The notes under the pieces were generated by a model. It was not told the DNA's origin. It searched no databases and saw nothing but the letters and a program-made list of their open reading frames with translations. DNA of 64,000 nucleotides from Terricaulis sp. (GTDB lineage: Bacteria; Pseudomonadota; Alphaproteobacteria; Caulobacterales; Aquidulcibacteraceae): assembly GCA_024707365.1 (NCBI GenBank), contig JANPZV010000004.1:186001-250000 (forward strand). The letters run 5' to 3'. Positions within the stretch are counted from its first letter, which is position 1. Each line of letters begins with the position of its first letter. The position numbers were made by a program, and so were the translations under genes. Of the stretch, positions 1-64,000 are shown piece by piece.

Positions 1-2
1 TG

Positions 3-215
3 GTGATCGGCGAAATGCGGGCCGATTTCCCCGAAGCGTATGAGGCGATGTTTACCCGCCGCAACGCCGCTTGGGTCGAGGTGCTGACGCAGGAATTGGC
101 CGGCTCGGGCGTTGATTTCGTCGCGGTGGGCGCAGGCCATCTGGTGGGGCCGGAAAGCGTGATCGAGATGCTGCGCGCGCGCGGCGTCACGGTTGAGCGC
201 ATCCCGGCGCGTTAA
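3..215 (+). CDS. TraB/GumN-family protein, C-terminal fragment (5' end outside window)
   Basis: C-terminal motif VAVGAGHLVGPESVIEMLRARGVTVERI typical of TraB/GumN proteins. Confidence 0.7.
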   Translation: MIGEMRADFPEAYEAMFTRRNAAWVEVLTQELAGSGVDFVAVGAGHLVGPESVIEMLRARGVTVERIPAR

Positions 216-280
216 GGGGCCCGCCCGCGCCTGAATGGACTCTTGAATAAGGGGGCGGGCGGCTTTACCCGTCTGCCCCC

Positions 281-1156
281 ATGTCCAACCGCCCGCCCCG
301 CTGTTTCCAGGATGTGATCCTGACGCTCCAAAACTATTGGGCCGGAGAGGGCTGCGCGATTTTGCAGCCTTATGACGAGCAAGTGGGTGCGGGTACGCTG
401 CATCCGGCCACCACGCTGCGCGCGCTGGGCCCCAAGCCGTGGCGCGCAGCTTACGTGCAGCCCTCGCGCCGGCCCAAGGATGGCCGCTATGGCGAGAACC
501 CGAACCGGCTGCAGCACTATTACCAATTTCAGGTGATCCTGAAGCCGAACCCGGCGAACCTGCAGGCGCTTTACCTCAACTCGCTCGCCGCCATCGGCAT
601 TGATCCCTTGCTGCACGACATTCGCTTTGTGGAAGACGATTGGGAAAACCTGACTGTCGGCGCCTGGGGGCTTGGCTGGGAGGTGTGGTGCGATGGCATG
701 GAAGTCTCGCAATACACCTACTTTCAGCAAGTCGGCGGGCTCGATGTGCGACCTGTGTCGGGCGAGTTGACGTACGGGCTTGAGCGGCTGGCGATGTACG
801 TGTTCGGTGTTGATCGCGTGTACGATCTGCCGTTCAACGATCCGGACAGCCCGTATCCGCTGACCTACGGCGATGTGTTTCTCGAAAACGAGAAGCAGCA
901 ATCGCGTTTCAATTTTGAACTCAGCGATCCTGAGCAAAACCTGCGCTGGTTCGGCGATGCGGAAGCGACGGCCAAGCGCTTGCTGGACGCGGGCGCGGTG
1001 CTGCCGGCGTTTGATTACACGTTGAAGGCGTCGCACTTGTTCAACTTGCTCGACGCGCGCGGCGTGGTGAGCCCCACCGAACGCCAAAGCTTCATCGCCC
1101 GCGTGCGCGATCTGGCCAAAGGCTGCGCGAGCGCTTGGGCGGAGAGCCAGCAATGA
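281..1156 (+). CDS. glyQ: glycyl-tRNA synthetase alpha subunit
   Basis: [82 protein letters not shown]. Confidence 0.97.
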
Positions 1157-1749
1157 CGCCGCAAGATGAGGCGCGCGCACCAGCCCTCCCCCTCGATGGG
1201 GGAGGCGCCGCGAAGCGGCGGAGGGGGTGCGCCCGCTGGCGTCAAAGGCTTTGCGCTCAAGGGCGCCGCCGCCAAGGCGCGCTGGATCAAGTCGCGCGCA
1301 AAAAAACGCTGCGCACGCAAACAACGCCGCACGAGCGCGCGATGTGGCGTTTGTTGCATGAGGGCGAGCTGGCCGCGCTGAATTGGCGCAAGCAGGCGCC
1401 GTTTGGCGGATCTGTGCTCGACTTTGTGTCTCATCCGGCGCGTCTGGTTGTGGAAGTTGATGGCGCGCAGCATGCGCAGGCCGGCCAGGCGCTGCACGAT
1501 GCGCAGCGAACAGCCGCGCTTGAGCGCGAGGGGTATCGCGTATTGCGGTTTTGGAATGTCGATGTGGTGAAGGCGAAGACTGGCGTGTGGGACGCAATAT
1601 ATCAGGCGGCGATGCAAACGGCGGCGCATCGGCGCATGGAGCGGTGGCGTCGGGATGACGCCTTGCGCGCCAGGATCGTGAATGATGGCGGGTCTCACCC
1701 CCTCGGTCACGCTGCGCGTGACAGCTCCCCCATCGAGGGGGAGCAATAA
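1153..1749 (+). CDS. DUF559 / endonuclease domain-containing protein (PD-(D/E)XK-like), both termini encoded by flanking palindromic repeats
   Basis: [21 protein letters not shown]-like..[37 protein letters not shown]; sits between glyQ and glyS. Confidence 0.85.
1184..1746. mobile_element. Candidate DUF559 palindrome-bracketed mobile element (element 1)
   Basis: Left module CTCCCCCTCGATGGGGGAG + CGCCGCGAAGCGGCG + GAGGGGGTGCGCC; right module is the inverted counterpart (GGTCTCACCCCCTC + GTCACGCTGCGCGTGAC + CTCCCCCATCGAGGGGGAG). Confidence 0.65.
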
Positions 1750-4060
1750 TGCCCCAGCTCTCATCGAACTTTTCTCCGAAGAAATTCCGGCGCGCATGCA
1801 AAAGCGGGCGGAAGAGGATTTCGCGCGGCTGATGGGCGATAAGCTCAAGGGCGCGGGGCTTGAGGCCAAGGCGATTCAAACCTTTTCCTCGCCGCGCCGG
1901 CTTGGGCTTGTGATCGAAGATCTGCCGGCGAAAGCCGCCGACGTGAACGAGGAAAAAGAAAGGCCCGCGCGTGGGCGCGCCCGATCAGGCGGTGGCGGGC
2001 TTTCTGAAAAGCGCCGGGCTTGCGTCGATCGATCAGGCGCAAGTGGTCGAAGATAAAAAGGGCGCGTTCTACGTTGCGCGTATTGAGCGCGCGGGGCGGG
2101 CCACGGCGGCGATTGTGCAGGAGATCGTGCCTGAGATCATCCGCGCGTTTCCGTGGCCGAAATCGATGCGCTCGGGCGTGAGCGATCTGCAATGGGTGCG
2201 GCCGCTGCATAATGTGCTGTGCCTGTTCGATGGCGCGCCGGTGAAGATCGAGATCGAAGGCGTGGGCGCAAAGCCGGAAACGCAGGGGCATCGCTTCCAT
2301 GCGCCGGGCGCGATTAAGCCGAAGGATTTTGCGGACTACGCCGCCAAGCTGCGCGCCGCCAAAGTGCTGATCGATCGGGACGAGCGCAAAACCATTATCC
2401 TTGAAGCGGCGCAGAAGTTGTGCGCGGGCAAGGGGGCTTGAGCTGGTTGAGGATGCGGGGCTGCTGGAAGAGGTGGCGGGGCTGGTTGAATGGCCGGTGA
2501 CGCTGCTGGGCGATATGGACCCGGCCTTCCTTGATCTGCCGGGCGAGGTGATCCGCCTCTCCATGCGCACGCACCAGAAATATTTCGCGGTGCGCGATCC
2601 CAAAACGCAAAAGCTCGCGCCGCATTTCATCATTGTGGCGAATGTGGAGGCCAAGGATGGCGGCAAAGCCATCGCCGCCGGCAATGCGCGCGTGCTTTCT
2701 GCGCGGCTGAACGATGCGCGGTTTTTTCTGGGATGGCGATCGCAAGATGCCGCTGTTTACCGAGGAGCGGAAAGAAAAAGCTCAAGAAGATCGTCTTCCA
2801 CCAAAAGCTTGGCAGCGTGTGGGATAAGGTTGAGCGCGTGAAGGCGCTGGCGGTTGAGCTTTGCGGCGTCACGGGCGCGGATGCTGCGCTTGTGCATCGC
2901 GCGGCTGAACTGGCGAAGATGGATTTGGTCACGGAAACCGTGGGCGAGTTTCCTGAGCTGCAAGGCCAGATCGGGCGGCAGCTTTATCTCGCGGCCGGAG
3001 GGGGTGCGCCCTCCGGCGTTGAAGATGCAGCCTCACGCGGCGTTGCTGGAAAAGCCGGCGGGCCTCACCCCCTCAGTCACGCTGCGCGTGACAGCTCCCC
3101 CATCGAGGGGGAGCAAAGCATCGCCGCCGCCATCGAAGATCACTACCGCCCGCTCGGGCCCAATGACCGTGTGCCGAGCGATAAAGTCGCCGTGACGCTG
3201 GCGCTGGCGGATAAGCTGGATACGCTGGTGGGCTTCTGGGCTATTGATGAGAAGCCGACTGGGAGTAGCGATCCGTATGCGCTGCGGCGTGCGGCGCTTG
3301 GTGTTGTGCGTATTTTAACGTCGCAGAACGTTCGCACATCGTCTCAACGGTCGACGGCGCAAGGGGAGGTGTTTGCTGACCTTGTCGAAACGTTCTTGTG
3401 GCCGCAGTTCTGGCGAAGCGTGAACGATTACGCAGGCGATGATGCTGAACTCGTGGCGGCGCGCGCTGCGATGGGTGCGAAGCGCGTTGACGGCGCCCCT
3501 GGCTGGCAGCGCGGATGGACTGTCGCCGCTGACGTCCTCGCCTTCCTAGCCGATCGCCTCAAAGTCCAACTCCGCGATCAGGGCAAGCGCCACGATCTCG
3601 TCGACGCCGTGTTCGCCCTTGGCGATGACGATCTCGTCCGCATCGTGGCGCGCGTTGAAGCGCTCGATGCGTTCCTCAAAACCGAGGACGGGAAAATTTG
3701 CTCGCGGGCTATAAGCGCGCGGCCAATATTCTCGCGGCCGAGGAGAAGAAGGGCAAAGGGCTCAGCGAGGCTGATCTCGCCGCCGGCCTCGATGTGAGTA
3801 AACTCACAGAGGCGGCGGAAAAATCGCTGCACGCCGCGCTCGAAAGCGCATTGCCGACCGCGCGGTCGGCTGTGGAAGGCGAAGATTTCGCCGCGGCGAT
3901 GAAAGCCCTCAGCGGCTTGCGCGCGCCGGTGGACGCTTTCTTTGAAAAACTCCTCGTTAACGCCGAAGATCCCTTGCTGCGCCGCAATAGACTTTTGCTG
4001 CTCACCCGGTTACGTGAAGCGCTCTCTCAGGTCGCGGATTTTTCCAAGATCGAGGGGTAG
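1750..4060 (+). CDS. glyS: glycyl-tRNA synthetase beta subunit, broken by about six single-base frameshifts and carrying an in-frame palindromic insertion
   Basis: Segments [136 protein letters not shown] in shifting frames. Confidence 0.9.
2996..3116. mobile_element. MITE-like derivative of element 1 inserted in frame within glyS
   Basis: 3057-3116 matches 1687-1746 at 58/60 positions; left edge CGGAGGGGGTGCGCCC matches the inner end of the element 1 left module; translated as GGAPSG...[18 protein letters not shown] between conserved glyS blocks. Confidence 0.75.
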
Positions 4061-4069
4061 CGCTCTTAG

Positions 4070-4188
4070 CCCTCTCCCTTGCGGAGAGGGCGCCGCGAAG
4101 CGGCGGGTGAGGGGCGTTCCGACGCTCAGGCGCCTGCGTGTTTGAACGCCCCTCACCCCCTAACCCCCTCTCCGCGAGGGAGAGGGGG
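4070..4188. repeat. Compound palindromic repeat pair without internal gene (MITE-like, element 3)
   Basis: CCCTCTCCCTTGCGGAGAGGG-CGCCGCGAAGCGGCG-GGTGAGGGGCGTTC, 24-nt spacer, GAACGCCCCTCACCC...CCTCTCCGCGAGGGAGAGG in inverted orientation. Confidence 0.8.
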
Positions 4189-4200
4189 AATGAGGTTATG

Positions 4201-6861
4201 ATGGCAACGCTTTGGGTTTACGGTTTCGGTGGCGGCGAGAGCGGGGGCGATAGCTCCATGAAGGCGCTGCTGGGGGGCAAGGGCGCCAATTTGGCCGAGA
4301 TGTCCCGTCTTGGGCTGCCTGTGCCGCCCGGCTTTACCATCACCACCGAAGTCTGCACCGCGTTCTACGCCAACAACCGCCAATACCCGGCAGAGCTCGC
4401 CGGGCAGGTCGAGGCCGCCTTGGCCTCGCTGGAGCAAAAGGCTGGCAAGAGGTTCGGCGATCCGGCCAACCCGCTGCTGGTTTCCGTGCGCTCGGGCGCG
4501 CGCGCCTCGATGCCGGGCATGATGGACACGGTGCTGAACCTTGGCCTCAACGACGAAACCGTCGAGGGCCTGGCCAAGCTCTCGGGCGATGCGCGCTTTG
4601 CCTATGATTCCTACCGCCGCTTCATTCAGATGTATTCCAACGTGGTGCTCGAGCTTGAGCACGGCGCGTTCGAGGATGATCTTGGCGCGCACAAGGATTT
4701 CAAGGGCTATCGCTCGGACGTCGAGATGGAGGCGGACGATTGGAAAGAGATCGTCGGCAAGTTCAAAAAGATCGTCGCGCGCGAAACCGGCAAGCCGTTT
4801 CCCGCTGACCCGAAGGAGCAGCTTTGGGGCGCGATCGGCGCTGTGTTCTCATCCTGGATGAGCGATCGGGCGATCTTCTATCGCAAGCACAACAATATCC
4901 CCGAAAGCTGGGGCACGGCCGTCAACGTGCAGGCCATGGTGTTCGGCAATATGGGCGACACCTCGGCCACTGGCGTTGCCTTCACGCGCGATCCTTCAAC
5001 CGGGGCCAAGCGCTTCTATGGCGAATACCTGATCAACGCCCAGGGCGAGGATGTCGTCGCCGGCATCCGCACCCCGCGCGCGCTGACCAAAGCCGCGCGT
5101 GAGGAAATGGGCGAGAGCGGTGAATCGCTGGAAGAGGCGATGCCGAAGGTGTTCGCCGAACTGGTGGCTGTCTACCAGAAGCTCGAAGCGCATTATCGCG
5201 ACATGCAGGATCTGGAATTCACCGTCGAACGCGGCACGCTCTACATGCTGCAAACCCGCAACGGCAAACGCACGGCCAAGGCCGCGCTGAAAATCGCCGT
5301 CGATATGGTGGAAGAAAAGCTGATCAGCGAAAACGAGGCGGTGCTGCGCGTGGATGCGGCGGCGCTCGATCAATTGCTGCACCCGACAATCGCCGAGGGC
5401 TATCAGCGCGACATCATCTGCAAGGGCTTGCCGGCGTCGCCCGGCGCGGCGGTGGGCGTTGTGGTGTTTGATCCCGATGAAGCCGAAAAGCTCGCGGCGG
5501 ACGGGCAGGCGGTGATCCTCGTGCGCGAGGAAACCAGCCCCGAAGATATTCACGGCATGCACGCCTCCAAGGCCATCGTCACCGCGCGCGGCGGCATGAC
5601 GAGCCACGCCGCCGTCGTGGCGCGCGGCATGGGCCGGCCTTGCGTGTCCGGCGCGGGCGATGTCCGCATCGACGAAAAGGCGGGCGAGTTTCGCGCGCTC
5701 GGGCGCGTCATCAAAAAGGGCGACACGATCACGGTGGACGGCTCATCCGGCGAAGTCATCATGGGCGCGGCGGAGATGGTGCAGCCTGAGCTCACTGGCG
5801 ATTTCGGCACGCTGATGGCCTGGGCCGATAAGGCGCGCCGCCTCAAAGTACGCGCCAACGCCGAAACGCCGGAAGATGCGGCGACAGCCGTGAAATTCGG
5901 CGCCGAAGGCATCGGCCTTTGCCGCACCGAACACATGTTCTTCGACGCCGAACGCATCGCCGCCGTGCGCGAGATGATTCTGGCCGAAAGCCAAAAGGCG
6001 CGCATCGCCGCGCTCGACAAACTCTTCCCGCACCAGCGCAAGGATTTCGCGGACATCTTCGCGGCCATGGGCGCGCGCCCGGTGACGATCCGCTTCCTCG
6101 ATCCGCCGCTGCATGAATTCCTGCCGCACACCGAAGAAGATTGCGCCGATGTGGCCAAAGCCACGGGGCTCGATGCGAAAGCGCTGCTCGCCCGCTCGAA
6201 GGATCTGGCCGAGAGCAATCCGATGCTGGGCTTCCGCGGCTGCCGCTTGGCGATCGTCTATCCCGAAATCTACGACATGCAGGCGCGCGCGGTGTTTGAA
6301 GCGGCGTGCGACCGCGCCGAAGCGGGCGAGGCGCCGATCCCTGAGATCATGATCCCGTTCGTGATCTCGAAGAAGGAATTCGTCACGCTCAAAGCGCGCG
6401 TCGATGCGGTGGCCGCTGATGTGTTCGCCGCGCGCGGGCGCAAGGTGGATTATCTCGTCGGCACCATGATTGAGCTGCCGCGCGCGGCGCTGCGTGCGAA
6501 AGAGATTGCCGAAGCTGCGGAATTCTTCTCCTTCGGCACCAACGATCTCACGCAAACCACGATGGGGCTTTCGCGTGATGACGCCGGCAAATTCCTCGGC
6601 GCGTACGTGGACAAGGGGATGCTGGGCGCGGATCCGTTCGTGACGGTCGACGCCGAGGGCGTGGGCGAGCTTGTGGAGCTTGCGGTGGAGCGCGGCCGCG
6701 CCGCGCGCGCCGATCTCAAGCTCGGCATCTGCGGCGAGCACGGCGGGGATCCGCAATCGGTGGCCTTCTTCGATGCGGCGGGGCTCGATTACGTCTCCTG
6801 CTCGCCGTATCGGACCCCGATTGCGCGCTTGGCTGCCGCACAGGCGGCGCTCCGCCGCTAA
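4201..6861 (+). CDS. ppdK: pyruvate, phosphate dikinase
   Basis: LWVYGFGGGESGGDSSMKALLGGKGANLAEMSRLGLPVPPGFTITTEVC; GGMTSHAAVVARGMGRPCVSG; full-length PPDK. Confidence 0.97.
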   Translation: MATLWVYGFGGGESGGDSSMKALLGGKGANLAEMSRLGLPVPPGFTITTEVCTAFYANNRQYPAELAGQVEAALASLEQKAGKRFGDPANPLLVSVRSGARASMPGMMDTVLNLGLNDETVEGLAKLSGDARFAYDSYRRFIQMYSNVVLELEHGAFEDDLGAHKDFKGYRSDVEMEADDWKEIVGKFKKIVARETGKPFPADPKEQLWGAIGAVFSSWMSDRAIFYRKHNNIPESWGTAVNVQAMVFGNMGDTSATGVAFTRDPSTGAKRFYGEYLINAQGEDVVAGIRTPRALTKAAREEMGESGESLEEAMPKVFAELVAVYQKLEAHYRDMQDLEFTVERGTLYMLQTRNGKRTAKAALKIAVDMVEEKLISENEAVLRVDAAALDQLLHPTIAEGYQRDIICKGLPASPGAAVGVVVFDPDEAEKLAADGQAVILVREETSPEDIHGMHASKAIVTARGGMTSHAAVVARGMGRPCVSGAGDVRIDEKAGEFRALGRVIKKGDTITVDGSSGEVIMGAAEMVQPELTGDFGTLMAWADKARRLKVRANAETPEDAATAVKFGAEGIGLCRTEHMFFDAERIAAVREMILAESQKARIAALDKLFPHQRKDFADIFAAMGARPVTIRFLDPPLHEFLPHTEEDCADVAKATGLDAKALLARSKDLAESNPMLGFRGCRLAIVYPEIYDMQARAVFEAACDRAEAGEAPIPEIMIPFVISKKEFVTLKARVDAVAADVFAARGRKVDYLVGTMIELPRAALRAKEIAEAAEFFSFGTNDLTQTTMGLSRDDAGKFLGAYVDKGMLGADPFVTVDAEGVGELVELAVERGRAARADLKLGICGEHGGDPQSVAFFDAAGLDYVSCSPYRTPIARLAAAQAALRR

Positions 6862-7285
6862 GATTGCGAAAATTTAATAAACAAAGCGGAACGAACGCCC
6901 GGCGGTAAACTTTTCCCCAGGACCGTTCGTCCCGCTACCGCGCCCAGGCGCGCCGCGGCTCGTAGCGGCTAGCCGACGAACGGGGCTGGCCGCGCGTTGG
7001 GATGAACCGCCTTGGCCGCCGCTGATCGCCCCGATCGCGCCAAATATGCTGCGCTGCACCTAATCTTGGGCGCGGCGGATGCTGTCGAAGCGCGTTCGCC
7101 CCTGCCGGCGTCTGCAAAGCGCCGCCAGGATTCGCGCATGGCGCGACGGCGCAGGCGCTCGAATACCGTTTTCGGTGAATCGGCACAGAATCCCGCAAGG
7201 CCATGCCCTGTGGGCCCCTTGGGGCTGTGGCCGGGGTGACGCACCCCAGCGAGTAATGGCCAAGTGTAACGGCGGTTTCAGGGAT

Positions 7286-8461
7286 ATGAACAAAAAGTCA
7301 ATCGCCCCTCGGGAGCCGCTGATGTATCCCCCGGCGGCTTCGCGGCAGGATAAGCCGCGCGCACAAGGCTTTGGGTATCTGCGACAGGTCTGGTCGGCAT
7401 CTGTGCCAAAACTGGACGTCGTTAAGTGGGGCTTAATGCATTTGCGTTTGTTCTGGGAACGACTGGCTCATCTTGCGGGCGAGATTCGGACCCAAGTGAT
7501 GGTTGAGATCGAACGGAATCCGATGGCTGTGCGCCAAGGCGCAGCGACGGTGATGTGCCTTGCGGCTGCGGCCGTGGCCATGCCGGTGATCGCGGACCGC
7601 GCGGCCGCCCAGCGCGAAGGCGCTGAATGGGCGGCGCGCTCCTCGGCGTTCCAGGCTGAATTGCAGCAACAACTCGCCCAAGGCGAGGTTATCGAGCCCG
7701 ACGTCCGCGTCGAGCTGACGGCGTTCCACGGCGGGGACGGGCTGCGCGCCCGCGGCCGTGCGCCGATGTTTGAAAGCGCCGACACGCGCGCCATGATGCT
7801 CCAGGCCGTGCTGCGCGGGCCGAGCGCCGCCCCGAGCGTGGCCGCGCCCAACGCCGTGCCGGAGCAAGCGGTGAACCCGCGTGAGCAGCGCTGCCTGGCG
7901 CAAGCCATCTATTATGAAGCGCGCGGCGAGAGCCAGCGCGGGCAGGTGGCCGTGGCCGAGGTGGTGATGAACCGCGTCCGCTCCTCGGCTTACCCGAACA
8001 CCATCTGCGAAGTCGTCTATCAGGGCTCGACCCGGGTAACGGGCTGCCAATTCACCTTCACCTGCGACGGCTCGCTTAATCAGCGCCCGCGCGGGCGGGG
8101 CTGGGAGCGCGCGCAGCGCACCGCCACGGCGATGCTGCTGGGCTATCATCGCCCCATCACCCAGAACGCCACGCACTATCACACCCATGCGGTGAACCCG
8201 GTGTGGAATTCGGGCCTGGTGGAAACCACCAATATCGGCAGCCACGTTTTCTATCGCTTCCCCAACCGGGCTGAGCGCGCAACCTATCAGGAAGCGCTGG
8301 CCCGCCGCCGGGCGTCGATGCGCAGCTATGCTGTGGAGCGCGCGGTGGAAGAGGACGCGGCGGAGCTGAATGAGGCGGTGGTGGAAGTTGAAGCGGCGGC
8401 CAAGCCCGCTGCGCCGGCCGCCGAACCGGTGGTGGTCGCCGCGGCCGATACCGAAGCCTAA
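7286..8461 (+). CDS. cell wall hydrolase, SleB/Hydrolase_2 family
   Basis: CLAQAIYYEARGESQRGQVAVAEVVMNRVRSSAYPNTICEVVYQG...CQFTFTCDG; N-terminal TM-like segment. Confidence 0.9.
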   Translation: MNKKSIAPREPLMYPPAASRQDKPRAQGFGYLRQVWSASVPKLDVVKWGLMHLRLFWERLAHLAGEIRTQVMVEIERNPMAVRQGAATVMCLAAAAVAMPVIADRAAAQREGAEWAARSSAFQAELQQQLAQGEVIEPDVRVELTAFHGGDGLRARGRAPMFESADTRAMMLQAVLRGPSAAPSVAAPNAVPEQAVNPREQRCLAQAIYYEARGESQRGQVAVAEVVMNRVRSSAYPNTICEVVYQGSTRVTGCQFTFTCDGSLNQRPRGRGWERAQRTATAMLLGYHRPITQNATHYHTHAVNPVWNSGLVETTNIGSHVFYRFPNRAERATYQEALARRRASMRSYAVERAVEEDAAELNEAVVEVEAAAKPAAPAAEPVVVAAADTEA

Positions 8462-8464
8462 GTT

Positions 8465-9262
8465 TTACTCATCGCCCATGGAGTGGCGGATGCGCTTGCG
8501 CACCGCGTTGGGAAAGAAGCGCGCGGCAAAGCGCGCGCGCTCGGCTTCCTTGCCGACCATGTAGTGCAGGCCATCGCCATGGGCCGCATCCCAGGCGCGC
8601 TCTGCGGCCATGCGCACCGGGTAGATCGGGGTTTTGTTTTCGTTGAGGTGATCGCGCAGGCGCCGGTTTGCGCCTTCATCACTGGAATTATCCAGGATCG
8701 CCGTATCCATGAACCAAGGCATGAGGCTGGTGACGCGCACGCCGTAGCGCGCGAACTCAGCATCGAGCGCTTCGGTTAAACCGCGCACGCCGAACTTTGT
8801 TGCGCAATACACCGCCAAACGCGGCGCGCCGACAATTCCGGCGACGGAAGCGACATTGACGATGCGCGCGCCCGCCGTTTCGCGCAGCAAAGGCAAAGCC
8901 GCGTTCACGCCATTGATCGCGCCCTTGAGGTTCACATCGAGCACAAGATCGATGTCCTCATCCTTCATCTCTTCAATCAGCCCGCCGCGCCCGACGCCCG
9001 CATTGTTGAACAGCACATGCATGCGCCGATTGGTGGCTTGGCCGAACGTATCGATCGCGCGCGCCCATTCGTGGCGATCACGCACGTCGAGCGCGATGGA
9101 GATGCGCTGGCCTTCGGGCAAAAGGCTTGCGGTTTCGGCAAGGCCCTTGGCGTCAATATCGGAGAGGCCGACAAACCAGCCGCGTTCGGCAAAGAGCTGC
9201 GCTGTGGCGCGGCCAATGCCGGAGCCTGCGCCGGTGATGAAAATGGTTTTCTGCTCGGCCAT
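8465..9262 (-). CDS. SDR family oxidoreductase
   Basis: TIFITGAGSGIGRATAQLFAERGW..NNAGVGRGG..YCATKFGVRGLTEAL. Confidence 0.93.
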   Translation of the reverse strand: MAEQKTIFITGAGSGIGRATAQLFAERGWFVGLSDIDAKGLAETASLLPEGQRISIALDVRDRHEWARAIDTFGQATNRRMHVLFNNAGVGRGGLIEEMKDEDIDLVLDVNLKGAINGVNAALPLLRETAGARIVNVASVAGIVGAPRLAVYCATKFGVRGLTEALDAEFARYGVRVTSLMPWFMDTAILDNSSDEGANRRLRDHLNENKTPIYPVRMAAERAWDAAHGDGLHYMVGKEAERARFAARFFPNAVRKRIRHSMGDE

Positions 9263-9357
9263 GGGCGCGAACGCTCTTCTGTGTTGGCCGATCCGTCAAG
9301 CGCGCGTGCGGCGCAGCATGGCTTGCCAGCGCCGCGCGCTTGGCGCTTTGATCGCCT

Positions 9358-9588
9358 ATGCTCAAGCTCAAGCCCAATTGCGAAGCGTGCGACGCGGATC
9401 TGCCGCCCGAAAGCCTAGCCGCGCGCATCTGCAGCTTTGAATGCACCTTCTGCGCTGATTGCGCGGAGGGGGCGCTTGGCGGGGCGTGCCCCAATTGCGG
9501 CGGCGAGCTGGTGAAGCGCCCGATCCGGCCTGCCGCGCTGCTGGAGAAATACCCTGCGAGCACCGAGCGGGTGCTGCGGAAGCGCTAG
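9358..9588 (+). CDS. DUF1272 domain-containing protein
   Basis: LKPNCEACDADLPPESLAARICSFECTFCADCAEGALGGACPNCGGELVKRPIRP. Confidence 0.9.
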   Translation: MLKLKPNCEACDADLPPESLAARICSFECTFCADCAEGALGGACPNCGGELVKRPIRPAALLEKYPASTERVLRKR

Positions 9589-9603
9589 AGCGCGCGCGGG
9601 CCG

Positions 9604-9942
9604 CTATGTGCTGAAGTCGAGGCCGTTGAGGTCAACCTTAAGGCCGCGCTTGCGGAAATAGGCGCGGCGTTCAGCATCTGTCATGGCGAGGTATTGGGCG
9701 GGGAAACCTTCGTCCCGGCGAATTTCGCTTCGCAGCGCAAACATCTTGTAGATCAGCGCCAAGAGGTAAACGAGCGTCGCGGCGGCGGGAATAAAAAACA
9801 CCAACGGCTCATTCGAGTCCTTGCCGATAGACATCAATGCCGCCGACAGCAGCGCGACATATGGAAAGTGCGTGCGGAAGGCGAAGGTGAAAAACCGGCC
9901 CCATGTGGGAAAGAGCAGGCGCCAAGCTTCGCGATTGCTCAC
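9604..9942 (-). CDS. hypothetical membrane protein
   Basis: 112-aa ORF with hydrophobic segments, overlaps the nadC stop. Confidence 0.6.
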   Translation of the reverse strand: MSNREAWRLLFPTWGRFFTFAFRTHFPYVALLSAALMSIGKDSNEPLVFFIPAAATLVYLLALIYKMFALRSEIRRDEGFPAQYLAMTDAERRAYFRKRGLKVDLNGLDFST

Positions 9943-10824
9943 AACACATCCAAGCCCAAATCCAAGCTTGGCGCGCTGTGCGTCAGTGCGCCGATGCTGA
10001 TCACGTCCACGCCGGTTTCGGCCACGGCGAACACGTTTTCCAGCGTGATGCCGCCTGAGGCTTCCAGCAACACCTTGCCGTTCGCCAGCTTCACGGCGGT
10101 TTTCAAATCCGCGATCGAGAAATTATCCAGCATCACCACGCTGGGCGCGAAGGGCAGCGCCTGCTTGAGCTGCTCCAGCGAATCCACCTCGATCTCAATC
10201 GCGCACAAATGATTGGCGCTGCCGCGCGCGCGTTCGAGCGCCGCGCCAATGCCGCCCGCGGCGGCGACGTGATTGTCTTTGATGAGGATCGCATCGTGAA
10301 GGCCATAGCGGTGCGCGCCGCCGCCCCCTAGGCGCACCGCGCGCTTTTCCAGCGCGCGCAGGCCCGGCGTGGTTTTGCGCGTGCAGGCGATCGCGGGCGC
10401 CCATGCCGCTCACCGCATCAACGTACTGGCGCGTCAGCGTGGCGATGCCGGAGAGGTGGCCGAGGAAATTGAGCATCGTGCGCTCGGCCATCAGCATGGA
10501 GCGGGCGCTGCCGGCGATTTGCAGCACGGTTTGCCCGCCGCTCACGCGCGCGCCGTCTCCGGCTGCAATGGCGAATTCCAGATCGGTGTCGATCAGCCAG
10601 GCGGCCAGCATGGCGGCGTCGAGCCCCGCGATCACGCCCGCGCGCCGCGCCACGACGGCCCAGCGGCCTTGCGCTTCGGGATCGATCAGCGCGTCTGTCG
10701 TCACATCGCCGGCTGAGCCGAGATCTTCGGCCAGCGCCAGCCGCACGATCGGCTCAAGCATCACATCCGGCAGCGGCGGGATGAGGCGGTCGTGTGAGGA
10801 AAGTGCGGGCCGGCGCGTGGGCAT
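9939..10824 (-). CDS. nadC: nicotinate-nucleotide diphosphorylase (carboxylating), frameshifted near 10393
   Basis: LEPIVRLALAEDLGSAGDVTTDALI + LGGGGAHRYGLHDAILIKDNHVAAAGGI in two frames; next to nadB/nadA. Confidence 0.92.
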
Positions 10825-12244
10825 CGGGGAAATCGCTCCTGAAATGGCCGCCGCGACTTTCGGTGCGTGCAAACGCTGCGGTCAAGATAAGGCGGATGAT
10901 TGTGAAAGAATTTGTGGGGCCGACGGCGTTTTCGTCCGCATCAAGCTGCGTGAGCGCGCCGGCGAGGCCGCCCGCATCGCGCACCACGGAGGCGCAGCGT
11001 TGCATGCGCGCGCGCCAGGCGTCGCGCAGATCGGCGGGCAGGGGATTGAGCGGGCTAGCGTGCAGCGCCTCGTGCGATGGCTCTGTCGCATTGCTTTCGC
11101 GCAAGCGCGCGGCGATGCGATGGGCGAACACCACAGCTTCAAGCAGGGAGTTCGACGCCAAGCGGTTCGCGCCATGCGCGCCGGTGGAGGCGCATTCGCC
11201 CACGGCTGAAAGGCCATTCAGCGTAGTCTGGCCCCACGCGTCCGTGACGATGCCGCCCATGTGATAATGCGCGGCGGGCGCAACCGGGATGAGCTGGCGG
11301 CGCGGATCGATGTCGGCGGCCTGGCAGGCGGCGAACACGGTGGGGAAATGCGTCGGGAAATGGCTGCCGATGGCGGCGCGCGCGTCGAGGAAGGCGCCGC
11401 GCCCGGATTCGCGCTCGAGATGGATCGCGCGCGCCACAACATCGCGCGGCGCAAGTTCGGAAACGAAGCTTTCGCCCTTGCCGTTCACCAGCAGCGCGCC
11501 TTCGCCGCGCAACGCTTCGGTGGCGAGCGGGGCAGGGTCGCGGCCCACATCGAGTGCGGTGGGATGAAATTGCACGAACTCAGGATCGGCGATCAATGCG
11601 CCGGCGCGCGCGGCCATCGCAACGCCGGCGCCGCGCGATTCCTTCGGATTGGTGGTCACGGCATAGAGCCCGCCCGCGCCGCCGGTGGCGAGCACGACTT
11701 CCGCGCCGGTGAAATCCACATTGCCGTCCGCACTGGCGCAGCGCACGCCGCGCACGGCGCCTTGCGCATCCGTCAGCAGCGTATGCGCGCGCACGCCGTC
11801 GATGACCTTGATGTGCGCAGCCGCCAGCGTGGCCGCGATCAGCGCATCCATGATCGCCTTGCCGGCGAGATCGCCCGCCACGCGCACCACGCGCGGGCGC
11901 GAGTGCGCGGCCTCCAAGCTTTGCGCCAGCGCGCCATCGGGGGAGCGATCGAACGGCACGCCAAGCGCGATGAGATCGGTCACGCGCGCGGGGCCTTCAT
12001 CGGCGATGAGGCGCGCGATGGCGGGATCGACCAGGCCCGCGCCCGCAGCGATGGTGTCCGCCGCATGCAGCGCCGGATCGTCGCTGGAGGCGAGCGCCAC
12101 GGCCATGCCCCCTTGCGCCCAAGCGGAGGAGGAGGCTTGGCCAAGCGGCGCCTGCGCCAGCACGGTGACGCGCCGGGGGGCGAGCTTGAGCGCCAGGAAC
12201 AGCCCGGCGAGCCCCGCGCCAACGATGATCACATCGCTACGCAT
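10754..12244 (-). CDS. nadB: L-aspartate oxidase
   Basis: VIIVGAGLAGLFLALKLAP..SSAWAQGGMAVAL..HYHMGGIVTD..GLSAVGECASTGAHGANRLASNSLLEA. Confidence 0.95.
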   Translation of the reverse strand: MRSDVIIVGAGLAGLFLALKLAPRRVTVLAQAPLGQASSSAWAQGGMAVALASSDDPALHAADTIAAGAGLVDPAIARLIADEGPARVTDLIALGVPFDRSPDGALAQSLEAAHSRPRVVRVAGDLAGKAIMDALIAATLAAAHIKVIDGVRAHTLLTDAQGAVRGVRCASADGNVDFTGAEVVLATGGAGGLYAVTTNPKESRGAGVAMAARAGALIADPEFVQFHPTALDVGRDPAPLATEALRGEGALLVNGKGESFVSELAPRDVVARAIHLERESGRGAFLDARAAIGSHFPTHFPTVFAACQAADIDPRRQLIPVAPAAHYHMGGIVTDAWGQTTLNGLSAVGECASTGAHGANRLASNSLLEAVVFAHRIAARLRESNATEPSHEALHASPLNPLPADLRDAWRARMQRCASVVRDAGGLAGALTQLDADENAVGPTNSFTIIRLILTAAFARTESRGGHFRSDFPDAHAPARTFLTRPPHPAAAGCDA

Positions 12245-12297
12245 GGCGCGGGGCGCGCTGGCTTTGAAACGAAGGCTGCAAAGCGGGCATCCGCCGG

Positions 12298-13461
12298 TTA
12301 GACGAGTTCGACCTCAACCGGGGCGAGGCCCGTCTCAAACGCGCGCGGCTTTTCTTTCGGCAGATCCAGCATGGCTTGGATCGCCGCCTTGGCGCGCACG
12401 CGCACGTCTTCGGGGATCAGCACCTCATGCTGCATCTCCACCAGCGCGTCATAGATCGCTTCCAGAGAGATGCGCTTCATGTGAGGGCAGAGATTACACG
12501 GGCGGATGAAATCCACGTCCGGCGCGGCGGCGGCCACGTTGTCGCTCATCGAGCACTCGGTGAGCAGCACCACTTTGCCGGGGCGCTTTTCGACCACATA
12601 ATCCTGCAGCGCCGCGGTGGAGCCGGCGAAATCGGCGGCGGCCATCACCTCGGGCGGGCATTCGGGGTGCGCGAGCACGACGACGCCCGGATGGGCTGCG
12701 CGCAGTTCGGCGATATCTTCCGGGGTGAAGCGCTCATGCACCTCGCAGCGGCCTTTCCAGGCGATGATCTTCACGCCGGTTTGCGCCGCGACGTTCTTGG
12801 CGAGGTATTCATCGGGGATGAGGATCACGCGATCGGTGTTCCACGCGCGCGCGGCCCATTCCACCACCGCGGCGGCGTTGGACGATGTGCACGTCACGTC
12901 GCTTTCGGCTTTCACGTCGGCGCTGGTGTTCACATAGGTGACGACCGGCACGCCGGGGAATTTTTGCTTGATCAGCCGCACGTCCGCGCCGGTGATCGAA
13001 GCGGCGAGCGAGCAGCCGGCGCGCATGTCCGGGATCAGCACGGTTTTTTCCGGCGCGAGGATTTTGCTCGTTTCGGCCATGAAGTGCACGCCGGCTTGGA
13101 CGATCACATCCGCATCGGTTTCGGCCGCTTCGCGTGCGAGTTGGAGGCTGTCGCCGCGAAAATCGCCGACGCAGTGGAAAATCTCGCTCGTCATGTAATT
13201 GTGCGCGAGGATCACCGCGTTCTTCTGCTTCTTGATCTTGTTGATCGCGCTGATGAGCGGGGCGTAGGCCGGCCATTCGATCGCCGGGATCACGTGGCGG
13301 ACCTTCTCATAGAGCGGGGCCGTTTCGGCCTGGACCTCGGGCGTGTAGTGCAGCCCGCGCCGCGCGGCGGCGTCGAGCGCGCCCCATTGGCCGTGGACCG
13401 CGCGCGGGTCGCAGCCCCAGCCTTCGCCGGTGGTGAGCGGTGCGTCGATAATCCGGGCCAT
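12298..13461 (-). CDS. nadA: quinolinate synthase
   Basis: [84 protein letters not shown]. Confidence 0.96.
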
Positions 13462-13492
13462 GCTGCGGCCTCCAAGCGCCCGAAATGGGCAT

Positions 13493-13513
13493 TTATGCTC
13501 AGTCGGAGCATAT
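13493..13513. promoter_or_regulatory. Palindromic operator candidate 1 upstream of nadA
   Basis: TTATGCTCAGTCGGAGCATAT: perfect 7-bp half sites TATGCTC/GAGCATA. Confidence 0.7.
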
Positions 13514-13553
13514 GTGGGGTGTGAAAACCCAAGCGCAAGCGCCCCGACCCTGC

Positions 13554-13574
13554 TTATGCTCACTTGTAGCATAA
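13554..13574. promoter_or_regulatory. Palindromic operator candidate 2 upstream of nadA
   Basis: TTATGCTCACTTGTAGCATAA: perfect half sites TTATGCT/AGCATAA, centred 61 bp from site 1. Confidence 0.7.
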
Positions 13575-13702
13575 GTGTCTTAAAACTAGCGCGCAGGGCG
13601 GGCGATGGCAAGGAAAAGCGCGGCGGGCGCCCTCAAGCCCATTGGCCTTTCCGTTGGCGCGCGCTTGGCGCAAAAGGTGGCGGCCTTCGCCGGAGGATTT
13701 TC

Positions 13703-14971
13703 ATGCGCCGCTTCTTGCTGATCGCCGCCGTTTCGCTGCTCGCCGCTTGCGCCAGCCGGCCGCCGCCAACGCCGACCCCGGTGGAGACGCCCTTTGCGCT
13801 GACGCCGGTGGGCTTTGACGCGGTGCCGGGCTGGGCCGAAGCCGATCACGCGCCGGCGCTGCTGGCGTTCCGGCGCTCTTGCGAGGGGCGTCGTTTGCGC
13901 GGGGCTGATCAGCCGCTGCCGGGTGGAGGCCTTTATGGCGGGCTGGTGCGCGATTGGGCGCCGGCGTGCGCGGCGGCGCAAAGCGTGGCGCCAGGGCGGG
14001 AGCGGGCGTTCTTCGAGGCTCACTTTACGCCGCACGCCGTGAGCGGCGCGGGCGATGCGCGGCTGACGGCGTATTACGAGCCGATTGTCCAAGCGCGGCG
14101 TGCGCCTGAGGGCATGTTCGCCGCGCCCTTGCTGCGCAAGCCGGACGATATGATCACCGTCAACCTCGCCGCGTTTGCTGAAGCCTATGACAGTGAAACC
14201 CTGCGCGGCGCGCCGCGCGCGCTGACGGGGCGGTTTGTCGGCAACGAAGTGCGCCCCTATTGGCCGCGTGCGGAGATCAGCGCCGACCCGGAGCGGGCGT
14301 TCGCGTATGCGCATCCGGTGGATGTTTACAATCTGCAGATCCAAGGCTCGGGCCGGCTGGCGTTTCCGGATGGCGAGCAGGTGCGCGCCGCCTATGCGGC
14401 GCAGAATGGCTATCGCTGGCGCTCCGCGCTGGGCGTGCTGCGCGATGCAGGGGAATTGCCGAGCGCGAGTTGGAGCCAATTCCGCAGCTGGAGCGATGCG
14501 CGCGGGCCCGAGGCCACGCGCGCGGCGCTGAACGCTGATCCATCCTACGTTTTCTTCCAGGAAGAAGTGATCACCGATCCTTCCGCCGGCCCGCGCGGCG
14601 CGGCGGGCGTGCCGCTGACGGCGATGGGCTCGATTGCGGTGGACCCCGCGTTTCATCCTTATGGCGCGGTGGTGTTCGTGGACGGCGCATACGACAACGC
14701 GCCGTTCCGTCGCTTGCTGGTGGCGCAAGATACCGGCGGGGCGATCCGGCGCGGACCGCTGCGCGGGGATGTGTTCTTCGGCTCGGGCGCGGAGGCGGGC
14801 GTGGGCGCTGAGCGCATGAACGCGCCTGCGCGCTGGTGGACGCTCACGCCGCGCGCCGCGGCGGGCGCCGGTCAGCTAAAGCGTCGGGACTTAAATGCGA
14901 CCCACACGATGGACCAACCACCCGCGTCGCATTTAAGTCCTCAAAGACGCTTTAGATTCAAAGTTTTCTAA
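13703..14971 (+). CDS. mltA: murein transglycosylase A (MltA-type lipoprotein); C-terminal tail reads into palindromic repeats
   Basis: Lipobox LLAACAS; LTAYYEPIVQARR; VYNLQIQGSGRLAFPDG; PLTAMGSIAVDPAFHPYG; DTGGAIRRGPLRGDVFFGSG. Confidence 0.93.
   Translation: MRRFLLIAAVSLLAACASRPPPTPTPVETPFALTPVGFDAVPGWAEADHAPALLAFRRSCEGRRLRGADQPLPGGGLYGGLVRDWAPACAAAQSVAPGRERAFFEAHFTPHAVSGAGDARLTAYYEPIVQARRAPEGMFAAPLLRKPDDMITVNLAAFAEAYDSETLRGAPRALTGRFVGNEVRPYWPRAEISADPERAFAYAHPVDVYNLQIQGSGRLAFPDGEQVRAAYAAQNGYRWRSALGVLRDAGELPSASWSQFRSWSDARGPEATRAALNADPSYVFFQEEVITDPSAGPRGAAGVPLTAMGSIAVDPAFHPYGAVVFVDGAYDNAPFRRLLVAQDTGGAIRRGPLRGDVFFGSGAEAGVGAERMNAPARWWTLTPRAAAGAGQLKRRDLNATHTMDQPPASHLSPQRRFRFKVF
14877..14954. 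repeat. TAAAGC-family palindromic repeat A (78 bp)
   Basis: TAAAGCGTCGGGACTTAAATGCGAC...GTCGCATTTAAGTCCTCAAAGACGCTTTA. Confidence 0.85.
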
Positions 14972-15043
14972 AGCAACTTTTGGACTTTAAATTCGCTCAG
15001 AGCCCGCCATCGACCTGAGGCGAATTTAAAGTCCGTTGCTTTA
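14969..15043. repeat. TAAAGC-family palindromic repeat B (75 bp)
   Basis: TAAAGCAACTTTTGGACTTTAAATTCGC...GCGAATTTAAAGTCCGTTGCTTTA. Confidence 0.85.
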
Positions 15044-15144
15044 ACCCTAACTGCATTGAAACCTTGTTTCGCCGCGCTGTTCAGATTGCATTCAGCCGTT
15101 GCGGCCAAACTGGTTTGGCGGGGCGTGCGGTAAGGTTCGGGATC

Positions 15145-15818
15145 ATGTTTTGGCGGGTTTTTGCGGGTTTCGCCGCGCTTTGCACGATGGCCGCATGCGC
15201 CTCATCGCCGGCGCCCGATCGTGCGGCATTATCCGCCCGCGCCGTATCAGCAGGCGCCCAGCGGCGGGCTTTTACGCAAGCGCGCCGTTTGCGCCGCTGC
15301 ATGGCGAATTGTTCGTCTGCAATAACGGGGCGGGCTCCAATCTTGGCGAGATCGGCGCGCGCGGAGAGGCGCTGCGCTATAGCCCCTACATGCACACGCC
15401 CGCCGGCGCGCTGCTGCGCAACCCCACCGAGGCGGCGTGTCTTTCATCTGGTTTCGGCTGGCGCAATTCCATGGGCGGCGCGGGCCGCGAACATGTCGGG
15501 CTCGATCTCGCCAATCGCGGCGGCGGGTTCATCTATGCAGCGGCCGATGGCTGGGTCACGCATGCGGGCTGGCGCGGCGCGTATGGCAACGTGGTTGAGC
15601 TCGATCACGGCCATGGCGTGCGCACGCTCTATGCTCATCTCGCTGAAATCGATCCGCGCCTGGCGCCGGGCATGTTCGTGCCCGCGCGCGCGCCGATGGC
15701 GCGCATGGGCGCAACCGGCAACGCCACCGGCGTGCATTTGCATTATGAAGTGATGGTGCAGGGCTTGCGTGTCGATCCGCTGCGCTATGGGCCGGCCGAG
15801 GATGCGCCGGTGAGCTGA
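15145..15818 (+). CDS. M23 family peptidase, lipoprotein; two apparent frameshifts near 15224 and 15268
   Basis: MFWRVFAGFAALCTMAACASSPAPD in one frame; SSGFGWRNSMGGAGREHVGLDLANRGG..DGWVTHAGWRGAYGNVVELDHGHGVRTLYAHL..GATGNATGVHLHYEVM in another. Confidence 0.87.
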
Positions 15819-15823
15819 AGCTT

Positions 15824-15918
15824 CTTGGACCGCCGGCGCCCTCGCCGGCATGGCCATTTGCTTCAAGCGCCGGCGCAAACGGATAAAGCGCTGCCGGCGA
15901 GGGCGCCGGCGGTCCAAG
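15824..15918. repeat. Inverted repeat with 27-bp perfect arms and 41-nt loop between convergent genes
   Basis: CTTGGACCGCCGGCGCCCTCGCCGGCA ... TGCCGGCGAGGGCGCCGGCGGTCCAAG. Confidence 0.9.
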
Positions 15919-15919
15919 T

Positions 15920-16894
15920 TTAGTCGCGCGGGGCCGGCACGTGCACGCCGCCGACTGGGCGCTCGCGCAAGGTTTCAAGCCGGCAGCGGAAAAGTTCGGC
16001 GGGGCGCCCGCCCGCGCTCGCGTCGAATTGGCCGGCGCCTTCAACCAAGCCGGTCCGATCCAGCAAGCGGCGGAAATTCTGTTTGTGCAGTGAAAGCCCG
16101 GCGATGGCTTCGACCAGGCGCTGCAGGTGCAGCAGCGTGAACAGCTCGGGCGCAAGCTCGAACACGACAGGCCGGTATTTGATTTTCGCACGCAGGCGTG
16201 AAATCGCGGTGGCGAGGATGCGGCGGTGATCTGAGGCCATCGGCTCGCCCAGGCCCGGCGCGCGGATCATGGGCGGGGCGGCTTTGTTTTCAAAGCGCGC
16301 CTGATCGCGCGGCGCTTCCGGCGCAAGGCCGGCTTCATAGAGCAATTCGTAGCGATCCAGCGCGCGCTCTTCGTTCCACACCGCGCCGTCGAGCGCGAAG
16401 GCGAGGCGCGCGCGATTGCGGCGATCGGCGCTCTGCGCTGGCGCGGCCTGCGCCCATTGCAGAAGCTGCGGCGCGATCACCTTGTCGATCAGGGCGGGGC
16501 GGCCTTCGCGCCAATCTTCCCAAGGGAAGAAATCATACCAGCTCTGCCATTGCGCGCCGGCCCGGTTCAGCACCGCGCGCGTGGGCGTGAGCGCGAGATA
16601 GGAGATCGAGATCAGCCGGTCGGGCCCTGCGCCCTTCATATCCGGCAGCGGCGTTTCGCGGCCGCGATCGCCGAAGGTGTAGAGCTGCTCGGCGTAGCCG
16701 ATGTCAAAGCCGGTCTGTTCGGCCACCCAGCGGCGCAGCGAGAGTTCGAGCGTGCGGTCTCCGGCGGGGTCGAACGGGCCGAACGGCAGGCCCGCGGTGT
16801 TGTCGTCATCATGGGTGACGACAACGAAGGGCATATCCTCCGTCACAGCCACGATGGCCGCCGAAAGCCCCAGCACCACGCGGGGCGCGCTCAT
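15920..16894 (-). CDS. NUDIX + winged-helix protein, NrtR-like NAD regulator candidate
   Basis: LPFGPFDPAGDRTLELSLRRWVAEQTGFDIGYAEQLYTFGDRGRE..ISISYLALTP; C-terminal wHTH-like LHLQRLVEAIAGLSLHKQNFRRLLDRTGLVEGAGQ. Confidence 0.75.
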   Translation of the reverse strand: MSAPRVVLGLSAAIVAVTEDMPFVVVTHDDDNTAGLPFGPFDPAGDRTLELSLRRWVAEQTGFDIGYAEQLYTFGDRGRETPLPDMKGAGPDRLISISYLALTPTRAVLNRAGAQWQSWYDFFPWEDWREGRPALIDKVIAPQLLQWAQAAPAQSADRRNRARLAFALDGAVWNEERALDRYELLYEAGLAPEAPRDQARFENKAAPPMIRAPGLGEPMASDHRRILATAISRLRAKIKYRPVVFELAPELFTLLHLQRLVEAIAGLSLHKQNFRRLLDRTGLVEGAGQFDASAGGRPAELFRCRLETLRERPVGGVHVPAPRD

Positions 16895-16927
16895 GGGTGT
16901 GCTCGTGTGATGCGCATGCGCGAAACT

Positions 16928-17542
16928 TTACGCCGGATCGATGAGAGAGCGGAAGCGCTTGAGAAAGGCTTCCTGCACCGCGGCTGTTTCCATCGGCTTG
17001 AGTTTCAGCGCCATGCCGCGCGGCGGGGCGCCGAAAAAGCGCTTGGCTTCAGCCTCGGTGAAGCCGGCGAGCTGCACCGCTTCAAAATAGGCGCAGATGA
17101 TGTCCGCGCGCTTGATCGTGGTTTTCACGATGGCCGGCATCTGCACCGGCAGGCCAAAGCGCAGATGCACGGCCGCTTCGAGCTTGGCCTCAAAAGCTTT
17201 GTAATCGAGCCCCAGCGCGGCTTTGAACGGGGAGATCATATCGCCGATCACATATTCGGGCGCATCGTGCAGCAGCGCCATCAGGCGGCGCTTCTTATCC
17301 CATTCGGGCGCGAGTTTGCGGCAGATATCCTCCACGACCAGCGAGTGCTGCGCCACGGAGAAGGCGTGCTTGCCGATGGTTTGCCCGTTCCAGCGCGCCA
17401 CGCGCGCAAGGCCATGGGCGATATCCTCGATCTCCACGTCGAGCGGGGAGGGATCGAGCAGATCAAGCCGCCGCCCCGAAAGCATGCGCTGCCAGGCGCG
17501 CGGGGCGGGCGGGGCGTTGGAGTGTCGCGCGGTGCGCGCCAT
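16928..17542 (-). CDS. HD domain-containing (YfbR-like) phosphohydrolase
   Basis: GRRLDLLDPSPLDVEIEDIAHGLARVARWNGQT..FSVAQHSLVVEDI..LLHDAPEYVIGDMISPFK. Confidence 0.88.
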   Translation of the reverse strand: MARTARHSNAPPAPRAWQRMLSGRRLDLLDPSPLDVEIEDIAHGLARVARWNGQTIGKHAFSVAQHSLVVEDICRKLAPEWDKKRRLMALLHDAPEYVIGDMISPFKAALGLDYKAFEAKLEAAVHLRFGLPVQMPAIVKTTIKRADIICAYFEAVQLAGFTEAEAKRFFGAPPRGMALKLKPMETAAVQEAFLKRFRSLIDPA

Positions 17543-17590
17543 GCGCTTGCCTCAAGGTTGCGTTGGCTCAATGTAGGATGAGCTGGCGGG

Positions 17591-17998
17591 TTGGATAAGC
17601 GGGTTCGCCGAAAGGAACACCTGATGATTGGCCTCACACGCGTGATTTTGCGGCTCGGGCGCAACCCGGACGCCGGCTACCCCGATGGGAACGATGATTA
17701 TGGCTATGTGATCATGGCGCCGCTCAATGCGGACAATCTGCTGGACCCGACGCTCTGGCGCGAGAAGCGTGAGGCGTGCACCGTGCGCCGGTTTCAGCCG
17801 CTTGAGCCGATCTCGGATGGCTGGCTGCGCCATCGCGGGGAGAATTGGTATTTCTGGTATGACGAGGCCGATGAGGGCCCCGAAGAGCCGCTCTTCAAGC
17901 TTGGCGCGAAGGAGTTTCGCCCCGGCGAGTACGTCACCGTGCGCGAGGCGGATGGGGATATCATGACCTATCGCGTGGCCGAGGCGCATCGGGTTTAG
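17591..17998 (+). CDS. conserved hypothetical protein
   Basis: Intact 135-aa ORF on the coding-biased strand, no domain recognised. Confidence 0.7.
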   Translation: MDKRVRRKEHLMIGLTRVILRLGRNPDAGYPDGNDDYGYVIMAPLNADNLLDPTLWREKREACTVRRFQPLEPISDGWLRHRGENWYFWYDEADEGPEEPLFKLGAKEFRPGEYVTVREADGDIMTYRVAEAHRV

Positions 17999-18059
17999 CC
18001 GCGCCGATTGCCTTTGCCCCCGGCTTGACCACAATAGCCTGCTTCGAGGGGAGGACGGC

Positions 18060-18497
18060 ATGATTCAATCTGGCCTGCGGGCGGGTGCGTTCGGTTTGCT
18101 GCTGCTGGCGGGGGCGTGCGCCGGGTTTGATCCGGCGCCGGATGCGCCGATTTCGCCGCGCGCCGAATGCGCCACCCAATCGGTGACGATCTATTTCCCC
18201 GAGGAATCAGCAACGCTGCAGCCGCTTTCGGATCCGCTGATCGGCCGGCTCATGGAGCATGTGAACGCCTGCACCGCCGCGGGCGGCGAGTTGCGCCAGA
18301 TCCGTGTCACCGCCTACCCCGATAGCCGCGGCAACCGCGCGCGCGGCGAGGCCGAAATGCGTGAGCGCGGCGCGCGCATCCGGGCGGCCTTGGTGGAGGC
18401 CGGCGCGCCCAATGGCGCCATCCGCATCGTTCGCCCCCGCGGGGAGCACGGCACGATCATGCAGCGCCGCGCCGAGATCGTCGCCGATCTTTGGTAG
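18060..18497 (+). CDS. OmpA-like lipoprotein, hypothetical
   Basis: Lipoprotein-like N-terminus LLLLAGACAGF; VTIYFPEESATLQPLSDPLI...VTAYPDSRGNRARGEAEMRERGARIRAALVEAG. Confidence 0.65.
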   Translation: MIQSGLRAGAFGLLLLAGACAGFDPAPDAPISPRAECATQSVTIYFPEESATLQPLSDPLIGRLMEHVNACTAAGGELRQIRVTAYPDSRGNRARGEAEMRERGARIRAALVEAGAPNGAIRIVRPRGEHGTIMQRRAEIVADLW

Positions 18498-18656
18498 CGC
18501 CGGGGTTTTTGCGCTGCGGCGGGTTCGCCCGTCGCGCGCAAGGGTTGGCTAAAGGCGGAAACCATCGCACTATCGCGTTCGCACTCGGGTGTTGAGCATC
18601 GAAGAGCGGGCGAAGGCGCGTTCAGATAGCGGCTAAGCGCCGTTGGGAGCGAAGCG

Positions 18657-18791
18657 ATGTTTTTTTGGTTCCTCGTCGCGGTGGGGCTGGTTGTCGCCCT
18701 GACTCTGCTTGGGGCTTTTCTCTCGCGGCGCGATACTGGCGATTGGGAACGGAACGAAGATCGCCCCATCGGCCCCTGGTCGGATATGTGA
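18657..18791 (+). CDS. 44-aa single-TM small protein (absent from supplied ORF track)
   Basis: MFFWFLVAVGLVVALTLLGAFLSRRDTGDWERNEDRPIGPWSDM*; hydrophobic helix plus charged tail. Confidence 0.55.
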   Translation: MFFWFLVAVGLVVALTLLGAFLSRRDTGDWERNEDRPIGPWSDM

Positions 18792-18844
18792 TCGCTTGCG
18801 CGCGCGGCGTTTCGGCGGCTTAAATCGCGGCGGGAGCAAACGCC

Positions 18845-19321
18845 GTGCAGATCAGACGCGCCGTTCAGCGCGATAGCGCCGCCATCGCAAGCCTCGCCGC
18901 CGCCGCCGCGGCTGAGGAGGGCGCGCTGTCCGCGCTTGAAATCGATCGCGTGCGCGCGCATGCGTTTGGCTCCAATCCCTTGTTCGAGGTCTGGTTGGCT
19001 GAACCGGGGCGCAATGCAGCGCCCACGGCGCTGGCGGTGATCTCCACCAGTTACGATTTCCGCCGCGCGTGCCCAGGGGTGACGCTGTGCGAACTCTATG
19101 TGGCGCCTGAGGCGCGGCGGCTGGGGCTGGCGCGGAAGCTGATGTCGGCGGTGGCGCGCCGGGCGCGCGCGCTGGGCGCGCGGGAGCTGGCGATCACCAC
19201 CGGGGTCGAGAACGAAACGGCGCAAAGATTTTTCGCCGCCATCGGCGCGCAGCGGCGAGACGCGGCCGTGTTTATGATGTCCGCCGATGGGATTGAGTGG
19301 CTCGCCGCGGAAGGCTTGTAA
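18845..19321 (+). CDS. GNAT family N-acetyltransferase
   Basis: MQIRRAVQRDSAAIASLAAAAA..LCELYVAPEARRLGLARKLMSAVARRARALGARELAITTGVENETAQRFFAAIGAQ. Confidence 0.85.
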   Translation: MQIRRAVQRDSAAIASLAAAAAAEEGALSALEIDRVRAHAFGSNPLFEVWLAEPGRNAAPTALAVISTSYDFRRACPGVTLCELYVAPEARRLGLARKLMSAVARRARALGARELAITTGVENETAQRFFAAIGAQRRDAAVFMMSADGIEWLAAEGL

Positions 19322-19374
19322 TCGCGCCGGCTGCGGCTCAAAACGCCCTCAAGGGAAATTCAAGGGGAAGGCAG

Positions 19375-21204
19375 ATGCTTTCAAAACCGCTTTGGCGCGC
19401 CGCCGGCTGCTTTTTAGCGATCGCCGCTTTTGCTGCATGCGCACACACCGCCGAAACCACAGATGCGCCGGCAGCCTCCGCGGCTGATGAAGCGCGCGCT
19501 TATATCGAAAGTGCGGAAGCTGAATTGGCCACGCGCTCGGAATACGAGGCGCGCATCGCCTGGGTCTATCAGACCTACATCAATTACGACACCGAATGGC
19601 TGCTCCAGCGCACGGATGCGGAAGGCACCGAGGCGCGCGTGCGGCTCGCCAGCGGCGCGGGCCGTTTTTCCGATGCGGATCTGCCGCCCGAGCTGCGCCG
19701 CCGCGTGGACATGCTGCGTCTTTCGCTGACGATGCCGGCCCCGCAAACCGAAGGCGCGGCCGCGCAACTGGCGGAAATCACCACGCGGCTTTCCTCCATC
19801 TATTCGACCGGACGTATCGAATACCAAGGCCGGCAAGTCACGCTCGATGAGCTCGAAACGCTGATGGGCACGGAGCGCAATCCGGCCCGGCTTGAAGAAA
19901 TCTGGACCAAATGGCACGCCACCGCCGCGCCGATGCGTGAGCATTATGCGCGCATGGTGGAGATCGCCAATCAGGGCGCGCGCGATCTTGGCTTCGACAA
20001 TGTCGGCGAGATGTGGCTCTCCAATTACGACATGCCCGCCGCCGATATGGAACGGGAGGTCGAACGCCTGTGGGGCCAATTGCAGCCCTTCTATGAGGAG
20101 CTGCATTGCTTTGTGCGTTCGGGGCTGAACCGGCAATTGGGCGATGCGGTCGTGCCGCTTGATCAGCCGATCCGCGCCGATCTGCTTGGCAATATGTGGG
20201 CGCAGGATTGGGGCACGCTGATGCCGATCGTGCGCCCGGCCAACGCGCGCGCAATCTACAACACCACCCAATTGCTCACGCGCGCCAATTACGATGCGGT
20301 GCGCATGACGCGCACGGCGGAGACGTTCTACACCTCGCTCGGGCTCGATGCGCTGCCGGAGACGTTCTGGGAGCGCTCCTTGCTCACGCGCCCGCGCGAC
20401 CGGGATGTGGTGTGCCACGCGTCAGCCTGGGATCTCGACAGCCAGGAGGACATCCGCGTCAAGCAATGCATCCAGATCAATGCGGAGCATTTCCAGACCA
20501 TCCACCACGAACTCGGGCACAATTACTACCAGCGCGCCTATCGCAATCAGCCGTATCTTTATCAGAACGGCGCCCATGACGGCTTCCATGAAGCCATCGG
20601 CGATTTCATCGCGCTGAACATCACGCCGCAATATCTGGTCGATATTGGCCTTCTGCGCCGCAACCAGATCCCGCCGGCCAGCGCCGATATTTCGCTGCTG
20701 CTGGAGCAGGCGCTGGGCAAGATTTCGTTCTTGCCGTTCGCGCTCGTCATGGATCAGTGGCGCTGGCAGGTGTTTGACGGGCGCATCACGCCGGAAAATT
20801 ACAATTCCGCCTGGTGGGAGCTGCGCGAGCGGTATCAGGGCATCCGGGCGCCGAACGCGCGCGGGGAGGAATTCTTCGATCCGGGCGCGAAATATCACAT
20901 CGCCAACAACGTGCCGTATCTGCGCTATTTCCTCAGCTACATCCTGCAATTCCAATTCTATGAAGCGGCCTGCCAGCAGGCCGGCTGGGAAGGGCCGCTG
21001 CATCGCTGCACGGTGTACGGCAACGAGGAGGTGGGGCAGCGCTTCAACGCGATGCTGGAAATGGGCGCATCGCGCCCCTGGCCGGATGCGCTCGAAGCCT
21101 TCACCGGCGCCCGGCAAATGGATGGCGGGGCCATGGTCCGCTATTTCGAGCCGCTGATGGTTTACATGCGCGCGCAAAACCAGGGCCGCAATTGCGGCTG
21201 GTGA
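19375..21204 (+). CDS. M2 family metallopeptidase (peptidyl-dipeptidase A/ACE-like), lipoprotein
   Basis: HHELGHNYYQRAYRNQPYLYQNGAHDGFHEAIGDFIALN; ACE-like domain. Confidence 0.93.
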   Translation: MLSKPLWRAAGCFLAIAAFAACAHTAETTDAPAASAADEARAYIESAEAELATRSEYEARIAWVYQTYINYDTEWLLQRTDAEGTEARVRLASGAGRFSDADLPPELRRRVDMLRLSLTMPAPQTEGAAAQLAEITTRLSSIYSTGRIEYQGRQVTLDELETLMGTERNPARLEEIWTKWHATAAPMREHYARMVEIANQGARDLGFDNVGEMWLSNYDMPAADMEREVERLWGQLQPFYEELHCFVRSGLNRQLGDAVVPLDQPIRADLLGNMWAQDWGTLMPIVRPANARAIYNTTQLLTRANYDAVRMTRTAETFYTSLGLDALPETFWERSLLTRPRDRDVVCHASAWDLDSQEDIRVKQCIQINAEHFQTIHHELGHNYYQRAYRNQPYLYQNGAHDGFHEAIGDFIALNITPQYLVDIGLLRRNQIPPASADISLLLEQALGKISFLPFALVMDQWRWQVFDGRITPENYNSAWWELRERYQGIRAPNARGEEFFDPGAKYHIANNVPYLRYFLSYILQFQFYEAACQQAGWEGPLHRCTVYGNEEVGQRFNAMLEMGASRPWPDALEAFTGARQMDGGAMVRYFEPLMVYMRAQNQGRNCGW

Positions 21205-21313
21205 TCGGGGCGGCCCCGCGCGTTCAGGCGCGCGGGGCTGTGACCGTGGACGCTGTGACCCAATCGGGCGCTTAGCTACGCCTACCTCCATGCCGGGGCG
21301 TCCGGCCGGAGGC

Positions 21314-22210
21314 ATGGTGAAAATGAACGCTTCAGCTCAGCAGATGGCTTGTCCGCGCTGCAACGGCGCGCGCTGGCCGGGAGCCCAGTTTTGCGGTGCG
21401 TGCGGCAGCCCGATCGGGCCGGCCGCCGCGCCCCAGCCGCCGCCGGCTTACGCGCCCCCGCCGCCCGGCTACGCCCCGCCGCCGCCGATGCCGAACATCG
21501 GCGCCATGGCGCGCGGCTTCGCCGGCTCGGCCGGGGGCGGCAACAGCAAGCAGATCAATATCAACGCCCCAGCGCCCGCCGCGTTCGATACGGCCATGGG
21601 CGTGATCGATGGGATGGGCGCGGAGGTGCATTACCGACAGCCGCCGCAAGGCGCGCGGTTTTTGCATTCCTATAAAAGCATGTGGAGCACGCTGGGCATC
21701 CCCATCAAATATGATGGCGAGCTGCAGGTGGCGCCGAACGGGCCGGCGCAGAGCGTGGCGCGGGTTTCGCTCAAAGTGCGCTGGGGCAGCGCGTTGCCGC
21801 TGTTTCTGACGCAAGCGGCGTTCACGTTCTTCGCTTCGATGTTCAACATCTATTTCGCGGTTTATCTGTTCTTCTTCATGGCGCTGTTCATCGGCATCTC
21901 GGCCTGGACGGTGTCGGGCAGCATCCCTGAAAAAGCCCTCAAGGACATCGCCGATAAAATCGCGCAGGGCGGCGGCTTTGCGCCCGCGCCGCAGCCGGCC
22001 CCCGGCTACGCGCCGCCCGTGCAGCAGCCGCCGGCGCAAGCGCCAGCCTACGCCGCGCCGCCGCCGGCCGCGCCGCAACCCGCGCCGCCCAGCGGCGATA
22101 GCGCCGCGATCATGGAGCAGCTTAAGCAGCTCGGCGCGCTGCAGGCGGCGGGCGTGCTGACGCCGGCGGAGTTCGAGGCCAAGAAGGCCGATCTTCTGAG
22201 CCGGCTCTAA
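21314..22210 (+). CDS. zinc-ribbon and SHOCT-domain membrane protein
   Basis: CPRCNGARWPGAQFCGACGS; C-terminal SHOCT-like MEQLKQLGALQAAGVLTPAEFEAKKADLLSRL. Confidence 0.75.
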   Translation: MVKMNASAQQMACPRCNGARWPGAQFCGACGSPIGPAAAPQPPPAYAPPPPGYAPPPPMPNIGAMARGFAGSAGGGNSKQININAPAPAAFDTAMGVIDGMGAEVHYRQPPQGARFLHSYKSMWSTLGIPIKYDGELQVAPNGPAQSVARVSLKVRWGSALPLFLTQAAFTFFASMFNIYFAVYLFFFMALFIGISAWTVSGSIPEKALKDIADKIAQGGGFAPAPQPAPGYAPPVQQPPAQAPAYAAPPPAAPQPAPPSGDSAAIMEQLKQLGALQAAGVLTPAEFEAKKADLLSRL

Positions 22211-22211
22211 C

Positions 22212-23504
22212 ATGCAGGCGCTTGCTTGCAGCCGTTGCGGCGCGGCCAATGACGGCACGGCGCGCTTTTGCACCTCATGCGGCAACGCGTTCGGCGCCGC
22301 CATCGCGCCCGGCCCCGTCGCGGCCGCCGCGCCTTACGCGTTCGGCTGCCAAACCTGCGGCGGCGATGGCTCACGGCTTGAGGCGCATCGGGTGTTTTGC
22401 CCGACGTGCCGCTGGCTGCGGCCGCTGGGCCCGAATTACCAGATGCCGGTGGAGGCGTTTCTCTGGCGGCTCGATGCGGATGCGATGAACACGCTGTCCG
22501 GCATTGGCCCACTCAATAGCGCGGCGCATGCGCTGTCTGAAGGGGTGGGGCGTCCTTGGTTTGAGAACGCGGTCAATGGCGTGCGGCTTTCTGAGCAGCA
22601 GATGCCGGATATTTTCGCGCTGGCCATCAAGGCCGCGCGCATCGTGGGCTTGGAGCGCCTGCCGGAAATCTACATTTCGGGCGAGCAGATGTGGGATTCC
22701 ATCACGATGGGGTCGCACACCTCGTCTTTCGTCGCGCTCGGCAGCGTGCTGACCAATTTCCGCGGCGATGATCTTTTGTATCTGCTGGGCCGGCAGATGG
22801 GGCATGCCAAGGCCGGGCACGCGCTCTGGAATACGGTGGTGAATTTTCTCGCCGGGCGGCAGCCGGGCAATCGCTCGCTGATGGGCGGGGGCGTGCTGAG
22901 CTTTCTTTCGCCCTCGAAGATTATCGAAAGCGGCATCAACGCCCCGCTGATGGCGTGGCAGCGCCATTCGGCGATCACCGCCGATCGCGCAGGGCTTTTT
23001 GTGGTAGGCGATCTTGAGGTGGCGCGGCGGGTGACGCTGCAATGGACGCTGCGCTCTTTCCCGCTGGCCGCGCGCATCAATATGGACGCCTGGGCCGCGC
23101 AGGAAGATGCGGCCGACGATGGCGCTGTGCAGGCATCCGAATTTGCGATGACCTCAAACCCCTATGCGGCGCGGCGGCTCAAGCTCGCGCGCGAATTTCA
23201 CGCCAGCGAGGAATTCAAAGGCTGGCGGCGCGTGATTGAGCATTGGGCCCCACCGGCGCCGAAGCAAAAGACGGTGGAGGGCGCGCCCGTGCCGCCCAAA
23301 GGCGCAAAGCCGCCGCCCAAGCCTGCTGAGCCGATGGAGCGGCTGATCTGCATCGCCTGCAAAAGCCCGATGCGCGTGCCGAAAGCGCAGCTTGTCGGCG
23401 ATAAGCCGGTGAATATCCGCTGCCCCAATCCCGGTTGCGGCAAGGTGCTGAAGATCACGCCCAAGAAGCCAAGCCCGCCAAAGCCGGATCAGGTGGGTGA
23501 ATGA
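22212..23504 (+). CDS. M48-like metallopeptidase-fold protein with zinc ribbons and degenerate active site
   Basis: Two zinc ribbons; LLYLLGRQMGHAKAGHALW in place of HEXXH; RHSAITADRAGLF in place of S.E..ADRAG. Confidence 0.75.
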   Translation: MQALACSRCGAANDGTARFCTSCGNAFGAAIAPGPVAAAAPYAFGCQTCGGDGSRLEAHRVFCPTCRWLRPLGPNYQMPVEAFLWRLDADAMNTLSGIGPLNSAAHALSEGVGRPWFENAVNGVRLSEQQMPDIFALAIKAARIVGLERLPEIYISGEQMWDSITMGSHTSSFVALGSVLTNFRGDDLLYLLGRQMGHAKAGHALWNTVVNFLAGRQPGNRSLMGGGVLSFLSPSKIIESGINAPLMAWQRHSAITADRAGLFVVGDLEVARRVTLQWTLRSFPLAARINMDAWAAQEDAADDGAVQASEFAMTSNPYAARRLKLAREFHASEEFKGWRRVIEHWAPPAPKQKTVEGAPVPPKGAKPPPKPAEPMERLICIACKSPMRVPKAQLVGDKPVNIRCPNPGCGKVLKITPKKPSPPKPDQVGE

Positions 23505-23887
23505 GCCGCGAGCAGCCCCCGCGCGAGAGCGAGGCGGCGTTCGACGTGGCGCTCGATCCCGCACCTAAGGCGAAGATCATCGAAGGTGAGGAAGATGAAG
23601 AGGCCGCCGCCCGCCGCGCGGCGGCGCTTGCCTCCACCTTCGATCCAGAAATCGCCCGCGCGGGGAAATCCGATGAGGAATTGATCGCCGAACGCGCGGC
23701 CGAGACGCGGCAGATCGTGGATGTGGCCATCGCCGTGGGCGTGGTGATGGCCGTGATCCAGGCGGAGGAGGAGGCGCAAAACGAGACGGAAGCGGGCGTG
23801 ACGCCAGGCACGGCGGCGATCGATCCGGCATGGGATGGTCTCAATACGGAAGATTTGACGCTTACCGAATTAGATGACGGAGAGTGA
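23501..23887 (+). CDS. hypothetical acidic protein
   Basis: 128-aa ORF, overlaps the upstream stop, same strand as cluster. Confidence 0.6.
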   Translation: MSREQPPRESEAAFDVALDPAPKAKIIEGEEDEEAAARRAAALASTFDPEIARAGKSDEELIAERAAETRQIVDVAIAVGVVMAVIQAEEEAQNETEAGVTPGTAAIDPAWDGLNTEDLTLTELDDGE

Positions 23888-23890
23888 CCG

Positions 23891-24535
23891 ATGGCGATGA
23901 CGATCGAAGAATTCATGCAAACCGAAGCCGGCCAAAGCCTGCTCGCGCAGAACGCCGGCCTTTCGGACATGGAGCAATCCAATGTGATGGCCGCGCTGCA
24001 AAAGGCGGCTGACGAAGGCGGGCTCGAAGATTTCAACGTCGACAACGCGGTGCTGCAAGCGCAAACCGCTGAGGAAGCGCGCGCCGAAGCCGAAGCGCTG
24101 CAGGCCGAGCAGGCCAAGGCGGTTGAAGAAGGCGATTGGGAAAAGGCCGGCGATCTTGCCCAGCAAGCTGAGTACAAGCTCGAAGAGGTGCAAGAGAATG
24201 GCGGCGATGTCGCCTATGAGGAAATCAAGCAGAACGAGGATGATCAGGCCAATCTCGAATGGGCCGATTATCACCAAGAGATCGCCGATGATAACGCGGA
24301 CGCCGCCGCCGCTTACGCCGCCGAGGGCGATGTTGAAACGGCGGAAATCTATGCCGATAGCGCAGCCGACGCAGCCGAAACCGCGTCAGATTACGGCGCC
24401 CAGGCCGACCAGGGCGGCGCGTATGCTGAGCAGACGGTCGACACCTCGTCGAGCTATGACGCAAGCGCTTCGGTTTCGAGCTATGATACGAGCTCGAGCT
24501 ATGACAGCTCGAGCGTCGATACCACGGCCGAGTAA
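23891..24535 (+). CDS. acidic helical protein with C-terminal S/Y/D low-complexity repeats
   Basis: A/E/D-rich body; tail SSSYDASASVSSYDTSSSYDSSSVD. Confidence 0.7.
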   Translation: MAMTIEEFMQTEAGQSLLAQNAGLSDMEQSNVMAALQKAADEGGLEDFNVDNAVLQAQTAEEARAEAEALQAEQAKAVEEGDWEKAGDLAQQAEYKLEEVQENGGDVAYEEIKQNEDDQANLEWADYHQEIADDNADAAAAYAAEGDVETAEIYADSAADAAETASDYGAQADQGGAYAEQTVDTSSSYDASASVSSYDTSSSYDSSSVDTTAE

Positions 24536-24543
24536 GCGCAGCT

Positions 24544-25851
24544 TTAGGTCACGCTCTCTAACTCATCTCCGGGGCGGCGCACGATCAGTTTATCGATGCG
24601 CCGCCCATCGAGATCGACGATCTCAAATTCCAGCGTGCCGAAGCTGACCGTATCGCCCACATTCGGCAAGCGCTGCATCAGGTGGATGACGAAGCCGGCC
24701 ACCGTATCGAAATCGCCTTGCTCGTCGAGATCGCGCAGCGAGAACAGGTGCTCGAATTCATCGATCGGCGTCATGCCGTCCACCAGCCAGGAGCCGTCGG
24801 CGCGCTGCACCGGCGGATCGATCGCATCATCGGATGAAAGCGCGCTATCGCCGGCGATGGATTCGAGCACGTCCGCCGCCGTGATGAGGCCTTGGATCAC
24901 GCCATACTCATCGGCCACGAACAGCATGCGCACTGGATTTTCGCGCATGGTTTCCAGCAGGCGCAGCACAGACATGCTCTCGGGCACGATCACCGGCGGA
25001 TGCGCGGCGGCCGCGATATCCCAGCCGCCATGGGCGGTGGCGATCAGCAGATCCTTCGCTTGGGTGACGCCAACCAGATTATCAATCTCGCCCTCGGCGA
25101 CGGGAAAGCGCGAATGGCCGCTCTCGGCGATCAGCGCCAGGGTTTCCTCGCGCGGCTTGCCGGGGTCGAGCCAGACGATCTCCAAGCGCGGGGTCATGAT
25201 CGCGCGCACGGTGCGGTCGCCCAGGCGCATGATGCCGGTGATCATTTCGCGCTCCTCAGCTTCGATGAGGCCGGCGGTTTGGCCTTCTTCGATCAGGGAG
25301 TGAATTTCTTCCTCGGTGACGTCGGCCTGCTTGGTGCGGTGCGCGCCGATCAGGCGCAGCACGGTTTCGGTCGAGCCCTTGAGCAACCACACAAGCGGGC
25401 CAGAGGCGGACGCCAAGAACGACATTGGGCCTGCCACAATGCCCGCCAGCGTCTCTGGCGCCGAGAGCGCGATGCGCTTGGGCACAAGCTCACCCAGAAC
25501 CAGCGAGAGATAAGTCGTGAGCACGATGACAACGCCAAACGCCACTTGACTGGCGAACGCGCCAAGGCTGGGAAACCAGCCGAGCAGGATGGGCGCAAGA
25601 TCATCGGCGATCGCGGTGGCGCCATAGGCGCCGGCGATGATGCCGATCAACGTGATGCCGATTTGAACGGTGGACAAAAGCCGGGAAGGATCTTCCAGCA
25701 ATTTGAGCGCGGCTTGGGCGCCTTTATCGCCAGCATCGGCGCGGGCTTTGAGGCGAGGCTTTTTGGCGGAAACAATCGCCAGCTCAGACATCGCGAAAAC
25801 GCCGTTGAGCAGGACGAGAAAAATCAGGATTGCGAGTTCCACCAGCGACAC
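24544..25851 (-). CDS. hemolysin/CNNM-CorC family transporter (DUF21 + CBS + CorC_HlyC)
   Basis: FLVLLNGVFAMSELAIVSAKKPRLKARADAGDKGAQAALKL..REMITGIMRLGDRTVRAIMTPRLEIVWLD. Confidence 0.93.
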   Translation of the reverse strand: MSLVELAILIFLVLLNGVFAMSELAIVSAKKPRLKARADAGDKGAQAALKLLEDPSRLLSTVQIGITLIGIIAGAYGATAIADDLAPILLGWFPSLGAFASQVAFGVVIVLTTYLSLVLGELVPKRIALSAPETLAGIVAGPMSFLASASGPLVWLLKGSTETVLRLIGAHRTKQADVTEEEIHSLIEEGQTAGLIEAEEREMITGIMRLGDRTVRAIMTPRLEIVWLDPGKPREETLALIAESGHSRFPVAEGEIDNLVGVTQAKDLLIATAHGGWDIAAAAHPPVIVPESMSVLRLLETMRENPVRMLFVADEYGVIQGLITAADVLESIAGDSALSSDDAIDPPVQRADGSWLVDGMTPIDEFEHLFSLRDLDEQGDFDTVAGFVIHLMQRLPNVGDTVSFGTLEFEIVDLDGRRIDKLIVRRPGDELESVT

Positions 25852-25980
25852 GCGGCGTCAAACCGCGTTCCTCAACACCGGCGACGCCCCCGGCCAGGCG
25901 CGCGCACCATGGCAAGTTTGCGGCTTTTGCGCCAGCGCCGTAGCGTCGCGAGGCGGGCATGGTTAAACTCCGGCGGCGCA

Positions 25981-26421
25981 ATGGAGGCGCCGCCGCTTAT
26001 GAAATATCCGCTTACGGCGTTCCCGACCTTGCTTGTTCCGGTGGCGATCTATGCGCTGGCGGCGCTGATCTGGGGCGGCGCGGATGGCGGCTTCGCCGCC
26101 GTTCTCGAAGGCGCGGCGCTCAGCATGAATATGCCGGCGGGCGTGGTCTGGGCGCTCAGCTGGGGCGAACTGATCGTGCTCGGCGGGCTTGTGGCGCTGT
26201 TTATTGATCTTTTGAAAGCCACCGGAACGGGATCGGGCTCGTTGCTCAACCACGCCTTCTCGGTGGGCGTGTTCGTGCTGTGCTTGGTGTTCTTCCTGAT
26301 CGCGCCGCCGTTCGTGACCTCGCCGTTCTTTTTGCTGATGGCGATGGCGCTGCTGGATGTGATCGCCGGCTTTACCATCACCATCATCGGCGCGCGGCGC
26401 GGCGTGTCGTCCTTCGATTAA
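25981..26421 (+). CDS. hypothetical multi-TM membrane protein
   Basis: KYPLTAFPTLLVPVAIYALAALIWGG..; stop codon lies in TAAAGC repeat. Confidence 0.65.
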   Translation: MEAPPLMKYPLTAFPTLLVPVAIYALAALIWGGADGGFAAVLEGAALSMNMPAGVVWALSWGELIVLGGLVALFIDLLKATGTGSGSLLNHAFSVGVFVLCLVFFLIAPPFVTSPFFLLMAMALLDVIAGFTITIIGARRGVSSFD

Positions 26422-26464
26422 AGCAAGGGACTTTAAATTCGCCTCAGTTCGATGGCGGGCTTTA
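26419..26464. repeat. TAAAGC-family repeat C (46 bp) supplying both convergent stop codons
   Basis: TAAAGCAAGGGACTTTAAATTCGCCTCAGTTCGATGGCGGGCTTTA; close match to the reverse complement of repeat B half. Confidence 0.8.
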
Positions 26465-27579
26465 AGCGGCTTTCTGCACGAAAATGCTGCCGGCGCTGTA
26501 GCCTGCGCCGAACGAGCAAATCAGCCCTTTATCGCCGGCTTTCAGGTCGTCTGAATGCAGATGGAAGGCGATGATGGAGCCCGCGCCGGCGGTGTTGCCG
26601 TAGATGTCGAGCACGGTGGGCGCTTCTTCCTGGCTGGCTTCGTGGCCGAGCACGCGCGCGGCGATCAGGCGGTTCATGTTGGAATTGGCCTGGTGCAGCC
26701 AGAGGCGCTTCAGATCCGCGGGCTTTAGCTCCAGCGCGGCCATGTGCTGGAGGATCATGTCCGACACCATCGGCACCACTTCGCGGAACACTTTGCGGCC
26801 CTGCTGGGTGATCAGCTTATCGGGCATGTCGCGCCATTGCGGATCGCAGCGATTCAAAAAGCCGAAATTGTTGCGGATATTGTTGGAAAAGCGGGTTTGC
26901 AGCTTGGAGCCGAGGATCGCCCATGCGCCCGGCGGGGCGATCTCGGCGCTTTCGACCAGGATGGCGACGGCCGCATCGCCGAAGATGAAATGCGTTTCCG
27001 ATCGCGCAGATTGAGGTGGCCGGTGCAAAGTTCGGGATTGATCACCAGCACCGAGCGCCCATGGCCGGCGCGGATGATGTCCATCGCGTTCTGAATGGCG
27101 AACGTGGCCGATGAGCAGGCGACGTTCATATCATAGCCGAAGCCGCCGGCGCCGAGCGCGTTCTGCACTTCGATGGCCAGCGCCGGATAGGGCCGGGGCA
27201 GCGAGGAGCAGGAGCAGATCACCGCATCAATCTCGCTGGCGTCGCGGCCCGCGCGTTCGAGTGCTTGCTTGGCCGCTTCGATCGAAATTTCCGCCATCAG
27301 CGAAAGCTGCTCATTCGGGCGCTCGGGAATGTCGGGGACCATGCGGTCCACGTCCAGCATGCCGGATTTGTTCATCACGTGGCGATGCTTGATGCCGGAG
27401 GCCTTTTCGATGAACTCAACGCTTGAAGGTTGCAGCGCCGGCAGCGCGCCTGATGCGATGTCCGCCGCGTGTTCGGCATTGTAGCGGTCAACGAACGTAT
27501 TGAACGAGGCCACCAGTTCGGCGTTCGAGATCGATTCTTTCGGCGTGTAGAGGCCGGTGGCGGAAATGACGACAGTCAA
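26462..27579 (-). CDS. beta-ketoacyl-ACP synthase III family protein, frameshifted near 27000
   Basis: [47 protein letters not shown] + [36 protein letters not shown]. Confidence 0.87.
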
Positions 27580-27645
27580 AGCTGTTTTCCCCTCTGTCGC
27601 CGGCCAAGCGGCTGTTTTTGCGCTTAAACCTCAGGGCGGGCAGCG

Positions 27646-28506
27646 TCAATCTGCGCTGCCGCCGCGCGGCGCTTCGCGTTGCGGCAGGATAAGCCAATCG
27701 GGCGGATCGAGCCTAATCTCGCGCCCTTCGGCGGTGAGCGGGACGTTATCTTCGGCCGCGGCCAGCGCGCGGTCGAGCCGCAGCAGCGCAATCGCGCGCC
27801 CTTCGGCGCCGGTGCGGATGCGGCCGATCTCCGCAGTCCCGGCGGAGATGACGGCGTCGTAAGCCGGGGCGGCGCCTTCAAACACGACAGGGCAGAATTT
27901 CTTGCGTGTGGTGGCGCGGCGCTTCATCCGCGAGGTGTTTTCCTGGCCGACAAAGCAACCCTTGTGGAAATCAACGCCGTTGAGTTCTTCGAGCAGCGCT
28001 TCGCCGGCGAACGCCTCCTCAGGCGCGCAATCGCGCGCAAGATCGGGTGCGCCTAGCGCGAGGCGGCGCGTTTCAAGTAGCGCAGCGCCATCGGCAAGAT
28101 CGGTTTGCGACTCTGTGAAAGCGCGCCAGCCCAGCGCAGCGCCAAAGCGCGGATCGGGCAGAGCGCCGTCAAAGGCGTCCAGCGCAAAAAGCGCCTTAGC
28201 CTCGCCGCTCACGTCCGCCAGCGCGACCTGCGCGCGCAGCTTATACATGCTGAGCCGCCGCATGAGATTTTCCGCACGCGCGGGATCGAGTTCAAGCAAG
28301 AGGCTCGGCTCGCCGCGATCCTTCTCATCCCAGACGAACATATCGGTGATGATCTTGCCTTGCGGCGAAAGCAGCGCCGCATAGAGCACGCCGCGCTCGG
28401 CGATCTTCGTCACATCCTGCGTCAGCAGGTTATCCAGAAAGCTCACGGCGTCGGGGCCGGAGACGCGGATGAAGGCGCGATCGAGGCGGAAAGGCATGCC
28501 GTTCAC
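27646..28506 (-). CDS. YgfZ/GcvT-like folate-binding protein
   Basis: FIRVSGPDAVSFLDNLLTQDVTKI..EELNGVDFHKGCFVGQENTSRMKRR. Confidence 0.9.
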   Translation of the reverse strand: MNGMPFRLDRAFIRVSGPDAVSFLDNLLTQDVTKIAERGVLYAALLSPQGKIITDMFVWDEKDRGEPSLLLELDPARAENLMRRLSMYKLRAQVALADVSGEAKALFALDAFDGALPDPRFGAALGWRAFTESQTDLADGAALLETRRLALGAPDLARDCAPEEAFAGEALLEELNGVDFHKGCFVGQENTSRMKRRATTRKKFCPVVFEGAAPAYDAVISAGTAEIGRIRTGAEGRAIALLRLDRALAAAEDNVPLTAEGREIRLDPPDWLILPQREAPRGGSAD

Positions 28507-28589
28507 TTGGCCCGCCGCGCCGGGCCCCGCAACCCTCGCTGGGGCGTTGACTTGGCATTTACCCGGCGCGCTTCTAACCCAGGGCCAAT

Positions 28590-29519
28590 ATGGCAGCGAT
28601 CCTCTTTCTCGCCCCCGGCGATCTTGGCGAAGCCGTGCTGGCCACCGGCGCGCTGGCGCATGTGCTGGGGGAGGTCGGGCAACTTGTAGTGGTGTGCCCC
28701 GCGGAGGCGCGCCCGCTGTTCCGCGCCGCGCCCGGCCTTGTGGCGATGCATGATCTGCCGGCGCGGGCGGGGTTTTTGCCGTTGCTGCGGGTGCGCCGGG
28801 AGCTGACGCGCCTCTATGTGAGCCAGCTGATCGATGCGCGTGGCGGCTGGCTCGGCAAAAGCGTGGCCGCGCCGCGCCGCATTGTGCTCACCCCTGCGCC
28901 GGTGCTGCGCCACCGCGCTGAGGATTGGGCCGAGGCTGTGGGGGCGGATCGGCCGTTTTCGCCCAGGCTCTGGATCGACGCCCAGGCCCGGCGCCGCGCT
29001 GACGCTTTGCCGGAGGGCCCGATCATCGCTTTGGCGCCCGGCGGCGCGGACCCCGCCAAGCGCTGGCCGCGCGAGCGCTTCGCGGCGGTGGCGCGCCGGC
29101 TGGTTTCGGGGCCCTTGGCGGCTGCGCAGGTTGTGGTGCTGGGCGCGGCGCGCGATGGAGAAATCACCCGCGCGCTGGTGCAGAGCCTTGACGCCGACGG
29201 CGTGCCCGCGCGCGATCTGAGCGATAAGCTCGATCTTCTGGCGGCGGCGGCGCTGATGGAGCGGGCCATCCTCTGCTTGGGCAACGACAACGCGCTCACC
29301 CACGCCGCCGCCGCCGCCGGCGCGCCGACGCTGACGCTGTTTGGCCCCACTGACGAGCGCGTCCGGGAGCCGTTCGGCCCGCGTGCGCGCGCGATGCGCG
29401 GCCGGCCGTTGGAGGAAATCGCCGCCGCCCCCTCGCGCGCGGGCGCGATGGAGGCTATCGGCATTGATGCGGTGGAGGCGGCCGCGCTTGATCTCTTGCA
29501 CGCCGGAGGCCTGCGATGA
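28590..29519 (+). CDS. glycosyltransferase family 9 (heptosyltransferase-like)
   Basis: IIALAPGGADPAKRWPRERFAAVARRL..LGNDNALTHAAAAAGAPTLTLFGPTDERVREPFG. Confidence 0.88.
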   Translation: MAAILFLAPGDLGEAVLATGALAHVLGEVGQLVVVCPAEARPLFRAAPGLVAMHDLPARAGFLPLLRVRRELTRLYVSQLIDARGGWLGKSVAAPRRIVLTPAPVLRHRAEDWAEAVGADRPFSPRLWIDAQARRRADALPEGPIIALAPGGADPAKRWPRERFAAVARRLVSGPLAAAQVVVLGAARDGEITRALVQSLDADGVPARDLSDKLDLLAAAALMERAILCLGNDNALTHAAAAAGAPTLTLFGPTDERVREPFGPRARAMRGRPLEEIAAAPSRAGAMEAIGIDAVEAAALDLLHAGGLR

Positions 29520-30856
29520 GCACGTTTGATCTGATCATGCGCGGCGGAACCATTGTGTCGCATGCTGGCGAAGGCGAAGGCGATATTGGCGTGCGCGGCG
29601 GCAAAATCGTCGCTATCGGCGATCTGGCGACGGCGTCTGCGGGCGAGGTGTTCAACGCCGCCGGCTTGCACATCCTGCCCGGCGTGATCGACACCCAGGT
29701 GCATTTCCGCGAGCCGGGGCCGACGCACAAGGAAGATCTCGAAACCGGCACGCGCGCGGCGGCGCTTGGCGGGGTGACGGGCGTGTTTGAAATGCCCAAC
29801 ACCAATCCTTCCACCACCACAGAAGCGGCGATCGCAGACAAGCTCGCGCGTGCAAAGGGGCGGGCGCATGTGGAGCATGCGTTCTACGTCGGCGCCACGG
29901 TGGAGAACGCAGAGCATCTGGGCGAGCTGGAAATGCTGCCCGGCGTGTGCGGCGTGAAAACCTTCATGGGCTCATCCACCGGCTCGCTGTTGGTGAGCGA
30001 TGATGAAGGGCTTGATCTTGTGCTGCGCAACATGAAGCGGCGCGGGGCCTTTCATGCCGAGGATGAAGCGCGGTTGATCGAACGCAAGGGCCTTGCCCGC
30101 GAGGGCGATTGGACCTCGCACCCCGAAGTGCGGGATGACATCGTGGGCCTTAAAGCGGTGCAGCGCCTCGTCGTCGCCGCGCGCCGGCATGGGAAGCGCG
30201 TGCATGTGCTGCACATCTCCTCTGCAATCGAAATGGAATTTCTCGCCACCGCGAAGGATGTGGCCACGGTGGAGACGCTGCCGCAATTTCTCAGCTTTGA
30301 AGGCCCCGAAGTGTATGAGCGCCTCAAGGGCTTTGCGCAGATGAACCCGCCGATCCGCTACGCCAAGGACCGCGCGGCGGTGTGGAGCCTTGGCATTGAT
30401 CAAGGCGTGGTGGACGTGCTGGGCACCGATCACGCCCCGCACACGCGCGAGGAAAAGGCGCAACCCTATCCGAAAAGCCCATCAGGCATGCCTGGCGTGC
30501 AAACGCTTGTGCCGGTGATGCTCACGCATGTGCGCCAGGGGCGCTTGAGCATGCAGCGCTTGCTTGATCTTGTTTGCGCGGGCCCGCAGCGCGTGTTCGG
30601 GCTTGAGGGCAAGGGCCGCATCGCGCTGGGCTATGATGCGGATTTCACCGTGGTGGATCTTTCCGCCCGCCGCACCATCCGGCACGAGGATCAGGCCACG
30701 CGCAGCGGCTGGACGCCGTTTGACGGCTTTGAAGCCGAAGGCTGGCCGATGGCCACGATCATTCGCGGGCAGATCGTGATGCGCGATGGTGAGGTGACCA
30801 CCCCCGGCGCCGGCGCGCCGCTGCGCTTTCTGGAAACGCTTGCCGCTGCGGGGTGA
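29516..30856 (+). CDS. pyrC: dihydroorotase
   Basis: DLIMRGGTIVS..LPGVIDTQVHFREPGPTHKEDLETGTRAAALGGVTGVFEMPNTNPSTT..GTDHAPHTREEK. Confidence 0.9.
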   Translation: MSTFDLIMRGGTIVSHAGEGEGDIGVRGGKIVAIGDLATASAGEVFNAAGLHILPGVIDTQVHFREPGPTHKEDLETGTRAAALGGVTGVFEMPNTNPSTTTEAAIADKLARAKGRAHVEHAFYVGATVENAEHLGELEMLPGVCGVKTFMGSSTGSLLVSDDEGLDLVLRNMKRRGAFHAEDEARLIERKGLAREGDWTSHPEVRDDIVGLKAVQRLVVAARRHGKRVHVLHISSAIEMEFLATAKDVATVETLPQFLSFEGPEVYERLKGFAQMNPPIRYAKDRAAVWSLGIDQGVVDVLGTDHAPHTREEKAQPYPKSPSGMPGVQTLVPVMLTHVRQGRLSMQRLLDLVCAGPQRVFGLEGKGRIALGYDADFTVVDLSARRTIRHEDQATRSGWTPFDGFEAEGWPMATIIRGQIVMRDGEVTTPGAGAPLRFLETLAAAG

Positions 30857-30865
30857 CGCACATTC

Positions 30866-31387
30866 ATGCCAATATCCCATGCCAAGCACGCGGATATGGC
30901 TATGAAACGCATGCGCACAGGCGCGCGCCGCGCGCTGACTGAAGGCGAGATCGCGCTGGGGCGGATCCTCTTCGGCGATGAGATTGCTTGGGATCGCGTG
31001 CGCATCGCTCAGGCGCCGAAGCTTGGGTTCGGCGCGATGGCGCCGCTTGGCGGGCTGATCATCTTTTCAAACTGGCGCGCGCCGGAGGATTTCAGCGCCG
31101 CGACCGCGCATGAGCAGGGCTGGTTCGTGCATGAGCTGGCGCATGTCTGGCAAAGCGCGCATGGCATGTTTTTGCCGCTGCTGAAGCTCAAGGCGCTGGG
31201 CAAACGCGCTTACAAATATGAGCCGCAGGCCGCCACGCTGGCCGATTACAATATCGAGCGCCAAGCCGAAATCGCCCGCCACCTTTGGCTCGCGCGCGTG
31301 GGCGCGGCTGAGCCGGGCATGCCTGATCGCGCTTGGCTGGAAGATGTGTGGGCGTCGCGCTTTAAGGGTCGTTCGCGCGCAGCGTGA
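30866..31387 (+). CDS. DUF4157-like / 'vgr related' putative metallopeptidase-fold protein
   Basis: EQGWFVHELAHVWQSAHGMFL; NIERQAEIARHLWLAR. Confidence 0.65.
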   Translation: MPISHAKHADMAMKRMRTGARRALTEGEIALGRILFGDEIAWDRVRIAQAPKLGFGAMAPLGGLIIFSNWRAPEDFSAATAHEQGWFVHELAHVWQSAHGMFLPLLKLKALGKRAYKYEPQAATLADYNIERQAEIARHLWLARVGAAEPGMPDRAWLEDVWASRFKGRSRAA

Positions 31388-31595
31388 ATTCGCCGGCGCG
31401 CACGCGCGCGGGCAGGGTGGCGGAAAACTCGGCCACCGCCTCTTGCCCATAGCGATCGATCATATCCGCCAGCGCCGCATAGATGGCGACGGAGGCCACC
31501 ATCTCAGGATCGGCCCCTTCGCGCAGCGCCTCTTCCCAGGCGGTGACGATGAGTTCGAGCGCGCGGGTTTTGGCGCGGGTTTCTTCTTCGGTCAT
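31362..31595 (-). CDS. hypothetical protein, overlaps the 3' end of the convergent gene
   Basis: Intact 77-aa ORF directly upstream of a TIGR02301-like gene on the same strand. Confidence 0.55.
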   Translation of the reverse strand: MTEEETRAKTRALELIVTAWEEALREGADPEMVASVAIYAALADMIDRYGQEAVAEFSATLPARVRAGEFTLRANDP

Positions 31596-31596
31596 C

Positions 31597-32025
31597 TCAG
31601 TCGGCGTGGCGGGCGCGCAGCGCTTGGGAAACGCGCAAGCCTTGGGCGCGCAGCTCCGCTTCCATTTGCTGGGCCTGGTTATCGCAGCTATGGAAGCGCG
31701 CTTCCTCGTTGCGGTAGCCGCGATTGAAGCCTTCCACCAGGATGGCGTTGTAGTTCGGCTCGCGCTCGATCACGCCGCGCATGAAATCGCGCCAGCGCTG
31801 GCTGCGCTGGCCATCGCACAGCGTGCGCAGATAATGCGCCCCGCCCAGCACCTCGGAGAGCTCAACCAATTGCCCGCGATACCAGGCCTCGCCCCGGAGC
31901 GGCTGGTTGGCCTCATTCTCCTGGGCGTGCGCGAGCCCCGCCAGGGCGGCGAAGGCGAGCGTGAAGGCGGCGGCGCGAAGCATCAGATGACTCAATCCCC
32001 TAAAGGCGGCGGGAGTATGGAGCAC
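31597..32025 (-). CDS. TIGR02301 family protein
   Basis: HYLRTLCDGQRSQRWRDFMRGVIEREPNYNAILVEGFNRGYRNEEARFHSCD. Confidence 0.8.
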   Translation of the reverse strand: MLHTPAAFRGLSHLMLRAAAFTLAFAALAGLAHAQENEANQPLRGEAWYRGQLVELSEVLGGAHYLRTLCDGQRSQRWRDFMRGVIEREPNYNAILVEGFNRGYRNEEARFHSCDNQAQQMEAELRAQGLRVSQALRARHAD

Positions 32026-32029
32026 ATTT

Positions 32030-33525
32030 TCAGGCCGCGTTCACCCCCGGAACCCGCTGCGCCCAGGGCTGAGCCTGTTCCAACTCGTAAGCCAGTTCCA
32101 GCAGCGTGCGCTCATCGCCCGCCTTGGCGCTGAATTGCACCCCGATGGGCAGCCCATCGGAGGACCAGCCCAGCGGCAAACTGATGCCCGGCGCGCCCGC
32201 CACGTTCTGCAACGGGGTGTAGCTGGCGTAGAGCTCGAGCGTCTCGAAGGTGGCAAAGCCCCGCTCGGGATTGATCACGCCCAGCGGCAAAGGCGGCTTG
32301 CCCAGCACCGGGGTGAGGTAAACGTCCGCGTCGTCGAAAATGGCTGCGTATTGAGGAATGACAGCGTTAAGGCGCTGGATCGCCGCGCCAATCGCCTCTT
32401 GCCCGCGCGCCTGGGCGTGCGCGGCGAGTTCAAGCGTCAGCGGCTCCAGCAATTGATCGAGCGGCGCATCGGGGCCTGCCGCTTGGCGCACATCGCGCAC
32501 CACGCCGGCCGCGCCCGCCGCCCAAAGCAGGATGAAATCATCGGAGAATTCGCGCCCGTTGATCGGCGCGCGCGCGTCAACCACGCTATGGCCAAGCCTG
32601 CGGCAAAGCTCGGCTGCTTCATTCGCCGCGCGCGCTACCTCAGGATCGGGCGCAGCGCCCAGGGCGGTGTTGATCTCAAGCTTGATGCGCAGGCGGCGGC
32701 GATTAGGCCCTGTAACAAGTCGATCGGATCGTGGGCGCGGCCTTCGCCGGTTTGCTCGGTGGCGGCTTGCCAAGCGGCGGTGTCGCGCACGCTGATGCTG
32801 ACGCAGCCATTCACGCTGATATCGCTTGCATCGCCATTTTGGCGGCTGCCGATATTGCGCCCGCGCGAGGGCTTAAGGCCCACAAGGCCGTTGCAAGATG
32901 CAGGGATGCGGATCGAGCCGCCGCCGTCGCTGGCGTGCGCGACGGGGATCACGCGCGCGGCCACCGCAACCGCCGCGCCGCCGGAAGAGCCGCCGCTGGA
33001 ATGGTTGGGATTCCACGGATTGCGCGTGACGCCGCCAAAGATCGGCTCGGTGGTGGCGGTGAAGCCGAATTCCGGCGTCGTGGATTTGCCGAACGGGTTG
33101 AGCCCCGACGCAACCAGCGCCGCCATATAAGGCGCCTGCCGGCTGGCGACGTTCTGCGCGAAGGCGCGGCTGCCATAGGCGAGCGGCTGGCCCTCCCATT
33201 CCATCAGATCCTTGATCAGCGTCGGCACGCCCGCGAGCGGCCCGCTTTGCGGCGCGGCGGCTTTCGCGCGCGCTTCGTCATAAGCGGTGGAGGTGATGAA
33301 ATTCAGCTGGCCATTCACGCGCTCGGAGCGGGCGATGGCCGCTTCCAACGCCTCGCGCGCGGTGATCTCGCCGGCGCGGATGCGGGCGGCGATGGCCACG
33401 CCATCGGCATTGCCCAGCGCATCGCTGCTATCGGCGGTGCTGGCGGGCGTGGCGCAGCCGGCGGCCAGCGCGCCCAGCGCTGCGGTGTTGGCGATCAGCG
33501 CGCGGCGCGAAAATGTGAATGACAT
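32030..33525 (-). CDS. amidase signature family protein (Tat-like signal), frameshifted near 32708
   Basis: PLAGVPTLIKDLMEWEGQPLAYGSRAF..NPNHSSGGSSGGAAVAVAARVIPVAHASDGGGSIRIPASCNGLVGLKPSRGR + INTALGAAPDPEVARAANEAAELCRRLGH. Confidence 0.9.
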
Positions 33526-33616
33526 CGTTTCCCCCCGTTTTATGGGCGCAGCCTCGCCCGCGCGCGCCGCGCAATCAAGTGCTTGCCTTGAGGGCAATGG
33601 GCGGGAAAGGAGGGGC

Positions 33617-34389
33617 ATGGCCCGCATCCGCGCCGATCTCCTGCTTGTGTCCCGCGCTTTGGTGGAAAGCCGCGCCAAGGCGCGCGCCGCGATTGAGGCG
33701 GGCGGGGTGCGCGCTGACGGCGTGCGGGTGGACAAGCCGTCTGATCTGATCGACGAGGGCGCCGCGCTGGAGGTGGAGCCGGCGTTTCCCTGGGTGTCGC
33801 GCGCGGGCGTGAAGCTGGCGCATGCGCTTGATGTGTTTGGCGTTGATCCGGCGGGGCGCGATTGTTTGGACGTCGGCGCCTCAACCGGGGGCTTCACCGA
33901 TGTGTTGCTGACGCGCGGCGCAGCGAAGGTCTATGCGGTGGATGTCGGCCAGGGCCAATTGCATTCCAAGATCGCCGCCGATCCGCGTGTTGTGAGCCTG
34001 GAGCGCACCGATGCGCGCAGCCTCACAGCTGTGCTGATTCCTGAGCCGCCTTCGTTGATCGTCTGCGATGTGAGCTTTATCGGCGCGGCCAAAGCGCTTG
34101 GGCGCCGCTGGCGCTCGCCGCGCCAAACGCCGATCTCATCACGCTGATCAAGCCACAATTTGAGGCCGGGCCGCATAAGAATGCGATTTTGCCCGAAGCC
34201 GAAGCGCGCGCCGCCGCGCAAAGCGCGATCGAAGCGCTGGAGGGCCTCGCAGGCTTTCATCGCGTGGCGGCGGCGGATTCGCCCATTCGTGGCGGGGACG
34301 GCAATCTCGAGCTTTTGCTGCACGCAAAAGTGACCCCGGCGTTTCCGCCGGGGCCTTCGCGTCTCGGGGGTAGTGGACGACGAAACTAA
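33617..34389 (+). CDS. tlyA: TlyA family rRNA methyltransferase/hemolysin, frameshifted near 34100
   Basis: RADLLLVSRALVESRAKARAAIEAGGVRADG..CLDVGASTGGFTDVLLTRGAAKVYAVDVGQGQL..LIVCDVSFI then LITLIKPQFEAGPHKN in another frame. Confidence 0.9.
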
Positions 34390-34390
34390 A

Positions 34391-34939
34391 TTAGCGTTGG
34401 CGCCACTGGCCGTCGCGATCGCGGCAGACGGTGATCTGCTCAACCCGCTCCCGGCCGCGCCGGTCATAGGTCACGCGTTCGCTGGGGCGGCATTCCTGGC
34501 GGTAGCCCGATTGGCTGTAGCCGGGGCCGCCATAGAGGCCGGAATTGTCGCCGTAGCGATCATCGCGATACCCCGGATCGTAGGGCTGGCCGCGATAGAC
34601 CGGCTCGCCATACATCGGCTCGTACTGGCCTTGGACGCGCGTATCGCAATTGGCCGTGGCTTGGCCAACGCCCGCACCGGCCACCGCGCCGACCACCGCG
34701 CCCAGCGCCGCGCCTTCGCCGCGCACGCCGCGATCGGCCACTTCCCGGCCCAAAAGCGCGCCGGCGATGCCGCCGATAATGGCCCCGCCGATGCGGCGAT
34801 TATTTTCCGAGCGCTGGCATTGCTCGTGACGGGACACTGTCTCGTCATGGTAGGAGCGGTATTGCTGCGCCGACGCCGGCTGGGCCACGACCATGGCCGC
34901 CATCAGGGCCGAAGCAGCGATGAAAACTTGACCACGCAT
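34391..34939 (-). CDS. glycine-zipper 2TM domain protein
   Basis: RIGGAIIGGIAGALLGREVADRGVRGEGAALGAVVGAVAGAGVG. Confidence 0.8.
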   Translation of the reverse strand: MRGQVFIAASALMAAMVVAQPASAQQYRSYHDETVSRHEQCQRSENNRRIGGAIIGGIAGALLGREVADRGVRGEGAALGAVVGAVAGAGVGQATANCDTRVQGQYEPMYGEPVYRGQPYDPGYRDDRYGDNSGLYGGPGYSQSGYRQECRPSERVTYDRRGRERVEQITVCRDRDGQWRQR

Positions 34940-34992
34940 AGGGGCCTCCTGTTCCTCAGCCTCTAAGAAAGCAAAACGAGCCTGAACGGCGT

Positions 34993-36294
34993 ATGAAGCA
35001 GAAAAAAATCCGCAACCGCCTGCCGCAAAGGCCGAAAATGGCCGCCGAGGCCCCGGTCGAGCGGGAGTTGGCGATTACCGCCGTGGGCGCGCGCGGCGAT
35101 GGCTTGGCCGAGGCTGACGGCCGCCTGTTCGCGCCGTTCACCCTGGCCGGGGAGCGCGTGCGCGCCCGCGTGGCGGGCGATCGCGCCGAGGTGCTGGAGC
35201 GGCTGGTTGAGAGCCCGGAGCGCCAGGCCGCGCCTTGCCGGCATTTTGGCCGCTGCGGCGGCTGCCAGCTGCAGCATTGGCGGCAGGAGCCCTACCTTGC
35301 GTGGAAGCGCCAGCAGGTGATCGAGGCGTTGAGCCGGCGCGGGCTTGGGGCGGCGCCGGTGGAAGATACTTTGCCGGCCTGGGGCGCGGGGCGCCGGCGC
35401 GCGGCGTTTCATGCCGGGCGCTGGGACGGCCGTGTGCGCGTGGGCTTCATCGAACGCGGCGGCGCGCGGCTGACGCCGATCGAACATTGCCCGGTGCTGA
35501 CGCCCGCTTTGGAAAAGCTGGCGCCGGAATTGGCGAGCCTCGCCAAACTGGTGCTGCCGCAACGCGGCGACATCACGCTCTCCTGCATCGAAACGGACGC
35601 GGGCGTGGATGTGGCGGTGAAAGGCGCGGGCCGGGCTGATGTGCTGGTGCGCGAGAGGTTTAGCGAACTGGTGGCGTTGGCGGAGCAACTCAATCTCGCG
35701 CGCCTCAGCATCGATGGCGAGCCTGTCGTCACCCGCGCCAAGCCGGTGCTGCGCATGGGCCGGGCTTTGGTTTCGCCGCCGCCGGGGGCTTTCCTGCAAG
35801 CCACCGCGCTGGGGGAAGCGACGCTCGCGCAGCTGACGCTTGAAGCGCTTGCCGGCGCCAAGCGCGTGGTGGATTTGTTTTCCGGCGTCGGCACCTTTGC
35901 GCTGCGCCTAGCGGAGCAGGCCGAGGTGCTGGCGGTGGAGGGCGATGATGCGATGCTGGCCGCGCTCAAAGCTGGCGCTGATGGCGCGGGAGGGGCGCTG
36001 AAAGAGGTCTCGATCCTGCGGCGCGATTTGCTGCGCACGCCGTTTTCAACGCTGGAAATGAAGAAATTCGACGGCGCGGTGATCGATCCGCCGCGCTCGG
36101 GCGCGCGATTGCAGGCTGAGCAGATCGCCCGCGCGCCGATCCGCAAGCTGGCTTATGTTTCGTGCGATCCGGCCAGCTTCGCGCGCGACGTTCCGGTGCT
36201 GATTGAACACGGCTTCTCACTCACGCGCGTGACCCCGGTTGACCAATTCCGCTGGAGCCCGCACACCGAATTGGTTGGGGCGTTCGAGCGATGA
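34993..36294 (+). CDS. class I SAM-dependent RNA methyltransferase (RumA/TrmA-type with TRAM)
   Basis: CRHFGRCGGCQLQHW; VVDLFSGVGTFALRLA; DGAVIDPPRSGA; YVSCDPASFARD. Confidence 0.9.
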   Translation: MKQKKIRNRLPQRPKMAAEAPVERELAITAVGARGDGLAEADGRLFAPFTLAGERVRARVAGDRAEVLERLVESPERQAAPCRHFGRCGGCQLQHWRQEPYLAWKRQQVIEALSRRGLGAAPVEDTLPAWGAGRRRAAFHAGRWDGRVRVGFIERGGARLTPIEHCPVLTPALEKLAPELASLAKLVLPQRGDITLSCIETDAGVDVAVKGAGRADVLVRERFSELVALAEQLNLARLSIDGEPVVTRAKPVLRMGRALVSPPPGAFLQATALGEATLAQLTLEALAGAKRVVDLFSGVGTFALRLAEQAEVLAVEGDDAMLAALKAGADGAGGALKEVSILRRDLLRTPFSTLEMKKFDGAVIDPPRSGARLQAEQIARAPIRKLAYVSCDPASFARDVPVLIEHGFSLTRVTPVDQFRWSPHTELVGAFER

Positions 36295-36845
36295 AAACCA
36301 TCACCTTGCTGAACAAGCGCGCGCGCAAGCCGGCGCCGCCGCAAGAGATCACGCCGCGCTTTTGGGAAACCAAAACGCTCAAGCAAATGAACGACGCGGA
36401 GTGGGAGGCGCTCTGCGACAATTGCGGCAAGTGTTGCGTCATCACGATCGAGGACGTGGACACCGGCTTCATCCACCGCACTAATGTTTCCTGCAAATTG
36501 TTCGATACCGAAAAGGGCATGTGCGGCGATTACGCCAACCGCAAAAAGATCGTGCCCGATTGCGTGAAGCTCACCACCAAGAATGTGCCGAAGCTCGATT
36601 GGCTGCCCGAGACGTGCGCTTACAAGCTGATCGATGAGAAGCGGCCGCTGCACTGGTGGCACCCGCTTGTTTCGGGCGATCCCGAAAGCGTGCATGTGGC
36701 CCAAGCTTCCGCGCGCGGGCGCACCCGGCCCGAGGGGCGGCTGCAAATGTCTGGGCTGATCCGGCGCATCGTGGCCTGGCCCGAGCCGCTGGAGAAGCCG
36801 CCGAAAGGCTATCGGCCCCGCCGCGCCAAGACGCCAAAGGGATGA
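36291..36845 (+). CDS. YcgN family cysteine cluster protein
   Basis: CDNCGKCCVITIEDVDTG..VSCKLFDTEKGMCGDYANRKKIVPDCVKL. Confidence 0.9.
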   Translation: MKTITLLNKRARKPAPPQEITPRFWETKTLKQMNDAEWEALCDNCGKCCVITIEDVDTGFIHRTNVSCKLFDTEKGMCGDYANRKKIVPDCVKLTTKNVPKLDWLPETCAYKLIDEKRPLHWWHPLVSGDPESVHVAQASARGRTRPEGRLQMSGLIRRIVAWPEPLEKPPKGYRPRRAKTPKG

Positions 36846-36892
36846 CGTTTGCGCGCATGGAAAAGCGCGCGGCTTCACCTTAAGCTCTTCCC

Positions 36893-37951
36893 ATGAGCCT
36901 TAAGCGCGATCTTGGCCGCGCCCGTTACGCCGCCGCCCAGGGCGCGCGCGTGGCGTGGTACATGGGCCAGTATCTGATGGCGCGGCGCATCTCGGGGCCG
37001 TTCAATCGCCCCGGCGAGCCGCAATTTCAGCCCCAAGCGCCCGAGGGCGATCAGCAGCGCATTCGCGATGCGTTCCTGGCGCTGTTTGCGCTGGATCGAC
37101 TCAATATCGAGATGGGGCTTTACCCGGCGCCGAATGACCTGCGCGTGACGCGCGCGCTTTCGGCGCTGAAAAATTCCTCGCGCTTCTTCCGTGATCTGCC
37201 GAATGTCGATCGCCGCCGCGTGCAGCGGGCGGGCGTGGAGGTGCGTGAGGCGGGCCGCGCCGAGGGGCGCTACCCCACCTATTATTTGCAGAATTTCCAC
37301 TACCAGAGCGGCGGCTGGCTCACCGAGGACAGCGCGCGGCTTTACGATACGCAGGTCGAAATCCTGTTTGGCGGCGCGGCCGATGCGATGCGGCGCATCG
37401 CGCTTGGCTCGCTCGCAGCTGCGCTGCGCGGGCGGGATCAGCGCCAGGTGAAGCTGATCGATCTGGCCTGCGGCAACGGGCGTTTTCTGCGCCAGATCAT
37501 GGCGGCGTTTCCGCGGCTGCCGGCCACGGGGCTTGATCTTTCGCCCGCCTATTGCGCCGAAGCGCGCACGCGGCTTGCGCCTTGGGCGCAGGTGGAGATC
37601 GTCAATGGCGCGGTGGAGCAGGCGCCGTTCGAGGATGGGAGCTTTGATGCCGCCACTTGCGTCTATCTCTTCCACGAATTGCCGCCGCGCGTGCGGCGTG
37701 AGGCGGCGCGGGAGATGGCGCGGCTGCTGAAACCGGGCGGGGTGCTGGTGTTCGCCGATTCAATTCAAACCGGCGATCACGGCGATCTTGACCGCATGCT
37801 CGAATATTTTCCGGTCGGCTTTCATGAGCCGTATTATGGCTCATATCTGAAAGAGGATTTGCCGGCTGTGTTTGCCGAAGCAGGGTTTGAGCTGGAGGAA
37901 ACGACGAACGCTTTCCTCACCAAAATCATCCGCTTCCGCAAGCGCGCCTAA
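36893..37951 (+). CDS. class I SAM-dependent methyltransferase
   Basis: LIDLACGNGRFLRQIMAAFPRLPATGLDLSPAYCAEAR..ATCVYLFHELPPRVRREAAREMARLLKPGGVLVFADS. Confidence 0.9.
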   Translation: MSLKRDLGRARYAAAQGARVAWYMGQYLMARRISGPFNRPGEPQFQPQAPEGDQQRIRDAFLALFALDRLNIEMGLYPAPNDLRVTRALSALKNSSRFFRDLPNVDRRRVQRAGVEVREAGRAEGRYPTYYLQNFHYQSGGWLTEDSARLYDTQVEILFGGAADAMRRIALGSLAAALRGRDQRQVKLIDLACGNGRFLRQIMAAFPRLPATGLDLSPAYCAEARTRLAPWAQVEIVNGAVEQAPFEDGSFDAATCVYLFHELPPRVRREAAREMARLLKPGGVLVFADSIQTGDHGDLDRMLEYFPVGFHEPYYGSYLKEDLPAVFAEAGFELEETTNAFLTKIIRFRKRA

Positions 37952-37979
37952 AGCAACGCATTTAAGCCCCGACGCTTTA
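37949..37979. repeat. TAAAGC-family repeat D (31 bp) supplying both convergent stop codons
   Basis: TAAAGCAACGCATTTAAGCCCCGACGCTTTA; reverse complement matches the repeat A left arm. Confidence 0.8.
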
Positions 37980-38451
37980 GCGCCAGGAGAGTGTGGGCAG
38001 CAGCAGATCCAGGCGCGTTTCCGAAGCGGGCTTGAGGCCATCCAGCAGCGACGCCAACTCCACATTCACCTCAAACTCTTCGGCAAAACGCGGCGCGCCG
38101 AGCAGATCATCGGCCGAGATGCTGGGATCGTGCGCGTAGAGCGGCGCAGCTTGCGCAATTTCTTCAAGCGCGGATTCTTCCGCGTCGCGCGCCAGCAGCT
38201 CATATGGCGCAGGCGGGGCGGCGAAGCGCGTTTCGGCGGCCGAGGCGGAGGCGACAAGCTCAAAACGCGGCGCTTCATCAACGCCGGGGTTCCAATCAGG
38301 CCCGCCGGTGATGATGTAATCGAGCCCGAGCACGCCGCCCAGCGCGATCGCCGCGACGATGCCGCCGCGCCTAAGCTTGCGGCGCACCACAGGTTTTTCC
38401 GCGATGCGCGCGATCTGCGCAGATACGTTGCGCAAGCGATCTAAAAACATA
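37977..38451 (-). CDS. hypothetical single-TM protein
   Basis: Intact ORF MFLDRLRNVSAQIARIAEKPVVRRKLRRGGIVAAIALGGVLGLDYII; stop in repeat D. Confidence 0.6.
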
Positions 38452-38533
38452 GGCGGCCCCAATGCGTGCAGCGCCACAGGCGCGACGCACACAATCTACA
38501 TTGCATGCGCCGGCCGGGCAATGTTTGCGGCGT

Positions 38534-40111
38534 TTATGGGGCGGTTTGTTGCGGCAATGTATAGTCCACCACCGCGCCGGGCCCGAGCGGCAGATCGAGA
38601 TAGACCCACGCGAAGGTCAGCGCGATGCCGGTGATGAGGATCCAGATCGAATAGGGGATCATCGTCGCCGTCAGGCTGCCGAGGCCGAAATCCTTATTCC
38701 AACGCTGCGCGAAGGTGAGGATCAGCGGGAAATACACCATCAGCGGCGTGATGATGTTGGTGGCCCCATCGCCGACGCGATAGGCGGCCGTGGTCATTTC
38801 CGGGCTGACATTCAGCAGCATCATCATCGGCACCAGCACCGGCGCCATCAGCGCCCATTTGGCGCTGGCCGAACCGACGAACAGATTGATCAGCGCCGTC
38901 AGCGCGACGATCAGCACCAAGAGCACCGGCAGCGGCAGGTTGGAGCTGGCGATCGCGTCCGCGCCCTGCACCGCGAAGATGAGGCCGAGATTGGACCAGT
39001 TGAACATCGCCACGAAGTGCGCCGCCGCGAAGGCGAGCACGAGATAATAGGCCATGTCGCCCATCGAGGCCGACATCATCTTCACCGCGTCGCGGTGATT
39101 GTTCACGGTTTTCGCTGCGGCCCCGTAGGCCCAGCCGGCCGCGAGGAAGAGAATGAAAAAGCCCGCCACCAGCGATTGATAGAACGGCGTCAGCCGCGCT
39201 TCGGGATTGGGCGCATCTTCGTTGATCAGCGGCGTGCCCGGCCCGACGGTGAAGAACACCCAAAGCGCCACCACCGCAAGGCACGCAAGCCCCGCCCAGG
39301 CGAGGCCCTTCTTTTGCTCCGCCGTCAGCGGCGCATCGCTATCGCCCACCTTGGCGTGGTCATCTTCGCCAGGCGTCCATTTGCCGAGGCGCTTCTCGAT
39401 GATCTGATCGGTGACGAACCAGATCACGGGCAGAAACACAAACAGCATTACAGCGATGAAAAACCAATTGCCGGCGATATTGGCCTGCCAAGTGGGATCG
39501 ACGGTTTCCGCCGCCGCTTGCGTGATGCCAAACAGCAGCGCGTCGAGTTGGCCCGGCAGCAGATTGGCCGAGAAGCCCCCCGATACGCCGGCGAATGCGG
39601 CGGCGATGCCCGCGATTGGATGGCGCCCGGCTGACGCGTAAAGCACGCCCGCAAGCGGGATCAGCACAACGTAGGCCGCATCGGCCGCGAGGTTGCCCAT
39701 CATCGCCACGAACGCGACAGCCGGCGTCAGCAGAAATTTCGGCGCGTTGCGCACGCCCGCGCGCATCGCGGTGGCGAACAGGCCCGAGCGCTCGGCCACG
39801 CCCGCGCCCAGCATCACCACCAGCACATAGCCGAGCGGATGAAAGTGCGTGAACGTCTGCGGCATCTCCACCCAGAGGCGGCGGATATTGTCGGCCGAAA
39901 GCAGGCTGACGGCGCTGATGACGATCGGATTGCCCGCTTCGTCGGTTTGCGTGGGGTGGGGGGCGGAATAATTCAGCGCGGCGGCGGCGACGCTGAACAC
40001 GATCAGGAAGCCGATCAGGTAGAGAAAGATGAAAACAGGATCGGGCAGCTTGTTGCCCGTACGCTCGACCCAGCCGAGAAAACCTTTCTGCGAAGCGCCT
40101 GCTTCCGCCAT
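38534..40111 (-). CDS. AbgT family transporter
   Basis: GNKLPDPVFIFLYLIGFLIVFS..FTHFHPLGYVLVVMLGAGVAERSGLFATAMR; MGDMAYYLVLAFAAAHFVAMF. Confidence 0.93.
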   Translation of the reverse strand: MAEAGASQKGFLGWVERTGNKLPDPVFIFLYLIGFLIVFSVAAAALNYSAPHPTQTDEAGNPIVISAVSLLSADNIRRLWVEMPQTFTHFHPLGYVLVVMLGAGVAERSGLFATAMRAGVRNAPKFLLTPAVAFVAMMGNLAADAAYVVLIPLAGVLYASAGRHPIAGIAAAFAGVSGGFSANLLPGQLDALLFGITQAAAETVDPTWQANIAGNWFFIAVMLFVFLPVIWFVTDQIIEKRLGKWTPGEDDHAKVGDSDAPLTAEQKKGLAWAGLACLAVVALWVFFTVGPGTPLINEDAPNPEARLTPFYQSLVAGFFILFLAAGWAYGAAAKTVNNHRDAVKMMSASMGDMAYYLVLAFAAAHFVAMFNWSNLGLIFAVQGADAIASSNLPLPVLLVLIVALTALINLFVGSASAKWALMAPVLVPMMMLLNVSPEMTTAAYRVGDGATNIITPLMVYFPLILTFAQRWNKDFGLGSLTATMIPYSIWILITGIALTFAWVYLDLPLGPGAVVDYTLPQQTAP

Positions 40112-40259
40112 GCCATCCCTCCTGCAACCAGCGCACGCGCCGGATTCAACCCTTGCTTCAGGAAATGACGGCAAATCGCCGGCAAGGCAACCCGATAACG
40201 TGCGCGTTGTTGCCAACGCCCGTCTGCGCGCCCTAAGCCTAGCCCGTGGGGGCGAGCAT

Positions 40260-41633
40260 ATGGGGCAAAATCAATCAGGGCCGATCGCCATCGTGACGGT
40301 GCACGGCACCGGCGACACCGCCGCCGCTGACGCGGGCGATAAATGGTTCCAGCAAGGGGCGGCGTTCAGCGAAGCGCTGCGCGCGCGCCTGGCGCAAGAG
40401 GGCTTTGCCGCCGACATCAAGCCTCATTTATGGACCGGCGCCAACAGCGCCTGGGATCGCGAACAGGCGGCCAACGGCCTCGCGGCGCGCATCCGCAAGC
40501 TCTACAAGCACTATGACACCATCCATGTGATCGGCCACAGCCACGGCGGCAATGTCGCCAATGATGCGGCGGTGCTGCTCAAATGGGGCTTGCGCAAGGA
40601 CGCCAAGAAAGAGCGGTTCGACAGCCTCACCACCGTGGGCACGCCGTTTTTCAATGTCCGCACCGGCTGGCTGCAAATGCTGGCGGGGATTCTTTTTCTG
40701 ATCATCGCCTGGGGCAGCGCGATTGTCTTTCCGTTCCTGAGTTTGCTGTTGCTGGTGCTGGTGGTGAATGGGGAGTTCATGGAAGGCAGCTCCCACGCCA
40801 TGCAGCTGATCGTGTTTGGCGTCTATTTTTTCACCGTGGGGCCGGCGGTTTTGTTCATGCTGCGGATGTCGCGCCAGGGCGTGCGGCGCATTCTCCGGCC
40901 TCGGCGCGGCGCGCATACGAAAACTTCGATCTTCAGCATCTGGCACGAGAACGATGAGGCGATCGCCTTTCTGCAGCGCGTGGAGGAATTGAAGCTTGAG
41001 CCGTTCGCGCGGGGCGCGTTGTTTCGCGGCTCGCGCGGGGCGGGAGTGGCGATCGGGGTGCTTGCGGTGCTGGTGTTCGCGCTGGCGCATCCGGTGCTTT
41101 ACAGTTTCGGCCTGCTCGATCTGTTTGATTTCAACACCTCCTCGGCGGATGAGGACGTGGGCACCAACATCGCCGCGGTGGCGATGTTAAGCTGGCTGTT
41201 CGCGCCCGCGATCTTTGCTGTGGTTTATCTGCTTTATCGCTTTTTGATTGGCGGAGCTCAGGAGATCGCCGCGCGCGGGACGTTGAACCGATCTGTGGGC
41301 GGGGTGCTGCGCGGTATAGCGATGGGGCGCGATGGCGATCAGGTGCTGTGCAATGTCGGCCCGCGCTCGCACACCCATCGCACCGAGGATTTGATCTTGA
41401 GCGGCGACTGCGCGGCGCGCATGCAGCAGAACGCCAATGGCGCGGCGGGCGCGCTGATCGATAAATATCGCTGGGCGCTGTTCTCGGTTGGCGGCGATGC
41501 CAGCGCCTCGCTCACCTCGCTGACGACCGATGCGATGACCTGGGACAGCCTCATCCACACCACCTATTTCGAGCAGCCCGAAGTGGTGGAGGCGATCGCC
41601 GCGCACATCGCCGCTCAGGCGCGCGCGGTTTAG
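40260..41633 (+). CDS. alpha/beta-hydrolase-like membrane protein
   Basis: [35 protein letters not shown] (GxSxG-like); hydrophobic segments. Confidence 0.7.
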
Positions 41634-42724
41634 CGTCCCGTCTGCCCGCGATGGCGCAGTTTCGCGTCCGCCAGCACGCAGGCCAGCATCGCCTCAGCCA
41701 CCGGCGCTGCGCGGATGCCCACGCATGGATCGTGGCGGCCCTTGGTGGAGACGTCCACGTTCTGGCCGTTCTTATCGACGCTCTGGCGCGGGGTGAGGAT
41801 CGAGGAGGTGGGCTTCACTGCAAAGCGCGCCACGATCGGCTGGCCGGTGGAAATCCCGCCCAGCACGCCGCCCGCATGATTGGATGAGAAATCCGGCTTG
41901 CCATCCGCGCCCGCGCGCATCTCGTCGGCGTTCTCAACGCCGGTGAGCGCGGCTGAAGCGAAGCCCGCGCCGATCTCGACGCCCTTCACCGCATTGATGC
42001 TCATCAGTGCGGCGGCGATCTCGGCGTCGATCTTGCCGTAGATGGGCGCGCCCCAGCCGGCGGGAACGCCGCTTGCCTCCACCTCAAGGATGGCGCCCAC
42101 CGATGAGCCGGCCTTGCGCGTCTCATCCAGCAGCTTTTCCCACAGCGGCGCGGTTTGCGCGTCCGGGCACCAGAAGGGGTTGTTCTCCGTCTCGGCCCAG
42201 TTCCAGCGGCTGCGGTCAATCTTCACGTCGCCGATCTGGATCAGCGCCGCGCGGATGGTGATCGCCTCGCCCAGCACTTTGCGCGCCACCGCGCCGGCGG
42301 CCACGCGCGCGGCGGTTTCGCGCGCCGAGCTTCTGCCCCCGCCACGATAATCGCGGACGCCATATTTGGCGTCGTAAGCGTAATCGGCGTGGCCGGGGCG
42401 GTAGAGGTCGCGGATCTCGCCATAATCCTTGCTGCGCTGATCCACGTTCTCGATCAGCAGCGAAATCGGCGCGCCGGTGGTGACTGGCCCGCCGGTGCGA
42501 TCATCCTCGAATACGCCCGAGAGGATCTTCACCGCGTCCGGCTCGCGCCGCTGGGTGACGAACCGGCTGCCGCCAGGGGCGCGCCGGTCCAGCCAGTGCT
42601 GGATCTCCTCAACCGTGAGGCCGAGCCCAGGAGGGCACCCGTCCACCACGCAGCCCAGCGCCGGCCCATGGCTCTCGCCCCAGGTGGTGACGCGGAAAAG
42701 GTGGCCGAACGTGTTGTGGGACAT
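41630..42724 (-). CDS. aroC: chorismate synthase
   Basis: [57 protein letters not shown]. Confidence 0.97.
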
Positions 42725-42773
42725 GGGCGCTCATTCGCCTATATCGGGTGCAAGCACAACAGGAGCAGTAAAC

Positions 42774-43437
42774 GTGGCGGGCGACGATCTCATCCCTCCA
42801 TCGCCGACCTACGATCCAGCCGGCCAGCCCCCGGCGGACGATGCGGCGCTGTTCGCCGAGAGCGAGCCGTTCGCGCTGTTTGAGCGCTGGCTCACCGAGG
42901 CCAAGGCCAAGGAGCCGAACGATCCCAACGCCATGGCGCTCGCCACCGCCGATGCGGAAGGTTTCCCCGACGTGCGCATGGTGCTGCTCAAGGGGCTTGA
43001 TCGTGGTTTTGTGTTTTACACCAATACCGAGAGCGCCAAGGGCCGCCAGTTGGAGGCCAACGCCCGCGCGGCCATCGTTCTGCACTGGAAAAGCCTGCGC
43101 CGCCAAGTTCGCGCGCGTGGGCTGATCGAGCCGGTTTCGGCCGAGGAGGCGGACGCCTATTTCCAAACCCGCGATCGGGGCGCGCGCATCGGCGCCTGGG
43201 CGAGCGCCCAATCGCACCCGCTGGAAAATCGCCTCGCGCTTGAAAAGCGCATTGCCGAATTTGTCGCCAAGTTCGGGCTTGGCGATGTGCCGCGGCCGCC
43301 GCATTGGCGCGGCTATCGGCTGTCGCCGCTGACGATCGAAGTTTTGGCGCGACCGGCCCTTTCGGCTGCATGATCGGCTGGTGTTCAAGCGCGGCGCGCC
43401 CGGTGAGCCTTGGCGCAAGGCGCGGCTCTATCCCTGA
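42774..43437 (+). CDS. pdxH: pyridoxamine 5'-phosphate oxidase, frameshifted near 43340
   Basis: [66 protein letters not shown]-terminus [27 protein letters not shown] in another frame. Confidence 0.92.
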
Positions 43438-43520
43438 CCGTGGGGCAGCCGACCATTCTGGTTTGCTCGCCGGCGCCGTATGCGCTTTAATCCCCGAAAA
43501 TCAATTGGGAGGCGTTTACG

Positions 43521-45180
43521 ATGCTCGGGCTCATGCAGGATTGGCCGCTGACGGTCGATAAAATTCTCGACCATGCGCGGATCAATTTCCCACGCCGCGA
43601 GATCGTCACCCGCTCAATCGAAGACGGCTCGCTTTCGCGGACAACATATTACAACGTGTGGCGGCGCGCCCAGCAGGTCACCAACGCATTGCAGGAGCGC
43701 GGCATCGGGCTCGGCGATCGCGTGGCCACGCTTGCCTGGAACACCGAGCGGCACATGGAGGTCTGGTACGGCGCCATGGGCATGGGCGCTGTGCTGCATA
43801 CGCTGAACCCGCGCCTTTTCCCCGAACAGATCGCCTGGATCGCCAATCACGCCGAAGACAAAGCGATTTTCTTCGATCTCACCTTCACCCCGATCATCGC
43901 CGCGATCGCCTCAAAGCTGCCGAACGTCAAATTCTTCGTGGCGCTGACAGATCGCGATCACCTGCCGCAGGCTGATATTCCAAACCTTATCGCCTATGAG
44001 GATTTCATCGAAGGCCACGCCCCGGACGCAAAATGGGGCGGCTTCGATGAAAACACCGCCGCCGGGCTCTGCTACACCTCCGGCACCACGGGCGAGCCCA
44101 AGGGCGTGCTCTATTCGCACCGCTCCAACGTGTTGCACGGCATGGCCGCCAACAGCGTCGATTGCTTCGGCGCGGGCGCGGCGGACGTGGTGCTGCCGGT
44201 GGTGCCGATGTTCCACGCCAATGCCTGGGCGATCGCGTTCGTTGCGCCCATGTGCGGCGCCAAGCTTGTCATGCCCGGCGCGAAGTTGGACGGGCAGAGC
44301 GTCTATGAATTGCTGGAGTCGGAGAAGGTCACATTCACTGCGGCGGTGCCGACGGTGTGGCTGATGCTGCTCAACTATATGCAGGAAAACAAGCTGAAGC
44401 TTTCCACGCTCAAGCGCGTCGCCATCGGCGGCTCGGCTGTGCCCGAACGCGTGCTGCGCGCGTTTGAGGAAGATTATGGCGTGGAAGTGATCCACGCCTG
44501 GGGCATGACGGAAATGAGCCCGATCGGCACGATCGGCAAGCTCTTGCCTGAGCATTACGCGATGGATCACGAAAGCCAGATCAAAGCCAAGCTCAAGCAG
44601 GGCCGGGCGCTGTTCACCGTCGAGATGAAAATTGTCGATGATGAGGGCGTGGAAAAGCCGCATGACGGCAAGGCCTTTGGGCGCCTCTTGGTGAAAGGCC
44701 CGGCCGTGGCGCGCGCGTATTTCAAAAACGCCGGCGCCAAGAACGAGAATGGCGAATGCTTGGAAGCGTGCGGCTTTTTCGATACCGGCGACGTCGCGAC
44801 GCTTGACGAGCTTGGCGTGATGCAAATCACCGACCGCGCCAAGGACGTGATCAAGTCCGGCGGCGAATGGATCAGCTTCGATCGACATCGAAAATATCGC
44901 GGTCGGCGCCGAAGGCGTGGCGAACGCGGCGGTGATTGGCGTCTATCATCCCAAATGGGATGAGCGCCCGCTGCTGATCATCGAGCCCAAGCCCGGCGCC
45001 AATCCGACGCGCGAGCAGCTTCTGAGCTTTCTTGAAGGCAAGATCGCCAAATGGTGGATGCCTGATGATGTCCAGTTCGTGGAGAAAATCCCGCTCGGCG
45101 CCACCGGCAAGATCAACAAGCTCACCCTGCGCGAGACGTTTAAGGCGTATAAGCTCCCCAGCACGCAGGCGGCGGAATAG
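43521..45180 (+). CDS. AMP-binding long-chain fatty-acid--CoA ligase, frameshifted near 44877
   Basis: [53 protein letters not shown] + [21 protein letters not shown]. Confidence 0.93.
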
Positions 45181-45191
45181 GCGCAACGAAA

Positions 45192-45219
45192 AACAGCGCC
45201 GGTTTGATCCGGCGCTGTT
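45192..45219 (+). terminator. Hairpin terminator candidate downstream of acyl-CoA ligase
   Basis: AACAGCGCCGG-TTTGAT-CCGGCGCTGTT perfect 11-bp stem 12 nt after the stop. Confidence 0.75.
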
Positions 45220-45325
45220 CCTGTGCCTTGGGTTCCCAATCTTGCGATCGTTCCGCCTTGGCATGGAGACAACGGGCGGGCGCACGGATCGTTCCGCGCT
45301 TGGCTGAAATTTTTTGCGTTCCGAC

Positions 45326-45331
45326 GCTTTA
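45326..45331 (-). repeat. TAAAGC terminus (repeat E, half copy) carrying the MBL gene stop codon
   Basis: Minus strand TAAAGCGTCGGAACGC; first 11 nt identical to repeat A left arm. Confidence 0.6.
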
Positions 45332-46228
45332 GGCCAGCCGGTATGTGCGCGCCACGCTGGGCGCGCCGTCGCAACGCACCCGCCCGCGCTTCACCAGCCG
45401 GATCATGTGCGCCAGCACCGAATGCGCGGCGGCCGGGTGCAGGCGCTTGTCCACCGCCGCATACATCACCGCCACCATGTCCGGGATGCGGGTATCGCCC
45501 GCTTCAAGCCGGGCGATAATCTGCGCCTCGCGCTCGAGCCGGTGGGCGATATAGGCGTCGATGAACGGGCGCGGCTGCAAAATCGGCGGGCCGTGCGTGG
45601 GCCAGAGCGTGGTGAAATCGCGGGCGCGCACTTTTTCGAGGCTGGCGAGGTAATCGTCCATATCGCCATCGGGCGGCGAGATCACGGTGGTGGACCAGCC
45701 CATGATGTGATCGCCGCTGAAGAGGGCGTTTTCCTCCAGCAGCGCAAAGGCGGTGTGGTTGGCGGTGTGGCCCGGCGTGGCGATGGCTTCGAGCGTCCAG
45801 CCGGGGCCGGAAAAGCGCGCGCCATCCGATGCGAATGCGTCAGGCTCAAAGCCAAGATCTTCATCCGCTTCCACGCGCAGATCGATATCGCTTTTCGCCA
45901 CCGCGATCGGCGAGGCGTAGACTTTCGCGCCCGTGCGCGCCGCCAGCGGATGCGCGGCCGGGCTGTGATCGGCGTGCCCATGCGTGACGAAGATATGCGT
46001 GACGCGCTCGCCTTCAAGCGCGCTGGAAAGCGCGTCCAGATGCGCGGGATCATCCGGGCCAGGATCAATCACCGCCACCTCGCCGCGGCCGATGATGTAA
46101 ACGCCGGTGCCGTGAAAGGTGAAGGGGCCCGGATTGTTGGCGAGCAGCCGGCGGATGAGCGGGCTCACCTGTTGCGGCGCGCCGTAGCTGAATTCCATCT
46201 CGCGCACGAAGGGGATGGGCTCCGCCAC
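45329..46228 (-). CDS. MBL fold metallo-hydrolase
   Basis: VIDPGPDDPAHLDALSSAL..THIFVTHGHADHSPAA..TPGHTANHTAFAL..SGDHIMGW. Confidence 0.92.
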   Translation of the reverse strand: MAEPIPFVREMEFSYGAPQQVSPLIRRLLANNPGPFTFHGTGVYIIGRGEVAVIDPGPDDPAHLDALSSALEGERVTHIFVTHGHADHSPAAHPLAARTGAKVYASPIAVAKSDIDLRVEADEDLGFEPDAFASDGARFSGPGWTLEAIATPGHTANHTAFALLEENALFSGDHIMGWSTTVISPPDGDMDDYLASLEKVRARDFTTLWPTHGPPILQPRPFIDAYIAHRLEREAQIIARLEAGDTRIPDMVAVMYAAVDKRLHPAAAHSVLAHMIRLVKRGRVRCDGAPSVARTYRLA

Positions 46229-46235
46229 GCTCGCG

Positions 46236-47192
46236 CCTCAGCTTTTTTATGAAATCGCGGAATGCGCGTGCGAGAATTCCGGCGGCGACGATCTTATCGG
46301 GGAGATTGAGATCAATCGGCGGGCCCATATCGGTTTTGTTGGCGTCCACGATTTGCAAGCCGCCATCCTTGCGGTCGCGCAGCACGTCAACGCCGCCCCA
46401 TTCAAGGCCGATATCGGCGCAGAAGGCGCTGATGCGGGCGATCTCATCGGCGGAGAACACCTCATCAGGCCGGCGCAGCAGCACTTCGACATTGGTGTTT
46501 TGAAAGCGCTTGGAGACGGGCCGGCGTTTCACAAACACCACGATCGGCTTGCCGCCCAGCGTGCAGGTGCGCAAATCCTCGACCATGGCAAGATCGGGCG
46601 TGCGGTTATCGATCACGCGCTGATACACGCGCCCCGGCGCGGCTGGCTGCGGGCATTTCACAATGCGCCCGTCATGTGCGGCGTTGATCTGCGATTTCTC
46701 CACGGCCTCGCCGACGAAGGCGCTGGGATCGATCGCCAAGCTTGCCCCGAAGGCCGCTTCGCTGGCGGCGGCGACGCGGGATTTGGAAATGTCCCAGCAG
46801 GCGAAATTGATCAGCTTGGCGCCGGGCTTGGTGTTTTGCGGCGCGCCGTTTGGCGAATAGGTGGCGTCCTCGAACTGCATCACCACGTCGGCTTGCGAAA
46901 TGTCCTTGGCGAGCACCGCTCCGGCGAGGTGGCTCACCGCGCGTATGAGATACCAGGGGCGTGCGCGCTCAGGCGTGAAATAGATGCTGAAACGCGGGCC
47001 GATCGGCTCGGCTGCGCGCCAGGAGAAGAAAAACCGAAACCAAGCCGTCACCTCGCCGATCACTTTCGGCGAATAGGGCACGCGCGCCCCGGTTTTGCGC
47101 ACGGTGAGGCCGGTTAAGCCAAACTCAAAATCACGCAGCCACACGCGGCCGGATGTTTGAAAGGCTCCAGGGGCGGGGCTCTGAACGCTCAA
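46236..47192 (-). CDS. ATP-grasp-like hypothetical protein; 3' frame probably disturbed
   Basis: PIVVFVKRRPVSKRFQNTNVEVLLRRPDEVFSADEI..GLEWGGVDVLRDRKDGGLQIVDANKTDMGPP; ORF then runs antisense-in-frame into the MBL gene. Confidence 0.6.
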
Positions 47193-47231
47193 CGCAATGC
47201 TCCGCGGCCCGCTGTTTGCATCGTGTGTACC

Positions 47232-47357
47232 ATGGCGCGCGCTTTCGACATCCTATTGTTTGCCCTGGAGCGTTTGCGCACAGTGTTAACGGCGCTTGCT
47301 CTCATTATTCTAATCAAGCTTGCGTTCGTTATGTTCCTACCGGCGCCGGCTGGTTAA
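47232..47357 (+). CDS. 41-aa putative small membrane protein
   Basis: MARAFDILLFALERLRTVLTALALIILIKLAFVMFLPAPAG*. Confidence 0.4.
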   Translation: MARAFDILLFALERLRTVLTALALIILIKLAFVMFLPAPAG

Positions 47358-47787
47358 GCCTTCGGCGCAAGTCCCTCAAGCGCTCCCCGTGCGCCGCTTA
47401 GGTCGTAGCCTGCCTCTTGGGCCTTGGCGATGATCTCATCTGGCCCGAGCCGCCCCTCCAGCGCCTGCGCCAACGCCCAAGCCGTAACCGAGCGCGTGCC
47501 GCTCCGGCAATAGGCCAGAACAGGTTCCGGCGCTTCGGCGAGCACCTGGGCCATGCGCTCAACCACGTTGGGGGGCGGGGGCATGCCGCTGGGCAATGCG
47601 TGGTATTGGAGGCCGTGCGCCGCCGCCGCCGCCGCGATCTCCGCGCCCGGCGTCTGATCGGGGCTTTCGCCCTCGGGGCGATTATTGATGATCGTCTTGA
47701 AACCGGCCGCCGCCGCGCGGGCGACGTCCTCTACGCTGATTTGGGGGAGACGGCGAAAGCCGGCGTGACGGGTTTGAACGTGCTCAT
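47354..47787 (-). CDS. TIGR01244 family (DUF442) sulfur transferase/phosphatase, frameshifted near 47744
   Basis: ISVEDVARAAAAGFKTIINNRPEGESPDQTPGAEIAAAAAAHGLQYHALPS..PVLAYCRSGTRSVTAWAL; N-term MSTFKPVTPAFAVSP in another frame. Confidence 0.87.
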
Positions 47788-47871
47788 GATCGCCTAAGTT
47801 GACACGGTCTTTCCAGGAAGCAAGGTTGCGCGCGCACTGCTTCGCCGCTTCGGCGCCATTGGGACGATGGG

Positions 47872-48800
47872 ATGATTGCTTTAGCCGTTCGGCGTTTGAT
47901 CGTCGCAATCCCCACGCTGCTCGCCATTATTGTCGCTGCGTTCCTGCTGATGAAGGCCGCTCCGGGCGGGCCCTTCACGCTGGAGCGGCAATTGCCGCCC
48001 GAGATCGAGCAGCGCCTGCAAGCCAAATTCGGCCTCGATAAGCCCGTGCACGAGCAATTGCTCGGCTATCTCGGCGGCCTCGCGCGCGGGGATTTGGGGC
48101 CCTCGATGGTCTATAAGGACAAAACCGTCGCTGACATTCTGGTGGAGGGCGCCCCACCAGCCTGCTGCTGGGGTTCAGCGCCATGGCGCTGGCGCTGTTC
48201 ATGGGCGGGGGCCTCGGCATCATCGCCGCGCTCAACCAGAACAAGGTGCAAGATTTCACGGTTATGGCGATTGCGATCGCCGGGGTGTGTTTGCCGCCCC
48301 TTGTCGTGGGCCCCATTCTGCAGCTGCTTTTGGGCATCCAGTTGGAACTCCTTCCCAGCAAGGGCCTGCACCGGGACCAATTTGGCCTCGTCTATCTCCT
48401 CATGCCCGTGTTCACGTTGGCGTTGCCGCTGATCGCGATTGTTTCGCGGCTGATGCGCGCCTCGATGATTGAGGCGTTGCGCTCGAACGCGATCCGCACC
48501 GCCCGCGCCAAGGGGCTGCCTGAAACGCAGGTGATCTTGCGCCATGCGCTGCCGATCGCGCTTTTGCCGGTGGTGTCCTATGTCGGGCCTGCGCTTGCGG
48601 GGGTGATGGCCGGCTCGTTCGTGATCGAGACCGTGTTCCAGCTGCCCGGCATCGGCAAGCAATTCGTGCTCGCGGCGACGCAGCGCGATTACACGCTCGT
48701 GATGGGCGTGGTGCTGATTTATTCGTTCCTCATCATCCTGCTCAACCTCGCCGCGGACCTGATGTACCGCTGGCTTGATCCAAGGGCGCGCACGGCATGA
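47872..48800 (+). CDS. oppB: peptide ABC transporter permease (OppB-like), frameshifted near 48154
   Basis: RRLIVAIPTLLAIIVAAFLLMKAAPGGPF..LARGDLGPSMVYKDKTVADIL + LPLIAIVSRLMRASMIEALRSNAIRTARAKGLPE. Confidence 0.92.
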
Positions 48801-49706
48801 CCGATGTTTTCTTAGACGACGCCCTGCCGCCGCAGGCGATCAAGGGCCGCTCCCTTTGGGAAGATGCGCGCCGGCGGCTGATGCGCAACCCGGCTGCGGT
48901 GGCGAGCCTTTATGTGGTGGCCATCCTTGTGCTGATCGCCGCCTTTGGCCCGTTCCTCTGGGTGCACAAGGTCGATGAGATTTTCCGCGACAGCGTCGGC
49001 ATCGCGCCCACCTGGGAAAATTGGCACATTCTCGGCACCGACACCGAAGGCCGCGACATGGGTGGCCCGGCTCATTTTTGGCTTGGGCATTTCCTTGCTC
49101 GTGGGCCTTGCCGCCACCGTGGTTGCGATCACCATCGGGGTCACGTTCGGCGCTATCGCCGGCTTCATTGGCGGCTATGTCGATGAAGCGATGATGCGCT
49201 TTGTGGACGTGCTTTACGCCATTCCGTTCGTGTTCTTCGTCATCGTGCTGATGACGGTGATCGATACGCCCGATCCGATGGTGAAGCTGCTCTGGATCTT
49301 CGCCGCGATTGGCGCGGTTGAATGGCTCACCATGGCGCGCATCGTGCGCGGGCAAACCATTTCATTGCGCAAGAAGGAATTTGTGGAGGCCGCGCGCGCG
49401 GCCGGGGCCAAGCCGCTCGAGATCGTGTTCCGGCATATCGTGCCGAACGTGCTCGGCCCGGTCGTGGTTTTCGCCACGCTCAATATTCCGGTGATCATCC
49501 TGGCGGAGAGCTTTCTGTCGTTCATCGGCCTTGGCGTGCAGGAGCCGCTGACATCGCTCGGCAGCCTGCTTTCGCGCGGCAAGGATCAGATGACGAATGC
49601 GCCCTGGATGCTGATTGCGCCGGCCGTTACGATGTTGATCGCGCTTTTGGCGCTCAATTTCCTGGGTGACGGCCTGCGCGACGCGCTCGATCCGAAGGAG
49701 AGATAA
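48797..49706 (+). CDS. oppC: peptide ABC transporter permease (OppC-like), frameshifted near 49059
   Basis: SLWEDARRRLMRNPAAVASLYVVAILVLIAAFGPFLW..HILGTDTEGRDM + ARLIFGLGISLLVGLAATVVAITIGVTFGAIAGFIGGYVDE. Confidence 0.92.
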
Positions 49707-49709
49707 GCC

Positions 49710-51335
49710 ATGGCGTTCTGGACTGACCGCCGCTCGCTGCTCAAATCAGCCGCTGGCCTCACGGCCGCAGGATCGCTCGGCGCCTGCGCCAATGGCCGCA
49801 TCATCGGCTTTGACAAACAAAAGCGCTCGCTCGACATCGCCAATTCGTCCGAGCCGCTCTCGCTCGATCCGCACAAGGCCACCGGCACCTGGGAAAACAA
49901 CATTATCGGCAACATGTTCGTCGGCCTCACCACCGAGAACGCCGCATCTGAGCCTGTTCCCGGCATGGCCGAAAGCTGGGAAGTCAGCGATGACAGCCTG
50001 ACCTGGACGTTCCATCTGCGGCCCGCCAATTGGTCAGACGGCGAGCCCTGCAACGCGCATGATTTCGCCTTCGGCATGCGCCGCATCCTCGATCCAGAGA
50101 CGCTCTCGCAATACGCCTCCTTCCTGTTTCCCTTGAAGAACGCCCAGGCGATCAATGAGGGGCGGATGGATAAGGCCGAACTCGGCGTGAACGCGATCGA
50201 TGATCTGACGCTGGAAATTCAGTTGGAGCATCCCGCGCCGTATCTGCCGCAATTGCTCAAGCACTACACCGCCTATCCGGTGCCGCAGCACCTCGTCGAG
50301 CGCGTGGGCGATGCCTGGACGCACCCGGACAATATGGTCGTCAACGGGCCCTACAAGCTCGTGCGCTGGTGGTCGAACTACATCATTCACCTTGAGCGCA
50401 ATCCCGGCTTTTACGACAACGATCATGTCGTGCTTGAGCACCTTTATTTCTATCCGTCCAACGATGTGCAGGCGTCCGCGCGCCAGGTGGAGAGCGGGGA
50501 GGCGGGCTGGTCCACGCGCTTTCCGTCCAACCAGGTTGAGCGCTTGCGCCGCGATCTGCCCGGCTATGTGCGCGTCGCGCCATATCTCACGATCAATTAT
50601 TTCTCGTTCAACATGACGCGCCCGCCGTTCAACGATCTGCGCGTGCGCCAAGCGCTGACGATGGCCTATGACCGCGAATTCGTGGCCAACCAGATTTATC
50701 GCACCGGCGAGCAGCCGGCGTTCAAATTCATCCCGCCTGGGGTGTTTGGCTATCCCGGCACGGCGCGCTATCGCTGGTCGGATCAATCCATCGCCGAGCG
50801 CAAGCGCGAGGCTGAGCGGCTGTTGCGCGCGGCCGGCTATGGCCCAAACAATCCGCTTCGCTTCGCATTTTCGCACCGCAACACCAGCGATAATCCGCGC
50901 GTGGCCGTCGTGGTGCAGAACGATTGGAACTCGATCGCGCCCTGGGTGACGGTGGAGCTGCGCGGGGTCGAAAACCAAGTGCACTACTCCAACCTGCGCG
51001 CAAAGAATTTCGATTGCGGCGATGGCGGCTGGATCGGCGATTACAACGACGCCAAGAATTTCCTGTATCTCTTTGAGGGCCGCACCGGGGTGCAGAATTA
51101 TCCGGGCTACGACAATCCGACGTACAATCGCCTTGTCATGGAATCGGACTCTGAAATGAACCCAGAGCGGCGCGGCCTGCTGATGCAGGAGGCCGAGCAG
51201 CTGATCCTCGATGAATGCCCGATGTGCTGCAGCGTGTTCATCAACTCGACCAACCTCGTGCACCCCGATCTCACCGGGTACGAGGATAATGTCGAAGACA
51301 TCCACCGCGCCCGCTGGTTCGGCATCAAGGCTTGA
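49710..51335 (+). CDS. oppA: peptide ABC transporter substrate-binding protein (OppA-like)
   Basis: SEPLSLDPHKATGTWENNIIGNMFVGLTTENAASEPVPGMAESWEVSDDSLTWTFHLRPANWSDGEPCNAHDF. Confidence 0.93.
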   Translation: MAFWTDRRSLLKSAAGLTAAGSLGACANGRIIGFDKQKRSLDIANSSEPLSLDPHKATGTWENNIIGNMFVGLTTENAASEPVPGMAESWEVSDDSLTWTFHLRPANWSDGEPCNAHDFAFGMRRILDPETLSQYASFLFPLKNAQAINEGRMDKAELGVNAIDDLTLEIQLEHPAPYLPQLLKHYTAYPVPQHLVERVGDAWTHPDNMVVNGPYKLVRWWSNYIIHLERNPGFYDNDHVVLEHLYFYPSNDVQASARQVESGEAGWSTRFPSNQVERLRRDLPGYVRVAPYLTINYFSFNMTRPPFNDLRVRQALTMAYDREFVANQIYRTGEQPAFKFIPPGVFGYPGTARYRWSDQSIAERKREAERLLRAAGYGPNNPLRFAFSHRNTSDNPRVAVVVQNDWNSIAPWVTVELRGVENQVHYSNLRAKNFDCGDGGWIGDYNDAKNFLYLFEGRTGVQNYPGYDNPTYNRLVMESDSEMNPERRGLLMQEAEQLILDECPMCCSVFINSTNLVHPDLTGYEDNVEDIHRARWFGIKA

Positions 51336-51384
51336 GGTTGATGAAGGCGCACGCCGCAAAGGCGCGCGCCTCCACGCAGCAAGT

Positions 51385-53580
51385 TTAGAACGGCCCGCCT
51401 GCTTCTTCGGCGCCGATGGCTTTCACCGCGAACGCGTAATCGTGCGCCACCTCGCGCAGATATTCAAACCGCGCCGCGCTGCCGCCATGGCCTGCGCCCA
51501 TATGCATTTTGAGCAGAATGGGGCGGCCGCTGGTTGTGTGCGGGCGGAGCTTGGCCACGAATTTTTGCGGCTCCCAATAGGTCACGCGCGGATCGGTGAG
51601 CCCGCCTGTGGCGAGCACGGCCGGATAGGCTTTGGCTTCGATATTTGAGTAGGGGCAATACGAGGCGATGTAGTCATACGCCGCCTCATCCTCCAGCGGA
51701 TTGCCCCATTCGGGCCATTCCGGCGGCGTCAGCGGCAGGCTCACATCGCTCATCGTGTTGAGCACGTCCACGAACGGCACGCCCGCGATCACGCCCGCCC
51801 AGAGATCGGGGCGCATATTGTTGATCGCGCCCATCAAGAGCCCGCCGGCTGAGCGGCCCTCGCACACGATATGGCCGGCGCGGCCATATCCCTTATCGAT
51901 CAGCTCCTCGGCGCAGGCGATGAAATCGGTGAATGTGTTTTTCTTGGTGAAGCGCTTGCCGTCTTCAAACCAGGCGGCCCCCATATCGGCGCCGCCGCGG
52001 ATGTGGGCGATGGCGTAGATCCAGCCGCGATCAACCAGGCTAAAGCGCCGAATGGAGAAATTGGCCTCCATGGAAATGCCGTAGGAGCCATAGCCGTAGA
52101 GATAGAGCGGGGCGCTGCCGTCCGTCGGCGTGCCGCGCTTCATCAGCACGGTGATCGGCACGCGCTTGCCATCGCTCGCGGTGGCCCAGAGCCGGCGTGA
52201 GATATAATCGGCCGCGTTGTGCCCGGAGGGGATTTCCTGGGTTTTGCGCAGCGTGCGCGCGCGCGTGGCCATGTCGTAGTCAAACCACTGCAGCGGCGTT
52301 GTGGGCGAGTCATACACAAAGCGCAGGATGGTGGTGTCGTATTCATATCCGCCGCTCATCCCGAGCGCGTAGGTTTCCTCCGATTGCGCGATCGTGTGCT
52401 CTTGACCGCTGACGTGGCGCACGACGATGCGCGGCAGCGCGTTCTCTTTTTCCGCGCGCGCCAGATAATCCTTGGTGGCGTGCAGATCGGTGATGTAGCG
52501 GCCCGCTTGGTAGGGAATGAAATCGCGCCAATAGGCGCGCGCAGTGCGCCCCGGCTCGCACGTCATGACCTTGAAATCGACCGCGCCATCGGCGTTGGTC
52601 AGCACATACCAGCGGCCGTTCCAATAGGTTGGATCATATTTGAGATCGGTTTCGCGCGGATGGAAAACAGTCGGCGCGGCTTCGGGATTGGCGGCGGGGA
52701 TGGTCAGCAATTCCGACTGGCTGTTATTGCCGGCGCGGATGGTGATGAAATCCTCGCTTTCATTGACGCCCACGCTGATGAAGAAGCCATCGTCCGGCTC
52801 ATCATACACCAGCGCATCCTCGCCGCCCGCGACTGGGCGGCGATAGATTTTCGAGGGACGGCCGTTTTCATCGCGCCAAGTCCAGAAAATGTAACGCCCA
52901 TCGGGGGACCAGGTGTAGTTGCCGGTGCAATTGCTGATCGCGTTCGCGTGCAGCTGCCCGCTCTCAAGATCCTTGATATGGACAGTGTAAATCTCCGAGC
53001 CCTGCTCATCGACGGCGTAAGCATAGAGCTTGTGATCAGGCGAGTGCTGCGCGGAGGTGAGTCGGAAATAGGTTTTGCCCGCGCCCATCGCATCGGTATC
53101 GAGCAGGATTTGCTCTGGCCCTTCGCTGCCGCGCGGGCGGCGCGCATAGATCGGATATTGGGCGCCCACATTGAAGCGGCGATAATATTCCCACGGCCCA
53201 TCGGCGGCCGGCACCGATGAATCGTCATCCTTGGTGCGTCCGCGCAGTTCTTGATAGATGCGCTCCTGCAATTCGCCGGTGCTCTCCATCAAAGCTTCGC
53301 GATAGGAATTTTCGGCGTCGAGGTTTTCGCGGATGTCGGCGCGCAGAAGGCTCGGGTCGCGCATCACCGCCTGCCAATTGTCGTCCTTCATCCAGGCGTA
53401 ATCGTCCGTGCGGGTGCGGCCCAATTGGGTGATGCTTTTGGGCTCGCGGCGCGCGATGGGGGGCGTTGTGCTCATGGAGGGCGTATCCGTTGGCGTTGGT
53501 GCGGCGGAGGTGGCGCAGGCGGGCAAAAGGCCCAGCACCGGCAGGGCGGCGCTGGCTTGAAGCAGAGTGCGGCGGTTCAT
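51385..53580 (-). CDS. S9 family peptidase (oligopeptidase B-like), lipoprotein/Tat-like N-terminus
   Basis: DDYAWMKDDNWQAVMRDP..YGSYGISMEANFSIRRFSLVDRGWIYAIAHIRGGADMG..CEGRSAGGLLMGAINNMRPDLWAGVIAGVPFVDVLNTM. Confidence 0.95.
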   Translation of the reverse strand: MNRRTLLQASAALPVLGLLPACATSAAPTPTDTPSMSTTPPIARREPKSITQLGRTRTDDYAWMKDDNWQAVMRDPSLLRADIRENLDAENSYREALMESTGELQERIYQELRGRTKDDDSSVPAADGPWEYYRRFNVGAQYPIYARRPRGSEGPEQILLDTDAMGAGKTYFRLTSAQHSPDHKLYAYAVDEQGSEIYTVHIKDLESGQLHANAISNCTGNYTWSPDGRYIFWTWRDENGRPSKIYRRPVAGGEDALVYDEPDDGFFISVGVNESEDFITIRAGNNSQSELLTIPAANPEAAPTVFHPRETDLKYDPTYWNGRWYVLTNADGAVDFKVMTCEPGRTARAYWRDFIPYQAGRYITDLHATKDYLARAEKENALPRIVVRHVSGQEHTIAQSEETYALGMSGGYEYDTTILRFVYDSPTTPLQWFDYDMATRARTLRKTQEIPSGHNAADYISRRLWATASDGKRVPITVLMKRGTPTDGSAPLYLYGYGSYGISMEANFSIRRFSLVDRGWIYAIAHIRGGADMGAAWFEDGKRFTKKNTFTDFIACAEELIDKGYGRAGHIVCEGRSAGGLLMGAINNMRPDLWAGVIAGVPFVDVLNTMSDVSLPLTPPEWPEWGNPLEDEAAYDYIASYCPYSNIEAKAYPAVLATGGLTDPRVTYWEPQKFVAKLRPHTTSGRPILLKMHMGAGHGGSAARFEYLREVAHDYAFAVKAIGAEEAGGPF

Positions 53581-53625
53581 GTCTATCCTTCCGATCGGTT
53601 TGCGCGATGCTATCGGGCGGACGTT

Positions 53626-54456
53626 TCAGGTCAACCGGAGCAGGAGCGCGGTGGCGTCGTCGCTGCGCTTAAAGCGCGGATGCTTGGCGCCGCGCGCGTC
53701 CGCGTGCTCGATCGCACGTAGCTCGCGGCCGAGTTCTTGGAGGCCTCTTTCCAAAGCCGCGCGCACAAGGCCGGCTGCGTCATAAGCGTGGTAGCGATCC
53801 GCCAGCGCCGAAAAGCCGTCCGTCATCAGCAGCAGATGTGCGGGGCGGGCAAGCTCAAGCGCCCAGCCGCGCGCTTGATCGGCGCATGCCGGGTCAAGGC
53901 AGGCGGTCCAATGCGCGCCGGGCTGGTTGAGCGCGGCGCGCATTTCGCGCAAGCGTGCGATGGTGGCGTCGCGCTGCAATAGCGGCTTATCCGCATCCGT
54001 TTGCCGCGCGGCGAGGGCGGTTTCGGCGTCTGCGGCTTGTTCGGGGCCGCCGAGCAGCCAAGCGCCGCCCGAAGCATCAAGCGCAGCGATCCGGCAATCG
54101 CCGAGATCGATGCCCCGAACGCCCGCTTCAATCTCTTCGATAAACAGCAGCGAGGCGATCGGTGAGCGCCACTTTTCGTATTGGGCGCCGCCGGCGATCT
54201 CTTTGAACGCAATGTCGGCGGTGGCGACGGCCCGCGCCACGCTGTCGCGCAAATCCTCGCTTTGCGCAGCGTTCAGCTGTGCGTTGAGAAACTGCGCGAA
54301 CCAAGCGGCGTCCGAAGCGCGGCGCGAGAGCGGCGCCTCGTGCAGATCGGTTGCGCCGTCAATAACCCAAGCCTGCGCGCCGCGCGCCCCGCACGCATCG
54401 TCATTCTGCTTGGCCCGATCGCCCGCGAGCGAGAGGCTCTCAACCAGCGTCAGCAT
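53626..54456 (-). CDS. PP2C-like protein phosphatase domain protein
   Basis: GDRAKQNDDACGARGAQAWVIDGATDL..ASLLFIEEIEAGVRGIDLGDCRIAAL..HLLLMTDGFSALAD. Confidence 0.75.
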   Translation of the reverse strand: MLTLVESLSLAGDRAKQNDDACGARGAQAWVIDGATDLHEAPLSRRASDAAWFAQFLNAQLNAAQSEDLRDSVARAVATADIAFKEIAGGAQYEKWRSPIASLLFIEEIEAGVRGIDLGDCRIAALDASGGAWLLGGPEQAADAETALAARQTDADKPLLQRDATIARLREMRAALNQPGAHWTACLDPACADQARGWALELARPAHLLLMTDGFSALADRYHAYDAAGLVRAALERGLQELGRELRAIEHADARGAKHPRFKRSDDATALLLRLT

Positions 54457-54905
54457 CAGCCGGGATAGAGCAGCGAAACCGTCTCAGCCACGCAGGCGGG
54501 GCGTTCCTGGCCCTCAAGCTCCAGCGTGCATTCGTTTGTCAGCTGATAGGCGCCGCCGCGCATTTCCACCGCTTTCACCGTCAGGCGCATGCGCAGCTTG
54601 GACCCGACAGGCACCATATTGGTGAAGCGCACCTTGTTGGAGCCGTAATTGATGCCCCGCGAAACGCCCTGGTAGCTGATAATGTTCTTGGCGAGGAACG
54701 GGATCAGAGATGAGACGAGGTAGCCGTGCGCGATCGGTGCGCCGATTTCCTTGGTCGCCCGCTCAACATCAACGTGAATCCATTGATGATCCCCCGTCGC
54801 GTCCGCGAAGCGATTGACCCGATCCTGGGTGATCTCCAGCCAGTCAGACACCCCGATTTCCTGGCCCACCAGCCCCGGCAATTCCGCCAATGCGACTTCG
54901 CGCAT
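54456..54905 (-). CDS. MaoC family dehydratase
   Basis: LEITQDRVNRFADATGDHQWIHVDVERATKEIGAPIAHGYLVSSLIPFL..YGSNKVRFTNMVPVGSKLRMR. Confidence 0.93.
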   Translation of the reverse strand: MREVALAELPGLVGQEIGVSDWLEITQDRVNRFADATGDHQWIHVDVERATKEIGAPIAHGYLVSSLIPFLAKNIISYQGVSRGINYGSNKVRFTNMVPVGSKLRMRLTVKAVEMRGGAYQLTNECTLELEGQERPACVAETVSLLYPG

Positions 54906-55060
54906 GCCCTATCTCCTTGTTTCCGGGCCTGGGTATAGCCGGGGGCGGGGCTTGTCGAGCGCCCGCCGCGTCGCCCCAGGGCTGGGTATGAGGCCGGATA
55001 AGGGCCCGATATGCGCCTTTGGCCCAATTGCCGCTGGGGGCGACACGCTATCTGCCCCCC

Positions 55061-57292
55061 ATGTCTTTAGACCCCTTGGCCCCCGGCACCTTGGCCCTCG
55101 CCGAAGAATTCGGCCTCTCCCGCGATGAGTACGATCTCGTGCTCGAAAAGCTGGGCCGCACCCCGAACGTGACGGAACTGGGCGTGTTCTCGGTGATGTG
55201 GAGCGAGCATTGCTCTTACAAATCCAGCCGCGTGCATCTGGCCAAATTCCCCACCAAGGCCCCGCACGTGATCTACGGGCCGGGCGAAAACGCCGGCGCC
55301 ATCGATATCGGCGAGGGGCTGGCGGCCATCTTCAAGATGGAAAGTCACAACCACCCGAGCTTCATCGAGCCGTTCCAGGGCGCGGCGACGGGCGTTGGCG
55401 GTATTCTGCGCGACGTGTTCACCATGGGCGCGCGGCCGGTGGCGATCATGAACGCGCTGCGCTTTGGCGAGCCCGATCATCCCAAGACGCGCAAGCTGGT
55501 CGATGGCGTTGTTTCGGGCATCAGCTTTTACGGCAATTGCGTGGGCGTGCCGACTGTGGGTGGGGAAACCAATTTCGACGCCCGCTATAATGGCAACATC
55601 CTCGTCAACGTGTTTTGCCTCGGCGTTGCGGATAAGGACAAAATCTTCACCGCCGCCGCCAAGGGCGCGAACAATCCGGTGGTCTATGTCGGCGCCAAGA
55701 CAGGCCGCGACGGCATCCACGGCGCCACCATGGCGAGCGCGGAGTTCGACGATAATTCCGAAGCCCAGCGCCCCACCGTGCAAGTGGGCGATCCCTTCCT
55801 TGAAAAGCTCTTGATCGAAGCCTGCCTCGAATTGATGGCGACGGACGCGATCATCGGCATTCAGGATATGGGCGCGGCGGGCCTCACCTCATCCTCCGTC
55901 GAAATGGCCTCCAAGGGCGAAGCCGGCATCCTGCTTGATCTCGACGCGGTGCCCGCGCGCGAAGAGGGCATGACGCCGTACGAATTCATGCTCAGCGAAA
56001 GCCAGGAGCGCATGCTCATGGTGCTCAAGCCCGGCCGCGAGGCCGAGGCGAAAGCGATCTTCGATAAATGGGGGCTGGATGCGGCCGTGATCGGCCAAAC
56101 CACCGATAGCGGCAATCTCACCCTGCGCTGGCATGGCGAGATCGTGTGTGACATCCCGCTAGGCCCACTCGCGGACGAGGCGCCGAAATATGAGCGGCCC
56201 TACGTTGAGCCGCTGAAAGCCATCCCGCTCACCGAAGGCGAAACTGCGCGTTTGAACAGCGATTATCCGGGCTTTGCTGCTTCGCTCACCGCGCTGCTCG
56301 CAACGCCCGATCAAGCCTCCAAGCGCTGGATCTGGGAGCAATATGATCGCCACGTGCAGGGCGATACGCTGGCCGATAGCGGCGCCGATGCGGCGGTGGT
56401 CCGCCTCTATGGCTCCAACCGCGCGCTCGCCATGACGTGCGATGTCACGCCCCGCTATGTGGAGGCCGATGCGTATGAGGGCGGCAAGCAGGCGGTGGCC
56501 GAAGCCTGGCGCAACCTCACTGTGGTTGGCGCCCGCCCGCTGGCGGTGACGGACAATCTCAATTTCGGCAATCCGCAAAAGCCCGAGATCATGGGCCAGA
56601 TCGTTTATGCGATCGAGGGCATGGCCGAAGCCTGCCGCGAACTCGCGTTCCCCGTCATTAGCGGGAACGTCTCGCTCTACAATGAAACCAACGGCCAAGC
56701 GATTTTGCCGACGCCGGCGATTGGCGGTGTCGGCCTCATCGATCGGCTGGAGCGCCGCGCCAGCGTTGATCGCTTGCAGCAGGGCGACGTGCTGGTGCTG
56801 ATCGGCGAAACCGGCGGCCATTTGGGCCAAAGCGTTTATGCGCGCGATCTCTTCAAGCTCGGCGGCGCAGCGCCGAAGATCGATCTGGCGCTCGAGAAGA
56901 AGAACGGCGATTTTGTGCGCGAGCTGATCGGCGATGGCCTCGTGCATGCGGCGCACGATCTCTCCGATGGGGGGCTGGGCCTTGCCGCGGCGGAGATGGC
57001 GCTTTCATCAGATATAGGCGTCAGCCTGGGCTACCAGGGCGATCTTAGCGATGCGGCTTTCCTCTATAGCGAGGATCAGGCGCGCTATCTCGTCGCCATC
57101 CCGCAAGCCAAGCTCGGCGCGCTCGATAGCCGCGCGCGCGCGGCGGGCGTGGCGTACCTGGTGGTGGGCGAAGCCGGCGGGCGCGCGCTTTCTTTCCTCG
57201 GCCAAAGCGGCGAGCGTGAAAGTGTCGCGCTCGATGCGCTGCGCCAGGCTCACGAAGGCTGGCTGCCTGCTTATATGAAAAAGGCGCATTGA
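55061..57292 (+). CDS. purL: phosphoribosylformylglycinamidine synthase subunit PurL
   Basis: [86 protein letters not shown]. Confidence 0.97.
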
Positions 57293-57294
57293 AC

Positions 57295-57754
57295 TTATCC
57301 TCCCCGCTCTGCGGGGAGGTCCCGAGCGTAGCGAGGGGGAGGGGCGAGTTGCGAAAAAGTTGGCGAATATCGCGTCACCGCAAAAGCCCGCGCGCTCCGC
57401 CACAATATGACCAAGGCCGAGGTGCTCCTTTGGGGAGCCTTGCGCAAACGCGCCGTCAACGGCGCGCGCTTTCGGCGCCAACGCCCAGTGGGTCCCTACA
57501 TCGCTGATTTTGCGTGCCCGGCAGCGCGTCTGGTGATTGAGGTGGACGGGTACACCCATTGGACGGAAGAACAGTTGGCGCATGATGCACGACGCACCAA
57601 ATATCTTGAAGCTGAAGGCTGGAAGGTCGTGCGGGTGAGCAATACCGACATCTACGAAAACATGGACGGCGTGTGGTCTTTCATCGCCGCCCAACTCCCC
57701 CCTCCGGCTGCTTCGCAGCCACCTCCCCCGCAAGCGGGGGAGGATAAAGGTCTG
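57295..57754. mobile_element. Candidate DUF559 palindrome-bracketed mobile element (element 4)
   Basis: Left TTATCCTCCCC-GCTCTG-CGGGGAGGT-CCCGAGCGTAGCGAGGGGGAGGGGCGAGTTG; reverse complement of right TTATCCTCCCCCGCTTGCGGGGGAGGTGGCTGCGAAGCAGCCGGAGGGGGGAGTTG. Confidence 0.65.
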
Positions 57755-57760
57755 CGCTGA
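57407..57760 (+). CDS. DUF559 / endonuclease domain-containing protein; C-terminus encoded by palindromic repeat
   Basis: MTKAEVLLWGALRKRAVNGARFRRQRPVGPYIADFACPAARLVIEVDGYTHWTEEQLAHDARRTKYLEAEGWKVVRVSNTDIYENMDGV. Confidence 0.93.
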   Translation: MTKAEVLLWGALRKRAVNGARFRRQRPVGPYIADFACPAARLVIEVDGYTHWTEEQLAHDARRTKYLEAEGWKVVRVSNTDIYENMDGVWSFIAAQLPPPAASQPPPPQAGEDKGLR

Positions 57761-59145
57761 TGCCCACATACGATTACGATCTCTTTGTCATTGGCGCGGG
57801 CTCGGGCGGGGTGCGCGCCGCGCGTCTCACCGGCGCGCTGGGCAAGCGTGTGGCCGTGGCTGAGCAGGTGCAGGTGGGCGGCACATGCGTGCTGCGCGGC
57901 TGCGTGCCGAAGAAATTGTTCGTCTATTCCAGCGAATATTCGCAGAATTTCCGCGACGCCAAGAATTTCGGCTGGAGCGTGGATTGGGCGCGCTTTGATT
58001 GGCCGACGCTGCGTGACAATGTGCAGAACGAGGTGAACCGGCTCTCCGGCCTCTACCTGCAAAACCTCGAAAAATCGCACGTCGAGATCATCGATGATCG
58101 CGCCATCGTGCAGGATGCGCACACCGTGCGGCTCACGCGCGAGGGGCGCTCTGTCACCGCCGAGAAGATCCTGATCGCCGTGGGCGGGCATACCTATCGC
58201 CCCAGTGAGACGAAAGGCTACGAATACGGCATCACCTCAACCGATGCGTTTTTGCTGGAAGAATTGCCAGCTTCGATCCTGATCGCGGGCGGCGGTTATA
58301 TCGCGCTTGAGTTCGCCACTGTGTTTGCTGGCCTCGGCGTTGAAACCACGATCGTCTATCGCGGCGAGCGCGTGTTGCGCGGTTTCGATCACGACATCCG
58401 CGCCCACGTGCAGAACGATATGCTGCGCCAGGGCGTGAAGATCATTTGCGGCTCGGTGATCGAAGAGATTGCGCCGCTCGCCAACGGCAAGAAGCTGGCC
58501 AAGCTTTCCAATTCCATGCAGGTCGAGGCCGATCAGGTGATGTGGGCCGTGGGCCGCACGCCCAACACCAATAGCCTCGGCCTCGGAAACGCCGGTGTTG
58601 AGCTCACAGAGCGCGGCGCGGTGAAGGTGGATGCGTATTCCCGCACCAACGTGCCCTCAATCTTCGCCGTGGGCGACGTGACCGATCGCGTGAACCTCAC
58701 GCCCGTCGCCATCCGCGAGGCGGTGGCGTTCGTGAACACCGAATATCGCGGTACGCCTACCGCAACCGATCATGCCGATATCGCCTCAGCCGTGTTCTGC
58801 AGCCCGCCTGTCGGCGCGGTGGGGCTCACCGAGGAGGAGGCGCGGGCCCAAGGGCATAAGCTCAAAATTTTCCGCACCGGCTTCCGCTCGATGAAGCACG
58901 TGTTCGCCGGCAATGAGCAGCGCAGCCTGATGAAGCTGGTGGTGGACGCAAAAACCGATGTCGTGCTTGGCGTGCACATTGCCGGGCCCGACGCCCCCGA
59001 AATGATTCAGCTCGCCGCCGTCACCGTGAAAGCGCGGCTTACCAAAGCGCAATGGGATTCCACCTGCGCGGTGCATCCCACGGCGGCCGAAGAGCTTGTT
59101 TTGATGGGCGAACCTGTCAGCCACGATAACGAAGCGCCGGCTTAA
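57760..59145 (+). CDS. gor: glutathione-disulfide reductase
   Basis: YDLFVIGAGSGGVRAARLTGALGKRVAVAEQVQVGGTCVLRGCVPKKLFVYSSEYSQNF..VHPTAAEELVLM. Confidence 0.95.
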   Translation: MPTYDYDLFVIGAGSGGVRAARLTGALGKRVAVAEQVQVGGTCVLRGCVPKKLFVYSSEYSQNFRDAKNFGWSVDWARFDWPTLRDNVQNEVNRLSGLYLQNLEKSHVEIIDDRAIVQDAHTVRLTREGRSVTAEKILIAVGGHTYRPSETKGYEYGITSTDAFLLEELPASILIAGGGYIALEFATVFAGLGVETTIVYRGERVLRGFDHDIRAHVQNDMLRQGVKIICGSVIEEIAPLANGKKLAKLSNSMQVEADQVMWAVGRTPNTNSLGLGNAGVELTERGAVKVDAYSRTNVPSIFAVGDVTDRVNLTPVAIREAVAFVNTEYRGTPTATDHADIASAVFCSPPVGAVGLTEEEARAQGHKLKIFRTGFRSMKHVFAGNEQRSLMKLVVDAKTDVVLGVHIAGPDAPEMIQLAAVTVKARLTKAQWDSTCAVHPTAAEELVLMGEPVSHDNEAPA

Positions 59146-59251
59146 TCCCCAGCCGCCCTGCGCGCCGCGCTTGACCGGCGTTCACCAAAAACTAACCCTC
59201 CGCAGCCGAGCTACATCTTCCTGATTTGCTGTTTTTGAGGGGGCGAAGAAC

Positions 59252-60124
59252 ATGCCCGCACGCATCGTTTCGGTGATCAACATGAAGGGCGGCGTGGGCA
59301 AATCCACGACGACCGTTTCGCTTGCCGAAACATTGGCGCATCACCAGCGCCGCCGCGTGCTGGTGATCGATCTCGATCCGCAAACCAACGCCTCGATCAT
59401 GGCCGCCGGCCCCGAGCGCTGGAACGCGATGCGCGAGGCCGAGCGCACGCTCGATTTCTATTTCGAGAGCTATATCGTTCAGCAGAAGGCCAAGCCCTTC
59501 AAAAGCCTGATCGATACGAAAGTCAGCGATCTTAAGGGCAAGCCGGATGTGGCGCTTTGCGCCTCTGCGCCCGAATTCCGCATCGTTGAGCGCGATATGA
59601 TCGAAAGCTTCGTCAAGCGCGGTTTCCAGATCGATCAGATCCAGAAATGGATTCTTGAGCGTTTCGCCAATGGCCTCAAAAACGTCGTCAACGATTACGA
59701 TTACATCCTGATCGATTGCCCGCCCGGCATTTCGCTGTTCGCAGAAGCCGCGCTGATCGCCGCCGATTGCATCCTGGCGCCCTCGATCCCCGATTACGTT
59801 TCGCGGCTTGGCCTCATCACCTTCCGCAAGCGCGCGCTGCGCCTCATCAATGAGCGCCGGGGCGGGCCTTCCCAGCTCTTCGTGCTGGCCACCAAGTATG
59901 ATGACGGCTTCTCGCTGCATCGCTCAGAAGCGCAGCTTTTGAAAGATAATCTCGGCGAGGCGATGTTTGACGTGCGCATTCCGCAGCATGTCGATATCGC
60001 CAAGGCGGCTGAATGGTCCGAAACGCCGCGCACCTTCGAGCAGAAATACGGGGCGATGGCTCCGATCGTGAAAAAGCTTGGCGAAGAATTCCAAGCCAAG
60101 GTGGAGCTCGCGCCCGCTCTATGA
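59252..60124 (+). CDS. ParA/MinD-type AAA ATPase (orphan)
   Basis: RIVSVINMKGGVGKSTTTVSLAETLAHH..VLVIDLDPQTNASIM..YDYILIDCPPGISLFAEAALIAADCILAPSIPDYVS. Confidence 0.9.
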   Translation: MPARIVSVINMKGGVGKSTTTVSLAETLAHHQRRRVLVIDLDPQTNASIMAAGPERWNAMREAERTLDFYFESYIVQQKAKPFKSLIDTKVSDLKGKPDVALCASAPEFRIVERDMIESFVKRGFQIDQIQKWILERFANGLKNVVNDYDYILIDCPPGISLFAEAALIAADCILAPSIPDYVSRLGLITFRKRALRLINERRGGPSQLFVLATKYDDGFSLHRSEAQLLKDNLGEAMFDVRIPQHVDIAKAAEWSETPRTFEQKYGAMAPIVKKLGEEFQAKVELAPAL

Positions 60125-60573
60125 GCCTCAACAAAACGCTCGATCGCCTGTTCGATGAAATTCGCCGCGAGGCGAAGCGGAACCCTGCGTTCGCCGATCG
60201 GCTGGATGCGGTGTTGCGCGGCCATGAAAGCCGGCGCGATGTGCCCGATGAGGTGATGGCTGAGCTTGCGGCGGAAGAGCCTCCGGCGCTCACCGAGCCG
60301 AAGGCCCCCTCGAAGCCGAAAGCCAAAGCGCCGCCAGCGCCGCAAGAGACGCCGCCGATCAACCCCGCGGGCCTCTTCAAGCGCGAGGGCGAGGATGCGC
60401 TGACAGAGGCGCTTGCTTCGCTCAATCTCGCCGCGCTCCAGGCGCTGGTGGGCGAGCATAATCTCGATCCGTCCGGCGTCACCGGCGCCATGGATGGGGC
60501 CGAGCTCATCGCCCATATCGTCGCCCAGGCGAAAAAACGCGCCGAGCGCGACGAGAAGATGTTCGACTATTGA
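60121..60573 (+). CDS. hypothetical partner of ParA-like ATPase (ATGA overlap)
   Basis: 150-aa ORF MSLNKTLDRLFDEIRREAKRNPAFADRLDAVLRG.., P/K/A-rich linker, C-terminal helical domain. Confidence 0.75.
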   Translation: MSLNKTLDRLFDEIRREAKRNPAFADRLDAVLRGHESRRDVPDEVMAELAAEEPPALTEPKAPSKPKAKAPPAPQETPPINPAGLFKREGEDALTEALASLNLAALQALVGEHNLDPSGVTGAMDGAELIAHIVAQAKKRAERDEKMFDY

Positions 60574-60663
60574 ACAGGCGCGCCCGCGCGCGGCGTTTTA
60601 ACCGGGCAAACGTCCAGATTACCCCGTTGCGCGCGGGCCGGAATGGCTCATAAAACCCGGGCC

Positions 60664-62660
60664 ATGTTTGATAAAATCCTGATCGCCAATCGCGGCGAGG
60701 TCGCCGTCCGCATCATCCGCACCGCCCGCCGCATGGGCATCAAGACGGTGGTGGTGTTCTCCGAAGCCGATCGCGACAGCCTCGCGGTCGATATGGCCGA
60801 TGAGAGCGTGTTCATCGGGCCGGCGCCGGCGTCGGAGAGCTATCTCGTCATCGATAAGATCGTGGCCGCCGCGCGCGAAACCGGCGCGCAAGCGATCCAC
60901 CCTGGCTTTGGCTTCCTTTCGGAGAAGGCCGAATTCGCCGATCGGCTCTTGGCCGAAAAGATCACCTTCATCGGCCCCAATCCCGGCGCGATCCGCGCCA
61001 TGGGCGATAAGATCGAATCCAAGAAGGCCGCGCAGGCGGCGGGCGTGTCCTGCGTGCCGGGTTTCATCGGTGAGATCGAAGGCGTTGCGCATGCGGTGCA
61101 GATCTCCGAGGAGATCGGCTATCCGGTGATGATCAAGGCCAGCGCCGGCGGCGGCGGCAAAGGCATTCGCGTTGCGTTCAACCGCAAGGACGTGGAAGAG
61201 GGTTTCCCCGCCGTGCGCGCTGAGGCCAAAGGCGCCTTCGGCGATGATCGCATTTTCATCGAAAAATTCGTCACCGCCCCGCGCCACATCGAAATCCAGG
61301 TGCTGGGCGATAAGCACGGCAATGTGGTGCATCTGTTTGAGCGCGAATGCTCGATCCAGCGCCGCAATCAGAAAGTGATCGAAGAAGCGCCGTCTCCGTT
61401 GCTGGATGAAAAAACCCGCAACGCCATGGGCGAGCAGGCGGTCGCGTTGGCCAAGGCGGTTTCCTACGATAGCGCCGGCACCGTCGAGTTCGTGGCGTCC
61501 GGCGCCGATAAGAGCTTTTACTTCCTCGAGATGAACACGCGCCTTCAAGTCGAGCATCCGGTGACGGAAGAGATCACCGGGCTTGATCTGGTTGAGCAGA
61601 TGATCCGCTCCGCCGCGGGCGAGAAGCTCAACTTCAAGCAGAAGGATCTCAAGATCAAAGGCTGGGCGATCGAAAGCCGCATCTATGCCGAAGATCCTTA
61701 TCGCAATTTTCTGCCCTCGATCGGCCGGCTGCGCGCGTATCGCCCGCCCGCGGAAGGCGAATTTGGCGACATCACCATCCGCAACGAAACCGGCGTGCGC
61801 GAGGGCGATGAGATCTCGATGTTCTACGATCCGATGATCGCCAAGCTTGTCACGCACGGGCCCGATCGCTTGAGCGCGATCGATGCGCAAGCGGCTGCGC
61901 TCGATCAATTCCTGATCGATGGCATCGCCGATAACATCCCGTTCCTTGGCGCGGTGATGGAGGAAAAGGATTTCCGCAAGGGCGGCTTCACCACCGCCTA
62001 CATCAAGGAAAAATTTCCCGAAGGCTTTACCGGGGCCGCCGCTACCGAAGCGCAGAAAAAGCTCTTGATTGCGGTGGCGGGCTTTGCCCGCGCCTTCACC
62101 GCCAAGCGCGCCGCGCAAACCAGCGGGCAAATGGCCCAAAGCGGTGATCGCCGCGATTGGGTCGTGATCCTCGATAAGAGCCATCACGACGTTGAGATCG
62201 ATCTCGACGAAAAGGGTGCGGCTGTTCTGATCGATTTCAAGAAATATCGCCTGGATACGCTGGCGCGCCCCCGCGCGCGCGCGTGATCGAAGGCCAGTTC
62301 GATGGCGTTCCGTTCGCCGTGAAGATCAAGTCCGCCCCCGAGGGCTATACGCTGCGCCATCGCGGCGTCTCGGCGGTGGCCATTGTGGCGAGCCCGCGCG
62401 CGGCTGAACTCTACAAGAAGATCCCCGAAAAGCAGAAGGCGGATACCTCCAAGCTGATCGTTTCGCCCATGCCGGGGCTGGTGATCTCGATCGACGCCAA
62501 GCCGGGCCAGGAGGTCAAATCCGGCGAGGGCGTGGCCGTGGTCGAAGCCATGAAGATGCAAAACATCATCCGGGCCGAGCGCGACGGGGTTATCGCCAAG
62601 GTCAATGTCGCCGCCGGGGCGAGCGTGGCGGCCGATGAGGTGATGATCGAGCTCGCTTGA
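60664..62660 (+). CDS. pccA: acyl-CoA (propionyl-CoA type) carboxylase alpha subunit with biotin carboxylase and BCCP domains, frameshifted near 62270
   Basis: MFDKILIANRGEVAVRIIRTARRMGIKTVVVFSEADRDS; BCCP motif VVEAMKMQN in the shifted frame. Confidence 0.9.
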
Positions 62661-62792
62661 GGGGCGATCGCCTAACCGAAACGAAAAATCGACCGCTAAC
62701 CGCCGCGCGTGCGCGAATAATCTTGCGCATGCGTCAAGGCGTGCTCTCATGAGGTAACCCCCGCTGCGGGGGATTCCTCGGGGGAGGCTCCT

Positions 62793-63171
62793 ATGATTGT
62801 ACGTTGGTTGATTGCCGGCTTTTTGCTTTGGCTGGCTGTGACGCTCGCATTCCGCTTTGTTGGTCACAGCGTGTTCACACCAGGCCCGGATGGCGTGTCT
62901 TGGCTGTTTATGATCCTGCCGATCATTTTCCTGGGCGTCACCTATGGGCTCTTGAAGCTGCTGAAGGTCGCGCCGAGCGATCGGGTCCGAAGCGGCCTCG
63001 ATCTTTGCGGTGCCGGGGCTTTTGATCGGCATCTATCAGATCAATTCCTACAACGTGATTTTTCCCAATCTTGATGCGTCGCTGGCGCCGCAATTTGCTT
63101 CGCTCATGTTCGCTTGCTATGCGGCCGTGATCATCGCGGGCATCGTCACGTCGCATTTGAGAAGCATCTAA
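62793..63171 (+). CDS. DUF5367-like 4-TM membrane protein, frameshifted near 62985
   Basis: MIVRWLIAGFLLWLAVTLAFRFVGHSVFTPG..PIIFLGVTYGLLKLL + AASIFAVPGLLIGIYQINSYNVIFPNLDASLAPQFASLMFACYAAVIIAGIVTS. Confidence 0.7.
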
Positions 63172-63193
63172 AGTGTTTGGCGGGCGCGCATTC

Positions 63194-64000
63194 ATGTCTG
63201 TGCGGGCGCGCCCGCCGAGCAACGCCAATCAAAATTTGCAGACCATGCTGCGGGTCTGGACGCTGCAGACGGCGGTGCTCGCCTCTGCGGCGCTGCTTGT
63301 GTTTTGGGGCTTTTACGCGCTCGACTTTCTGGCGCTGCCGGAAGCGGAGCGCTCGGGCGCGGGCCCGATTGGCGAGTATTTCGCCTATGACCCAGACGGG
63401 CTGAGTGACGCGATCGCCTCGCTGGCGGCGGTGAACGCCGCAATATTCGGCATCGTCATTACCGTTGTGTCGATCATCGTGCAGCTCTCGTCCGAGCGCT
63501 ATACGGGCGTGGCGCGCATGTTCCTGCGCGATCGCATCAATCTGCAGGTGGCCGCTTATTACGTGGTCGCCTGCGTTGTCAGCGTCTGGCTTTCCACCAC
63601 GTTGCGGTCGGCCTACGTGCCCGAAGCCACGCTCACGGCCATGCTCTCGGTGACGACAGGCGGCATCGTCGTCATGGCGCCGTACTTTGGCTACGTGTTC
63701 TGGTTTCTGGAGCCGCAGAACATCATCGCCCGCATCCGCCGTGAAGCGGTGCGCGCCGCAGAGCACGGCGCGGCGGGCGAGGGCGATGCGGCGTGCGCGA
63801 TTGCTCAAGGCGAAGCGCTGTTCGCGCTCAAGGAATTGACCGACATCGCCAACAATTCGATCTCCGGCCGCGATAAAATCATCGCCAGCGCCGCCGTCGA
63901 TGCGCTCAAGGATGTCGCGCTCGGCTGCATCACGCTCAAGCCGCAGGCGAGCCCGCATTGGTTCAAGATCGGCCCGAAAATACGGCTTAATCCCGATTTC
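63194..64000 (+). CDS. DUF2254-like membrane protein, truncated by window end (absent from ORF track because it has no stop)
   Basis: MSVRARPPSNANQNLQTMLRVWTLQTAVLASAALLVFWGFYALDFLALPEAERSGAGPIGEYFAYDPDGLSDAIASLAAVNAAIFGIVITVVSIIVQLSSERYTGVARMFLRDR. Confidence 0.7.
   Translation, partial: MSVRARPPSNANQNLQTMLRVWTLQTAVLASAALLVFWGFYALDFLALPEAERSGAGPIGEYFAYDPDGLSDAIASLAAVNAAIFGIVITVVSIIVQLSSERYTGVARMFLRDRINLQVAAYYVVACVVSVWLSTTLRSAYVPEATLTAMLSVTTGGIVVMAPYFGYVFWFLEPQNIIARIRREAVRAAEHGAAGEGDAACAIAQGEALFALKELTDIANNSISGRDKIIASAAVDALKDVALGCITLKPQASPHWFKIGPKIRLNPDF

Follow-up and report, generated by a model that had tools for sequence, protein, structure and literature searches.

BoxC, PIT and TM are class II intrastrand triplex repeats (Holder et al. 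2015, PMC4666352), of which a strict pattern found 3610 copies in 262 genomes. TM_ECO formed a triplex in vitro according to CD and NMR, with 18 imino signals and no quadruplex; in vivo, DMS footprinting showed no triplex, yet a polymerase stop was seen (PMC4666352). E. coli has five inverted BoxC pairs, each made of one type A and one type B copy, and no mobility gene was reported near the copies (Holder et al., PMC4666352). An Enterobacter asburiae paper prints the BoxC motif only in a primer, and it is Holder et al. (PMC4666352) that treats the repeat. These repeats occur in hundreds of bacterial genomes and are tied to genome instability, without a known function or mobility gene. DUF559 is a bacteria-wide protein family of unknown function.

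The DNA analyzed here, referred to as the window, is a stretch of 64,000 nucleotides from Terricaulis sp. Between glyS and ppdK, positions 4070-4188 hold element 3, which by direct reading consists of two modules, a left one on the + strand and an inverted right one on the - strand. The left end starts with hairpin A, CCCTCTCCCTTGCGGAGAGGG (4070..4090, +; CCCTCTCC-CTTGC-GGAGAGGG), an inverted repeat that is also found in the predicted fold and would be the duplex part of the proposed triplex. Hairpin B, CGCCGCGAAGCGGCG (4091..4105, +; CGCCGC-GAA-GCGGCG), follows in the second triplex loop, and after it a third segment, GGTGAGGGGCGTTC (4106-4119, +); related modules carry variable B hairpins. 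The purine tail GGGTGAGGGG (4105..4114, +), which the preliminary description overlooked, mirrors the purine arm GGAGAGGG except that T replaces A, and is the proposed third strand, on the basis of its sequence and of the mirror tests described below. A subterminal motif, GGCGTTC (4113..4119, +), was found by comparison to be common to the N/T-type DUF559 elements of congeners. The 24-nt spacer (4120..4143) takes the place that a nuclease gene has in congeners, and it includes ACGCTCAGGCGCC, which is also present in a truncated DUF559 element at the same junction of one congener (L124). The inverted right module begins with GAACGCCCCTCACCC (4144-4158) and contains, on the - strand, a purine tail, GGGGGTGAGGGG (4149..4160), as its proposed third strand, a second loop TTA (4161..4163), the loop found in type A copies of BoxC in E. 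coli (PMC4666352), and hairpin A, CCCCCTCTCC-CTCGC-GGAGAGGGGG (4164..4188), again evident as an inverted repeat and in the fold. The two ends are therefore of different types, the left with hairpin B in the second loop and the right with TTA. The preliminary description had placed the left and inverted right modules 24 nt apart, called the inner 15-bp arms a perfect inverted repeat, and equated the middle hairpin with that of the left module of element 1 (1206-1220); all of this was borne out by the sequence.

Element 3 is a doublet of inverted palindromic repeats that folds as one hairpin, as REPINs do. Its outer 21-nt arms were 95% complementary, and the predicted fold reached -103 kcal/mol as RNA (z -9.8; as DNA, z -8.0), with none of 200 shuffles folding as well. 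The literal TM_ECO pattern, CCCTCNCCCN3-6GGGNGAGGGN3GGGNGAGGG, had no match at 4070-4188 even with the second-loop gap relaxed to 2-4 nt; the inner stem has 8 triplets in that register, not 9. No Rfam family matched at its gathering score within the window. So stable a fold in the intergenic site after glyS could also belong to an ordinary terminator or an mRNA-stabilizing hairpin at the end of an operon, with no mobility. There was, however, no T run behind either hairpin, as an intrinsic terminator requires; PIT elements had neither promoter nor terminator activity (PMC4666352); related units lie in frame within glyS; and the sites are empty in close relatives. An immobile terminator would also leave the two-ended pairing and the DUF559 association described below unexplained, and it is the least probable of the explanations considered. 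The preliminary description had named as its refuting outcome that only ordinary terminators, with no paired inverted copies, would be found; a genome-wide search instead returned 21 convergent pairs.

All module types shared one plan: behind a pyrimidine-purine hairpin comes a G-rich tail, the mirror image of the purine arm, as in a class II intrastrand triplex. From arm to tail, G corresponded to G, A to A or T, and C to T. T is the tolerated choice opposite a C-G inversion in triplexes. Element 3 obeyed this code at 8 of 8 left-end and 10 of 10 right-end positions, its pyrimidine arm, purine arm and antiparallel third strand following in the order and code of the R motif, for which the standard triplets are G.GC, A.AT and T.AT (PMC4666352; PMC9483843). 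Near DUF559 genes, the arm and tail combinations included GGGGGAAGG with GGAAGGGGG (L014) or with GGATGGGGG (L033, L074), GGGAGAAGG with GGATGAGGG (L026, L037, L056), GGGGGAGGA with AGGTGGGGG (L067), GGGAGGGAG with GAGGGAGGG (L069), and GGGCGAGG with GGAGTGGG (L179, L183, L188); in the genus of the window, GGGGCGGGGG was combined with GGGGGTGGGG. Modules of AT-richer genomes (L060, L062, L081, L141 and similar) had the form AAAGGGGGA ... AGGGGGATTT, with T in place of the inner A run, which is within the triplex code.

The mirror relation was tested on the nearest inward hairpins at 80 DUF559 loci, using the non-G positions over 9 nt and 500 permutations of the arms among loci. Tails fitted their own arm perfectly in 63 of 102 cases (permuted mean 16.9, maximum 28). 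When the full code was applied to 219 deduplicated modules, 119 were perfect (permuted mean 28.5, maximum 42). Many arms are near mirror-symmetric, and a direct-repeat model also fitted 60 of the 219 perfectly, as might be the case if the mirror relation were an accident of G-rich sequence; the G tracts could also form a quadruplex instead of a triplex. Among the asymmetric arms of the 80 loci, however, the mirror was favored over the direct repeat 41 to 13, and GGAT or GGAA tails accompanied 20 of 21 arms ending in AAGG as against 21 of 157 other arms. These observations and the pairing of arm C with tail T argue against an accident, the 18 imino signals of TM_ECO argue against a quadruplex (PMC4666352), and we consider either alternative improbable. 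The AAGG arm state changed 9-10 times on the DUF559 tree, which has few supported branches, and an independent-pair test went in the expected direction, with only 2 pairs on supported branches. Swapping left and right within a locus gave a marginal result (21 vs 11, p 0.055), since many arms are mirror-symmetric or were lengthened by one base by the hairpin finder.

At least three unrelated contexts showed the C-to-T rule, and this recurrence weighs more than the raw counts. In the genome of the window (G000), outer-arm C went with tail T in 35 of 36 modules and G with G in 33 of 37; in four congeners the corresponding counts were 49/49 for C/T, 43/46 for G/G and 1/1 for A/A. These counts are not independent events, because the C-end and the G-end are two lines of descent.

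Modules were found by exact patterns with reversed-pattern controls and by a custom module finder. A strict module was defined as a hairpin with a tail matching the triplex code at 8/8 positions and facing the gene, and pseudo-gene positions in the same loci served as the control. Inward triplex modules were present at 123 of 140 DUF559 loci and at 8 of 625 control positions: 69/80 vs 3/462 in a scan of GTDB genomes, 28/29 vs 1/79 in a phylum sample, and 26/31 vs 4/84 in the genus and order. An outward-facing control gave 60/140 and is not a clean null, as it is triggered by neighboring pairs and symmetric arms, so comparisons should rest on the pseudo-gene control. The 80 loci span Proteobacteria, Chloroflexi, Nitrospinota, Marinimicrobia and others, and strong inverted similarity between the two flanks was seen at about 50 of 78 loci. 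G000 has four DUF559 genes, each flanked by inverted modules; exact patterns found 83 C-type and 4 strict BoxC-type modules in this genome, and the reversed controls found 0. In the genus, 25 genomes together contained 114 copies of the strict BoxC pattern and none of its reversed control. Twenty-five of the 114 copies were no more than 500 bp from a DUF559 gene, where 0.21 were expected, and 20 more were in convergent pairs. BoxC copy number correlated with DUF559 number in the 25 genomes (rho 0.63, p 0.0008, uncorrected for kinship).

REPINs likewise consist of two short repeats in inverted orientation around a short spacer (PMC3116915), and HUH (Y1) transposases are present in G000 and in many congeners, so a REPIN/RAYT-like transposase acting in trans might have spread the modules. 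In the same set of genus and order genomes that gave 26 of 31 for DUF559, however, only 1 of 20 Y1 loci had modules nearby, and that one was a fragment beside a module pair. No GTAG/CGTC-type tag was noticed incidentally. With no cognate Y1 linkage, an HUH transposase was not supported as the mover and is very improbable.

The modules commonly form units with two different ends. Of the 83 C-type modules of G000, 73 were parsed, and 42 of these formed 21 convergent pairs, every one of which combined a C-end with a G-end (21/21, shuffle p < 1e-5); the spacer was 31-32 nt in 11 of the 21. Most of the unpaired modules that were inspected had a degenerate partner beside them. In four congeners, 22 of 25 pairs combined a C-end with a G-end. 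The outer flanks of four G000 pairs (L221, L226, L229, L230) were nearly identical, cactgccccgccggcatg...tttctcgctcgat, as though the pair were part of a longer repeat. Partnerless G-ends at L219 and L240 were followed by a different palindromic repeat, tatggagcgcgggcgtcccgcccgcatcg, possibly a second repeat family. In G000, a BoxC pair (C1:246703-246849) was read between a gcvT-like gene and gcvH, and an E. coli pair (L203) lies at ygfF-gcvP; the glycine-cleavage neighbors in both genomes may be a coincidence.

Three further elements were identified in the window. Element 1 (1185-1745) bears a DUF559 gene, an ORF at 1135..1749 on the + strand (PF04480, E 4.9e-29; domain at about 1294-1608). 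Its left end, a G-end of type C (1185..1229, +), consists of CCTCCCCC-TCGAT-GGGGGAGG, a hairpin B and the tail GGAGGGGG, and its right C-end (1694..1744, -) of GCTCCCCC-TCGAT-GGGGGAGC, a hairpin B and the tail CGAGGGGG, both found by sequence and pattern. Element 2 (2995..3114), delimited by repeats, ORFs and comparison with congeners, has no nuclease gene; its left end is reduced to GGAGGGGGTGCGCCC, and its intact right C-end was 97% identical to that of element 1 over 60 nt. It lies in frame within the glyS reading frame 2733-3797. Element 4 (57300..57745, +) has a DUF559 gene (profile match 57374-57694) between inverted modules. With elements 1, 2 and 3 all between 1185 and 4188, element 3 is indeed the third of its kind within 3 kb, as had been stated. 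Its assignment to the same superfamily as its neighbors stands in that solo, paired and DUF559-containing forms all exist, but elements 1 and 2 are of a different end type, with arms of the type CTCCCCC/GGGGGAG, unlike CCCTCTCC/GGAGAGGG of element 3. The type-T module had been described before, as the triplex-forming BoxC/PIT/TM repeat (PMC4666352). From 1682 to 4060, glyS was split into several overlapping frames, with apparent indels often at short homopolymers. Congeners had a single intact glyS frame of about 700-840 aa, and the fragmentation in this assembly is probably an assembly error.

Nineteen congeneric glyQ-glyS-ppdK loci were compared. At the glyS-ppdK junction, six had a DUF559 gene between inverted modules (L122, L127, L128, L130, L133, L139), one had the truncated DUF559 element mentioned above (L124), three had paired modules without the nuclease (L121, L123, L131), and five had no such element (L125, L129, L132, L135, L138). 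The right end of element 3 (4144-4188) matched L124 in 41 of 43 columns and L130 in 49 of 54; the nearest relative of the left end was L139. Since congeners hold DUF559 elements at this very junction, a nuclease-less derivative is the natural reading of element 3, and by sequence comparison it would most simply be one of these elements with its interior deleted. An exchange with a type C module may have supplied its left hairpin B.

At glyQ-glyS, six congeners had a 5-nt gap, mostly AGCTA (L121, L122, L125, L132, L133, L134), and DUF559 elements were found in G000, L124, L127, L128, L130 and L131. Four others (L126, L136, L138, L139) had unrelated genes there, encoding a putative secreted protein (about 150 aa), which shows that the junction takes several kinds of insertion. 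The in-frame site within glyS held units of differing types in G000 and seven congeners and was empty in seven others; L123 had a lone hairpin there, and the locus of L134 is truncated. Units with differing end types in L122, L124, L127, L129, L133, L139 and the window (2995-3114) were at the same glyS codon position and in frame. Their translations were proline/glycine-rich inserts, e.g. PSPLAGEG...PNPAPPGGGE, which resemble Rickettsia palindromic elements.

The state of the three sites changed between occupied and empty 5, 4 and 6 times on a weakly resolved tree, counts that do not distinguish gain from loss, and well-supported tree neighbors differed in occupancy (L121 from L125, and L127 from L130 and L138). 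The preliminary description had called glyQ-glyS-ppdK a hotspot: the three sites do hold differing element types across the genus, but repeated insertion is not separable from one old insertion with turnover of the ends. No target-site duplication was visible at glyQ-glyS, at glyS-ppdK, which offered no very close empty and filled pair for element 3, or at hrpB-mrcB of E. coli. No excision product was found either, and filled and empty junctions differed by more than a clean insertion.

E. coli K-12 has both the gene and the repeat: ycjD, which encodes a DUF559 protein, and 23 BoxC copies. BoxC number 9 of Holder's Table 1 lies on the 3' side of ycjD, and in a second E. coli strain an intact tail faces the gene. 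Three of the pairs, at fepB-entC, ygfF-gcvP and alx-sstT, share a conserved inner spacer, about TAATRTTCGCACCRGTGCYGGCCTGTTC, and this common spacer indicates one mini-element. The hrpB-mrcB pair is in MG1655; other E. coli strains lack it and have 12 nt instead, and in one strain 64 nt between the two hairpins are deleted. Loss of 76 nt at alx-sstT left a single hairpin. The variation in E. coli thus shows presence and absence and a route of decay, not clean insertion with target duplication. The fabI-ycjD-sapF region was considered as an empty site and rejected: in strains where the segment is missing, an efflux operon separates fabI from the remainder.

The AlphaFold model of the DUF559 protein (pLDDT 90) had as its nearest solved structures 3hrl (NGO0050), 3r3p (I-Bth0305I) and 1cw0 (Vsr), and hmmsearch agreed; for I-Bth0305I the Foldseek E was 5e-5 (TMt 0.80) and the hmmsearch E 0.0044. 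Invariant residues including E34, D63, E74, D76 and H80 (numbering of the first sequence) are consistent with a PD-(D/E)XK active site. The DUF559 protein VsrA of C. crescentus (CCNA_02930) provokes a DNA damage response when a methyltransferase is mutated (PMC12907096), which fits an active nuclease. PADLOC gave weak DpdF matches only, and this assignment was rejected.

Element 3 carries no nuclease gene itself, and it is placed among the derivatives of DUF559 elements because DUF559 is found at the orthologous junctions. It is short and gene-less, with inverted ends common to its gene-bearing relatives, which describes a MITE, and the MITE-like form that the preliminary description had suggested gained support from the congeners. 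We therefore read element 3 as a non-autonomous, MITE-like unit of a family of DUF559-carrying mobile elements with two inverted, non-identical ends of the BoxC/PIT type, derived by loss of the nuclease gene at glyS-ppdK, with a probability of roughly 0.68.

We infer that DUF559 mobilizes the module ends. In the proposed mechanism, autonomous members would have the DUF559 gene between two inverted, non-identical ends, which would fold while single-stranded, for example on the lagging strand, with the purine tail lying in the major groove of the hairpin as an antiparallel triplex. The nuclease, made in cis or in trans, would recognize or cut the folded ends, and repair or copying would then place the unit elsewhere. 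The triplex in the cell, the cleavage by DUF559 and the route of transposition are all suppositions of this model. A broader and more tentative proposal, to which we give somewhat less than even odds, is that BoxC/PIT repeats, which have been known since the 1990s but have lacked a mobility gene, form the ends of widespread elements moved by a Vsr-fold nuclease that recognizes or cuts a DNA triplex-hairpin. These would be a second, non-HUH counterpart of REPIN/RAYT, with a third strand kept matched to its duplex by selection.

Counting against these proposals are the results given above on target-site duplication, excision products and junctions, on the DMS footprint, on the literal TM_ECO pattern and on the swap of left and right ends. 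In addition, the two ends of an element often differ in their arms, and some DUF559 genes lie between two complete pairs (L007, G022:C4), observations that also fit DUF559 invading existing repeats. The main rival explanation accordingly makes DUF559 a homing-type passenger: module pairs would spread alone or through repair by the host, and would be tolerated landing sites that the nuclease gene invades without moving them. In addition to the unlike arms and the nested arrangements, it would account for modules far outnumbering nuclease genes and for a homing endonuclease, I-Bth0305I, being among the closest solved relatives. Related nucleases, however, keep related end types and subterminal motifs at different sites, and the tails face the gene at short distance in most loci, and on balance we consider a passenger the less likely explanation. 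Both a mobilizing and a passenger nuclease predict a direct interaction of DUF559 with the modules.

Neither the triplex modules nor DUF559 are new. Searches of open-access full texts found no mention of a linkage between them, of a unit with two different ends, of a hairpin B in loop 2, of the C-to-T rule or of paired BoxC copies deriving from nuclease-bearing elements, and nothing relevant on DUF559 with MITEs or palindromic repeats, or with ycjD. The link provides a testable role for each partner: DUF559 would supply the nuclease of a mobile element and BoxC its ends. The two-ended unit accounts for E. coli BoxC pairs always combining type A with type B. The covariation of arm and tail would be an in vivo sign of selection keeping a DNA triplex, which has hitherto been hard to show, and E. 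coli K-12 is a ready test bed.

Among the known nucleases, VsrA of C. crescentus has, like the proteins of the window, a DUF559 domain and is a Vsr-like nuclease, but it was studied as a mismatch-repair-type nuclease tied to cytosine methylation, with flanking repeats unmentioned in the portion of the report consulted (PMC12907096). I-Bth0305I (3r3p) is similar to DUF559 in fold and sequence; it is annotated as a mobile-intron protein, whereas the DUF559 gene here lies between triplex-capable inverted ends. Classical MITEs are likewise short and internally deleted and keep the ends of a gene-bearing relative, but no DDE transposase and no target-site duplication were detected here. REPIN/RAYT (Bertels and Rainey 2011, PMC3116915) also has inverted pairs of short palindromic repeats as its mobile unit, together with a nuclease gene that such repeats flank. 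That gene encodes an HUH tyrosine transposase, whereas here it encodes a Vsr-fold PD-(D/E)XK nuclease (DUF559) with no Y1 linkage, and each repeat here is a hairpin with a mirror tail.

BoxC/PIT/TM_ECO repeats have the same order as element 3, namely pyrimidine arm, loop, purine arm, second loop and purine third strand, and they share with it the arms CCCTCTCC/GGAGAGGG, the tail GGTGAGGG and the second loop TTA. Both they and the paired modules described here occur as inverted pairs of two different module types. Element 3 differs in having a 14-15 nt hairpin in the second loop of its left module and an inner stem one triplet shorter than the literal pattern, and its relatives use other arms, with T opposite C.
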